This document shows positions 1-64,000 of a stretch of 64,000 bases of DNA, in pieces. The first letter of the stretch is position 1; each line of letters starts with the position of its first letter. Under the pieces are notes generated by a model, which worked only from the letters and a program-made list of their open reading frames with translations, did not search any database and had not been told where the DNA came from. The stretch lies in contig CAUEEP010000245.1 of the NCBI GenBank assembly GCA_958450365.1, forward strand, positions 372,001 through 436,000. The letters run 5' to 3'. The stretch is from Mesorhabditis belari (taxonomy: Eukaryota; Nematoda; Chromadorea; Rhabditida; Rhabditidae). The position numbers and the translations under genes were made by a program.

Positions 1-133
1 TACTGGTTTCTGTGGTTGTTTCTGTGATATTTTTCTTGGCTTTATTCTACCCGCATTGTTTTACCGACGTAAACAAGCATTTGCTGAAATAAATTTTGAA
101 AGAGGTGCCTGGGGAAAGTACACTATTGTTTAA
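1..133 (+). CDS. C-terminal exon of an unidentified membrane protein (partial)
   Basis: The frame starting at base 2 is open from the window edge to a TAA at 131-133 and gives about 43 residues. The first half is hydrophobic and Phe/Cys/Gly-rich (GFCGCFCDIFLGFILPALFY) and is followed by a basic stretch (RRKQ) and a short polar tail ending KYTIV. This looks like the last transmembrane helix and cytoplasmic tail of a multipass protein such as a transporter, but the family cannot be named from so little. It lies about 100 bp upstream of the TMCO4-like gene on the same strand, close enough for an operon-like arrangement. Confidence 0.5.
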   Translation, partial: TGFCGCFCDIFLGFILPALFYRRKQAFAEINFERGAWGKYTIV

Positions 134-235
134 TCCACAACAAATTACTTTATAGAAAACAAACAAAACTTTGTGGGGCCGAAGCACGCTTTAGTGTTAA
201 CTAATACTTGCCTAATTTAGTACTTAGGAAGCACG

Positions 236-3138
236 ATGATAGTTGAAAAGCCGATACAAGAGCCCACGAATAGCAGACTCACCCCGTCTGGTTCACAAAA
301 CAATCTTGGTTTTTCGCGTGCATCCTCTTCAGGTAACTTTACGACAAACTTGCAAGCTATTGCTGATACTTGCACTGAAATGATGCATGGTTTTTGTTTT
401 TAGATTCGTCTTCTAACTCGCCTTCTAGAGAAATCGTCGATATCAACTCGCTCATTAATCCTTCGACAAGGTTTAAAGTTTTACAAGTGTATCAATTGAA
501 AACCTATGTAGGTATGCGTTTTGCCAATTGGCAGCAACTGTGTTGAAACTCGATTTTTTGGATCAAGATGATTCCACGTCAATGTACAAATTTTTCAGCA
601 GCAACTTCATAATGTATTTAGTTTATATTGTAAACATGTTTTACAAGTTGTTTTGGAATATCTGGCAATTCCTGTGAAGTCCCGAAAAATTTTCACATCT
701 TATTTGGAGGTTTGTTCTTTGAAAATCTGGGTTTATTTTTTAATTTAGGAAGATGTCGACTTTCCAGATGTGGCCACGCTAATAATTTCGATTAAAGAGG
801 ATGTGGTAGTGGTTAAAAGAGGAACAAATTTGTTTTTGTCATACCTTCTCTATCAATTTGTTGCCACAAGTTTTTAAATTTCTAAAATTTTGGTTAATTT
901 TAACTTCTAGGTCATTACGACAGCCGCACCCGTGTTTTGTTGCGACACCTATCCACCTTATTGGCCGTTGTATGGGAAGAATTTGAAGAAGTGAGATTGT
1001 TTTAATTGAGCTTTATTGTTTTTGGTTGTAGATTGAGAACTCTTTGGTTTCGCTCATGCTTGATGAATTTGTGGAAAGCGAGTAAGTATTTATAGTTTAC
1101 CCAGAATTATCTAATTTATATTTTCAATTTATAGCAATGAGCTGGTCAAAGATGGGTAGGTTATTGTAGTGTGGTCCCCAATAAATATCCTTAAATTGAT
1201 ATTAGTATATAGTTGTGGGTTCAGTGAACTTATTTGTATTGTCTAATAAGCAAATCTTTTATTTTAGGCAGTCGATTAAGGCACGAGAAAAGATAGCAAA
1301 AAGCAAGAAACTCAAACGGTATCTAATGATTGGAGCTGCTGGCGGAGTCGGTGGAGTGCTTATAGGTGTGTTGAAATTGATATGCTAGAATTGTTTTATT
1401 TGGAGTTTGGAAGTCTTTAACATGTTTTAGGTCTAACTGGTGGTCTAGCTGCTCCTCTTGTTGCCATCGGCGCGGGAGCAGTTCTTGGTATTTATATTAA
1501 TATATACTTAATATGGCTTTTATATTAATATACTAGCGCATGGAGCTGTTTAGGAGGAGCAGCAACAGCTGCAATTGGAACGACCGTTGGGGCGGCAATT
1601 TTGGGGACAACTTTTGGAGTCGCAGGCGCTGGTCTAGCAGGATATAAAGTAGCAAAATTTGTTTGACTAAAACCATTTAAATTAGATGAAGAAACGGGTT
1701 GGAGCTATTGAAGAGTTTTCCATTGAACCACTTACAAACGGTCACGCGTTGAACTGTGTCTTGGCAGTAAGCGGATGGATTAACGAATCTTCGGTATTTT
1801 TAAGTTTGAGAAAGCGCAAAGAAAATTCAGACCAATGACCAAGCGTTCATTTATTCATGGCGTCATTTGAGCCAAAGCAAAGAACAATATACACTTCGTT
1901 ATGAATCAAAGTATCTCGAAGAGCTTGGAAAGGTTTTTTTGAAAGAAAAGCTTTAGTAAAATAATTAAGGCTATGGAATATCTTGTTAGTGCTGCTGCAA
2001 GCGCCGGAATTCAACAAGCATTGATGCAGACAGCTTTAGCCGGTAAGCTAAAGTTAAAAGAGTAACCCTTTTTTTCCAACCAGGGTTGGTAGCAGCAGTT
2101 GCATGGCCGGTGGCAATTCTTTCGTGTGCGAGTGTCCTTGATAACCCATGGAATGTTTCTATCGCAAGAAGTGCCGAGGTAGTATTCTTTTCAGTTGTTT
2201 TGATAGCATTCGAATAATAGGTTGGCGAGCAACTGGCGGAGGTTTTGCTTTCCCGCGCTCAAGGGTCGCGCCCGATTTCGCTTGTCGGTTATTCGCTTGG
2301 CGCACGGGTGATTTTTCACTGTCTCATGGCAATGAGCAAACGAACTGACTCTGCAGGCAAGTTAATTGTAAATATTATTTATCTATCCTTAATTTTTATA
2401 GGAATCGTGGAAGATGTTGTCTTACTAGGTGCTCCAGGTATGTTTAATACATGAGTTATATTTATCTACGTAAGCTTCAGTTTCTGCATCCGCTAGTCAA
2501 TGGTCACAAATTTCTCACGTTGTCGGCGGCCGCATCATTAATGGCTATTGTGAAACAGACTGGCTTTTGAGGTTTGAAAATTTATGTTGTTTAACAAATG
2601 TGTTTTTAGATTTGTGTACCGTACAATGTCGGTTCAATTTGCGATTGCTGGAACGTCTGCAATAAACATCAAGAATCGCAAAATTGTCAACTACAATGTT
2701 TCGCATATCGTTTGTTTTGTGCTGTTGATTAATCAATGCATCAATCTTAGGTGAAAGGACATATGGATTATTCGAAGAAATTGACAGAGGTTAGTAAAGT
2801 AAAGTCGGATAGTTTTAATATTATATCTTTAGATCTTGAAAGCAGTCGGTGTTCGCACAACTCCACATTCAGCTGAATCCGAGAATTCGTTATGTACTTT
2901 GTGTGATGAGGCGACGGAAATTAAAGGTGCCTATTTTTCAAAAAGTAAAACGTGACTTTTAGGGCTAAATTTATTGCAAAAATGATAGGAGCAAGTCAAA
3001 TTTCTAGAACAACATGAACCTGTCGTGGATCCAACACCTGCTATACATGTTTCGCCAGAAGAAATTAAAGTGCACGATCATGCGTTTCACGAGTATGACA
3101 ATTCTTATTCTAATTTGCCCCGTAACCCACAGACTTAA
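236..3138 (+). CDS. TMCO4/DUF726-family transmembrane alpha/beta-hydrolase-like protein
   Basis: About 14 small exons joined by introns of roughly 38-60 nt give a protein starting MIVEKPIQEP at 236. Recognisable TMCO4 blocks in order: an N-terminal helical region (LAATVLKLDFLDQDDS, near 516-565), HYDSRTRVLLRHLS, then KRYLMIGAAGGVGGV and GLTGGLAAPLVAIGAGAVLG, which form the family's Gly/Ala-rich membrane segments, then YKMKKRVGAIEEF. The hydrolase part has the nucleophile elbow GYSLGARVIF (2288-2317), preceded by SRAQGSRPISLV, and then VVLLGAP. The C-terminal block GGRIINGYCETDWLLRF...VKGHMDYS matches the family end. The reading ends with LPRNPQT and a TAA at 3136-3138. TMCO4 proteins are poorly characterised, ER- or Golgi-type membrane proteins with a Ser-hydrolase fold; the substrate is unknown. 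The gene appears intact. Confidence 0.85.
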
Positions 3139-3635
3139 GTAAATTAATTGTTTATCCTGCGGCATTTAATTTGGTATTGGGTGTAATTTTTGTTTTTTTT
3201 TCCTGCTTTAGATGCTGGTGACTTTAGCCTTTTGCATATACAATGTTGTACTTTGTAACTGAGCTTTGTTGCACTTCCTTGTTATTTCCCTAGTTTTGTT
3301 ATCTGTGTTACCGATTCACTTTTTAAAGCCAAAAGGACCAATTACCCATTAACTAGACTTGCTTTGCGAAAAGGGTCGGTGTCTTCTTTTATAAAATTTC
3401 TCAATTTTGCATTGCCCGTTTCGAGAAGTTGGTCTTTCATAACTTACATATCTGAACAAACCATATAACTAGTCTGCTTTTTAAACCAACTAGTCTTCTT
3501 TTTACTGTGTTTGCGTGAATAAAGCGTTTGCTAGTCAGTCACTTCAAAAACTTTGTGAAATACACATTCAAAATCCTAAAATAGCATTTAATGGTTTTGG
3601 TCAGTTGATTCGTCATTTGTAATGTTGCTTTTTAG
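3139..3635. other. Intergenic spacer TMCO4-like to telomerase
   Basis: No coding exon is apparent. An AATAAA at about 3520 could serve the upstream transcript. The spacer ends with TTTTTAG immediately before the candidate telomerase ATG, which resembles a trans-splice acceptor. Confidence 0.4.
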
Positions 3636-6600
3636 ATGAGCAAGCGCCGGATTGACTGTTTAGCACAAAGAGATTTTCCAAGTTTGTTTCTCTAGAGGTT
3701 TTTGGAGCAATGCAAATGCTATTCTTTAAAAATAAGTGCTTTGGAAACGATGATTTCCAAACAGTTTGAGGAGAAATTTTTGAAGATGTAGAAAACTGGG
3801 TTAAAATCGACTTTAGGTAATGGAGTCCATAAATGTCGGGGCGTATATAACTCGACGGTGACAACTTCCGCCTTTCAAAGCTGGAAAAATGTTGGCGACG
3901 CTTTTATGGTATTTATTTGACCATTTCAATTGTTGATAATTACGGCCAGGCCCGTAGGCAGGATTTCGCGTCTTTCAGTCTAACTTTCACTGACTTTCAC
4001 TTTCCTCGACTTTCAGTCGAGGTGTTGTTGGTCTGCCCCCCAAATTTCCCCTACTTTCTGAAAAAAAACACTAGTTTTGTCAAATCAATTATTAGTGCCT
4101 AAAAACTCGTTTTACCAAAGAAAAAAAAGAAAAAAAAGTTTTACTCGAAATTTTTGCACTAAAATGCAAAAAATCTCGAGCCCTTTGAATTTTTTCAAAA
4201 AACTTTTTGAACAGTTTTGTAGCTTGAAATTTTTAAAAAACAATTTCTGGGTCAGAAATTGATTGGGGTAGCCTCGAGGAGCTCGGGTCGTTAGACTGAA
4301 AGTCGCGAAATTCTGGCTACGGACCTGATTACGGCATATATAGTTTTCCAAATTAACTACCAACGATTCCGATGATGAGAAATGTGTTACTGCCGCCATC
4401 GAAGAAATAATAAATCCCAGCAATGCTCGGCTTGTCGATCAACAATCTTTTCAGAAAATTTAGTAAGTTTGGTTCACTGGAACTTTTGGAGGGTAATTAC
4501 CGATTCTTTCCAGTAGATATATGGATAGTTTCTTATGCATTGAATGTAAGTTGCGCTAAACAGCATTTGCAATGCTTAACACATTCGCGAAGACGGCATT
4601 TTTGGCGTAGAGTCGCGTAGTCATTAATTTTTTTTCTGATGACTTGGTGAAGTTTCAAAGATAAACTAAACTATTATGGCCATTCGATAGTCCTGAATCT
4701 CCTCTTGGAAACTAGTACAAAGTTACCAAGAACTTCCTGCGAAATAAATAACAAAAGTCCTTAAAAACTTGAGTTGACATCAAAAATAATTGTCATTAGT
4801 AGGACCCACCGGTGGGTCGTATCGTCGTGAATGTGTTAATTTCAGCTCAAAAATTTTCACTCTCTGAAATTTCCATTTTTAGTTCTGCTTGGAAAAGTGT
4901 CAAAAGGCATCTTCTCACTGGCGGCCAGATGAAAAAGATCGTGAATTCTTTTTTTAAAGACTTTGAATCTTTGAATGACAAAGAGCTTATGTACGTTTGC
5001 TGAAGTTTTCAATGAAAAGCTCTTTTTAGACTTTATGGTAGGCTCAACTCGAGTAAGATCACACGCTTTTTAAACATTTTTTGTGAGATTACCAAACTCG
5101 TAAGTTTTTTAGTTAGTTAAAGATTAACACTTACTGTCTATCTAATTTGTTTAGGAAAGTTTTCTCGGGAAGGACAACTTGACGAAGATCCTCGAAGTCG
5201 TGAGCGGAATTTCGATGTGGCCTTTGAATTACCCATTATCCAAGCAATTACCGCAGTTGAAGGTTATTCCACACTAAGATTTATGTACCATGTTTTTAGA
5301 TGGTGGCCATTCCGTGGCTTAGAAATTTGTCTTCTTTTGCAGAGATTGTAAGTTGTGTTTATTTTGATCTATCGGTATCAAAAGCTTTGCTAAACTATCA
5401 TTTCTTATTCAGGATGTCAGCAAGCTTCGGTGTGCAATACGAGATTGGTGTGCTTTGTTCTTCATCAAACTCTTTTTGCAAGTTATAAGGTATTCATTTA
5501 TTTATGAGAACGTTGATCAAGCGAAAGCCGTTACAAAACCAAATTTGAGGGGTGCTTGTCTTCCTATTGTGGCGAATCGCAATCAGTATTTGCTCCTATT
5601 TCCGAAGATTGTTTACAAAGTGTTGAAGTTTTTATTCTCATCAATCTCTCAATAGTGAAGTTTTTAAGACTACGTGGATTCCTTGCCTATGGTCGTGATG
5701 GCGAAACCAAGCGTCTAGGGATAATAGTCAACGCGGAAAAAATACAAGTTCAAATTTGAGCTTCTATGCACATATAATTTTGCTCTTTTCAGAAGTTTCA
5801 AACGAGACGAATGTGGGTCGTTGTGGATAAAAAGAAAACCCGAGCTCTTGCCACTTTTTACAATCCTAAGCTAAAAGAGATGGAACAAAAACTCAATTCT
5901 GCGCTTCGTGCCTGTTTACCAAAGCTTGTCTATCGTGGGTTTTACTTAATAATTTTGAGTTTGCTTAGTTTTCTTAGAAATATTATCATTTTACTACAAA
6001 GTTTCTTAGATATGCGTGATTGTGGGAAAATTATTGATGCTTTTCGATTAAGAATTGGCACAAAAAGGCCTTTTATTCTACAAACGGATATTTCAAGATG
6101 TTACGACAACATCAATCTAAAAAACTTGTTCGAACTCATTGAGAACGTTGTAAAGGGGTAGGGTTTAATTTTTCATCTGGAGAATCTATTTTTAGAGCAT
6201 TTGAACGGAACAAGGCGCAGAGAATTTTTGTGTTGGAATGCAAGCACAAGTGCCGCTTTTATTGTGCAGCTGCTTTCAGCATAAAAGAGGTTTATAGTTT
6301 ACATATCTTATACTGAAAATTCTCTTACTTTATTCAGCTTGACTTTGGCAGACTGCCTTGGAGTCAACTCGACAATGCATTCAATTTTAGGCACAAGAGC
6401 GACTCTTTAACAAAATTAAAATCGAGGATCAGTCAACGTTTTCCAAGAGGAGCATTCAGTCAATGGTTTTTAAGAAATGCTTATTTTTTCAACTATTCAA
6501 GTTTAGGATTATGCGGCTAGTGACCTTATTTCGGCAATCAAAGATATGTTTGGCATTCCAGTGAGCTTCTTCTTTATTAGAAAAAATAAATTAGTTGAGA

Positions 6601-7546
6601 TTTATTACGGAAGAAAATACTTCAAACAGCTAATGGGCATTCCTCAAGGATCTTCCATGTCAACGACTCTCTGCTATATTTATGTGACAGAAATGCTCGA
6701 AAGGGTATTTTTGAATTTCTTTTACAATTTTCAGCTCACTTTAGGCAATTCCAGGAGGCATATCACACACGGACATGGAGGTTATCTATCATGTGGACGA
6801 TGTTTTGATTGTTGACACCGATTTACGCAGGATTCAAGCGGTTAGTGACGAATTAAATTATTGAATTTGCTAAAATTTAGACTACGGACAATTTACTTTC
6901 TGGAGTCATGGATCTCCAAGCTTCAACGGCTAAAACTGTGACTAATTTTCCCACCAAAGAGCCAGCGGTACCTTAATCCGGTCACGGTTTTATTTTAATA
7001 ACCATCTTTCAGATCAAGCGGACCAGCAAATTTCAATGGACCGTTTGGGAGATTGATGCAAGAACGCTTAGGGTATTTATGAATTAGGTTATTAGCTCAG
7101 TTACTTTTTTCAGGTTCGCCCTTATCACAGACTTGGAATTGAGCGACTGAAAACGTTGAGGTCTTACTCGCAATATGGAAACACAAGACGGGTAGCAGAG
7201 AAAATGTTAAGGAGTGGTCGATTACATCGAGTAATTTTCACGTGTCATCTTCTTTACATTTTGATTCAGTTGCCTCGGTTTACGAAAGAGTTGGCCACGA
7301 GCGCACCACCGAGCGCTTACTCGGAGATTACTCGACACGTTTTGCCGCATTCATTATATAGGTTTGTGTTACATATATAATGATTACATATATAAATATT
7401 ATTGTGATTTCTTAATCTTTTGAAAATTCAAAAATGGCATAATTTTTCTATCTAGGCGTTTTTCTCTACGCACCGCAAAAGGGGAAAATCGACTCTCGTC
7501 TCAACTCCGAAAACTCGCCATTAAGCGATTGACAAGAAGAAAGTAG
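3636..7546 (+). CDS. trt-1: Telomerase reverse transcriptase (TERT)
   Basis: Many small exons encode a reverse transcriptase with TERT-specific motifs. Motif 1/2 is RRMWVVVDKKKTRALATFYN (about 5806-5860). Motif A is FILQTDISRCYDNI (6071-6112). Motif B' is MGIPQGSSMSTTLC (6633-6674). Motif C is YHVDDVLIVDTD (6787-6822), with the first catalytic Asp in motif A and the Asp pair here. Motif D is KTVTNFP (about 6931). Motif E is FQWTVWEIDARTLRV (7031-7073). The basic tail ends RRK at 7546. The order, the VDD of motif C and the motif E wording separate it from retrotransposon RTs. It would extend chromosome ends in the nucleus using the telomerase RNA. The region before motif 1 has an RNA-binding-domain-like helical segment (SAWKSVKRHLL...RDWCALFF). 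The 5' end is unclear: an ATG follows TTTTTAG at 3636, but the frame there meets a TAG after 18 codons, so the first two exons are provisional. Two transposon relics lie in introns. Confidence 0.85.
3947..4327. mobile_element. hAT-like MITE in a telomerase intron
   Basis: Terminal inverted repeats of about 38 bp begin CAGGCCCGTAGGCAGGATTT at the left end and CAGGTCCGTAGCCAGAATTT on the complement of the right end, with about 4 mismatches. The element is flanked by the perfect 8-bp duplication ATTACGGC (3939-3946 and 4328-4335), the target-site length of hAT elements. Removing it restores an intron of about 46 nt, typical for this window. No transposase is encoded. Confidence 0.85.
4576..4839. 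mobile_element. piggyBac-like MITE (TTAA target site), copy 1
   Basis: The element is bounded by TTAA at 4576-4579 and 4836-4839 with terminal repeats CACATTCGCGA (left) and CACATTCACGACGA (complement of the right end). TTAA duplication is the hallmark of piggyBac elements. It sits in the telomerase intron that ends just before the exon starting near 4849 and encodes no protein. A second copy is at 28028-28274. Confidence 0.75.
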
Positions 7547-7722
7547 AATAGCATATTTTCAGAATTTGTCATTGAATTGCTAGTTCTCATGCGTTTGTGT
7601 ATTCAAATAGTTATCAAATTTTTCATTTTGCGTTTTTTGACAATCGATATATTCAAAATATTATTGCTATGCATAATCTTGTTTGTGTATACGTCTAATA
7701 AATATATTTATCAAAACAAGAC

Positions 7723-8428
7723 TTAATATTTAAGTTGAGACTCGGGATATGCAATATTTTGATTCTCCAAGTAAGCACATTTCTCAATTTCTTTGCGGGC
7801 AATCTAAAATTTGTCTTGATTTCTTGACCTTGAATTTTGTATTTACGTGTGAAATCCCCGTGATCTTGATAACTTGATGTTGGAAGCTTGCAAATGAGAT
7901 CTCTTTTGGAGGAGCCTTGGGGAAATGATTATGAATATGTTTGAGACAAAAGAAAGCTTACCTCTAAAATTTGACACAAAAACTTTATGTACTCGCTGAT
8001 GAGGTGGATTGTCTCAAGTCTACCCGGGCGGCCTGACACAAATGGAACCATTCTGGAATGTGAAGTTGATCAGTTTAGATTTTGATCTTAAGATTTGAGT
8101 AATATGTATTTGATTTTGGTTGACGGAATTTGGGTACTATCCGAGATATAACTAGCATTTGGCGCCCTAAAATGGCACTCAAATTTTTCAAGCTTCAGAA
8201 TACCCAAGTGCCTGTTGTAGAGTGCTATTGAACTCGTGAAAGCGTCGTTTTTCCCTCTCGGAACGTTTTCGACGCTTCTCCGCCAAATCAAAGGATCTTG
8301 GTAGATTGATTTCGACTACAAGATTTGGAGTTTCAACAAAAGTTTGGGATAAGGTTCTAAAATGTCTTGTTATTATTGCAAAGTATCTGGTATTACCTGC
8401 TTCGTTTGCGTGAAGATTGATTTGACAT
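7723..8428 (-). CDS. Small bHLH transcription factor
   Basis: Read on the minus strand, the gene starts MSNQSSRKRSR (ATG at 8426-8428), splices at GTAATA into an exon encoding LSQTFVETPNLVVEINLPRS, and then reaches the basic region and helix 1, EKRRKRSEREKRRFHEFNST. Helix 2 lies in a later exon as GRPGRLETIHLISEYIKFLC (about 8020-7960), followed by a GTAAGC donor and a last exon ending SQLKY and TAA at 7723-7725. Glu in the basic region (SERE) is the residue expected to contact the CANNTG E-box. The basic-helix-loop-helix order is clear, but the loop exon between 8090 and 8230 is not resolved and the subfamily cannot be assigned. The protein would be a short nuclear factor with few residues outside the DNA-binding domain. 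It is convergent with telomerase, with 176 bp between the stop codons. Confidence 0.7.
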
Positions 8429-9932
8429 TTCGTTTCACAAAAGATTAGTTATTTAAAATAGAGGCATGTATGAAAGAAAATATTGTAGCATGCTTTGTCA
8501 ACATTGCAAAAAAGCAGCAGAAACACGAGAATCCCCAAAATTCGAGCAATTCACAGATCAAAAGGCGGCGCGCCTTTTGAGATGTTTTGAGATTTTCGCC
8601 TTTTGAGATTTTCGAGAGATGACAGTGGGACTTGTGTAGTGGGTAATTGAGTTGAAAAGGGACAAACTATTCTTGGAAATCTAGAATGATTCAAGATGGA
8701 TTTTTTGTAAACATCTACATTTTTAACTATTAAAATTTCCCTTTTCTTCAAAAATATACGAAATTTGTCTACAAATTCTTGAGATCTTTCCCCATTTTTG
8801 GGTTCATTTCAAAAGCCGAATCGTTTCATTTATTTTTTATGAGATTTTCGCGACCAATTTTCTTATTTTCTTTCAGAAAAAAAGCACCTGTTACAAGCAA
8901 AAAAAAATAAATCGAATTTTCTTTATTTATAATTTCAGTACGATGTTTTGTTTAGAGTTAATAGGGAAAATCGATTTTGTGTTGTTGCAAAACAAATGAA
9001 TGGGCTAATGGACGGTGAATGAGGTGATGAGATCCTTTTCGGTTATTTGGGGGAAACTAATTTCCCGATCTGTCTATGTCTTTTGAAAATTGCATTTTGT
9101 TGTGGAAAATAGGTTTTTTTTCGAGTTTTTAAAGATCTTTCAAGAAAATTCTTTTTGTTTTTTCCTTGGCAATTCTTCGCATGCATATCTGATTTCTAAT
9201 CTCTTTCTTTGATAGACACTAAGAATTTTCCTTTTGTGAGATTTTGAAAAAATCCTTTAGCTTTCGTTTGGGAAGTTTAATAAGGCTTTATTTTTAAAAT
9301 TGATGGCTAACTACTGACTAATTACTGGCTAACTATTACTTTATAGTATTACTTTGATGACTAGCTTATTACTTTGTGATTGAAACGTTTTCTAGAGGTT
9401 ACAGTAAACCTATTTATAAATGAAGTTAACAAGTAAAGCCTTATCATAAATTGTTCCATTAATCAAGCCAGGATACGATCCACCGGATTACGGTAGCTTT
9501 TCCATCTTTTAGAAAGCACAGAAGTCGTTGTAAGTGATAAACAATCAGAGGGTTTTCAAAAAAAAGAATTTCTTTCAAAGCTTTGATTCTATTTTAAGAG
9601 TTTTAATGTACTGGATAAGTAGATGACCGAAAAGATTTGTAAAAAGAGTGGTTGATAAGTGGTTGATCTCTTCTCCTGAGCTCTTCCCCTTGTACTTGTT
9701 GTGTGTGAAGTTTCCTTCTCATCTGGATTGAATTTACCGCTCTCTTTTCTCTTCGCACACTTCTTTCCAATTTGTTGAACGACAAAAAGAAATGTCTTCT
9801 TCGTTTTCTTTTTAAGATCAAGATCCTTTTTGCCTTTTTCTCGAACACAAATTGACTTCTCTCTTTTTGCTTTTTGCGACCCCTCCCCGTCCACTTTTTA
9901 CTGCCACCCCGTTAATTTACATGCGCTTTTTC

Positions 9933-10481
9933 GACGAAATTCTGATTTTTTTTTTCAGAAATCTATTGTTTTTATGATTTTTAAACTGTACTCAATCTTT
10001 AAATGTCTTTCATAAAAAAGATTTCTGAAGAAATCGAACCTTTGCAGAGCCGATCTTGCCTAGAAACGCTCCTTCTTTACTCAAGCGTTTTCTAAAAGTT
10101 CCAACTTTCAAAAGCTATCGTAAACGTGGCTCTAATTTAAGCCAATTCATTTACTTTTGGTTCAATTCTATAGCTAGATCGATTGGATACAAATTACAGA
10201 TAGGATTACGGTAGACGAAATTCTGATTTTTTTTTTCAGAAATCTATTGTTTTTATGATTTTTAAACTGTACTCAATCTTTAAATGTCTTTCATAAAAAA
10301 AGATTTCTGAAGAAATCGAACCTTCGCAGAGCCGATCTTGCCTAGAAACGCTCCTTCTTTACTCAAGCGTTTTCTAAAAGTGTCAACTTTCAAAAGCTCT
10401 AATTTAAGCCAATTCATTTACTTGTGTTTCAATTCTATGGCTAGATAGATTGGATACAAATTACAGACAGGATTACGGTAG
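9933..10481. repeat. 281-bp tandem duplication
   Basis: Unit 1 (9933-10213) and unit 2 (10214-10481) both start GACGAAATTCTGATTTTTTT and end GGATTACGGTAG. They differ by a few substitutions and a 13-bp deletion (TATCGTAAACGTGG region) in unit 2. A shorter related end (CCGGATTACGGTAG) is at about 9483. Confidence 0.85.
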
Positions 10482-10926
10482 TTTTCGCAAGTTTACACAC
10501 TCTAAAGAGTGAGCAAATTGAGAGGAACATACTCAATAAGATAATCCTTAGATAAGACAATCCTTAAGCCTCATACCCTAATGTTCTACTGGTGTATGGT
10601 ATCTAGCAAGTATATCTGCATTGAATGCCAACCCAAACAATACTTTGTTCCTCATAGAAACTTTCTCCACAAAATCAATCTTTTTTTGGTCACTTTTTTT
10701 GGCCTTTTTTGATGGACTAACACATTGCGACAGCTCTTTTTGTGCATTTCTTTTGTGTTTTAAATGACAAAAATCTCTTTTATTCGGCTTTTCAATCGAC
10801 TATTTGCTAGATTTTTTCAAAAAAAATCTAACTAATTCTTTGAAATTGCTCTATTTTTTTTCCAATATTTCCAATTTCTTTGCTCAACTTAAATTAATAA
10901 AATTAGATATAAGTCAATTGGATAAG

Positions 10927-11069
10927 TCGTCGGTATAAGACGGTTTGGTCGATAGAAGTCAGCTTAGTCGGTAGAAGTCGGCCTAGTCGGTAGAAGTCAG
11001 CTTAGTCGGTAGAAGTCGGCCTAGTCGGTAGAAGTCAGCTTAGTCGGTAGAAGTCGGCTTAGTCGGTAT
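10927..11069. repeat. 19-bp minisatellite
   Basis: About seven units of TAGTCGGTAGAAGTCRGCY occur. Units ending AGCT and GGCC alternate, giving a higher-order 38-bp period. Confidence 0.85.
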
Positions 11070-12999
11070 AAGTCACCCTTAAACGACTAGCACAATATTA
11101 AACCACTTTCCCTTTCTCCAGACAACAATTGAAGCAAAAGAAATTCAAATTTCCTGCAGTTCCGTCGGGTATGCAAATCGGCGAAATCGCCCTTTGAAGT
11201 GAGTTAAGCAACGGGAAAATCCCCACAGAATTCTCTTTTAGTGAAATCTTTATGATGTTTCAGATTTATCGTAACAAGACGAACTTTGCATTTCAAGACT
11301 TACAAAGCGTACTCTACTTTCCACTTAGTTTCCCAGGCTATTTTAATTCTTATGTATTTTAAAAGCTTACTAGCACTACCCAATGAACCATCAAAGATAT
11401 ATCATTTCACTTCCCTATTCAGTATCACAATCTCCGGTTAGTCTCCTTTATTTGACCTTTGTTTACGTTTTTTTTTATGAAAGGATAAGTGGATTGTGGA
11501 TGTGTGAAAGCACATGTGGATATGGAAAAGAAAGGGAAGAGGAAGAGGAAAAGGGGATCAAGGGGACGCCCATTATCTAAGCCATCCTCTTGACCCTGTA
11601 TGGACTCATCCACTGCGGGCCAATCTTTAGACGCTTTATAGGAATGAAAAACTAATTCATTTTTCACTTTTTGTGCTTTGTTGAACTTTCATTTGTGAAT
11701 GTTTTTTTTTGGAAATTGAAATTTAAAAAAAAACTTGCTAGTTGCTTATTGACTAACCCAGTTTTTTCCTTTTTAAATTCAGTAGTTTGAATTCAATAGT
11801 TTGAATGATCATGGACAGCCACAGCCAACCATGAACACAAAAATTAGAAACACGCCCTTTCTAGCACTGAACTGACAAGCGGTAAGACAAGACGAAGAAT
11901 CGTTTCTAGACAAGGACATGGACAAGGATTAAAGCTAAAATGCAACCCGGTTGAGCAACCAGGAAAATCCTTGAGATTTAGTAGAGCTCAAATCACACCA
12001 CCGCGAAACAATGAGTGGAAAAAGAATAGAACAAAAAGCCTCTAGTGGGCTTCCTAATTGTTTCTTCCAACGATCTAATGAGAAATCGGAAGAGATGGTG
12101 CTGGAGATCTCCCAGGAGAAGGCAATTCGAATCCTTTTGCCCTCAAATTTCTTTCATTTCTTACTTGCATTTGCCTTTTCCTTTTTATCCATTTTCCCTT
12201 CAGCAATTAGCATATGCTCGCGTGCTTCTTTTTGCCTTTTCATGAAATGAATCAAGTCAACCATTTTGTTTGCACACAACTAACTATTATTTGTATTGCA
12301 TTGCATGTGTTTTTTTTAAGATTGAGATAAGCTACCGAACTTTTCAGTCTCTTCATTCTGTATTATAATATTATCGTAGTTAATATGTTTGAGATTGAGA
12401 TAGATTGAGAGAAGCTAACGAAATTAAAAAATTTTTTATTTTTTTTTAAAAAAAAAATATGTGATAAAAATTTTTAGATTGAGATAGATTGAGATAGATT
12501 AAGATAAGCTACCAAACTTTACAATCTCTTCATTCTGTATTATAACTGTATTACCGTAGTTGATATCTTTCCAGTTTTGTGCGAATTTTTTTTTGCAAAT
12601 AAATCTAAATTTGATTCGAAAATTAGCATACTTTTGACTCACTTTCTACAAAATGAGGATAATTGGGATGTGTTTGGGAAAAGGGCACAGCTTTTGGTGG
12701 ATACACGTTGTAAAAACATTGGTGTCCCATTGGAGAAGGGAAGAAAGGGAAAGTAGTGGATTGGTGTCAATGGATGGCTCTGAACGCTGTCTCCTACTCT
12801 CTATTCTCCATTCTTAGACCACCTGTTCTCCCCATTGAATATCTTTTTGCTTCTGATAAGCTAGCTTTTTGGTATTTACTTGTTAAAGTGGTCCTAAGCT
12901 TTGTTCATTTCCTTGTACCATATTTGACTACTGTAAAGTTCTGTCTCATTACAGTATCCGGTTAAATTGAATATTCTAGCTGATTAAAGAGTTTAAAAG

Positions 13000-15900
13000 A
13001 TGTTCAGTCTGTTGTTTGTTCAGATATTGGCTGTTTACAGTTCGTTCAAATTGCAGATGAGAATCCTTTGGTCTCCATCGGGTAAATCTCTGACTCTGCC
13101 CTGTGCACTCACATTGCCGGATGAGGAAAAATACTCGATTGAATGGAGAAAAGACGGGAAATTGATCTTCAGTGCTTTTACTCAAGATAATGGACATGCG
13201 GCGCCTGAATTACAAGGTATTTTCTTTCCATTAATGATAATTTCATTTGCGCAGGTCGTCTTGGTCGTGCTCCTCCACTCGGTTTGACCATTCATTCGAT
13301 TGAATTGAATGATGAGGGTGTCTATCAATGCGTGCTCACTCGTTTCTCCCGTACACCGACCAGACCCGAGTTCGGAATACAGATGAAAATCGTCGTGAAT
13401 TGTGAGTTGAATGGTTCAGTTGAAGGGTTCAGTTAAATGGTTCAGCTGAATGGTTCAATTGAATGGTTCAGTTGAATGGTTCAGTTGAATGGTTCAATTG
13501 AATGGTTCAGTTAAATGGTTCAATTGAATGGTTCAGTTGAATGGTTCAATTGAATGGTTCAGTTGAATGGTTCAATTGAATGGTTCAGTTGAATGGTTCA
13601 GTTGAATGGTTCAGTTGAATGGTTCAATTGAATGGTTCAGTTGAATGGTTCAATTGAATGGTTCAGTTGAATGGTTCAATTGAATGGTTCAGGTGAAGGG
13701 TTCAGTTAAATGGTTCAGCTGAATGGTTCAATTGAATGGTTCAGTTGAATGGTTCAGTTGAATGGTTCAGTTGAATGGTTCAGTTGAGAATAACCTTCAG
13801 AGAAAACAATGTGTTTTTCGAAACGTTTTCATGTTAAGTTTGAATTTGTGTCGCAAATTTTAAATATTAATTTTCGCGCAACGTCGTATTCCAATTGACG
13901 TCGCCGCCATTTTGAGGTAGTCCTTTGGAGTGCCGCGTCGTCGTTTCTTTTTCGTTTTCAAATCATTTGCTTATGTCAGATTAATTGAAAGTATTGTTTT
14001 ACGCGATAAATTTTGGTGTTGAAATGAGAAAGGAATCTATTTCCATTGGGAACCAAGTGAAGAATCTGAAATTTTTCGTAGCCGGTCTACAATGAAGGCC
14101 AAAACTAACTGTAAGATGATTTGCGGAGTTGGATGGAAACAACGAAAGCGAGGTTCATCTTCTGGACTGTTGCAAAACTGTTCTGTAACAAGTCCAAGTC
14201 ACAGTTATTCAAATATTTAGACAATATGCTTGGCTTTAGTTTTTACAGCCTTGATGCATTCTAATCCATTTCCAGCAGCTCCTCGTATTGTTCGTCCACC
14301 GGATGGTCTAATCCAGTATCATTTACCCTCAACATCGCTCTCGATCGAATGTGTTGCTGACGGGAATCCACCACCGGAAATCACTTGGATAAAGGTAAAA
14401 AAAAACAATACTAGCATGCTATAAAAGTTTAGATTTAAATCTAAACTTTTATAGCATGCTAGTATTGTTTTTTTAAACTCAAAGTACTCAGAAGCTTTGT
14501 TACAAAAAAAGATTTTCAGGATGAAGCGACGATAAGCGCAAATTCGACCCTTTCAATCACGCAACTCGGCGAGGATGATAAAGTGAGATCAAATTCAATT
14601 CTCATTTTATTTCATTTTTAGGGAGATTACATTTGTCAAGCTCAGAGCAGCGAAGGGCAGACAAGCTCGCGGATATCTCTGAGATTTGCAAGTGAGTTGA
14701 GTAAAGTATTAATTTCATTCTAAAGGCTGATTACTTTCCATACTGTGCACCAAAGTACTGAGCATACAGAAAATATTTGTTATCTAAGTACAATACAATA
14801 ACTAGAATCAGATATCATTTAATATCTGATTCTAGTTATTGTATTGTACAGGGTGCGTGATAATTATTGCAACAAGATACTCAAAGCATTGCACACCAAG
14901 AAGTTTCACTGGAAGAAGATTTTTAAACAGAAATAGCTTTATTTAACAGTAACAAATAAGGAAACAAGAGATCATTCGATATGACTGCCTTTTGCCTTGA
15001 TAACAGCCCTTAATCGGTTCGGATATGCCTCCACTGCGGCCCGAATGTCATCTTGAGGAGTCGCCTTCCATCCTTTGGTCAAAGACTTCTTCAAAGAATC
15101 CAAACTTGTGTGTTTTCGAGAGCAGACATTAGCCTCTAAGATTGCCCAAATGGAAAAGTCCATCACATTGAGATCCGGTGAGTTTGGAGGCCATTCATCC
15201 TTGGTGATCACTGAGGGAAAGTTGGCCACACACCAGTCCTGAACAGTCTTCTTCGTGTGAGCGGGAGGCAATTAGGCAAGAATAAAGAAGATAGAACGCA
15301 ACACAACAAAAAAGGGGGCAAAAAAAATAAGAAAGCTGTTTGGAAAACGGTCTTTGAGCTCTTGTTGCAATAATTATGACGCACCCTGTACTTAGTTAAT
15401 ATCTTTCATTTTGTAATCATTTAGAGCCAACCACGATCGATTATGCTCCATCGAACAAAACGGTCAATGAGGGAGCTAATGTTTTCTGGAATTGTCATGC
15501 AAGCGCTTTTCCTGAAAAGTTTGTTTGCTTCTAAAATGGATAAGAAATATTTTAGTGTCACATATTCTTGGAAATACAATGGGAAACCGATAAGGACAAC
15601 CGATGTTGGATTAAGGGCAACAGTGCAGGTAGGGAAGGGTAGAATAAAACTAAATCTAGGCAAATTTAAAACTTTATTAGATATCTTAGAAACTTCTCAC
15701 TACTTTCTAGAAACAAATCTTGTTCTTTCACAATAGAAGAACTTGAGAAGCTTCTGTGCGATCTAACTTTAAGTTGGCAATCTACTTTGAGCTCAAATTT
15801 CTTGGTGTTCGGCTATTGAATTTTGAATATTATCAATGATATTCTTAATATCACTGATACCAAGTCTTTCAAGCAAAAACTATTTCAATTGCAAAGCCAA

Positions 15901-18900
15901 ACACCAAGAAAATTGAGCTCAAAGTTGAATTGCCGATGGGAAAATGGTATCAAATGTCCCACAATCCGTAAGCTAGTGAGGCCAGAATAGCTAAGAATAG
16001 AGCCAAGCCAAGCTTCTCGAAGGTCAAGCCAAGCTTCTCGAAGGCCAAGCCAAGCTTCTCGAAGGCCAAGCCAAGCTTCTCGAAGGCCAAGCCAAGCTTC
16101 TCGAAGGCCAAGCCAAGCTTCTCAAAGGCCAAGCCAAGCCAAGCCAAGCCAAGCCAAGCCAAAAAGCCAAATTACAAAGCCGAACACCAAGAAAGTTTGT
16201 GCTCAAAGTTAGATTGCCAATGGCAAAGAGGCTCACAATCATTCATTTTAGGAAGCCGAGCTTTCAATTTCGCCAATTCGTCCAACCGACACTGGATGGT
16301 ATGCGTGCGAGGCGGACAATCGGATCAGCAAACCGGCCACATCGAAAGCCTATCTACAAGTGAATTGTGAGCATTAAGAAAAGTTGATCTATTACGTGAA
16401 GAAAATGCGAAAATGTAAATGTTTTTATCGATTTTACAGATCGTCCAACGATTCATAGTAATTCCAAGCGTCTCTACACGATTTCATTGGGAAGCCGAGT
16501 CGATCTTTTGTGTCAAGCTGACGCTCAACCACCAGTAAGCGAGATAAAATGAAATAAAGCTTATTGTATCAAATAGAAATCAAAGAGTACGATAGTTTGG
16601 GCAGACTTTAACTCGTGTTCTCGTTCTCGTTTCCTTTTTTTGTTTTATATCAAAATTTAAGGTTGAAAGCGTTTTGTGGACAAAAAATGGAGTTTATCTG
16701 AAAACGACTAATGGGGTTTGTGAGAAAATGATGAAATTGAGATAAATGAGTTTAGACAAACTTGGTTTTCCATCGAAGCACTGATGGCGATGCTGGGGTT
16801 TATGGATGTGAAGCAATGAATTCTGTTGGAAGGAGTGATCCCTTTGAGATTCATCTTGTTATAGCTGGTCAGCTTTTGAAGATTTAAGCTTTAAGCTTAA
16901 TGCGTTCTCTAAAACGCTTTGTAAACCCATCTTCCTCTTTTCCAAATCTTCTTCCAAATCCTCTTTTCCAGAATCCCCCCGTTTCTCCACAAAGCCACCG
17001 CCATTAATATACTCGAAAGAGGGTGGATCGATTGAAGTGGAATGCAATGGATTCGGTGATCCGATTCCAATACAGTATTGGTTGAGAAATCGAGTAAGCG
17101 AGACTGGCATTAGACTGGCATTGTGTTCATTGGCATTAGACTGACATGGTGTTCATTGGCATTAGACTGGCAAGTTGAAAATGTTGAAAATTGCAAACAT
17201 TCCCTTCTTTACACATTCAATTCATCTTTCTTTTGAGAGCAATTTGTCAACAAATATAAAAACATTAAGCTATCAATTATTCTGACGGAAAATCATCAAT
17301 TATCCAATCAAAAACATATTCTGACGAATTTGCAGCGTCGAATCTCTTCTCCAAAGTTGAGTCTTCCCACAATTTCCCATTCGGATCACGGCTTATACAC
17401 TTGCGTGATCACGAATTCTGTGGCTACCGTTCAATCCGAGATGAGACTTTATGTACAGGTAGATGAGATTTATGATTAACTAGCCGAAAAACCCGGATGG
17501 GCTCGCCGGTCTCTATGGCGCAGTCGGGAAGGTCCATTTCTACGGTCTGGACGGTCCGGGTTCGATCCCGATAACAGTCAATCTTCTATTTTTGGCCATT
17601 TTTATTTGAAATGGCACAACTATATTATATTCTAAGGCTTTTAAAGAAGTTTTAGCTCTATTGTTCAAAACATGGATGAGAGAGTCCGCAAAGACGGATA
17701 GACGGACACTGTTCTTTTATAATTGGCATAGAAGTTTTAAAAGACAGACAGACAATGTTCTTTTATATACTCTAGACAAAAAAGTTCTGAAAAATTGATT
17801 AGAGATTGATTTGGTTTTGAATAAAAGTACCGTATTTCTTCGAATAGAAGACCGGGTAAAGAGTATGATCGCGTACTCCTGCGTAGCAGCCCTTTTTAAA
17901 ATTTCTTTTCTGCATAAAAGCTTTCAATCAAGTGCTATAGAGCTGGAAAAGGGCTCAAAAATCGGGGGATAGTCAAAACAGCGCCATAATAGAAAACGTT
18001 CAAAACAGCGCCGTCAAATTTCTCAAAATCCAAAAAAGCAAGCCGGTTCATTGTGTGTCGAGTGATACTCAGTTGATTAACTGAATATCTTTAGAGACCC
18101 ATTTTGAGTGCTCTTTTTATCTATGAAATATTAACTTTTTTTAAAAACTGTTTCACCCATCATGTAGCCAAGAACGCAAGGAATTTTTGATATAAAACTT
18201 GAACCGGCTTGCTTTTTTGGATTTTGAGAAATTTGACGGCGCTGTTTTGAACGTTTTCTATTATGGCGCTGTTTTGACTATCCCCCGATTTTTGAGCCCT
18301 TTTCCAGCTCTATAGCACTTGATTGAAAGCTTTTATGCAGAAAAGAAATTTTAAAAAGGGCTGCTACGCAGGAGTACGCGATCATACTCTTTACCTGGTC
18401 TTCTATTCGAAGAAATACGGTAGACGCGATTAAGTTTATGATTTGAAAAGCTTTTGCTCATTCAGAACACTCGTCCACAAGCCTCAGCAATTACTTCGGT
18501 TCAATGTCTGGGAGAGGATGGATTGGTCGTTGATTGGAATCCCGGTGAGATTTGTAAAACTGAAAGACAAGATTCACTGATTTTAGTATGTTTTTAAAAA
18601 AACTAACTTTATTTTAATATATTTAAAAGTTCTTAGCCAATCAAAAAATCTTTAGGCTACGATGCAGGATTGCCTCAAACATTCACGATTCACTACGAGA
18701 ATGTCGACTTGAATGAAGAAAAGGGAACTTTACAAACAAAAGAGACGCACGCTGAATTGTTTGGTAAAGATGGGAAATGATTTTTTTAAAAAATAGATCA
18801 TTTATCCAGGTCTTTCTCGTTTTTCTCGTTATCGTTTACTGATCGAAGCACGGAATTCTGAAGGATCGATTAATTCGAGTTATTTGGAAAAAAATGGTAA

Positions 18901-21900
18901 CTGGATAAGAAAGATTCAATTTTATTTCAATCATGAAATTGAAATTCAAAAATTGGCTTTTAAATTTTGTAAATATTTTTCTTGAACTGAATCGTTTAGT
19001 TTGCTCGAAATTGGTTGCTCCTTTGTCGATGGCTGTCATCAATAATATGGTATCTTTGTTGTTAGTTGAATATCTATTCAAAATATTTATAAAAAGCTAA
19101 AGATATTCAGTTAAGTTCGCTTTCATTTTCTTTCTATTAGCCGGTTTTCTGTCGGTTATCGTTATTGTCAGCTGAAAGCAGACTATCGTATTTTCTGTAA
19201 TAGTAATAATCTGTAATAGTTTTCGCTAAATTCCTCGAAATCTCAAAAACCGCTTATTAGAACCTATTAGAACCGATCCCACCATCGGAAAATGTAGCTG
19301 ACAATGAGATCTTGTTGGGGATTAGAGTGTTGAGCTTCTGGAAAAAAACTTTGAAAGAATAGGAAAGCGTAAAATAGGCATCAACTCGGCTCGCCCGGGT
19401 GCACTACTATTCGAGAAAATACGATAGTTAGTATCAGTATTTGTTGGCCAAGCTCAAAGAATTAGACTTCGTATTTTATAAGCTTAGATATCAGATACTG
19501 TTTAGTTATGGCTTTAGATTTAAATTTATTTTTTCTATGTAGATATCTAATTTTTGCATGTTTGTCTATTTTATTACCAATATAAGAAAATTGCTTTAGC
19601 AGTACCAACTTTCAAGTTACCAATCTAATATTACCGTATTTTCTTTAATAGTAGTGCGCCCTGAGCGTCGCCTAAATTCCTCGAAATCTCGAGAACCGTT
19701 TATCAGAATCTATTGATGTGGGATCGGAAAATGTAGCTGACAATGAGATCTTGTTGGGGATTAGAGTGTTGAGCTTCTGGAAAAACTTTGAAAGCGTAAA
19801 ATAGGCATCAACTCGACTCAGTGTGGTGCTAAAGATATCTTTCTTAAAATCTTTTTAGGTAAGCTGGGAACGCTCGGAAGGCGCTCAATTGTATCGTCTT
19901 GAGTATCGAGGAATGAAAAGTGATATGGATGGCTTTGTGGAAATGGTTTGTTCTTGGGAAATATCTTTGAATTTATTTATGAGGAAATGGCATTAAGATA
20001 GGGTCAATTCTGGGGCGGCAAATCGAATTTCTCCTGTTTTCCAAAAGAACTCATTTCATGTTTTGTTTGTTTTTAGCAATATCCCGCTAGTATAAGGAAC
20101 CATAAAGGAACTAAATAGGAACTATAAAGGAGCTATAAAGGAACTAAATAGGAACTATAAAGGAACTGTAAAGGAACTAAATAGGAACTATAAAGGAACT
20201 AAATAGGAACTATAAAGGAGCTATAAAGGAACTATAAAGGAACTATAAAGGAACTAAAAATTAAAAGCAACAGATTAGCTGAATATTCTTCTCTTTCTTC
20301 TATTTTTCTATAGTAATCGATTTTCAGGCTGAAGTCATTTCCCCACCATTTCTCCTTCCATCCAAATCGATGTCTTTCACAAATTCTCTTTCCAGGAATC
20401 GAGCTACGAGTGCGAGCTCTTCGCCCGAATTACACCTCCCCGCGTGCCGAGTGATTCGATATTCCATCGAAGAGACCGGTTTGTCACAAAAATATTAGAA
20501 CAAAAGAATAGAAGAAGAAAAATATCAGAGGATTTTCCAGAATCCTCTCACGAGCCAACTCTTTGGTGGATGGCTGCCGGTGGGGGACTTTTTCTTTTTC
20601 TTTTCTTTCTTCTTTTCGTGATGGCAAGACGGAATGGTTATTGCGGGATAAAGAGAAAGAGAAAGAAGAAACGATTAGTTGATGGACAATCCGGTCAGTG
20701 AACAAACTCTTGCCTTACTATTAGAGGCAGGAATTTTCCAAAACACATGTCCACTGAGACATTTAGAACCGGGTTGAAACATTCTTGCTCTCATTCTTTG
20801 CACTCTAGATTAGCTTGTAATAGAAAAAAGAATTCAATCATTAAATTCTTTGCTTTAAATCTTTATTATTCAGTCTTATCAGTCTTATCAGCTGAATAGT
20901 TGAGATCTTGTGGGTAGAGTTTGTTCCTCACGAGTAAGTAATTACTCGAGTAAATTTGCATGAGTAATTGTCGAGTAATGCGTTTTCTAAAAAGTATGCC
21001 TGGTGCGAGAAAAAATATAAAAGCAATTTTTGGGGGCAGACTTTGGGATGGGGACAAATGCGACCTTTCTTTGCGCAATCTTCTGGACATTTGCTCCACC
21101 TTTTTTTCCGCACTCTGTCTAATAGCGCACCTTTTTCGCGTTTGTGGAAAGCTCTCCAAAGTTAATATTAACCAATTTCTATTCCGGAGGTTGTTTTTCT
21201 AGGTGATTTTAGGGCGTAGAATCGAAATTTTGACATAACAGAGCGTGTGGAAACAAACGGGACAGAGTTATACAAAGCAGAAAAATCGATTTTTTTCTGT
21301 AATTTTATTCAGTCGTTTTGTCTTTCAAATTGGTCTGGCTACGCTCTGTTATGTCAAAATTTCTTTGATTCTACGCCCCAAAATTACCTAGAAAAACAAC
21401 TTTTGGAATAGAAATTGGTTAATATTAGCTTTTTAGAGCTTTTTTAAAACGCGAAAAAAGGTGCGCTAATGGGCAAGGTGCGGAAAAAAAGGTGCGCTAA
21501 AAAAAGGTAGCATTTGTTCCACTCCCGGTTTTTCAAAAAAAAAATTATTTTTTACATTGGACGGGAATTTCCCATCAAATCAGTTAAACGGCTGAGTATC
21601 TTTTATCGGCTGAGTATATAATGCGGGGCTCGTCATTTTTGCGTCATTTTTTTGCAATAATTTTTTTTGCTAAAAGTACGGTAATTTTTTTCCAATTGTG
21701 CTTTTTAAAAAACGCATTACTGATAGGGAATTTCAGAGGAATACAATACCTAGTCTTATCAGCTGAATATTTGAGTGTTGATTGCTTAAAGATCAGAAGA
21801 AAAATGAAAGACAATATATGAATTGAAACTCTTTTTTTAGTTTACGATCGTGAACATGCGCCTGGCGATAGTTATATCGATGGATCGACGAAAATGTTTG

Positions 21901-22651
21901 TTTCAACGTTTTCTTTTAAATCAAATTTCAATCATTTTTTTTTTAGAATAGATTTCGATGAAAGTCGACCATTTGAAGGTGAAAGAAAGCTGAAAAAGAA
22001 AAGAAAGCTTTACACTGAATATCTCTAAAGCTTTACACTTTACAGCTTTGCACTGAATATCTCTAAACCATTGGATCATCTTTTAGCACTTTTAAATCCT
22101 GCTAAAATGCTAAGAAGTGATTTTTAAAGAAATCTCAAGCTTCCACAACGCTTAGCTAAACAAAATACTTATCATCTGCTTTTCTTGATATTAAAAAAAA
22201 AATATTTAACTAATTGTTTTCAGAATGGAAGATCGGCGTGACAGTGGGAATTGGTCGGGATCGAGAAACGACGCTTTAAATGGGTTATTGAGAGAACCGT
22301 ATTCATATGATGAATTGGAGGTAGGCGAAAAGCTTACTGCAATTTGGTAATCATTGAAAATACTAGAAATCAGTATCTACAGTATTTCGGAGTAAGCGTA
22401 AGCATAGATATGTCCAAGCTAGATAAGCATAGATATGTCCAAGCTCAATAGCTTAATCGCAGATCGAATGCTCATCAGCTGTCGAGGAAATGTTCCGCGA
22501 GCAATATTTCTAGGCAAGTCAGAACGGATTGGGGAAACACGGAGTGACATGGAGAAATGGAGATGTTCAGGAAATGACCACAAGGACGGCATTGCTTGAT
22601 GATCTGCGAATTGAGCGATTGAAGAGAGAGCTGAAACAATCACAGATTTAA
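13000..22651 (+). CDS. Turtle/IGSF9-like Ig-FnIII cell adhesion receptor
   Basis: The protein starts MFSLLFVQILAVYSSF (signal peptide-like, ATG at 13000). Five Ig domains follow, each with a Cys pair: LPCAL/YQCVL (13090-13340), IECVAD/YICQAQ (14340-14650), WNCHAS/YACEAD (15485-16320), LLCQAD/YGCEAM (16510-16820) and VECNGF/YTCVIT (17038-17415). Two FnIII-like modules follow (about 18470-18890 and 19850-20420), then one membrane span (WWMAAGGGLFLFLFFLLFVM, 20563-20622) and a basic stop-transfer ARRNGYCGIKRKRKKKR. A cytoplasmic tail includes YDREHAPGDSYIDG and ends LKRELKQSQI with TAA at 22649-22651; AATAAA is at 22662. Five Ig plus two FnIII plus one TM is the turtle/IGSF9 arrangement, and these proteins act in axon and dendrite guidance and adhesion. 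Introns range from about 50 bp to over 700 bp and are full of repeats. One phase near 21980-22224 in the tail does not join cleanly, so a tail exon may be missed. Confidence 0.8.
13408..13792. repeat. 12/13-bp minisatellite in the first Ig intron
   Basis: About 30 units of ATGGTTCARTTGA lie directly after the donor of the exon ending KIVVN. Units with CAGTTGA and CAATTGA alternate. The repeat fills the first part of the intron between Ig1 and Ig2. Confidence 0.9.
14399..14474. repeat. 76-bp perfect palindrome inside an intron
   Basis: Two 38-bp arms with no spacer are centred at 14436/14437 (AGATTT|AAATCT). The left arm starts 4 nt after the GT donor of the exon encoding PPEITWIK. Confidence 0.9.
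14788..14849. repeat. 62-bp inverted repeat beside a Tc1/mariner-like element
   Basis: 28-bp arms GTACAATACAATAACTAGAA... flank a 6-nt loop (CATTTA). The right arm runs into the first base of the transposon that starts at 14849 and includes its TA target. Confidence 0.85.
14849..15388 (-). mobile_element. Deleted Tc1/mariner-superfamily element
   Basis: The terminal repeats are about 29 bp (CAGGGTGCGTGATAATTATT at the left, CAGGGTGCGTCATAATTATT on the complement of the right), with one mismatch. The element is flanked by TA on both sides. Its 540 bp hold only the end of a transposase, so it cannot move on its own. It is inserted in the intron between the second and third Ig domains. Confidence 0.9.
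14972..15271 (-). pseudogene. C-terminal fragment of a Tc1/mariner-type transposase
   Basis: A 99-residue open frame contains DEWPPNSPDLNVMDFSIWAI, the region around the last acidic residue of DDE/D transposases of the Tc1/mariner superfamily. The frame continues with TSLDSLKKSLTKGW and ends AKGSHIE. The first two catalytic Asp residues and the N-terminal DNA-binding domain are missing, so this is a truncated remnant. Confidence 0.85.
16010..16165. repeat. 22-bp minisatellite
   Basis: About six units of AAGCTTCTCGAAGGCCAAGCC, degrading into a CCAAG pentamer array at the right end. It lies in the intron that splits the third Ig domain. Confidence 0.85.
17508..17579 (+). pseudogene. tRNA-like relic (pol III boxes only)
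   Basis: An A-box-like TGGCGCAGTCGG (17516-17527) and a B-box-like GGTTCGATCCC (17559-17569) lie at tRNA spacing. The acceptor ends do not pair and no good anticodon stem forms, so it is a degenerate tRNA or the head of a tRNA-derived SINE, not a working tRNA gene. Confidence 0.4.
17828..18422. mobile_element. Foldback element with about 222-bp arms
   Basis: The left arm (17828-18050) begins TACCGTATTTCTTCGAATAG. It is almost exactly repeated in inverse orientation at 18201-18422, which ends ATTCGAAGAAATACGGTA. A 150-bp unpaired centre separates the arms and no protein is encoded. A shorter relative is at 28428-28797. It lies in the intron between Ig5 and the first FnIII module. Confidence 0.85.
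19236..19814. repeat. Pair of about 150-bp direct repeats
   Basis: Two copies (about 19236-19385 and 19660-19814) share CCTCGAAATCTC, then GATCTTGTTGGGGATTAGAG and GCGTAAAATAGGCATCAACT. The copies differ by small indels. Flanking text such as ATTACCGTATTTTCTTTAAT and CGAGAAAATACGATAG resembles ends of the foldback family. Confidence 0.7.
20094..20262. repeat. Minisatellite of the AAGGAACTATA type
   Basis: About 14 short units (AAGGAACTATA and AAGGAACTAAATAGGAACTATA) occur in the intron splitting the second FnIII module. Confidence 0.85.
20915..21620. mobile_element. Nested foldback elements in the receptor's tail intron
   Basis: An outer sequence starts GAGTTTGTTCCTCACGAGTA and relates to the element at 29598-29920. 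Inside it lies a foldback whose arms pair 21045-21235 (GGGACAAATGCGACCTTTCT...) with 21340-21530 (...GGTAGCATTTGTTCCACTC). Related GGTGGGACAAATGCGACC ends occur at 29329-29592. Confidence 0.65.
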
Positions 22652-23298
22652 TTTTTATGTAAATAAAGAAATGCTCATTTATATCTACTGCACGAAAGAG
22701 CTTTTAAACTTTTTATTTTTTTGTTTTGTCTGTTTTGAAAAGCGATTGCTCAGGCTCAGGCAAAGTTCTGAAAAGCGATTGCTTTTCAAAACTTTGCCTT
22801 TCAAACGATTGATTTTCAAACTGGGTTTAATGTTTGACTTTTACAAGTCACATAATAAATAACACTTAAAGAGTGGACGGTAATTAGTTGAGAAAAGGAA
22901 GAGAAGATCGAGAAGAGAAATTAAGAGTAAAGTAAGAAAGTAAAGAGAGAAATTCTCTGATACTTCAACAAGGAATCTCAATAGACATTCAGAAATAGGG
23001 AAATGAATGAAAACGAGAAGTTATTGAGAAGAGAAGTTTCTCTGAATCGTCTATAGGTCACTCTAGAATTTGTTTTTGAGCTTTTTACAATTGTTTCAAT
23101 GTTTTTTAGTCGTTGGTAGCACAACTAGCCAGCTAGATTCAAAATCTATCAAATCCGATCTTTTAATAACTTCAACAATTAGATTAATAAGTTTTCGAGT
23201 TCCAATTAAGTAGATCAATTAGCTAAACAGATCAATTAACTAAACAGAGCAATTAGATCAATTAGCTAAACAACTAGAGTCAAGATAACATGGGAGAG

Positions 23299-23520
23299 TT
23301 TTTGCTAATAGTTAAAGCTAACAGTTAAAGCTAACAGTTAAGGCTAACAGTTAAGGCTAACAGTCAGTTAACAGTTAAGGCTAACAGTTAAGGCTAACAG
23401 TTAAGGCTAACAGTTAAGGCTAACAGTCAGTTAACAGTCAGTTAACAGTCAGTTAACAGTTAAAGTTAACAGTTAGTTAACAGTTAACGCCAACAGTTAA
23501 AGCTAACAGTTAGTTAACAC
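23299..23520. repeat. Minisatellite of GTTAAGGCTAACA units
   Basis: About 15 imperfect units mix CAGTTAAGGCTAA and CAGTCAGTTAA. The trailing text GTTAGTTAACACGTTTTAGA recurs at 25483, so this repeat block was probably duplicated. Confidence 0.85.
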
Positions 23521-25131
23521 GTTTTAGAAAACGCAAAACCCAGTACCAGATTCAGAGTTGCGAATTCTCCAAGTAAAACCCAGAGAAAAAGTTGCCTATT
23601 TCACCCAAGGGCATCTGGTTACATCGAGAGGGTAAAAAAAGGTGAAGAGCTTTGGAATGATTGGGGCAATCAGCTGGAATCTCGGCTTGTTTCCCTTTCT
23701 TTTTCCACCTGAACGCCCAAAAGATGGAGATTCTGTCAAGTGATGGCCAATTTCACCGCTTTCCCCTCCCCCCATCTTCTCAGTCTTCTTCCACTTATCG
23801 AGGTTGGCTCCTTTCACCGAAAATCGCTTCTCTTCCTCCAGTCTCGGAATTCCTTGTTACGCTTTGATCGCTTTTATCTGATTCATTCATTCTTTATAAA
23901 GGAACTACATTGTTCGATGTTTATACTTATATTTACAATAGCTTCATCCAAGACTAACTCATCTTAAGTTTGCTTTTGACAGGACGACTTGATGACACAA
24001 ATTGAAAAGCTTTAAGCCTTCAAACTTCCGGCAAAAACCCGTTTTACTGATTGGTGCTCTGGTTTTATGGGTCGACACCTTGTAGCCCTGTTATAATAGT
24101 ACTTCCTTTCTTCTTCCCCCTTGTATTTCCCTCTTTCTCTTGGGAAGTTAAGGTAACCGATAGCTTAGTGGTTAGGGGAATTTACTGGAAAGCAAAAGGT
24201 TGGTGTATGGTTGAGAATTGAGTTTGTTGAGTTGAGAGAATTGGTTGAGAATTGAGGTTGAGGATTGGTTGAGAGTTGGTTGAGAATTGGTTGGGATTTG
24301 GTTGAGAATCCCATCTCCGGAAATCGACGTTTTCTTGCGAATTCCTTCACTTATTAACTATTTGTTTATTAGGCTTTTGATGTGATTCTAGCTGAAGATT
24401 TGAAGCTTCTTTTGAAAGTTCGAAAAGTAAAAGATTAGAAAACAAAGCATTTGGCTATCTTTAGCTCTGTGGTACCGTTTCGCTCTGTGGTACCGTTTCA
24501 CTTAAGTCAATGTCAATGTTCTATTCAAATTCGCTAAACAAACAGTTCATGAAATTCTGTAAGTTCTGTAGTTTCGTGATCTGACTCATTGAGTGTATGG
24601 CTTTCGTTTTCAAATCCACTTCCTAGCTTCCTAGCTTTGCATTTGTCTTGATATAAGGATGTTTCCATGTTTCCCCTTTTCACAATTTCTTGTCAAGTAC
24701 CCAAAGGATTTTCTCTGTCTCTTTCTCATAAATGCCAAGGGTGAAAGTCTTTAAAAATCATTCAAATCGATGCACTTGCAAAAGTGAAATGATTCAAATT
24801 TTATTTCAATTCCAGTTTTGCTTATTGCTTTAATTGTCATTGTCAAAATGTTTTAAGAAATGATTCTTTCCAAGCAATTTTCATATGCCAAATGGGTTGC
24901 ATTTTTTAAAAAAAAAAACCTATTATCTTCAAAACTACACATGCCAAAATGGTAGGCGCAAATGGCCGACGTCTTTACGGTCAAAGTTTAAATCCTAATG
25001 AATACTACATAGCTATTCATTAGGATCATTATTCCACCTAGACTACATGTATAGCTTAAAAATTAGCATATAGATGATTTAGTGAGATGAAATCTCTCGC
25101 TTTCACTTTTCAATGAAAGAAAAACTCAATT

Positions 25132-25216
25132 TTTCTTCTTCTTCTTCATCTTCTTCTTCTTCTTCATCTTCTCTTCTTTCTTCTCTTCTTCCTCTTCTTC
25201 TTCCTCTTCTTCTTCT

Positions 25217-25253
<37 letters not shown>

Positions 25254-25270
25254 TCTTCTTCTTCTTCTCT
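25132..25270. repeat. CTT/CCT polypyrimidine microsatellite
   Basis: About 140 bp contain almost only C and T on the plus strand. The long open frames on both strands here (poly-Ser and poly-Arg/Glu) are artefacts of the repeat. Confidence 0.9.
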
Positions 25271-25811
25271 TCGCCTAGATTCAATCTCAGGGTAAAGATG
25301 CAAATCTTTGGAGTCTATTTTTTTTACCCTAAATGCTAATTTTCACTTTCACAATATTTTCTTGGCATTTCTCGAACCAAGCATAATTTTCACTTTCTTT
25401 CCACTTAGACTTTAGGCTATAGATTTCTTTGAGGTGTAAACTTTGTGCTTGAAAAGTAAGTTAACAGTTAAAACAGCTAACAGTTAGTTAACACGTTTTA
25501 GAAAATGGTCACAATATTTTCTTGGCGTTTCCCCGAATCGTTTACACTTTCACTTCTCTTTTCCACTTAGACTTTAGGCTATAGATTTCTTTGGGGTGTA
25601 AACCATTTGTGGTTAAAAAATTCCGGACCGGTTTTCTGGGGTGCAAAATTGAAGTCCTTCACTGCACCAGAAAGGGTGTGTTTCCAATTTTTAAGCACAA
25701 AATACAAGGTTAGATTCTTAATTGGATTCCCACACGGCTCGATTCCTTCTCATTTTCTTTGCAACATTCAACAAGTTTACTATGGAACTTATTTCAGCAA
25801 GACTCAGCTAG

Positions 25812-28800
25812 ATGATCATAAGGTTACTCTTGTATGTGTTTCTCATTTTTCTGAGATTCTCCAATGCTCGACCACAATATGATCTTGTACCGGGTGAGTA
25901 AGAGATCCTTATCACTTTTACGATGACTTTACAGTGCCCGGGGCGATCCCAATCCCACCACAAGAAGATGATCAAGTGGGAGTGGCGGGAGCTGAAGCTG
26001 AAGCTGACAAAAATCCCGGTAATCTAATTTACGAAATTTTGATTGTTTACTTTATTCTTAGCCTTATCCTATTAAATTGAATTTTAGCTCCAACCAAAGT
26101 CGAAAAAATCTTCGGTGAAGCAAATCCCGATCGAGCACAAGAAGATCTATCTGGTAGAAGAATGGCTTTAAAGCTTAAAATCAAAATCTAGACCTTGGAT
26201 TGCATGGAAAACCGTGTGCAACCGATGGAGCTAACAAAACGATCTCAGGTTTGAAAAAAGCAAAAACGAGTAGGTCTTGGCCGGGATCGAACCGGCGACC
26301 TTGTCCGTGTGAAGGACACGTGATAACCACTACACTACAAGACCTCGTGACGGGGTGGACGCGAAAAGGGATTTTCAGAGGCCAGTCAACGCCCGAGTGC
26401 TCCCCCGGAAAGAGAGGGAAAAGAAAAAGACAAAGAGACGATGGGAAATGTAAGTTTTTCGAGAATTTCCGGACGATTTAGTTCATTAATTTTATAAAAT
26501 TTAAGAAAAATTTATGTTTAGTTTTTTTTTTGAAGTGAAAGAAGGAAATGGCAAAGAAAAAAAGGGCCACGGGGAGAATCGGAGCCTCGAGTTTTTGCTT
26601 TGATTTTGCTTTGCGTGCAGCCGCTTTACCACTGATTTCATTTGAGAGTTTTGCTCTGCTTAACTAAAGCTAAATTGGGGGGGGTAGGCTAATTTGCGCC
26701 AGTTTTTTATGCGCAACAGCAACTTGATCGTTTACGATCCTGCGCAACTTGGTCTTGCGCAACTCGCCATAATCTCCTCTTCTAAGCCTACCTTAATCTT
26801 ATATGATTTTGGTTTCATTTTGTAGATCTCAATAAGTGTAACAAAATGACATGAAATTCATAAAGATTGGCTTACTTAGAAACCCAGTTTCAATGCTACA
26901 GTACTGGACAATGAAATATGATATTTGAAAAAAGATCGTCACTTTCGCGCGTCTGTAACTCTCTTGTCTTTGAGTTTAAACTATTAGTGTTATACATTTT
27001 CTGAAAGCTCTTTTCAAGGGCTACACAATGGTAATATTAATATTTAGAAATACGGCAAAGACAAGGGAGTTACAGACGCGCGAAAGTGACGATCTTTTTT
27101 CAAATATCATATTTCATTGTCCAGTAGTGTATATATATATGCTTTATTCAGTTGAATAGCGACAAAACAAGATCACAATAATCACCCAGGACACCACTCA
27201 AAACAGCACTGAAAAGATAAAAGATCCTCAAGAAAGAAACACAAAGCAGTCTTTGAAAGCCACTTAGAAGAAAGTTATGGCGAGTTGCGCAAAAGACCAA
27301 GTTGCTGCAAATCAAATGGCGGAACATTAGCCTATCCCCTCAATTGCGTTTTACTGCTGTATGCCTGAGTAAAAGAATTTCAGCTGACATAAGGCAATGT
27401 CTCAAATTCTTCAACTCAAACTTGAAAGATGGCGGAACATTAGCCTATCCCCTCAATTGATCATTTACTTCAACTGAATACTTTTGTTTTTGACATTAAA
27501 ATAAACAAAGACTTTAGAGTTCTTTTCTCAAAGAACTGTAAAGTTCATAAAGTAATTATGAACTTAATTGAGTGTCAGTCGAATTTTGGTGGAAACTATT
27601 TGGCTAGAGCTTTGCATACTAGACTTAGCCAAATAGTTTCCATAGCTTTAAGCATACTAGACTTGATTATTGATCGATGAATACCTAAACTAAACTTTAG
27701 ATTGATTAATGAAATCTTTTCATACCCTTTTTTTTGTTCCTTTTTTTTTGTTTTGTTCATTTCCCTAGCCCTTCCCGTCATCTCTTCACATCATTTCTCC
27801 GCCAGCTCCTCCATCGAAAGCCGAACTCGCCGCTTTCCCTAGCCACACTTTTGTCGAACCCGAGGAAAGGATTTACATTTTGAAAAGTTTTTTTAACTTA
27901 TTTTAATGGCTAAATAGCTTTTAGTTGCTTTTTGCTTGATAACATGGCTATAGCTTGCTTGATAGCATGGATATAGCTTGCTTGATAACATGGCTATAGC
28001 TTGCTTGGTAGCATGGCTATAGCTTGCTTAACACATTCACGACGAACACATTTGTGTCAGCAAAAAGACCAAAAATTTGCACCCACGGATTTCAAGGGTG
28101 CTGATTTCAAATTTCTCATTAACCTTTTTGCTACCTCTCATTTTGAAAACAAAAAACATATTCTGATTGGGGATAAAAAGTTACATATCCAGAGGAATTT
28201 TAGGCATCTTTTTTTGTTCACACATTCACGAGAAATCAACGATCCAACGTAAAATATCGTCGTGAATGTGTTAAAAGTTTAAACTCCAGTTCGTAATTTC
28301 AAAAAAATCTAAAATCTAAAATAAACTACAGATTTTAGACTTAGATTCATTCTTTTAGGATTTCGACGGATCGGGAGAAACGACGACAATCGATGGAGAG
28401 ACAAAAGTCGATCGTTTGAGCAGGAAATACCGTATTTCTTCGAATAGGAAGACCGGGTAAAGAGTACGATCGCATACTCCAGTGTAGCAGCCCTCTTTAA
28501 AATTTCTTTTCTGCATAAAAGCTTTCAATGAAGTGCTATAGGGCTGGAAAATGACTCAAAAATACCACATGAGCTAACAGATTCATGAGCTAACAGACAG
28601 AAATTTGACGGCGCTGTTTTGAACGTTTTTCTATTATGGCGCTGTTTTGACTATCCCCCGATTTTGAGCCCTTTTCCAGCTCTATAGCACTTGGATTGAA
28701 AGCTTTAAGTGCAGAAAAGAAATTTTAAAAAGGGGTTGCTATGCAGGAGTACGCGATGATATCTTTACCCCGTCTTCTATTCGGAAGAAATACGGTAACA

Positions 28801-31800
28801 AGTCATTATTCAAATCTTATCTACAAGTAACTATAAAATCTACTTTTCTAATATCTAAATAATTTAAAAAGAAAAGTTTTTCATAGAAATTTCTCAATTT
28901 AGGTTCCTGAATGGAGGTCGATTTTGAATGTCACCGATTTGACGACACCCCAAATCGAGGCTGAATCCACCGGCACGTATTAACAAGAAATTTGGATAGA
29001 TTAGCAATTTAGCATTTTCTAAACTTGAAGATATTCATAAAAGATAATTCATGAAAGATCTTCAGTTGAGGGATCCGGGCAATCACCAATCATCGAGACA
29101 GGCCCCGTTGAGAAAAAGGGAGATCAATTCGCGGCAATCATCACCGTTGGCACGAGCACTCAAGCACAAACTGAGGTCAAATCAAATTTATATGAAATAT
29201 TATCTAGAGTTTACAGACAACAAAGGGCATGGAGATCACAGAAGGATCGGGTGAAATGAACGATGGGAGTGGAGAAGAGACGACAATCACAATGATTACA
29301 GGTTTATCGCAAATAAAAGTGATTAGAGGGGGGTGGGACAAATGCGACCTTTTTTTGCTGGAAAAGGCCTTAGGAAAGGTCGTAGAGCTTCAAAAATGTT
29401 TTCATAGAAGGGAATCGTATGCGTAGATTCTGAATTTCGACAAATCACACCTCGCTGACACGTCAAATTTGGGCTAAAAGGCAAAAACTGCGGAAAAGCG
29501 TTAAGTTGCGTATATGGAAATATTTTCGAAGCCCTACGGCCTTGCCTAAGGCCTTTTCCAGCAAAAAAAAAGGTCGCATTTGTCCCACCCCCGATTAGAG
29601 TGTGTTCCTCGTGGGTAATGCGTTTTTTAAAACGCAAACTTGGGAAAATTACCGTGCGTACTTTTAGCGAAAAATTATTGCAAAAAAATGGAGCAAAAAA
29701 TCATGACTGTCGAGTTATATACGAGTCTTTTTAAAGATATTCAGCCGTTTAACTGATTTGGTGGCAAATTCCCTTCAAACGTAAAGATATTCAATTTACT
29801 CAAATGTGTAAAGAGGATTGCTCGTAGTTACTCGACCAGAAATTTAATCGAAATTACTCATTCAAATTTTACTCGAGTTTACTCGATTACTTACTCGCGA
29901 GGAACAAACTCTAAAAGTTATAAACAAAGATCTTCAGAAAAAGATGATGCTTTGGCGAGAGAAGAAGCATCTTCATCAACACGTTTGAGTTGACAATGAT
30001 ATTTTAAAAGAATCCATTTTAGAACCAGAAGAATCAGCAGAAGGGGAGAGCCCGCTTTCTGGATATGAACAAGGAAATGGTGAAAGAAATGGAGAAACGA
30101 GTGAGTTATAGATATCGGAACTTAACTTGAAACAGTGCTAAGCGCTGCCAAGATTGCTAGATCTCGAATAGTCATCGCCAGCACCAAGTCATCGTTAACA
30201 GTATCAGTGACTATAAGATCTATAAGTGACTGGTGGTTTGAGTGCCGTTGAACCAAGAATCCACGTCTCTTGAAGTCTAGACTATTAACTCAAGTTAACG
30301 GTTCAATATTTGTGTTGCACGGATATGTGTTCAAAGCCATACAAAAATTGTTTATACCTTTGACTTTCTGTACAAAAGATCTTCACTGAAATCATCTCAA
30401 TTTTATTATCTAACTAAGCTCATCTTATCCACATTTTCACAGACCGTAAATACTGTAATAGTACCCCATCCCCATAATGACGGTGCGGAGTGTTGCGTAG
30501 TCTAGCTTTCTTTTTAACTATAAACCCAAAACTAACACCAACACAGTCAGCAAAGACCCCTAAACTTTTCGAAAACAAAAAATTATGATATTTCCTAATT
30601 ATTCTAAAAAAAATATAGAGAATAAAACAAAAAAAAATTTTACCCCCAAATAATACGGTAGGGATTCGGAATAATTTGAACGAGTTTTTCTCGACACTGG
30701 TTTATGCTACGATAGCGCGCTTAGATATTAAAAAATAGCTGAAATTCAGGGCTATTTTTTGATACCAAAGACGCATTTTTTGAAAGTACGGGCGCTTTAA
30801 AAAAAAGCAATGAAATTAAATACTAAAAAACTTTTGCGACTACTCGACTGTACGAGAGGGGTGGGGCACTATTACAGTATTTACAGTAATTCTTTGTATT
30901 CACTTGAAGTTTGTCAGTGTTGCAATATGTTTGTTTTTTAACTTTTAGCCTCAAAAGAAACGATCAAAGAAACAGATAAGCCGGAGCGTGGTGGATATGC
31001 ATCGGAGAAATCGGGAGATCATGGAAAATACTCAACTACAACTGTTGCCACGGAAATCGCTCAAGCAAGCACACCAATCGATCATAGTGAGTATTGGGAT
31101 TGGAGGATATCAAGCAAGAAGCTTGATCTTACACTTTTACATCTTGTAGACTTCGATTAACGATCCTAACGCTAACTAACGCTAACTTGTGTTCACTTAA
31201 AGTTCTCGCAAAGTTTGTCTTCTCTCTAAACTCGTTTGTATCGGACTAATAGCTTTAAAAACACATCGACATACTGTAGTGAGTTTACAGTACAGAGCTA
31301 TTAAATAGAAAACAGTATTGTACTGTACTGTACACAGTACAGTACAGTACAATACAGTGTGAGAATTTGTCTTTAATTCCCTAGCTGAACATTTTCTACA
31401 ACTTCTTCACCTTTTCAACCTATTCAATTTTACAGAAGACAAAGAACCGACCGATTCGGAAGAGATCGAAGTGGCTGAATTGAATAAAGATGCCGAGAAA
31501 CATATGACTGAGCAAGGACAGAGAAAAATAAAAGAGGAACTGGCGAAAAGTGAAACAACACAAAGCACAGCTGCTGCTGGAGATCCGTGTAAGCTCTAAA
31601 GTTCATTCTCGAATCTTGAAAACAAGCTTCAGATGCGGCAATCGTTCTACCAGCGGAGAGCAAAGAGTCAACGCCATCTACAGTCACAACTACGGCATTT
31701 GACACAACCAATGCCCCAACCATCAAAGCTGAAACCATCAAAGCAACCAATGCCCCAACCATCGATTCAACCACACAAGAAACAAGTGAGCTTTTAAAAG

Positions 31801-34590
31801 GCGATGAGTCGGCAATCATTTTTTTTTGATTCCCCATCCTCACCAAATTTGGATTTTGATTGAGATTCATATCATAAATGCAAAATTTTATCTCTCAAAT
31901 TTGGTTGATTGGTTAAACCCTTAACGTTTTTACGGTTAAAACGGTTTTTACGGTTACGGTTAAAACGGTTAAAACGGTTTTAAACAACTCTTTCATAAAA
32001 TAGCTAATTGTAAGTTTTGTTTAGCTTCCGAAAAGCCAATCGCATTCACAGAAGAGCTAATTTCAACGACGACAACTAGTAAAAAAAAAGAGGTTACACA
32101 AACAAAATTAGTTGAAAATTTAGAAACCTTACTCAAAAATGATGATGATTCGCACGAGACAAGCAAATTGGAGGTTTCTGTTTGGAAAACAAAAAAAAAC
32201 ATTTGGACAATTGGGAATGGAAAAATGGACAATTGAAAAACAAAAAACATTAGCTAAAATAAGAAAAACGATAAACTTTTCAGCCACTCCTAGAACCCGA
32301 AAACTCAAGCGATCAGCTTAAAACAACGACCACAACTTTTGAACAGGTTTCAAAGTTTTAAAACTTGCACCTACAGAACCTACAGTACTTATAAAGCACC
32401 TTACCTATAGAACTTCTAAAGCACCTTACCTACAGAACTTATAAAGCACCTACCCTACAGTACTACAGTACCGTGGTATTGTCTATTTCATTAAAATTCT
32501 CAACTATTAAGGCTCTTCGGTACATTGTAGCTTCAGTCTATGGTTAACTATTTCAAATTTCCAGAATGGAAGCGTGTTGGCTAACGAGATTTCCGGTGAG
32601 CAGCCGAAAGAATTGAGCACTGAAGAACCAACAGCAACAACAGTGAAGCCAAAAGACGCGTATCCGAGTACAAATAATTTTCTAAGCTTAAATTACATTT
32701 AATTTCAGCACCACCACCAACAAACCAAGCTACGACAAAGTTTGCCGTTTTTTCAAATCTTTTTTTCAAAGTTTCTTTTAGAAAACCCGTCGAGCCACCA
32801 GGATTGGGTAAAAATTGATAAAAGATAAAAGATAGAATACTAATGAACAAATATAATAGCACTGTAATTAATACTAATAAGAATCCTAACTAATAAGAAT
32901 TCTAACTTTTAAGAATCCTAACTTTTAAGAATTCTAACTAATAAGAGTCCTAACTAATAAAGAATCCTAACTAATAATAATCCTAACTAATAAGAATCCT
33001 AATTAATAATAATCCTAATTAATAATAATCCTAACTAATAATAATCCTAACTAATAAGAATTAAAAGAACCCACAAAATATAAAAAAAAAAAAAAAAAAA
33101 AAGAATAAAAAAAAAAATAAAAAAAAAAAAAAAAAACTAAAAAAAAGAATCCTAACTAATAATAATCCTAACTAATAATAATCCTAACTAATAATAATCC
33201 TAACTAATAAGAATCTTAACTAATAAGAATCTTAACTAATAAAAATCTTAACTTATAAGAATCCTAATAATCCTAACACTTTTAGAGCCAAAAATTCATC
33301 CATCTGGCTACGAGGAGGGGAAAGGTGTGTGGAAAAACCAAAAAAAAGCTACACTGCAGAATTGAACTTTTTAAAGATCCATATGATGTCCAGACTTTAT
33401 CGTAACTTCAACATATTTACGACACAATCGATTTTATGTAGAGTAAGACAAGCTCAATGAAGCTGAGCCTACTGTACCTATAGTCACGTAATCTCTGCGT
33501 AAACCCGAGCACTCCCCCAAGCACTCCCCAAAACTTTCCCCAAGCATCACATTTTCAGGCCCGACAGGACCCCTTCAACCGGACACAAAACCCATCGGTT
33601 TTCATTGAAAAAAGCACAGTTTTTTTACATAATTTTAGATCCATCGCATGCTGTCGGCTATCCGGGAATCCCGCCAATTGAGAAAGCGAAAAGTCGACCC
33701 GAGCGTTTCCTCAAAAATCCCCTCTTCGAGTCACGCGGCACTCGTAGTGAGAAAAAAGCATCGATAACTAAAACCGATAACTAAAACCGATAACTAAAAG
33801 TACCGATAACTAAAACCGATAATTAAAAGCGATAACTAAAACAGATAACTAAAACCGATAACTAAAATCACCGATAACACCGATAACTAAAACCCACGTG
33901 CAATACTTATTAAACTAAAATCTAATCATTCAATTTTGTAATCATTTTCGTAATTCAGAGGAGCTGATGCCGACGGCGAAGATCATTGCCGAGAAATCGT
34001 TGAAGAAAACTTGTAAGTTATTGACTGAAATTTGCAGATAGACCTGGCTATATTCATTTTGGAAACGTTCGATTTCTGATTGGGATTTTTTTCAGAAAAG
34101 CTGATGAAATCGAATTTCGCTTAGAAATCGGAATCAACAAATTTAATAATTGAAAGATTAGACGCTGAATTTGTTATGGGATCGCTTTAGAGATCTATTT
34201 TCCAAGAGCTATAAAGCATTCATGCAAATGAGTTACCGTAAAACCTGTAAAATATAAGACTCACGTCTTCAATTTTTTTTTTCAATGAAATCTAAAAGGT
34301 AAAACTCTTCTAGGGAACTACGGTAACTTGTTTACAATGCTAAACCTTCAATTACCTAAGCCAAATCATTTCAGGGCGTCCTTTCGTCTTCGATTGTGCC
34401 ACTGAAGAGGACGAAAAGGGGCCACTCTGTCGGTGGGTGATGAATAAATGAATCAATGCAAAATAGCTAATTCCATATCCAAATTTCTAGAGATTGGGCA
34501 GATGGTGGTCTGTGTGAGCGACACCGTCCCACGAGGTTCCTATTTTGTCGCAAAACGTGTCTCTGCGTCGGTCCACCGCATCTTAGATAG
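25812..34590 (+). CDS. Secreted Thr/Glu-rich mucin-like protein with C-terminal ShKT domain
   Basis: The gene starts MIIRLLLYVFLIFLRFSNA, a clear signal peptide (ATG 25812), 14 nt after a TTTCAG. About 20 exons follow. Most encode low-complexity acidic and Thr/Pro-rich sequence, e.g. GAEAEADKNP, EKEKDKETMGN, TTTAFDTTNAPTIKAETI, TTTTSKKKEVTQ and EEPTATTVKPKDA. The last two exons (about 34375-34590) encode a six-Cys ShKT-like module: DCATEEDEKGPLC, then RDWADGGLCERH, then FLFCRKTCLCVGPPHLR and TAG at 34588-34590. ShKT domains are found in nematode secreted and cuticle or surface proteins and some toxins or ion-channel ligands; the spacer suggests an O-glycosylated extracellular or cuticle-associated protein. 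No enzyme domain is visible. Introns hold a tRNA, two DNA-transposon MITE types, foldbacks and minisatellites. Exons around 27770-28440 are provisional. Confidence 0.7.
26272..26344 (-). tRNA. tRNA-Val (anticodon CAC)
   Basis: On the minus strand a full cloverleaf folds. The acceptor stem GGTCTTG/CAAGACC is perfect, the D-arm region is GTGTAGTGGTTATCAC, the anticodon stem TGTCC/GGACA carries loop TTCACAC (anticodon CAC), and the T stem GCCGG/CCGGC carries loop TTCGATC. No intron is present, and the discriminator base is T. It lies antisense within an intron of the secreted ShKT gene, between exons ending NKTIS and beginning EASQRP. All stems pair, so it is probably functional. Confidence 0.93.
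26676..27340. mobile_element. Large foldback element with a nested element
   Basis: The left end GGGGTAGGCTAATTTGCGCC and the right end GGCGGAACATTAGCCTATCCCC form inverted repeats. Inner segments GCGCAACTTGGTCTTGCGCA and its complement near 27285 continue the pairing. A separate copy of the right terminal 32 bp (ATGGCGGAACATTAGCC...) is at 27428-27459. A TA-flanked element (26899-27129) is inserted inside. Confidence 0.75.
26899..27129. mobile_element. Tc1/mariner-type MITE
   Basis: The 231-bp element has arms of about 73 bp starting CAGTACTGGACAATGAAATA (left) and CACTACTGGACAATGAAATA (complement of right), and is flanked by TA at both ends. It has no coding capacity. Confidence 0.85.
27938..28027. 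repeat. 23-bp minisatellite
   Basis: Four units of ATAGCTTGCTTGATAACATGGC-type sequence directly abut the piggyBac-like element that starts at 28028. Confidence 0.85.
28028..28274. mobile_element. piggyBac-like MITE (TTAA target site), copy 2
   Basis: TTAA at 28028-28031 and 28271-28274 bound an element with perfect 14-bp terminal repeats CACATTCACGACGA. The ends match the copy at 4576-4839. It is in an intron of the secreted ShKT gene. Confidence 0.85.
28428..28797. mobile_element. Short copy of the TACCGTATTTCTTCG foldback family
   Basis: It starts TACCGTATTTCTTCGAATAG and ends TTCGGAAGAAATACGGTA, with internal text shared with the 595-bp copy at 17828-18422. The left arm is truncated relative to that copy. 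It begins immediately after coding-like sequence encoding VDRLSRK, so it abuts or interrupts an exon of the secreted ShKT gene. Confidence 0.8.
29329..29592. mobile_element. Foldback/MITE with 8-bp target-site duplication
   Basis: The element runs GGGGGTGGGACAAATGCGAC to GTCGCATTTGTCCCACCCCC with long complementary arms. It is flanked by the perfect 8-bp duplication GATTAGAG (29321-29328 and 29593-29600). An 8-bp duplication is compatible with a hAT-type or related cut-and-paste element, although the ends lack the usual CAG start. Confidence 0.8.
29598..29920. mobile_element. Inverted-repeat element with GTTCCTCG ends
   Basis: Left end AGAGTGTGTTCCTCGTGGGTAA and right end TTACTCGCGAGGAACAAACTCT are inverted. 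Internal sequence (CGTTTAACTGATTTGGTGGC, TTACTCGAGTTTACTCG) is shared with the outer element at 20915-21620. Confidence 0.7.
32871..33268. repeat. AATCCTAACTAAT minisatellite with an internal A-rich tract
   Basis: About 25 units of 13-14 bp (TAAGAATCCTAAC) are interrupted at 33082-33150 by a nearly pure A tract. It lies in an intron before the exon encoding PKIHPSGYEEGK. Confidence 0.85.
33757..33898. repeat. CGATAACTAAAAC minisatellite
   Basis: About 10 units of 12-13 bp lie immediately after the exon encoding NPLFESRGT in the secreted ShKT gene. Confidence 0.85.
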
Positions 34591-35107
34591 TTTCTTTGCT
34601 AGAAATGTAGCCTCGATAATTTATTGCTTTGTTTTTTTTGAAGTTTAATCTCTCATTCTGACATTCCACGCTCAACCATTCCATTTTTTGCATCTCCGGT
34701 TAAACTCGGTAAATTTTATTTCTTTAGAAGGCTACTACTAAAAAATATTGCAGTAAATCGGAGCGATTAAAACAACAGAAATGAATTGGGTATGCAACCT
34801 GTCAAAAGAATAAATTTGTGTCAAAGTGAAGTACGCCTAAATCGACAAACACGACACAATGCGAGCATATGCATAGCACATGGAATTTCGGGGAATAAAA
34901 TAAATATGCAAGACTTGTAAGAAAGGAAATCACAGTCTCAAAAAGACACAACGCGTAAAAGGAACAGATATTTGTGGTTGATAAAAGTGGCACAATGTGA
35001 GAGTAAAAAAGTAGAAGGGTAGAATAAAAATGAGATAAACTTGAATAAATTAACTGTTCTCAAAGCGACCATCGACCGAAAACTAAACCTCGTCTTCAGT
35101 GCTCATT
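34591..35107. other. Convergent intergenic spacer
   Basis: 3' ends of the secreted ShKT gene (plus) and atypical PKC (minus) face each other. No further coding exon or RNA gene is seen. Confidence 0.5.
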
Positions 35108-38100
35108 TTAAGAGGATTTCACATAATCGAAGCCGTCAAATTCACTCTGGTCGATTCGGGCAATAACCGATGGATCATCGACAGTTAAGTTTGGATTTTC
35201 CTAAAGAGAAATATTTAATCAAAATTGGGCAGGAGAAGTAAAGGTTCTGGATAGAAACAAAAGCAAAATGCTACCTCGGTGAATTGTTGATCGAAATGCT
35301 GAAGATCTCGCATGCCGGTGACATTTGGGTTATAGGGGTGGAGGTACTTGACGTTGTTCGAGCTAAAAACACAAATTTTGGAAAAGTCAAGTTTAGAACT
35401 TACCATTTCCAATCGATAAATGTTTTGAAGAATGTATGTTCTTGCATGTCTTGAAGAGCCTGGCTTAAATCTCGACAACAACCAAGCCGTTCTGTTGGCT
35501 CCTACAAATGCAAGACAAAAGACAAGAAATTAAATGTCACCTTGTTGAGGAATCCTTTCAAAACTTGGGAAGCTTTCACCGACAAATTGCGTGGAATTCG
35601 AATCTGCTTCTCGAGAATCGTCTAAAGCAGATCTTTGATTATTATACCAAAATGCCAAAAGGTAAAAACAGTAAAACAAACAAACCTGGAAAAGGGCATC
35701 CCTCGGTGTTCATGTCTTGATCTCCAGTCGGTGAAACAAAATCGAAGGGTGATCGTCCGGCCATCATCTCGAACATCAACACACCTAACGCCCACCAATC
35801 AACGCTAAACTTACAAAATTGCCAAACTTCTCAAAACCGTAACCATACCTGAAACCATAATCGTCTCCTCTCAGAATTTCGGGAGCAATGTAGTTTGGAG
35901 TACCGCAGAATGTAGACGTCACATCACCAGGACCGATGTTTTCCTAAAAAAACTATCAATAAGTTAAGCAAATTTAAAATTACTTTGCCCATTCCATAAT
36001 CCGTTAGTTTAATATGTCCATCCGTATCGATGAGCACGTTGTCGAGTTTCAGATCACTAAATCATCAAGTTCATGATTTTTAAAACGCCAAGGCAAACCG
36101 ATAAATTATGCCCCTTGAGTGTAGGAAATGCAAAGCGAGGATGATTTCGGCTGAATAAAATCTGAAAAACATTCAAGTAGTGTAAATAAGTCACATTCAT
36201 ATTTACCGTGCATGATCTTCAGCCAATTTGCGTTGTCGTTGCACGATACATCAAATCTCCGCCAGGAACAAACTCGATCACAAAGAACAAACGGGAATCA
36301 GTCTAAATCATTTTATTCCTAACTTCTATCAATAAGAGCACAACTTAAAATAAAAAAGTATAAACCTGGAAACATGAGTGGAGGCCGACAAGGAAAGGAT
36401 GGTTGGAAGCTGCCTCAAAAACACTCTTTTCCGTTTGCACCCAGTCAATGTCCTAAAACATGGGCATACCGAAGTTCAATCTTTGCGATTCAAAGCAATA
36501 TTGCTCTTAAAATTACCTCATCTTCATTGAACATTTGTTTCTTGATGATTTTGATCGCATAAATTTGTTTCGTCTTTTTATGCTCAGCTTGCACGACCTA
36601 AAAGAGTTAATATCATTGGTACTATTTTTTTGAGAATTACTTTAGCATACGATCCTCTTCCAATAACGGTCAACTAATTGAAGTCGTTTAGGTGAGACCT
36701 GCCATCGACTATCGGATTGTGTTCTCGTTGGGTATGGCTTTAAACAATCTGTTTATGGCTAAAAGCTACTTCTTGTTACCGAAATTCCATTCTCATCAGT
36801 CTCAATTTCGCTTTCTTTGAAAGCGCCATTTTCGATTACCTTTCATCTAAGAGAAATGCTATATTTTAAACCGGTCAGGCTATTGTTGACTAAACTAGGT
36901 ATACCAAGCTACCTCTTGAGGTTGATGACCATTGAGTGGCTGAAGTGGCCGTGGCGCAGGTTCTCCCGTTCCGGAAAAATTGGTGTCACATTCTTAAAAA
37001 TGGCAAATGCTACTTTTTAACAAGCTTTTAACTTTACATCTCCACAAGGTGTGCGCACAGAACGATGACATTTCTTATGTACACACAATTTGCAATCAGC
37101 ACATCGAAATCCTTGTCGACCGATTCCCCACATGTAGTCGTGACAAATCATGCATTGGATACGCCTAAATTTACAAAGTTAACAAAAGTGACGCTATATT
37201 TTTAGAGATCGTCTACTTTGTACATCGAAATCGCTTGAGATTTACCATAGGTTTCAAAGATCGTGGAACAGATTTCAAAGATCCCTGTTGCCCCCAGTTT
37301 GATTTTATATCAGGAAATTGATAGGAATAAACCAATACTTTTTCCGGCAAAAAATAAAAACAGAAAAATCTTAAAACACTCGCTTTGCTTTTCACGAATA
37401 GTGATCAATGCAAAAATGAATGAAAGGTCGAAATTGAAAGCTTTTTCATTCTAATAAAATCGCAGCTAAAGCGCTAATTGTTGATTTTCGGCGCTAAAAC
37501 AACCGCTTTCCGCAAAAAGTAAAACCAATGAACAAAAGGTGCAACACTCACTAAACAATGGTTGAAAAAGTACCACTAAGACGTTTGGCTTGGAAACGAT
37601 GCCCATTGACATGATAAAATTTCTTCCAGCGCGTCGCACTTCGTCGATAGACATTTCTAAAATAAACATTAAACATAAAACAGACATGATTTTTAAGATT
37701 TGGAAAAATTCGACATTGTTTAGATAAAACCAACTATCTTCTCCATGTGCGGGAAGGCCAGGCAGGGCAGGAAGACCCTGAAAATTATATTTTTAAAAAA
37801 AAAAAAAAAAAAAAATAAGCATAGCTTGGTATATAAATTTGAAATGTGGGGGATTCTTATTACGATACAAAAAAGAAATTTTTTATTTTATTTTTTTGTG
37901 GGGAAAAAGAAAAAAAAAAGAAAAACAGCAATTTTTAGGCAGCATTTTTTTTTTTGTACCAAATGATTTTGTTCCCTCGGAAAGGACATGAATAAAAGAG
38001 CAAAGGCCCAAATCGGAGTTACTAGGGGGAAAGGAATGACCCCTCCGAATTTGTTAAAAAAAAATAGAAAAAAAAGGGTACGCACAGGCAAGAAAGGGAA

Positions 38101-39061
38101 CTGGGCGCCAGCAAAAAACAAGCCAAAGCACGAACCCGGGGCGCTCCCTAATAAAGATGATAATAGGAACGTCGCATGGGAGCCCCCCGAATCACGGGGC
38201 CCGGCCCCGGGAAGTTTTTTGGGGGAAAAGAGTGGGAATGGGCAATTTAGAAAAGGGAAATACAGGGAAGAAGAGGAGAAGGGGGGTCCTCCCCGCCCGG
38301 GGGAAAAAAGGGGGAGGGATCCAGAGGAGAAAAAGAAAGGGCCACCTTTCGAAGACCGAAAAAAGGGAAAAAAAAAAAAACACCCTCCAAAAACCCGGGG
38401 ACAGCCCCGCCACCCCGTCTATTCATTGAACAAAGAGAGCGGTTCGAGGGCGACGAAGGAAAACAAGAAACGGGAAGGAAGTAATACCAATTAAAAATTC
38501 CGAACGTGAGGGCGTATCCCAGTGGGAGGAGATGATTAAGTTTGTAATTGTATTGAAATAATAGTTTGGAAAAGTTATAGAAAGGAAAACAGGATAAGAA
38601 AAAAAGAAAGCAACCACTAACTAACCCATTTAGTTAACAAAACTCACTTGAAAAACATGAACATTCAATTCAGCTTCATCATTTTCTCGCATCAATCGAA
38701 CGGCCTCATCAAGCTCTCGTTGTGACGAAATTGTACAGGATTCCTAAAAGGAAGCTTACTATGGTCAAAACCTGAACATAATTTATCAAACTATTTTTTA
38801 TTCATCGTCACCTTCATCGTCAATCCATTTCACGGAGTGATCGGCTGATTTTGTTGTTGCTTGCAGGCTTCTCTCAGTGAGCCGAGGAATGTCTCGAGGC
38901 GAAGTGGAAGCCTTGATACAAAACGAGCACCTAAACGTACGTTTCAAATAAGTAAACAGGAAAAACTATTTTCAAGAGCTAGGTACCTAATTAAAAGAAA
39001 TCCTTTACCTGCCCCCAAAACGTGTTTTCAGCTCGATATCCGACTCATCAGTTTGAGACAT
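35108..39061 (-). CDS. pkc-3: Atypical protein kinase C (PKC-3/aPKC)
   Basis: The minus-strand protein starts [17 protein letters not shown] (ATG 39059-39061). A PB1 domain follows ([44 protein letters not shown]). Then come the pseudosubstrate/linker ([23 protein letters not shown], near 37560-37780), a C1 zinc finger ([30 protein letters not shown]; about 37045-37155) and the kinase. Kinase marks are [30 protein letters not shown], the activation loop [14 protein letters not shown] and [15 protein letters not shown]. The C-terminal extension carries [10 protein letters not shown] just before the stop at 35108-35110. aPKC acts with PAR-6 and PAR-3 in cell polarity, and the PB1 domain binds PAR-6. 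The tail after FDGFDY is only a few residues long, shorter than usual. Within PB1, one base appears missing near 38833, so the frame does not join as written. One intron (about 37790-38640) is unusually long and odd in composition. Confidence 0.88.
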
Positions 39062-39835
39062 CCTGAATTGTCTCGTAAGTGATTCAAGCTCAGAAAAGGG
39101 GTAAAAATAAGAAAATTTTCAAAGAACTTTAAAAGTACATCAGATGTTTGTTTATTGAAATAAAAAGTTATTCAGGAAACGGATGTACCACTTTGAATGA
39201 CCTATTAGCAAATAAAGAATGGGAAAGAAGAGAGGGAATGATGGGAAGGGAAGGAATGAGAGAAGGGAGGGTGAGTCGGCCTTCCCCCATCCTGGCTGCT
39301 TATATCGATTGATCGTCTGTAGCGAACTCTTTTCTTTTTCTGTTTTGGCCATACCAACAAAGACAATGATACAAAAACCCGAGAGGAGAACTATTCGACA
39401 TTAGAGAGAACCGAGGAACCGAAACCCCGTTTAAATTAGATATCCAAATAGCGAGACTGAACGCGATGAACAAGCGCAAAAGAAACTGTGACCACCCAAA
39501 CCAATCATCCATCAATTTCGCCCTTCTTACTTCAAAATATTTTTTTGGAATTGATATTAAACGTTCTTGATTTCCAGAACTAATAATAACAACATATTTT
39601 ATTTTAACAGATATTAGAACAGAATTACAGATAAAAGTTGTCGAAATACAGGTCAAAAACACAGTCGATAGAAACATTTTGTTAGAAAATATAACGGACG
39701 TCCTTATCCTTTTGATACGCCTAGAATAATATGTGAGGGAAAAACATAAAAGACGCTAATGAGTAAATAATTAATCACTGGAAAAATCATAACAGCTACT
39801 TAATCATTTCACCATAAGGATATTTTAAAAATTCT
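39062..39835. other. Spacer between XRN1 tail and aPKC
   Basis: Both flanking genes are on the minus strand. Short frames here show no domain. It probably holds the XRN1 3' region and the aPKC promoter or 5' UTR. Confidence 0.4.
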
Positions 39836-42800
39836 ACCCAAAAATACTTAATGAAAATATCACAAAACAAACATCAATGAATAAGACCAAGTCGAACTGA
39901 AGTTTGCGGCAAGTCTTGATTTTTCTTGGTTTGTTTGTGCCAAGCAATTTAGAATAATTTTCTGTTGGTACAGCATCAGATGGTGGAGCTCCTTGCTCGC
40001 TTTTTGTTGGCTAAATTTCGTCAAATACTAAAAATATATTAAATCTAATAGATACATTGTAGTTGGTGGTGATGTTGGTTGCGCTTCTACTTCAGAGTGA
40101 TCAACTTTTGGAGTTAAAACCACCTCGCCCACGACTAAAACGAGGCCGAGAAACCTAAAGAAATTTATTAAATTTGGTTAGATATAAGAAATAAAACTAA
40201 CCGCACTGGGTGCAAGATCTGAATTGTTCAACAATTGCTCGTGATTCTGATTACGATAACCATTCCCGACTCTTCCTCTCTGCATTCCTCTTGGATTCGT
40301 TGAGCTGTTTCCAAAGAAATAGCTAGGCCCACGCTAAAAATTGTTATTAAAATAGGATTAACACAAGATCACTAACGTTAACAAAAATTTGTGGTTGCCG
40401 GAACGTTGAATTTTGCATGAAACCTCGGGGAGATCTTCCACTAAAAATTATGCATTTGTTTTAACGCAGCACAAGTGTACCTGTAATTGTTGAAATTGTC
40501 TCCTCTTCCATAGTTGACCTGCCTGAAGTCTCTAGGTGGTTGCGAATTCAAACTTCCCCGCTGGCTAGATATACAAATCCAAGAATTATTATTAAATAAA
40601 CAAACCTTGAATTAAACACAATCTTTTGTTCGACACTTACAGGTTCTCCAACTTCCTCCCAGTCACCTGTTTCATCCTTTTCCTGGTTTTCATCATTTTC
40701 CTTCGTCTTACTTTTTTCAGCACTACTACTTGGTTCGACTTCAGTTGCATTCACTGATGTCTAAAATTCATTTTTAAGGTCTCAAGCGTTTCCATAACTT
40801 TATTCGACGTTGACCATGCGCCTTTTTGGAGGAATGAAATTACAGAACCGCTGCCACTTTCGTCATGCTCATGTAATGTTGGTGAACCTGATTTGGTTTT
40901 AGTGAATCCAATGCCCAACATTTGTGACAATTCAAGTTCGACTTTCTAAAGAGAGAAAATGAACTTTCTTTTCTTAAATAACAGGCACCCACTTTTGCAT
41001 CAGTCGAGACCGTTTCAACCTTCTCTGTAGATAGCGATTTTGCTGTTGGCTTTGTCTCCGTGACTTTCTTTTCCACGTTTTTCTATAAATTTAATAAATG
41101 GCTTCGCTAACCTAACTGACCATATTTACTGGTGATTTTGCTTGGTTTATCTTTCAAAATCAACGGAACAAAGTCAGTCACCTTAGCCGTAGACGTCTGA
41201 TTTGCATAAAAATACAGAAGCAGCCCGAATTTCTTACCTGTGCCTGTGGTTTTCATTCCTAGGTTTCCCATTTTGTGTACTTGGGCCCGGTGTTGTTTCA
41301 ATAAACTTTACGGGTCTGTGCTGGCTTCTAAAATAAATCTTGATTTGTATTGAGAGAAGAAGGGGGAACCTTTTTCTTGCTCTTTTGCTCCTCTTTTCCC
41401 TTACGCTCTTTGCAAACGTTATGTTGATGATTTGTGTCTTTGCCCACAGTAACATTGTGTGAGTGAACTATAGTTTCAAATATTACAAGAGATAAGCAAC
41501 CCAGGAAATTGCTCCGCAATTTTGTAACCATCTTTTGCGAAGGCCTGTCAAAGAGAGAACTCTAACAAAATTGATCAACCCAATAATAGTGCCAGCCATG
41601 ATCCTATATTTTCGAGTCAAAAAGTTCACAAAAAATTGTTTACCACAGCAATTTTACCGTTCCACCTTCGTAGCAACACCAAGCCACTCCTGGAGGTCCA
41701 GACAAACCCAATCGGCTTTAGGATCAAAGCATGACATTTTCCATCCATCAAAGCGTATAATATTGGATTTTAGGGAGAATTTAATACATACTCGATGATA
41801 CGGCTGGGTTGATCACTGGCACTTTCTTCCCCCTAATCAGAACCCTCGTGCGTATCATGCTACGGTCGGCTTTCTCCAAAGCTTAGCTAAAACAACGTAA
41901 AATTATGCACAAGGTACGAGAAAACTACCGATGCATTGAGGTCGAGATCGCCTCGGAATAACCTTTATGGAAGCTGTTCAGGCTTCTCTTTCATGTAAAT
42001 TCTCTCAACTCTTTGACTCGCTTCCTGCCTCAGAGCTTCTTTTGGCCAAACCAGCATCAAAACATGTTTCCACTACGGGCAAAGGATCTTGCATCCTCCG
42101 CGAAATAGTGCTCATATTTGTTTCTTCAGCTTTTTCGAGTACGTAATCAAATCGCGAAATCACCAAGAATCTTTAAGATTAATGAAGAGTCCAAAAGTGA
42201 CTTGTTGCGGTATTCCATCAAAAAGCTGAACGAGCCCGATTAGAAAACTCTGTATCCGTTTTCTTGTATTGCTTTGGAATAATCACGAACCTAAAGGATT
42301 CAGTCTTGTATTTTTGCAAAAATTCAAACCTCCTTGTTTTGCTTGGTAAGCAGAAGGGTTAAGTCCAATGTTGAGACGAGGTGTTGTAGCATTTGGATTA
42401 TAAATTCTCTCCGACTTTCTGTCACAAGATGAACAGTTCCAGTTATTCGCGTGAGGAACCTCGTCAGTAACTAATTTCTGAGATTACTTTCGTAATTAAA
42501 AACAAGGCGCACTTCCAGATCGCTTTCCAGCTTCAAAACATTGAAGCCAAGCGGTGCAGAGAATTTTTGAAACGATTTTGACGAGATCACTGACATCCGC
42601 GCCTTTATAGATAATGCACATTCGCGATGATTCGACCTAAAGTTCTGAATTTAAAATGAAAGAATAAATAAACATACATTCACGGTGTTCCAGGGTTTTT
42701 AATTTCGCTGACAACGGCAACGGGATGTGCAAAGAGCATCCCATGAGGGTTCCATGACCAAAGACCTAAACCAATCAGAAACATTGGGTATAGACCCGTA

Positions 42801-45800
42801 GTCAGAAAAATTTTCCCCCCGAGCGGCCAAAAGGGTTCGACCCCTGAGAAAATTGAAAAAAATGCAACAACTTGAAAGAATTCAGACGTTTTAAAGGAAA
42901 GGCATCCAGTAAGAACCACACAACCCGATTTCGGGAGAGGGACCAAAAGCTTTTTAAAAATGATACTTTTGCGCCCTCCCCTGGCTGAGCCTGATTGGTA
43001 ACTTAAAACCTACCTTTGAGTTGACTGCATATGCTTCTTCGATCGGTATATCGCACAAGTTCTGTTTTCCTCAATCGCGATGTTCTAAAGCTACAATTTT
43101 TTTTTGAAAACTGCTGAGAACTAACCGATACAAGGACTTGCAGAGCAACACAGAGACATCTCGAAATGGGGGATGCTAGATCCCCTTTGTTTTTGTCTTT
43201 TTCGCTTACCATCTCGTACTGAGGGTTTGAACTATTACTCAAAAGCAAGAAATTTTTAAAACCTGTCACGGACAATCCCATAAACTTTCTGCAGAAAACA
43301 ATATGATGATAGGCCCACAACATCAATGGCGTATCGGACAAGACGACTAAAATAAGACAGTAAAATAAAAGCTAAAAATAAAGTCACTCACATGTCTCCG
43401 AATGCCACTTCTTGAATCCTTGAAATCCTTTTGATCATCGAGATCCTGAGCTCTTTTTCCTCTCGATCTTTCCATGCTATAAAAATTACTTCTCAGTCTA
43501 AAAATGCCCAGGAGGTTTCCCACTTCAGAGAACAGGAGTCAAGCCACCACTGTCCAAATTTCAGAAACAAGTGCTTAAAAGCTAGCATCGGCCAATCGTT
43601 GTAGACTTGTTTATTGAGGAGTTCTTCACTCAAAGTTTCAAACACGGCTGAAATACAAAAGTGCCAGGGGTAATTTTCTGAAAGCATACCTTTTTCTAGT
43701 TCTTTACGTTTACTTGTTGGCTTTCAAAATAATGCTTTCCTTCTTGCTTGCTGGAGACTCATTGACACCTAAACGAGGCTTTGCAAAATAAACTGAAAGT
43801 CAGAAACCTTGGCACCCCGGCCTAATCTAGCGTTGCCTTCTTTGTGGAATGTGGCACATAATTCTAAATCCCGGAAAGTACACATCTACAGCTTGATAGA
43901 GAGGCATCAGTATCTCCTCAAAATTTTAATTAGAATTTAATCTACTTGCAAAGAGATTACCATGAATCACCGTTGACTTGTAATAATGCGAGCTGTTTTT
44001 ATCATTGTAGTTCGACTTTAAAAATATTTTGTACATTCGAATTAATTTTTGAAAAATACATTTAACAGTTTTCCATCGGACTTGCTAATGTCACCGGTGT
44101 ACCAAAGCATCAATAGCGGCGGCGAGTCCATATTGCGTTTCGAAGGCACTTTTCTTCGTTGCTCAGCAAATTTTTTACTAAAAGTTGCTAATTAATCCGA
44201 TTGATCCCCAACTCAGCCAATGACAAACACTATACCTTTTGATTTGATCTAAGCTTCCAATAAGCTTGGTCTTGATGAAAAAATAGCGCACAAGAACAGC
44301 TGCTTCCTAAATTGAAATTCGTCTGTCAAAATATTGGACTATAAATAATATCTAACAATAACCAAAAACTCTTAATCATTCATACATAAAATTCAGATCG
44401 ATCTCAAAAATCGGTTGGATAGAAATCAGGACCAGAGAGTTTGCGGTCTTTCATGAGTTACTGAAAGACTTAAATAACTTAGCACAGTTTTTCCCAACTC
44501 CTTGTAACTATACGGTAAACATGCAGCACTTCAGCGGCTGGAAGCAACCGCCAACAGCTGCACCTCAAATGGCCGAAATGGTGTAACTCCAATTCAAAAT
44601 TTCATGTCGACTTCATAAGTGAAATTGATGAGATCCGAAATGAAAGGCGAATAGTGGAAAGGAGTAGTACCTTGAAAATAATTTACTTTAAAAATCAAAC
44701 AGAGCAAACCCAACCAATTAACCAGCTGAAACTTGTCCCGTGATAGTACGGTATAAATTCATTTGTAGCTCGGATGTGCGGCCTTTCTGCTTGTGCGCAG
44801 ATTTCTGTTTGGCAGAGATGTTGCCGAAGTACATTTTATCTCTGAAGCCATACAGTCGTAAAGCGAAATATGGCATGTTGCTTTCACGAAATCGCAGTAA
44901 ACCACTGCCGCCGATGACGCGCGTTTCCGATTGATTCGTTTTATCGTCGTCGACCAGCATTCTGATAAAAGCACAAAAATCAGAAGAAACTGAATGGTCA
45001 AACCTCAACTTGTGTTTTCCGAAAGCTCGCTATCAAGCCAACATCCTGCGTTTCTTATTCTTTCAATTTCTCTTGAAACTCTTCTTTACGTACGGATGTC
45101 TATAATTCTCAAAATTTATACACTCAAGTTGCAAAAGAAAAACCAAAACCTGGTTGTGAATTTGACATTTCTGCGTTTAATGCATCTTTCCGCAGTTTGA
45201 ATTCTACCACCAACAAGATCGTTCATTTTGATTGTTTTGAAGAGTCTTCTTCGTCGGACGATACAATGCAGCTAGAAAAAAAACTTTAAAGGTAAAAATT
45301 TTTTTTTACCATTAGCCTGTAATCTTATGGTCCCCGTAATCAATAATAATAATATCATCAGTTGCAGAAGACATATCCGGATCGGAAAGCCGCCATTCAC
45401 GCAGAGAAAAATAACAAGGTCGATCAATTATGCAATTCAGATGAAACCTCTTTTAACTCACTTTTTCACATTTGGAGGTGTCCCTCTTTTGCTGAAGCTT
45501 AAAACTGGCCTGCCGGTTGCGATTCAATCCTTTCCTCATTATTTTCCCGTCGTTCCGCCAAACTTTTTCTATAGCATATTGTCCAGGAATCCGGTCCTAT
45601 TTCCAGCTCCCCCTTTTCTTAATAGATTTAGAAAGGCACGAATTTCTCGAACAAATTGCATTTGAGGCATTCCACTTTTTCGTTCAAATACCCTAAAAGC
45701 ATTCAATTGCATTACAGTGTAAATATTTTTTTAAACTTACCGTCCAAAGTTGGAACTTCGGCGCATAAGTTTTATAAAGCAAAATAAAGCATCGTCATGA

Positions 45801-47250
45801 ATATGTACATTGGGAAGATGTGGGGTGGAAATCAGTTTCCACCTCATGTTAATAACTATGAGATTAGTTGAGAAAACTTTTAATAAAAATCCCATAAGCT
45901 TAATCATCGATATGTATTTTCAAAGGTCAAAAGGAAAAAGAATCTTGTATTAGAAATTTTTTTTTTTAACCTTCATTAAATGTCTCGAGAATCTACCTTT
46001 AATGCCGAAAAGAGCTGCTTGTTCAAGGACTCCCGGAATAATTGTAAATGGAGCAAATGAAAGAGCTAACATTTTCAGTTCTTTTCTAAATAGCAACTTA
46101 GTATTAGAATTTTTAGCTGGGGTGCACTTCCCAACTGAACCTTTTCAACCGATCATTTCCCTTTTACTTTGATGGTTGAACTCTGCAAATTTAGCTTTTC
46201 CTCTCTCTAAAGGGAAAAATGAGGCTCATGTGAAGAAAGTCCGAGCATCATCTGGGTTTTGTGGATTGAATGGCAAACAAATTGCTTACCAAATCAACAT
46301 CGAGTCCATACATGCAATGTCGTGTATTTGGATCATACTCTGGTCTGTTTTGTTCTCAACCTCCCTTCAATTGACTTCAACCTGCACAATATACGTTCCG
46401 CCCAGACAAATCCATAATTTGTGTTCTCCTTCTCCAGGACACTAAAAAATTCAAATTTAAACTTTGAAGTCGCTTATGGTGTCTTTATCATCCCCCGACA
46501 AAACCACTCAGGGTGCTGCATCTTGTCTCCAAAGTGGATCTGTTTCGATTTTGTGTTGAACCCAATTGTCCAAAATATGTTTTATGCAACGCAACCATGA
46601 AGTGAGTACCTAAATTTTAAACTATGATACAAAAATAAAGACAAAAACAAACCCGGTGTAATACAATTCGGAGAGTCAAAGCGACTTCCTTCGGGAATAC
46701 TCTACTCCGTCTGGATGGCTTTCTTTTAACGCAAATTCCGCATTTCTTGCCGACCTAAATATTACTCATGTAAACATGCAAAAACATTATTTTAATCTAT
46801 TCTAAATATGTACTTACATGAATCTTCTTGCTCGTTGTTGGTTCATTTTAGCGCGTGGAGCAACACCATCAATTGCCATGAAAAAGACACGTTTAGGGCG
46901 AATGATTTTGAACAGCATCTAAACAGACATCACATACCACACCCTGCCTAAAACTTACATCAATATACGCAGAAACGTCCGTAAAAATCTGCTCCTCGCT
47001 GATCCGAAACATGACATCGTCGTCATCGGGATGAGAGCAGCAATGAATGATCCCATTCATATCAAGGTACAAGTTGTCGAACTCGGGCACCTGAATTTGG
47101 AGAAGGAATTTACCTATGCAAAAATTTAGCCTTACCTGTGCCTCCGAAACGACTTGGCTGAGACATGGATAACGCTCGCTCACCCATCTAAAAACATTTT
47201 ATCACAAACGCTTTATAAATAGCCAACCTGTAAAATTTCGGTACCCCCAT
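39836..47250 (-). CDS. xrn-1: 5'-3' exoribonuclease XRN1, frame broken in this sequence
   Basis: The minus strand starts MGVPKFYRW (ATG 47248-47250), then [49 protein letters not shown] and [17 protein letters not shown]. These are XRN1 signatures and include the acidic metal site of the nuclease. Later blocks are [73 protein letters not shown] and PFRPFE, in XRN1 order down to about 44 kb. From 43.9 to 39.8 kb the match weakens to an SH3-like and low-complexity tail with [20 protein letters not shown] and an RG/N-rich end ([18 protein letters not shown]); membership of this part is inferred. XRN1 degrades decapped mRNA in the cytoplasm. Conserved blocks sit in different frames or contain stops, e.g. 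near 46575, 46425, 46207, 45830, 44595. The 3' boundary is uncertain. Confidence 0.65.
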
Positions 47251-47628
47251 CGCACACACCTCTCTACAACAATAATCTAAAAATGTCAACTCAATTTTTT
47301 TTGTGATTTGAGACAAAATATTACTATTAGAGCAATGTCATGCAATCTATAAAAACCAAACATTTATTATGACTAGGGAAAAATGTGGTCAGGGCACATA
47401 GCAGCACTACGTACTCACCTACCCAATCCCAATGCGAACAAAGAAAAGAGATTTGAATCCCATATGCTAGGAATTGCTCAATAACAAAAAACTTTTTACA
47501 AGGTTTATTGGAAAAAACAATTCAATTTATCACAATACCGAAAAATATAAACATAACATGTATGTATATCCTATAAAAGTAAATGGTCAAAGAGTACAAG
47601 AATAAATATATTTATGGACATTTGGGGC
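47251..47628. other. Short spacer RECQ5 to XRN1
   Basis: 378 bp separate the RECQ5 stop from the XRN1 start on the same strand. Nothing coding is seen. The short gap would fit a nematode operon with the downstream gene trans-spliced, but no SL2-type signal can be proven. Confidence 0.4.
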
Positions 47629-51042
<3,414 letters not shown>

Positions 51043-51695
51043 CTTCTAGAAGCAAAAATATAAAAAGTTTGAGATATAAAAATACGGAAAGCTAAAAGAA
51101 ATATGCATTTGTGCATAAAAATTAGAGAGATATCCGCTTAGGCGGGGTAAAGTGCGCGTAAGAATGATCAAAGAGGAAGATGGGCGCGAAAATGAGGGAG
51201 GAGTTAGGAAGAGGGACAGCCAAAGTGCGACTGTGTTACCCTTCTTGAGTTAATATCCTTTAAATTATGCTAGAACAAAAGATATTCAAGAGAAATTTAA
51301 GTTCTTTTCTTGAATATCTTTATTGCACTCGGTTACTTGCTTTTCTCAATAGAGAATGCTAATTTTTATTATCGCACGCGGTTCACTTGCATTTCTAGTT
51401 CTCATAATCTTGTCCCGTAAATCTTTCATCTTTTCATGCCGTCATCCTTTTTCGAAACTCACACACCTCACCCCTTTTCCCTTCCCTGTAACGTGTGGCT
51501 ACGCGTTTGAGTGCAAATATTCTCTTAGCAAATCAGCCCCTACCCTCGTTTAGTATTTTGTTTCTGTGCGTTCTTTTTTTCTCGTTGTCAAGGCGGGATT
51601 TTCTCTCTTTAAAAATTTAGCGCAATGTGCTAATGCTTCGCGCTGTCGTGCAATTTGTGGCCAAACTTTCACTCGACTCGCTTTTCATTTCAGAG
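51043..51695. promoter_or_regulatory. Shared divergent promoter region of RECQ5 and LIG3
   Basis: About 650 bp separate two head-to-head start codons. The stretch ends CTTTTCATTTCAG two bases before the LIG3 ATG, which looks like a trans-splice acceptor. A 24-bp near inverted repeat around AAAGATATTCAAGA (51289-51325) is present. No TATA box is obvious. Promoter function is inferred from gene order. Confidence 0.45.
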
Positions 51696-54600
51696 ATGAG
51701 TACCCGTTACTCGTGCGACTATGCCGTCCGTGCAGCTGGTTGCAAGAAATGTAAATTGCAACTACCTAAAGGAGTGAGTGCTTTCAACTTGTAGATCTAA
51801 AATTGTTGTCCAGGTGCTCAAATGTTGAATTTAGGAATTACGCTTGGCGAAGGTCACGCCCAATCCGTTTGTCCAAAATGCGGAAGGACCTCCACCGGAT
51901 ATGAAATCGTGGGTTGTTTAAAATTTGAAACATATTTTGAACATTCAGGTATTTTCATCCAATTTGTCTTTTTGACACTTTCATGAAGGCTCGCGCCACA
52001 ACAAAAGTGATTGAGGAGCCCGGTGATCTTGAAGGTAAAATAAAATTAAGCATTTAAATCTATTTGTGGGTAGGTTGGATTGACATGACTGATGAAGACA
52101 AGGTGAAAGTCACCGAGCTTATCGATGATTTGGTGAAAACACGCGAGAAAAAGGGAGGCGGCGTTCAGAGGACTTTGACACCAATTGTTAAAAAAGCTGT
52201 CAAAAAGGTAGCTTTGGAGGAATCTAGTTTTGTTTCAAAACTTATTTTCACTAGACAGTTTAGTGAGGTTTTAGGAAGAGGATAGTGAGCAGCAAAGCAG
52301 TGCTAAGGCAGCTGCCTTCTTCAGCAAGAGAGAACCATTGAAGGCTGTGAAAAAGGAAGAACCGGAAACGGAAGAGAGTAAAGCGAACCAAGAAAGCAAA
52401 TTCAATTTGTTTACAAAGGTTAAAAAATGGAAAAGCTATTATGGAATTCTTTTAGTTGTGCAAACTTTGCGAGCTCATTGCAGACGTTAACAAGCATCTT
52501 GACAAAGCCGATTGTGTACGCCGCTTTTTTAAGTCGGGTAATTTAAATTATCTATTCACAAAATACTTTTATTTAGATGGGTATGACGGTGATACCTTGC
52601 TTATTCTTCGTTTCCTGATCCCCAGCATTGATCAGCGCGTGTACAACATTAAAGAACGTCAATTAATCAAGCACTTTGCTCAGGCTAGCAATTTTTTTCT
52701 AGGTTTTTCAAAGTCTGTTTAGATTTTTGGAGTACCACCTGCGAAACTCACAGACGAGTATAATAAGAATGGCGACATTTCGCAAACAATTAAAGAAGCC
52801 GCTGAGAATTTCAAATTTTCTGTTGAAAAGAGCGATTGGAGTATTCAAAAGGTTGCATTGATTTTTGGTGTGGTCGTTAATTTTTAAGTACAGATTGATC
52901 GTTGGCTAGATAAACTTGCACAAAAAACTCACGATGAAGATCAGCTGGAGCATCTACGTTTTGCTACAAAAAGGTAATTATGGAAACGTTTCAAAAAACA
53001 TCTAAATTGATTTAGGCTTTCTCCACGAGAATTGCAATACCTTCTGCGGTTGATCAAAAAGGACATGCGGTTTAACGCAGGTTTTAAACCAGTCAGAAGT
53101 TTAACTTTTCTTGATTTATCTAGGTGCAAAAGTCATCTTTGATGGTTTTCATCCCAATGCTTATGAGGCTTTCCAGAGTTGCAGGTTTTTTAAAAATTTA
53201 CAGTTAGTAAATCTTTTCTTTTGTTCAGGGATCTAGCGGATATTGTCAAACGAGTTGAAACAGGAGCAATTTCAGGGGAAAAGTCCTCGCTTGCGGTACT
53301 ATAAGATTTCCAACGTTTTTATACCTTGCTTCTAGGTGAACATCACTCTTGGAACACCAATTCTTCCTATGTTGGTGAGTCCATTATCAAGTTTTGATGT
53401 AAATTATTAAACTTAGGCTGAGGCATGCAAGAGTGTTGAATTTGCCATGAAAAGATGTTCAAATGGAATGTTGGCTGAAATCAAGTACGATGGAGAACGT
53501 GTTCAAATACATAAAAAGGTGAATAGGCAGCTGTTATCAAAGAAGAATCATTTTAGGGAGACAAATTTGACTTTTTTTCACGTTCGCTGAAGCCTGTGGT
53601 AAAACACAAGGTTTGTGAAATTTAAACTTGATCAGAAAATGTGATGATAGGTTGCTCTCGTTGATAAGTATATTGTCAAAGCTTTCCCTGATGCCAAAGA
53701 CCTGATTTTGGATGCCGAAATTTTGATGGTTGACACAGCTACTGGTAGGGTGTACATCCTATTTTAAAAGATTGATTTTTTAGGCAAACCTCTTCCCTTT
53801 GGAACACTTGGTATTCACAAAAAAGAGAAATTCTCGAATGCTGTTCCTTGCTTGTTTGTATTTGATTGTCTGCTTTATGATGATGTACCTGTTAAGGACA
53901 AGTAAGTATTATAGACATGTACGTTTTACAAAAGGTTTTTAGGCCGCTCTCCGAAAGGAAGAAATTCTTGGAAGATACCTTAAAGGAGGTGCCAAATCAC
54001 GTGATGCACAGTAATTATCAAGTGATCAAGCATGGAGTTGGTTTTGTATACACTTGACACTTTACATTAATTTTAGGAAAATCATAAATTGAAAACTATG
54101 ATTCTCAAAGCCATTGATGAAGGATTGGAAGGGCTTGTTCTCAAGGTATTCAATGTTTCTTTGGATGTAACCCAAGCTTTTAGGATTTGAATGGAGTGTA
54201 TGAGCCTGGAAAGCGCCATTGGTTGAAAGTGAAGAAAGATTATTTGGAGGATGGTGGTATGGCTGACACTGCTGATTTGATTGTTCTTGGAGCTTATTAT
54301 GGAACTGGAAACAAAGGTTAGAAATTGAACTTGATTCAAAAAAGGAATTAATAGGCGGTAAAATGTCGGTCTTTCTGATGGGAGTATATGATGAAGACAC
54401 TGAAACGTATCGGACTGTTTGTAAAATGGGTAATGGACACACAGATGAAGTTCTCGACAGGTTGAACAAGGAATTGAAGCCAAAAGTGCTTTTTTTGATC
54501 AAACTTTTATCTATGAAGGTTTTAGATGCGTGCTATTAAACGAGATGTCGAAAAGCTTCCCAAATGGCTTCGTTGTTCTTCTCAATTGTGCCCAGATTTT

Positions 54601-55583
54601 GTTATGATGGATCCAAAGCAAGCACCAGTTTGGGAAATTACAGGTTTTTTTAACATCTGGACCCCTAGAATATGCATTGTTTCATAGGCGCCGAATTCTC
54701 TCGATCCACAAACCATACGGCTGACGGAATTTCGATTCGTTTTCCACGTGTGACAAAAATTCGTGACGACAAAGATGTAGAAACGGCTACATGTCTCAGG
54801 GAATTGAAGGTTGGCATTAAGGCCAGACTCAAGTTATTTTTCGCTTTAGATCTTGTTCGAAAATTCAAAAGAAAAAAGTGATGTTGATAAAGACGAAGAT
54901 GATTCACTCCCAATTTATTCAAAAGACAAGCTAGCTCTGGGACAAGCAATGCACGATTCGGAGGTGAGCTCTAACCATGTTAATTTCAAACCTATGATGC
55001 CATTTATACTAGTTGTCTAATAATTCAGGGCGAAGATGATGACACAAAGCATTTATTGAAGCAAGAAAATGAACAAAATGTCGCTGTTGAGGTAATTTTC
55101 TTTTAGTATGAGTCATAGTTTGGCATATTTAGAACACATCGCCAAAGCGCAGCCCAAGGAAGAGAAAGCTAGAAGAAGAAAAGAGCCCTGTAAAGAGCAA
55201 GAAAAGGAAGTCGAATGAGGAAAATATGGGAGATGACAAAAAAGACGAGCAGCATTTATTGAAGCAAGAAAATGAACAAAATGTCGCTGTTGAGGTAATT
55301 TTCTTTTAGTATGAGTCATAGTTTGGCATATTTAGAACACATCGCCAAAGCGCAGCCCAAGGAAGAGAAAGCTAGAAGAGGAAAAGAGCCCTGTAAAGAG
55401 CAAGAAAAGGAAGTCGAATGAGGAAAATATGGGAGATGACAAAAAAGACGAGCAGAAGGACTTGCCAGCTTGCAAGTAACGGTTTTATATCACTAAATGC
55501 AACCCATTAATTCTAGATGGGGATCACTTTGTAGTCGAAAGAATCCACAGCACTTGAAGGAGTTTGCTCATCCAAAGAAGTGA
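51696..55583 (+). CDS. lig-3: DNA ligase III with N-terminal PARP-type and C-terminal PBZ zinc fingers
   Basis: The protein starts MSTRYSCDYAVRAAGCKKC (ATG 51696). The N-terminal PARP-type zinc finger runs through CKKCKLQLPKG, VTPNPF and FHPICLFD (51700-52000), followed by KARATTKVIEE, as in LIG3. Next are the DNA-binding domain (ELIADVNKHLDKADCVRRFF, then RLIKKDMRFNAG) and the adenylation domain with the nucleotidyl motif EIKYDGERVQIH (53477-53512; the Lys is adenylated), FDFFSRSLKP, LDAEILMVD, EGLEGLVLK and LKVKKDY. The OB-fold is MSVFLMGVYD to FPRVTKIRDDKD. A Lys/Ser/Glu-rich linker is encoded by two near-identical exons. The last exon gives CKWGSLCSRKNPQHLKEFAH, a PBZ finger, with TGA at 55581-55583. 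No BRCT domain is seen. LIG3 seals nicks in nuclear base-excision/single-strand-break repair and in mitochondria. There is no obvious mitochondrial presequence before this ATG. The frame is intact. Confidence 0.92.
55049..55454. repeat. 203-bp tandem duplication creating an extra LIG3 exon
   Basis: Unit 1 (55049-55251) and unit 2 (55252-55454) are nearly identical; I see one A/G change (AAGCTAGAAGAAG versus AAGCTAGAAGAGG). Each unit holds the end of one exon, a 41-nt intron and the start of the next. The exonic part is 162 nt, so the frame is kept and 54 residues are duplicated. Confidence 0.93.
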
Positions 55584-56885
55584 ATGCACAATCTATTTAA
55601 ATGATTTTTCGTTGTTTTGTTTGTATTTATTTATAACCCATTTTGATACTCAACGATATATTTATACGGCTAGACACCAATTTAGAAACCTTGCTGTTCA
55701 TTCGTTTTGATTTTGATCAATATTACCTCAGTTTTTATTTTTAAGCTTTGGTGATGCTTTATCAGAATAAAATTTATAAACTCAAGTAACAAAAAAACTA
55801 AACCATAAAATACAAAACGGAATCTAACAAGCCTATATTCAGCATGAAAAAATAGATTTAAGAAAAGAAAAACGGTGCTTGTATGGTTTACATGACCCAT
55901 TTTTTTTCTCGAAATTGACCACTTTGGGGTTTTAAGGTGCGCTGAATTCGAATTTCGCCATCCCAGGTTGGGAAAATGCACACCAACAGAGTTATACAAT
56001 TTTTGAAAAACGTGTTTTTAAGCGCTTTTGATGTTTTAAATGAGCCTTATTGCTCGCAGGGATACATGTCACGAACTTCATTCCAGAAGTTGAACGCTGA
56101 AGCATGACCAAATTCTTGCTTCCATAGGAACTCATTGATGACGTTGGTGTGGCGATCATTAGATCGGATGCTGACTTTTGGTTATTTTCAGGGCGTTATA
56201 AAGATCTTAAACGTGTTTGAACAGGTTAAACAAGCCCATTGGGTTAAGCCGAACTGCTAGTAAAATTTGCATTTAAAACATCAAAAACGCCTAAAAACAC
56301 GTTTTTCAAAAATTGTATAACTCGGTTGGAGTGCATTTTCCCAACCTGGGATGGCGAAATTCGAATTCAGCGCACCTTAAAACCGCCATAATCCATTTCC
56401 ATTTCGAGCAAAAAAATGGGTCATGTAAACCATACAAGTACCAAAAAAACTGAATTTGTAATTTAACCGTCTGATCCAAAGCGTAGTAAATTTTAAATGA
56501 AAGACCCATAAAATAATGATCGCAGTTTCTTCACGGTTCGTCAACGAATTGAACGGAAAGAAATAAGTCAAATTAATGCTGATGACGATCATCCGCACAA
56601 TGAAAATGGCATCGAGGAGTTAGATTTCGTCCTGTTATTCTGCGCCACTTCCAGTACAAAACCTAGAAAATGGTTTTACAGAACTTTATCACCGACTACC
56701 TCTTTTAAGTGCTGAAATCGGTTTCCCTTTTTTCCTTTATTAAATCTTCGTCCTCGATTCCATTCTCTTGTCTCCATTTGGCTTATCCGCAATTGACCGT
56801 GTATATAATTATTGAAATTCCATCTAAAGTTAGCAGATACATCAATACTAAACTTTGGCACTTACGGATCAGACGGTGCTATTTG
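55584..56885. other. Convergent spacer LIG3/RARS2 with foldback element
   Basis: No conserved exon. Most of the spacer is the foldback element at 55874-56442. A stretch at 56506-56660 has no recognised content. Confidence 0.5.
55874..56442. mobile_element. Foldback element with about 168-bp arms
   Basis: The left arm (55874-56041), GGTGCTTGTATGGTTTACAT..., is repeated inverted at 56271-56442, ending ATGTAAACCATACAAGTACC. Strongly matching internal segments include AAGGTGCGCTGAATTCGAAT and TTTTTGAAAAACGTGTTTTT. The centre is about 230 bp. The open frames in the arms mirror each other and are not genes. Confidence 0.85.
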
Positions 56886-59049
56886 TCACATTTCTTTAGT
56901 CGGTTTCAGTCCTAATAATGTCATCCCATCGGCCAACACTTGACGAGCTGTCAGCAACAAACGAAGACGAGGCACAGCCACATCAATCGACTCCCCAGAA
57001 ACCTATAAAAATGAATATCGAATATAAATCTTGCTATCGAAATGTTTACTTTTTGGTTGGCAATGGCTCTTCCAATATGATGTGCCAGTTGAATAAGATG
57101 AACGGTGAGTTGACATGGTTCCATCCGGCGAGCACTCTCCACCAAAACTCCTGGCGTTGCGTTAAGGAAATCAATCAATTGTTTTGCTCCTTCATCTAAA
57201 TGGCACATTGATGCTTATTAACCACTATTAAAAACCCTCGCTGATTCTCGAATCCTCATCTAACTTGGGGAGCAACTCGGCATTTTTAGCTTCAATCGAA
57301 CATAAACGTGAATATTTCTCCTAAACAGGCTTAAAATATCCAAATTGGGTAAAGAAACCTGTAAAAGAAGAGCGTTGTTTTGATTGAGTGCAAAAGCATT
57401 TTTGAAAGTAAACTCGTATTCAGAAGCTCGCGCTCTCTTCAACGTGTTCACCGTGATAGCATCCAAAGCAAGCACGCGTGATAACTAAGCAACTTGGTGA
57501 ATATTTTTGCTGAACATCTACAACCTGTGCTATTTCCTCTTCTTTGACTTTGGCGGTGGGACTTGATTTAATGTATTGTCTTGCCAATTCTGAGCCTCGT
57601 TCGATGACATCTGTGACAGCTTCCGTTTTGCCTAATCTGAACAAAATTGAATATGTGCGACAAAGAGACCAATCTTGGCATGGAACATCACAATTTACCT
57701 TGTCGACAATCCTTGCACACGTCCAAATATGACATGTTCAATTTTATCCGCCAAATCTCGTCGTCCCATTTTGCCAAGAACATAGCCGATTTCCTACACA
57801 AAGTAAATACTCTGCCATTTTTGAAGAAAATATCTACCTCAAAATGCCTTTTTTGTGCTCGATCAACAACATAGAGGTACCGATCAGCTCCGAATAATTT
57901 GTCACGTCGTAAGATAGAAGCCACATCTCTAAAATAATAAAACAAAAATGGTAAAATCATAATAGTTCTTACCTTGTCAAGTAAAGTGTTGTATCATCGC
58001 TTTTCTTTACGATTGAATATTCTTCTTTACCCTCGGCATTCTTTTTCTCCATTTCAACTACCCATCTAAAATGATTTCATGAAAGAATAAGCCCGTCAAA
58101 CTTACAATCCATCTGCTCTCTTCACAGCAATCCCTTTTTGAACCAATTCATCGATAACTTTTCTTGCACCTGCTACTTCGTCCGACTCGAAAAAGGTTCT
58201 AAATAAAACAAATGACTGGTTATTTTTTTTTAAACAGAGCGTACTTGTCAAAAGTGATATCCAGTAATTTGTAAAAATGTGCGAGATGTCTTTCGGATAA
58301 TGATCGAATATCCCTCCAAAGTAGCATCACCTCATCCTCGATTACTCCTCTAAAAATTCATATTTCTCTACTGGATAAAAAGGAAACTCATAAAATTTAT
58401 AAATCTTACTTGACAAGGAAATCTTCCATCTTTTTATACGTGTCACGTACAACCACTCTGAAATCACCTTCGGTCGTTAACATCTAATTTTCAAAAATAA
58501 ATCCATCAAAAAACGTGAACTTGCCTTATTAGCAACAACATAACATTGCTGGATCAACTTCATTTTTTCGTCATCGCTCACTTTTGTCCAAAATGCATCG
58601 GAAGGTCGATTCTATATAGGTCTCCAATGACTTTTAGATCTTCAAATTTTGAACTCAATTAAAAGGGGAGATTAATTGCGTAAAGTACTAACCTGTGGCC
58701 AATATGCAGCGATGAGTGCAAATTGAGTTCCCCAGTCACCGAGATAGTTCAACGAAGTCACATCATCGCCCAAATTTCGATGCGCCTTAAGAAAATTGTA
58801 TTAGGTCATTTAAAAGTTTAAGCAACCTTATCGATGAATCGTCCGATTAGTGTCGATCTGAGATTACCCACGTGAAATTGTTTTGCGACGTTCGGCGAGG
58901 AGAAGTCAATCAACAACTAAAAATCAAATAATTTCTACTATCACCGATAAAAAAAAATCAGCAAATACCTTTTTACGTGGTTGCGAAGTTGCTCGCCATA
59001 GTAGTTGTGCTTGAGCGGTAAGGCCACCCGCACGTCTTAACCCGTCCAT
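56886..59049 (-). CDS. rars-2: Arginyl-tRNA synthetase, mitochondrial type (RARS2-like)
   Basis: The minus-strand start is probably [18 protein letters not shown] (ATG 59047-59049), but an in-frame exon extends upstream to about 59079 (RFEDINAKL), so a further 5' exon is possible. The class I catalytic block is [20 protein letters not shown] (58855-58914), where FSSPNVAK is the RARS2 wording. [18 protein letters not shown] follows, then a long insertion, [30 protein letters not shown] and [20 protein letters not shown], which holds the modified KMSK loop (GLSTR). The anticodon-binding helical domain includes [16 protein letters not shown] and [10 protein letters not shown], and the end is [14 protein letters not shown] and TGA at 56886-56888. 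It charges tRNA-Arg, probably in mitochondria. The HIGH signature reads HVGN here. No clear mitochondrial targeting peptide is visible from the chosen start. Confidence 0.88.
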
Positions 59050-60223
59050 CAGCTTTGCATTGATGTCTTCAAATCTCTAAATGTGAAAATCCATTAAACC
59101 AAGTTGGTAGTCATAAAGTAACCAAGGAAAAAAGGAAAAGAGGGAGAAAAGGAAACTCTCTTGAGTGACAACTGTTCACGTCGATTAACAACAAAAAAAC
59201 GCATTCATAGAGATCCGGGAAGTTTTTGGTGCATTTAACACAACATGGTTTTTTTTTATATAAACTTTATCAGAGTTTTTTGTTAGAGACAACTTTTCGG
59301 AAGAGACATGAGGGAAAAGAGATCGTGGATGCATAATACAAAAAAGTGGAGAAGAATCTTTTTTTTATGAACGAAAAAGACCTAAAATCTGAACCATATC
59401 AAAATCTGTGCTTCTTCTTTAATTAAAGGCCACGACAAGGTCAAAAAAATTGTGTGAGAAAAATATACTTTTGAAGTACCGCCCACAAATATCCCCATAA
59501 AGTGTCCCCATGTGGAGACACTTTTTGATACTGAAATGCTTCGTTTCCTTTTTTCTCTCGAGCTTTTTTAAAATTACTGTGATAGAGAAAATTTAATAAA
59601 GAGTTTAAAAAAATCTCGTTTATCGCAGAATTTTAAAAAAGCTCGAGTGAAAAAAGAAAACGGAGCATTTCAGTATCAAAAATATCGGTACTTCAAAAGT
59701 ATAGAGAAAAAGCGAAAAATTTTTTATGTCACAATCTCAATTTGCATACCGCGTGGCAGCGCTTTAATCTGGATTGTCTCAATAATTTTCGAAAAAGGCT
59801 GTCACGCAATATGCAAATTTGTTTTGTGGAAAGAAAAGCTATAAAAACCTCAGACTTTCAAACGAGAGAAATCAGAGCCCAAACAGTATCGTTGCCTTTT
59901 TTACAAATTTTCAACCCCCAAGCGGTACAATAAATGATGTTTCTGGGTAAAATTCAGACAAAACTACTTGATGAAATGAATGCCCTTTGAGAGGAGACAA
60001 AATAAGACCGCCTGTAATCTTCCTTCTCCACTTTCCGCTGCTTCCTATTGACCCTTCATTAGTGTGCTTTCCATCCCGACCCTCCAACTGAATTTACACC
60101 ATCTTTTCTCCAGACCTTTGTCCTCACACAATTTATCCTTGAACTCCGCTAAAAATGTCAAAGTTTTAGGTAAAACGATAAATGCGAAGTTATTCAACCC
60201 GTTAAACTCAAGATTCATAATTC
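59050..60223. other. Divergent spacer RARS2/RIC1
   Basis: Head-to-head start codons with an intervening foldback element (59464-59703). A pyrimidine-rich stretch at 60020-60130 precedes the RIC1 start. Promoters for both genes are expected here but no motif is certain. Confidence 0.4.
59464..59703. mobile_element. 240-bp foldback element
   Basis: Ends TATACTTTTGAAGTACCG and CGGTACTTCAAAAGTATA are inverted. Internal arms CTGAAATGCTTCGTTTCC and GGAAACGGAGCATTTCAG-type sequence (one or two mismatches) continue the pairing to TTTTTTAAAATTCTG. No coding capacity. Confidence 0.8.
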
Positions 60224-63200
60224 ATGTTCTTCCCGGTAAGCCTTTTAGCAATGTAAAAACAAATTCCTTTCTTTTAGTATGGATGTGAGGCCGAAATTCG
60301 TTTACCGTGGAATGGAGAGAGCTCATCTGATTGTTCTCCTGTTCATTATGTGTGCGCGAATCGAGATCGAAATACGATAGCCGCTGTCACGGACGATGTT
60401 TTGTATTTATACCTTGCACAAGTAAGTTTTCTTTGGATAATTGAAGATTTATTTGCTTTTTAGCCCCAAGTCTTGTTGTGCTTATTGGGAAGAGATGCGG
60501 CTGATGTCCTGGAGAAAGGAGCTTTTCGGCGAATCTATTGGCGATTCGATTCTTCGTTTTTGGCAGTTTTGGTTCGTTTATATTTCCAAACAAGCATAAA
60601 AGCTTTCATTTGTACTTCAATTTCTTTTAGACCTCTCGAAATCACATTCTTATCTACCGTGTGGAAACCTCCAATGAGAATTGCTATAATTTAATTGATT
60701 CGGCACATTCACAATTTCAACGTCAAAGTCAGGAGCTTTTCATGAAGGTACTTTTGTAATACGTTTGACTTATTATTGATGTTATATTTTTTATTAAAGA
60801 AACAAAATTCGATTTAGGAACCTCGTCCCAACACAAAGCTGAACTTGGCTGTCGTTGTAAATCTCGCCGCTAAAGCCACGTGGTAAGTTTTAATTTTGTT
60901 TTATAAAAGATTTATTTATTAAAATTATTTAGTGCCGTGTCAATGCGAGAAGAGTTGTTGGTGAGCCTAACGAATGGTTTCGCTCATCGAATTTCATGGT
61001 CTGGCCAGGTGAAACAAATTGCATCATAAATGTTCTTCATCTGAACTTTAGGTAGATGCTGAATATTCCATTCGCCTATCTTCAGTACCCTTTGCTAACG
61101 ACCAGTTACAAAGCAGACGTAATTTTTTTCTGAATTTTTTTGAAATTATATCAATTATTATAGCCGAATTCATTCCGGAAGGAACCTTTATCAAGGATAT
61201 GGTTTATGCTCCGTTGATGGGTGGATATTGTGTGGTATTGAATGATGGAAGGGCTTCTCTTTTCACATCTTCCGATCCACGCTTTCATCCAACAGTATAA
61301 ATACCTTTTATTAAGTTGCTTATTCTTGCCTCAGACTTTACTTGGCGTTTGGGCTCTTCAATTAAATGATGCAGCATGCGTAGATGTCAATCACAAACAC
61401 CGACTTCTTGTTTTTGGATGTAGCAAGTAACTACTCGGGGTTTTATTTTTAAAAAATATTTCTTTAGTGGTGACGTTGCCGGGTATCACATTGATGACGT
61501 GAGTGGTGCTCTTTTATCAACATTTCGGGTTCCTTTGGTAGTCAAAGATGGTCCAGGTATGGTTTTTCTAGGGCTTTTTTGCAAACTATTCCATTATTTC
61601 AGAATTATTAAACTGGCTTGGCCCGGTCCGTCGAATCAACGTTCTGCAAAATGGAGCCGCTTTTGCCGTGATATGGGGTCCCAAAAACAAATCCCCAATG
61701 GTTTCATTTTATTGTCCAACTAAATTTGTGTAATCATCTTTAGAAAAACGAAAGCAAGACGACGACTCCCGCACTTGCAATATTCAGTGCCTATGGCGGA
61801 CAGACTTGGTGTTCACTAGAAGCTTCCTACAGCGTGTAAGTAGCTGATTTAGCAAAAGAAAGGAACTAGAAAATAAATTCGTCGAAAAAAATGAATTTAT
61901 GATTTAGGCCGCTTCCAATGGGATCGTTAATGAGTGTAGAATGGGGAGCAGAAGGGCTACATCTATGGATAGCTCGTTCAACCGGCTTATCTCTTTTGCC
62001 TATCGTTCACAACGCTTCCATAAATAATCCTACAATGGTATGATTTTATTCTTTCTTATATGACCCAAAATTGTATAGGAACATTCGTCTCGCGTTCTCT
62101 TGATTGGCTCTTCAAAGTTATTGTTATCGCCGGCAAGGGAACGTGAACCTCTAGCATCTGCACCACACTCTGTTTGGACAACTTTAACCCCGCATAATGA
62201 GTATCTCGCAAATAATTGGCCGATCAGAGTAAAAATTCTTTTGCTGTCTTGAAACTCTGTTCCTCTGTAGTTTGCTTCCATTGATCGTGAAGAGGCCCGT
62301 TTCCTTGTAATAGCTGGTACTCATGGATTTGCACATGGAAATTTGGCAACTGGAAAATGGAAAATTTTTGGGAATGAATCACAGGTGGGTAATTTTCGGT
62401 AAATGTAATAATTTATATTTTGTAGGAACGCGAACTTATCACCACAGGAGGAGTATTTATTTGGAAAGGGACAGTTGGAGTTGCGTGCTGTAATGTCGAG
62501 CGAGCGGCAGAGTTGTTACGGTATAAATAATTTTTGCGGAGAAGACGAATACCGATGTAGGTTTTATCCCTTGAATACGAAACTGGATAATCAATATTGC
62601 TCCGAATATGATACTGAAGCTCGTATTTTAGCTCTAAACATACGGTGAGTTCACACTTGTTTGCCCTTTAAATATTACCCCTTACCTGCTTCAGCGAAGA
62701 TTGCCTTGTGACATTTGATGTCGAATCGAGGATCCTTCTATTCCGATTGACCGCTAGTCAGGTAAGAGCTATGAAATAAGGAATGCAACACAACTGTATT
62801 TTCTGCAGAGCTCAAAGTCTGCGGATGCTTATGTGAGAGTGGCAGTTGAAAAAGCGGCAGAAATTCGTGTTGGTGATCTGATTCCACACCCGGCTTGTTT
62901 AGTTTCTATTCATGTCACCGAGTTGATACAAGACAAACCAAAGAATATGCATGGTAAGCATTTTATTTCTTTCAAAAGGCAAAAATATTTCAGTCCCTGA
63001 GTCTTCATTTTTTGTTCGAGGCGTCGACACTGTTCTCGTGAATGTTTCCGGTCGCTTAATTACTTTGAATCCGAAAGGACATATGCCCACCGATACAGAT
63101 GAGGACGTGAAGTTTCAGGTTATTCCTTGCAAGCTAACTGTTTTCATATTTTTACTTGCAGCTGAGTCAGCCGATAGTGGTTGCTTCATTTGTGGAGCAT

Positions 63201-64000
63201 TTATGGCACGATAGAGCACATGGATCGACTCAAAAAGCAGGTTTGACTCGAGTTTGAAACTTTTGAGTTATGAAATCAATTTACAGGATCCGCTCAACAT
63301 CTGTCGAATGCTATGTGGATCTATTGTGGAGCAAAAGGAATGAAAGTAGGTTTTCATTTGATATTCATCTGAATTTTGCTGTCATTGTTCTCATTTAGGT
63401 GTGGTTAACTCTTTCTCGCCGAGGAAACATTCAACAAGAGTCGTTCCATGCTCGACGTAACATGTTACCATTTACTCTTGATATTCGACCTGTTAGTAAG
63501 TGTTAATTATATTATCTTAATATTTCTTCTTTTAGTCATCTATAGTTCGGATTGCGTGGCTGTGGGGGTCGAGAGTCTTCCAACTGTTTATGGAGGAAAT
63601 CATTCAACCACTCTCTACAACGTCCATCGAAATAGCGAGGTCTTTATTTAGCTTCAAATTTGAATCACCCTTTGCATTTAGGTATTTCTACATCACATCC
63701 TGAAAGAACTTCTCAAGAAGAATTTGGGCGAGTTTGCAATTGAAATAGCGTCATCGTGTCGTCATCTTCCCTATTTTCCACATGCCCTCGAATTGTTATT
63801 GCACGGAGTACTCGAAGAGGAAGCAACAAGTAGCGAACCAATTCCAGGTAGCATTTTAAATCTTCAAGGGTGAATTACCGTTTTTTTCAGATCCGTTACT
63901 ACCTCGTGTTGTCGGCTTCATAAAAAAATTTCCCGAAAATCTGCGGACGATGGCTCATTGTGCAAGGAAAACCGAACTCGCTCTTTGGCCAGCTTTGTTT
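60224..64000 (+). CDS. RIC1, RAB6 guanine-exchange complex subunit (3' truncated by window)
   Basis: The start is a 12-nt coding exon (MFFP, 60224-60235) with donor GTAAG, joined to an exon from 60278 reading [15 protein letters not shown]. The frame then runs through about 20 short exons in RIC1 order: [177 protein letters not shown] and [20 protein letters not shown]. The WD/beta-propeller N-half and the start of the RIC1 helical domain are present; the C-terminal part lies beyond 64000. RIC1 with RGP1 forms the GEF for RAB6 at the Golgi and supports retrograde traffic and, in animals, procollagen secretion. No lesion is seen. Confidence 0.9.

Follow-up and report, generated by a model that had tools for sequence, protein, structure and literature searches.

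A DNA ligase III of Mesorhabditis belari with a C-terminal PBZ finger and without a BRCT domain

The analysed window, a 64,000-nucleotide stretch of the Mesorhabditis belari genome, belongs to contig C179 of an assembly of 207.6 Mb in 714 contigs and carries a gene for DNA ligase III (LIG3) on the + strand. The splice model comprised 28 exons, with a coding span of 51696..55583 (stop included) and a product of 908 amino acids; introns were GT-AG in 26 of 27 cases, the remaining one (52684-52722) being GC-AG. The modelled protein was identical over 908 of 908 residues to the public M. belari entry P0001 (NCBI/UniRef, named 'partial'), indicating that the public annotation has the same splicing of the last exon. 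A second LIG3 copy was found on contig C702 as a 3,066-base locus in two aligned pieces (99.8 and 99.9%). The finger exon is identical between the two copies, and comparison of the loci suggested that the C702 copy is most likely the other haplotype.

Several features flank the gene. A helicase-like gene lies head-to-head with LIG3 on the - strand (47600-51045) and encodes a QESGRAGRDKK motif that is RecQ-like by eye; no Pfam match was obtained for its piece at 48650-48976. Ahead of the annotated Met of LIG3, an in-frame upstream ATG (51633-51695) would add 21 residues, perhaps presequence-like, and an acceptor-like TTTTCATTTCAG ends at 51693. A trans-splicing choice between mitochondrial and nuclear LIG3 forms through this ATG is possible. 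On the 3' side, an imperfect long palindrome (55874-56442), with 115-nt arms at 97% and 45-nt arms at 93%, is perhaps a small inverted-repeat transposon.

Pfam analysis of the protein placed PF00645, PF04675, PF01068 and PF04679 all over cut-off. The PARP-type zinc finger (zf-PARP, residues 13-96) is encoded by exons 1-4 (51732..52123), the DNA-binding domain (DNA_ligase_A_N, residues 170-336) by exons 5-11 (52410..53152), and the nucleotidyltransferase domain (DNA_ligase_A_M, residues 380-576) by exons 13-20 (53366..54234). The KYDG motif is invariant in the LIG3 alignment and is present in M. belari, where the codon for Lys405 of KYDGER, the active-site Lys of the family, occupies 53483..53485. 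The OB-fold region (DNA_ligase_A_C, residues 604-715; 54316..54773) starts at a codon split between exons 20 and 21. Downstream, the splice model gives a charged linker (54850..55464), in which the AF2 model predicts disorder (pLDDT < 50 over residues 753-878). A 203-bp tandem duplication (two units, 99%; 55048..55455) copies an exon-intron unit of this linker. Only one unit is present in the C702 copy, where a C run of the linker is also one base longer.

The finger itself is split over two exons (55465-55475 and 55517-55580). Its first part (55465..55475) runs from residue 884 to a split Lys codon, so that exon 27 supplies the first Cys (55471-55473) and two bases of that codon; the last intron (55476..55516) follows, and the last exon (55517..55583) carries the remainder, comprising W888, the second Cys, S893, R894, K895 and the two His, together with the stop. 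An earlier sequence-only reading had described a last exon joined by GT-AG, which agrees with the 41-base intron modelled here and with P0001. The interval that it gave for the finger (55456..55583) does contain the finger, but two exons carry it and the intron is included.

The C-terminal residues 884-908 matched the PBZ family zf-CCHH (PF10283) with 39.1 bits (E 7.4e-10) against a cut-off of 22.7, and the zinc ligands are C2H2 with PBZ spacing. Among solved structures, APLF alone matched the last 31 residues at E <= 1 (2 sequences, E about 1e-11), and the AF2 model gave pLDDT values of 83-86 for the finger blocks. In a Foldseek comparison, the top match of the model was human LIG3 (3l2p, E 3.1e-55), whereas LIG4 and LIG1 ranked lower; the protein also grouped with other LIG3 in trees composed of LIG3 rows, without a LIG1 or LIG4 outgroup. 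Both the proposed PBZ finger at the C-terminus of this ligase III and the proposed layout, with a PARP-type finger at one end and the PBZ at the other, were thus borne out by the splice model and Pfam.

The same reading had seen no BRCT domain, and this too was upheld. No BRCT was detected in the protein by Pfam at E <= 1. A six-frame scan of 46000-64000, which covers the downstream sequence and used stop-to-stop pieces of at least 12 amino acids with an HMM built from 19 LIG3 tails, gave a best E of 3.4. The C-terminal BRCT that marks LIG3-alpha, the XRCC1-bound form, was accordingly absent from the M. belari protein by Pfam and from the scanned frames. These results confirmed that the gene encodes a DNA ligase III with a PBZ C-terminus and without a BRCT.

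The distribution of the two domains was assessed in 156 LIG3 rows (28 nematode and 128 others) among the matches listed, a similarity-ranked set rather than a census, scored with HMMs built from LIG3 tails. The survey across nematodes suggested by the sequence-only reading found the expected finger without BRCT in 20 of the 28 rows listed, but Plectus had both domains and seven rows had neither. Among the 128 non-nematode rows listed, 56 had PBZ and BRCT, 4 PBZ only, 59 BRCT only and 9 neither. The BRCT-only rows listed include vertebrates, tunicates, insects, horseshoe crabs and one snail model, and the four listed as PBZ-only are isoform or partial models, all with Gln at the phosphate position discussed below. 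A further 84 rows listed with a C. auriculariae query were scored apart from this tally, and 11 of them had the finger. The presence of a PBZ on LIG3 is already in database annotation (Pfam).

In LIG3 proteins with both domains, the distance from the finger to the BRCT HMM was -12 to 31 residues, with a median of 0; the order PBZ then BRCT was verified by Pfam on six proteins and more widely by HMM. In the 20 nematode rows listed that have the finger and no BRCT, the protein continues for at most one residue past the finger HMM. Since the PBZ abuts the BRCT elsewhere, the worm LIG3 therefore ends approximately where the BRCT would start. In four LIG3 (P0042, P0049, P0065 and P0079), a macrodomain lies between the OB fold and the BRCT, where other LIG3 have the PBZ.

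Finger-less nematode models among the matches listed numbered nine: four of Brugia, Setaria, P0016, P0029 and two of Angiostrongylus (P0158 and P0170). The Brugia models (P0018, P0019, P0020 and P0022) end at ...IPCK, which coincides with the position of the last M. belari intron; for this reason they are likely truncated, perhaps through a stop inside the intron, with the finger exon hidden. None of the LIG3 matches listed was named as belonging to Enoplea or Tylenchina.

In a tree of 35 LIG3 rows, with sequences cut after the OB fold and Mytilus left uncut, the nematodes formed one group (support 100/100), and Plectus was sister to the other 18 nematodes (100/99). As 56 of the 128 non-nematode rows pair the finger with a BRCT, the nematode state likely reflects loss of the BRCT and not gain of the finger. 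Taken from these comparisons, the PBZ was probably present on LIG3 in an early animal ancestor that carried both domains, the BRCT would have been lost once in nematodes after Plectus branched off, and the PBZ would have been lost in vertebrates and some others.

Finger positions were fixed by alignment with APLF, in which, by the available text of PMC6264785, Y381 and Y386 contact adenines and R387 phosphates. All 27 BRCT-less nematode fingers have Arg at the position of R387, mostly as CYRK; they come from the matches listed, with the M. belari finger counted in both copies and the five core-less Caenorhabditis-type proteins included. The residue is Gln in Plectus, and the 64 non-nematode fingers listed have Gln (56), Asn (5), Arg (2) or Leu (1). 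Both non-nematode Arg fingers are from Trichoplax, one of them (P0161) with a BRCT, indicating that Arg is independent of BRCT loss. A general rule that Arg marks BRCT loss fitted the first 81 fingers and was broken by Trichoplax. The Gln-to-Arg change and BRCT loss represent one event on one nematode branch and not a repeated correlation. The phosphate-contacting Arg would make most nematode fingers competent to bind poly(ADP-ribose) (PAR).

The printed PBZ consensus for PAR binding (from the accessible parts of PMC4030884 and PMC9404506) comprises a basic residue at the third position ahead of the first Cys (C-3), Phe or Tyr before the Gly, two basic residues that follow the second Cys, and Phe or Tyr near the last His, and was applied with APLF spacing, one residue shorter than printed. 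Of the 27 BRCT-less nematode fingers listed, 18 matched; seven of the nine misses deviate at C-3 alone, and the other two are the M. belari copies. The only matches in the 64 non-nematode fingers listed were the two of Trichoplax. In the M. belari finger CKWGSLCSRKNPQHLKEFAH, Trp (W888) and Ser (S893) replace the two adenine-contacting Tyr, and a Leu instead of a basic residue stands three before the first Cys. It therefore departs from the consensus through Leu at C-3 and Trp for Phe/Tyr, whereas Arg-Lys and Phe fit, and all four zinc ligands and the Gly are kept. No other BRCT-less nematode finger listed lacks Tyr or Phe at both positions, and this finger was the furthest from the printed consensus among the nematode fingers listed. 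Moreover, it scored 28 bits with the LIG3 finger HMM, versus 32-40 in other BRCT-less nematodes. Because Trp and Ser sit at the adenine-contacting positions, PAR binding in M. belari is uncertain and may be weaker, altered or lost. In addition, tandem fingers of APLF are reported to gain more than 1000-fold in PAR affinity (PMC4030884, in the text at hand), so that a single PBZ may bind weakly. Vertebrate LIG3 is itself among the proteins listed with a PAR-binding motif in the part of PMC8327145 that we cite; contact with PAR is thus not necessarily special to the finger form.

Genome-wide family searches in M. belari returned matches to PARP-catalytic and PARG families. The earlier proposal that the PBZ binds PAR directly gained from these matches and was weakened by the Leu and by the replacement of both Tyr with Trp and Ser. 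No match to XRCC1_N (PF01834) was returned from the genome by the exon-wise search, which also missed the zf-PARP (PF00645) of LIG3 itself; the negative for XRCC1_N therefore carries no information. Neither LIG3_BRCT nor PF12738 matched the genome, and PF00533 matched one BRCT place, in the same exon-wise search that is insensitive to exon-split domains. The search for the ligase A_M domain recovered the two LIG3 copies only, a sign of low sensitivity, and the PBZ search, of the same low-sensitivity kind, likewise recovered these two alone. In intron-rich genomes, negatives from exon-wise family searches mean little.

The C. auriculariae query also yielded five core-less proteins of 484-496 residues (P0224, P0225, P0226, P0228 and P0229), from sources that include C. 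bovis, C. sp. 36, C. remanei and C. briggsae. With gene models used as annotated, Pfam found a zf-PARP, a ligase N-domain and a C-terminal PBZ in all five, and neither a nucleotidyltransferase domain, an OB domain nor a K[YA]DG motif in any. They grouped with the complete C. auriculariae LIG3 in an N-domain tree (100/99), and the grouping was the same with uneven or single-cut trimming of rows. No separate Caenorhabditis fragment bearing the missing core was found among the best 120 matches listed; the search admitted proteins of at least 476 residues, and a shorter C. elegans counterpart would escape it. Mean pairwise identity among the five was 87.5% in the zf-PARP, 76.2% in the PBZ tail, 69.3% in the first linker, 61.9% in the ligase N-domain and 58.0% in the acidic linker. 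As the zf-PARP and PBZ are the best conserved parts, selection seems to hold both reader ends without the ligase, which suggests that the two ends work together independently of ligation. Of all the observations, this one backs the idea of a joint function of the ends most strongly.

The PARP-type finger of LIG3 senses nicks, PBZ fingers read PAR, and the BRCT of vertebrate LIG3 binds XRCC1. We propose, with a probability of about 0.58, that the two ends of the BRCT-less LIG3 themselves keep it at PARP-marked nicks, in place of a bridge between the LIG3 BRCT and XRCC1. Starting from an early animal LIG3 that would have carried PBZ and BRCT, nematodes would have dropped the BRCT once, after the Plectus split, while Arg at the phosphate-contacting position would render most of their fingers PAR-competent. 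The zf-PARP and N-domain would find the nick, PARP would make PAR at the break, and the PBZ finger would hold LIG3 there, so that recruitment by PAR takes the load that vertebrate LIG3 hands to XRCC1. In M. belari, with both adenine-contacting positions changed, the step that relies on PAR is likely to be weakened or altered. Caenorhabditis would in addition have lost the catalytic half, with the nick finger and the PBZ remaining as the best conserved parts. A broader and more tentative reading, which we hold at somewhat under even odds, is that zf-PARP and PBZ constitute a separable 'nick plus PAR' reader that replaced the XRCC1 bridge and outlived the enzyme in Caenorhabditis as a non-catalytic break reader. 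The sequence-only reading had suggested that the finger may bypass an XRCC1 bridge; since many BRCT-bearing invertebrate LIG3 share the finger, it is probably not a nematode invention in place of that bridge, and the derived event would be loss of the BRCT.

For M. belari, the mechanism of the sequence-only reading is weakest in the residues of the finger. The M. belari finger could be a decaying remnant that perhaps binds zinc and not PAR, nicks being found by the PARP-type finger and the DNA-binding domain alone. Trp and Ser at the adenine-contacting positions, Leu for the basic residue and a rather long M. belari LIG3 branch (0.65) are consistent with decay, and SNM1A offers a precedent of a PBZ without critical residues that is predicted, in the available portion of PMC9404506, to be non-PAR-binding. 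Nevertheless, the finger retains its four zinc ligands as well as Gly, Arg-Lys and Phe, the finger exon is the same in both M. belari copies, and Trp is in general able to stack on adenine; we consider decay unlikely, although it deserves serious weight. A different ligand, for example RNA, a histone or a partner protein, would instead make the finger a docking element of LIG3 unrelated to PAR. Of the non-nematode fingers listed, 0 of 60 carry the first basic residue that the PAR consensus calls for, or 2 of 64 in the larger set, both from Trichoplax, and since most non-nematode LIG3 fingers are without it, PAR may not have been the original ligand; PBZ is also described as structurally closest to ssRNA-binding tandem fingers (PMC4030884, in part). 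This explanation appears improbable, however, given the APLF-like Arg in all 27 BRCT-less nematode fingers, the PARP-type finger that LIG3 also bears and, from the same partial source, the reading of PAR by PBZ in other repair proteins.

Two further explanations concern the bridge and the gene model. XRCC1 might be present and bridge LIG3 through another surface, with the finger adding avidity, and the uninformative genome search for XRCC1_N leaves room for this. The BRCT is missing in 27 of the 28 nematode rows listed, seven of them short models, and C. elegans is reported without XRCC1 (PMC3969565, in the section available), both of which speak against such a bridge and make it a low-probability reading. 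An artefact, with the last exon unjoined or a BRCT exon further downstream, is hardly credible: the public annotation gives an identical protein, a C-terminal finger occurs in 20 nematode rows listed, and no BRCT was found in six frames up to 64000.

If the two ends do hold LIG3 at PARP-marked nicks, the route of LIG3 to single-strand breaks can be viewed as a natural experiment, in which an ancestral-looking tail has two addresses, a PAR finger and a BRCT; vertebrates retained the BRCT address and most sampled nematodes the PAR finger. This predicts that recruitment of nematode LIG3 is PARP-dependent and XRCC1-independent. What most merits further attention is the history of BRCT loss together with the core-less Caenorhabditis proteins, and the function of a non-catalytic LIG3 relative in Caenorhabditis is open to genetic testing. 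Truncated gene models such as those of Brugia may conceal a PAR finger.

Compared with known systems, the M. belari protein resembles animal LIG3 with both domains (for example Lingula P0084, Nematostella P0107, Branchiostoma P0026 and Plectus P0012) in its zf-PARP, its three ligase domains (N, M and C) and its PBZ, but in those proteins a LIG3_BRCT comes straight after the finger, and the phosphate position mostly holds Gln in place of Arg. Vertebrate LIG3-alpha shares the zf-PARP and ligase core, whereas it has a BRCT and no PBZ in the complete vertebrate rows listed; its listed PAR-binding motif is of another kind than PBZ (PMC8327145, as cited in part), and the complex of XRCC1 with LIG3 is described in PMC10722394 (available portion). 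The PBZ fingers of APLF share with that of M. belari the four zinc ligands, Gly and Arg-Lys-Asn-Pro, but at the two Tyr positions the latter has W and S, and it is a single finger fused to a ligase. In the open-licence literature on PBZ and ligase III, as partially accessible, we found no description of a PBZ on LIG3, which may be published elsewhere. Ligases with PAR-reader domains are, by such partial sources, already known in other lineages. DNA ligase E/K of bdelloid rotifers and Mortierella carries a PBZ at the C-terminal side of the ligase, but is a distinct lineage of bacterial origin, and the accessible text of PMC10665377 and PMC6264785 makes no mention of a zf-PARP. Dictyostelium LIG3 has a fused domain of ADP-ribose-reader type, which is a macrodomain and not a PBZ (PMC5087659 and PMC8529158, in the parts available). 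HPF1 of insects and molluscs, according to the available part of PMC8634249, places a PBZ on an invertebrate repair factor that is not a ligase and is a parallel only for lineage-dependent use of PBZ.
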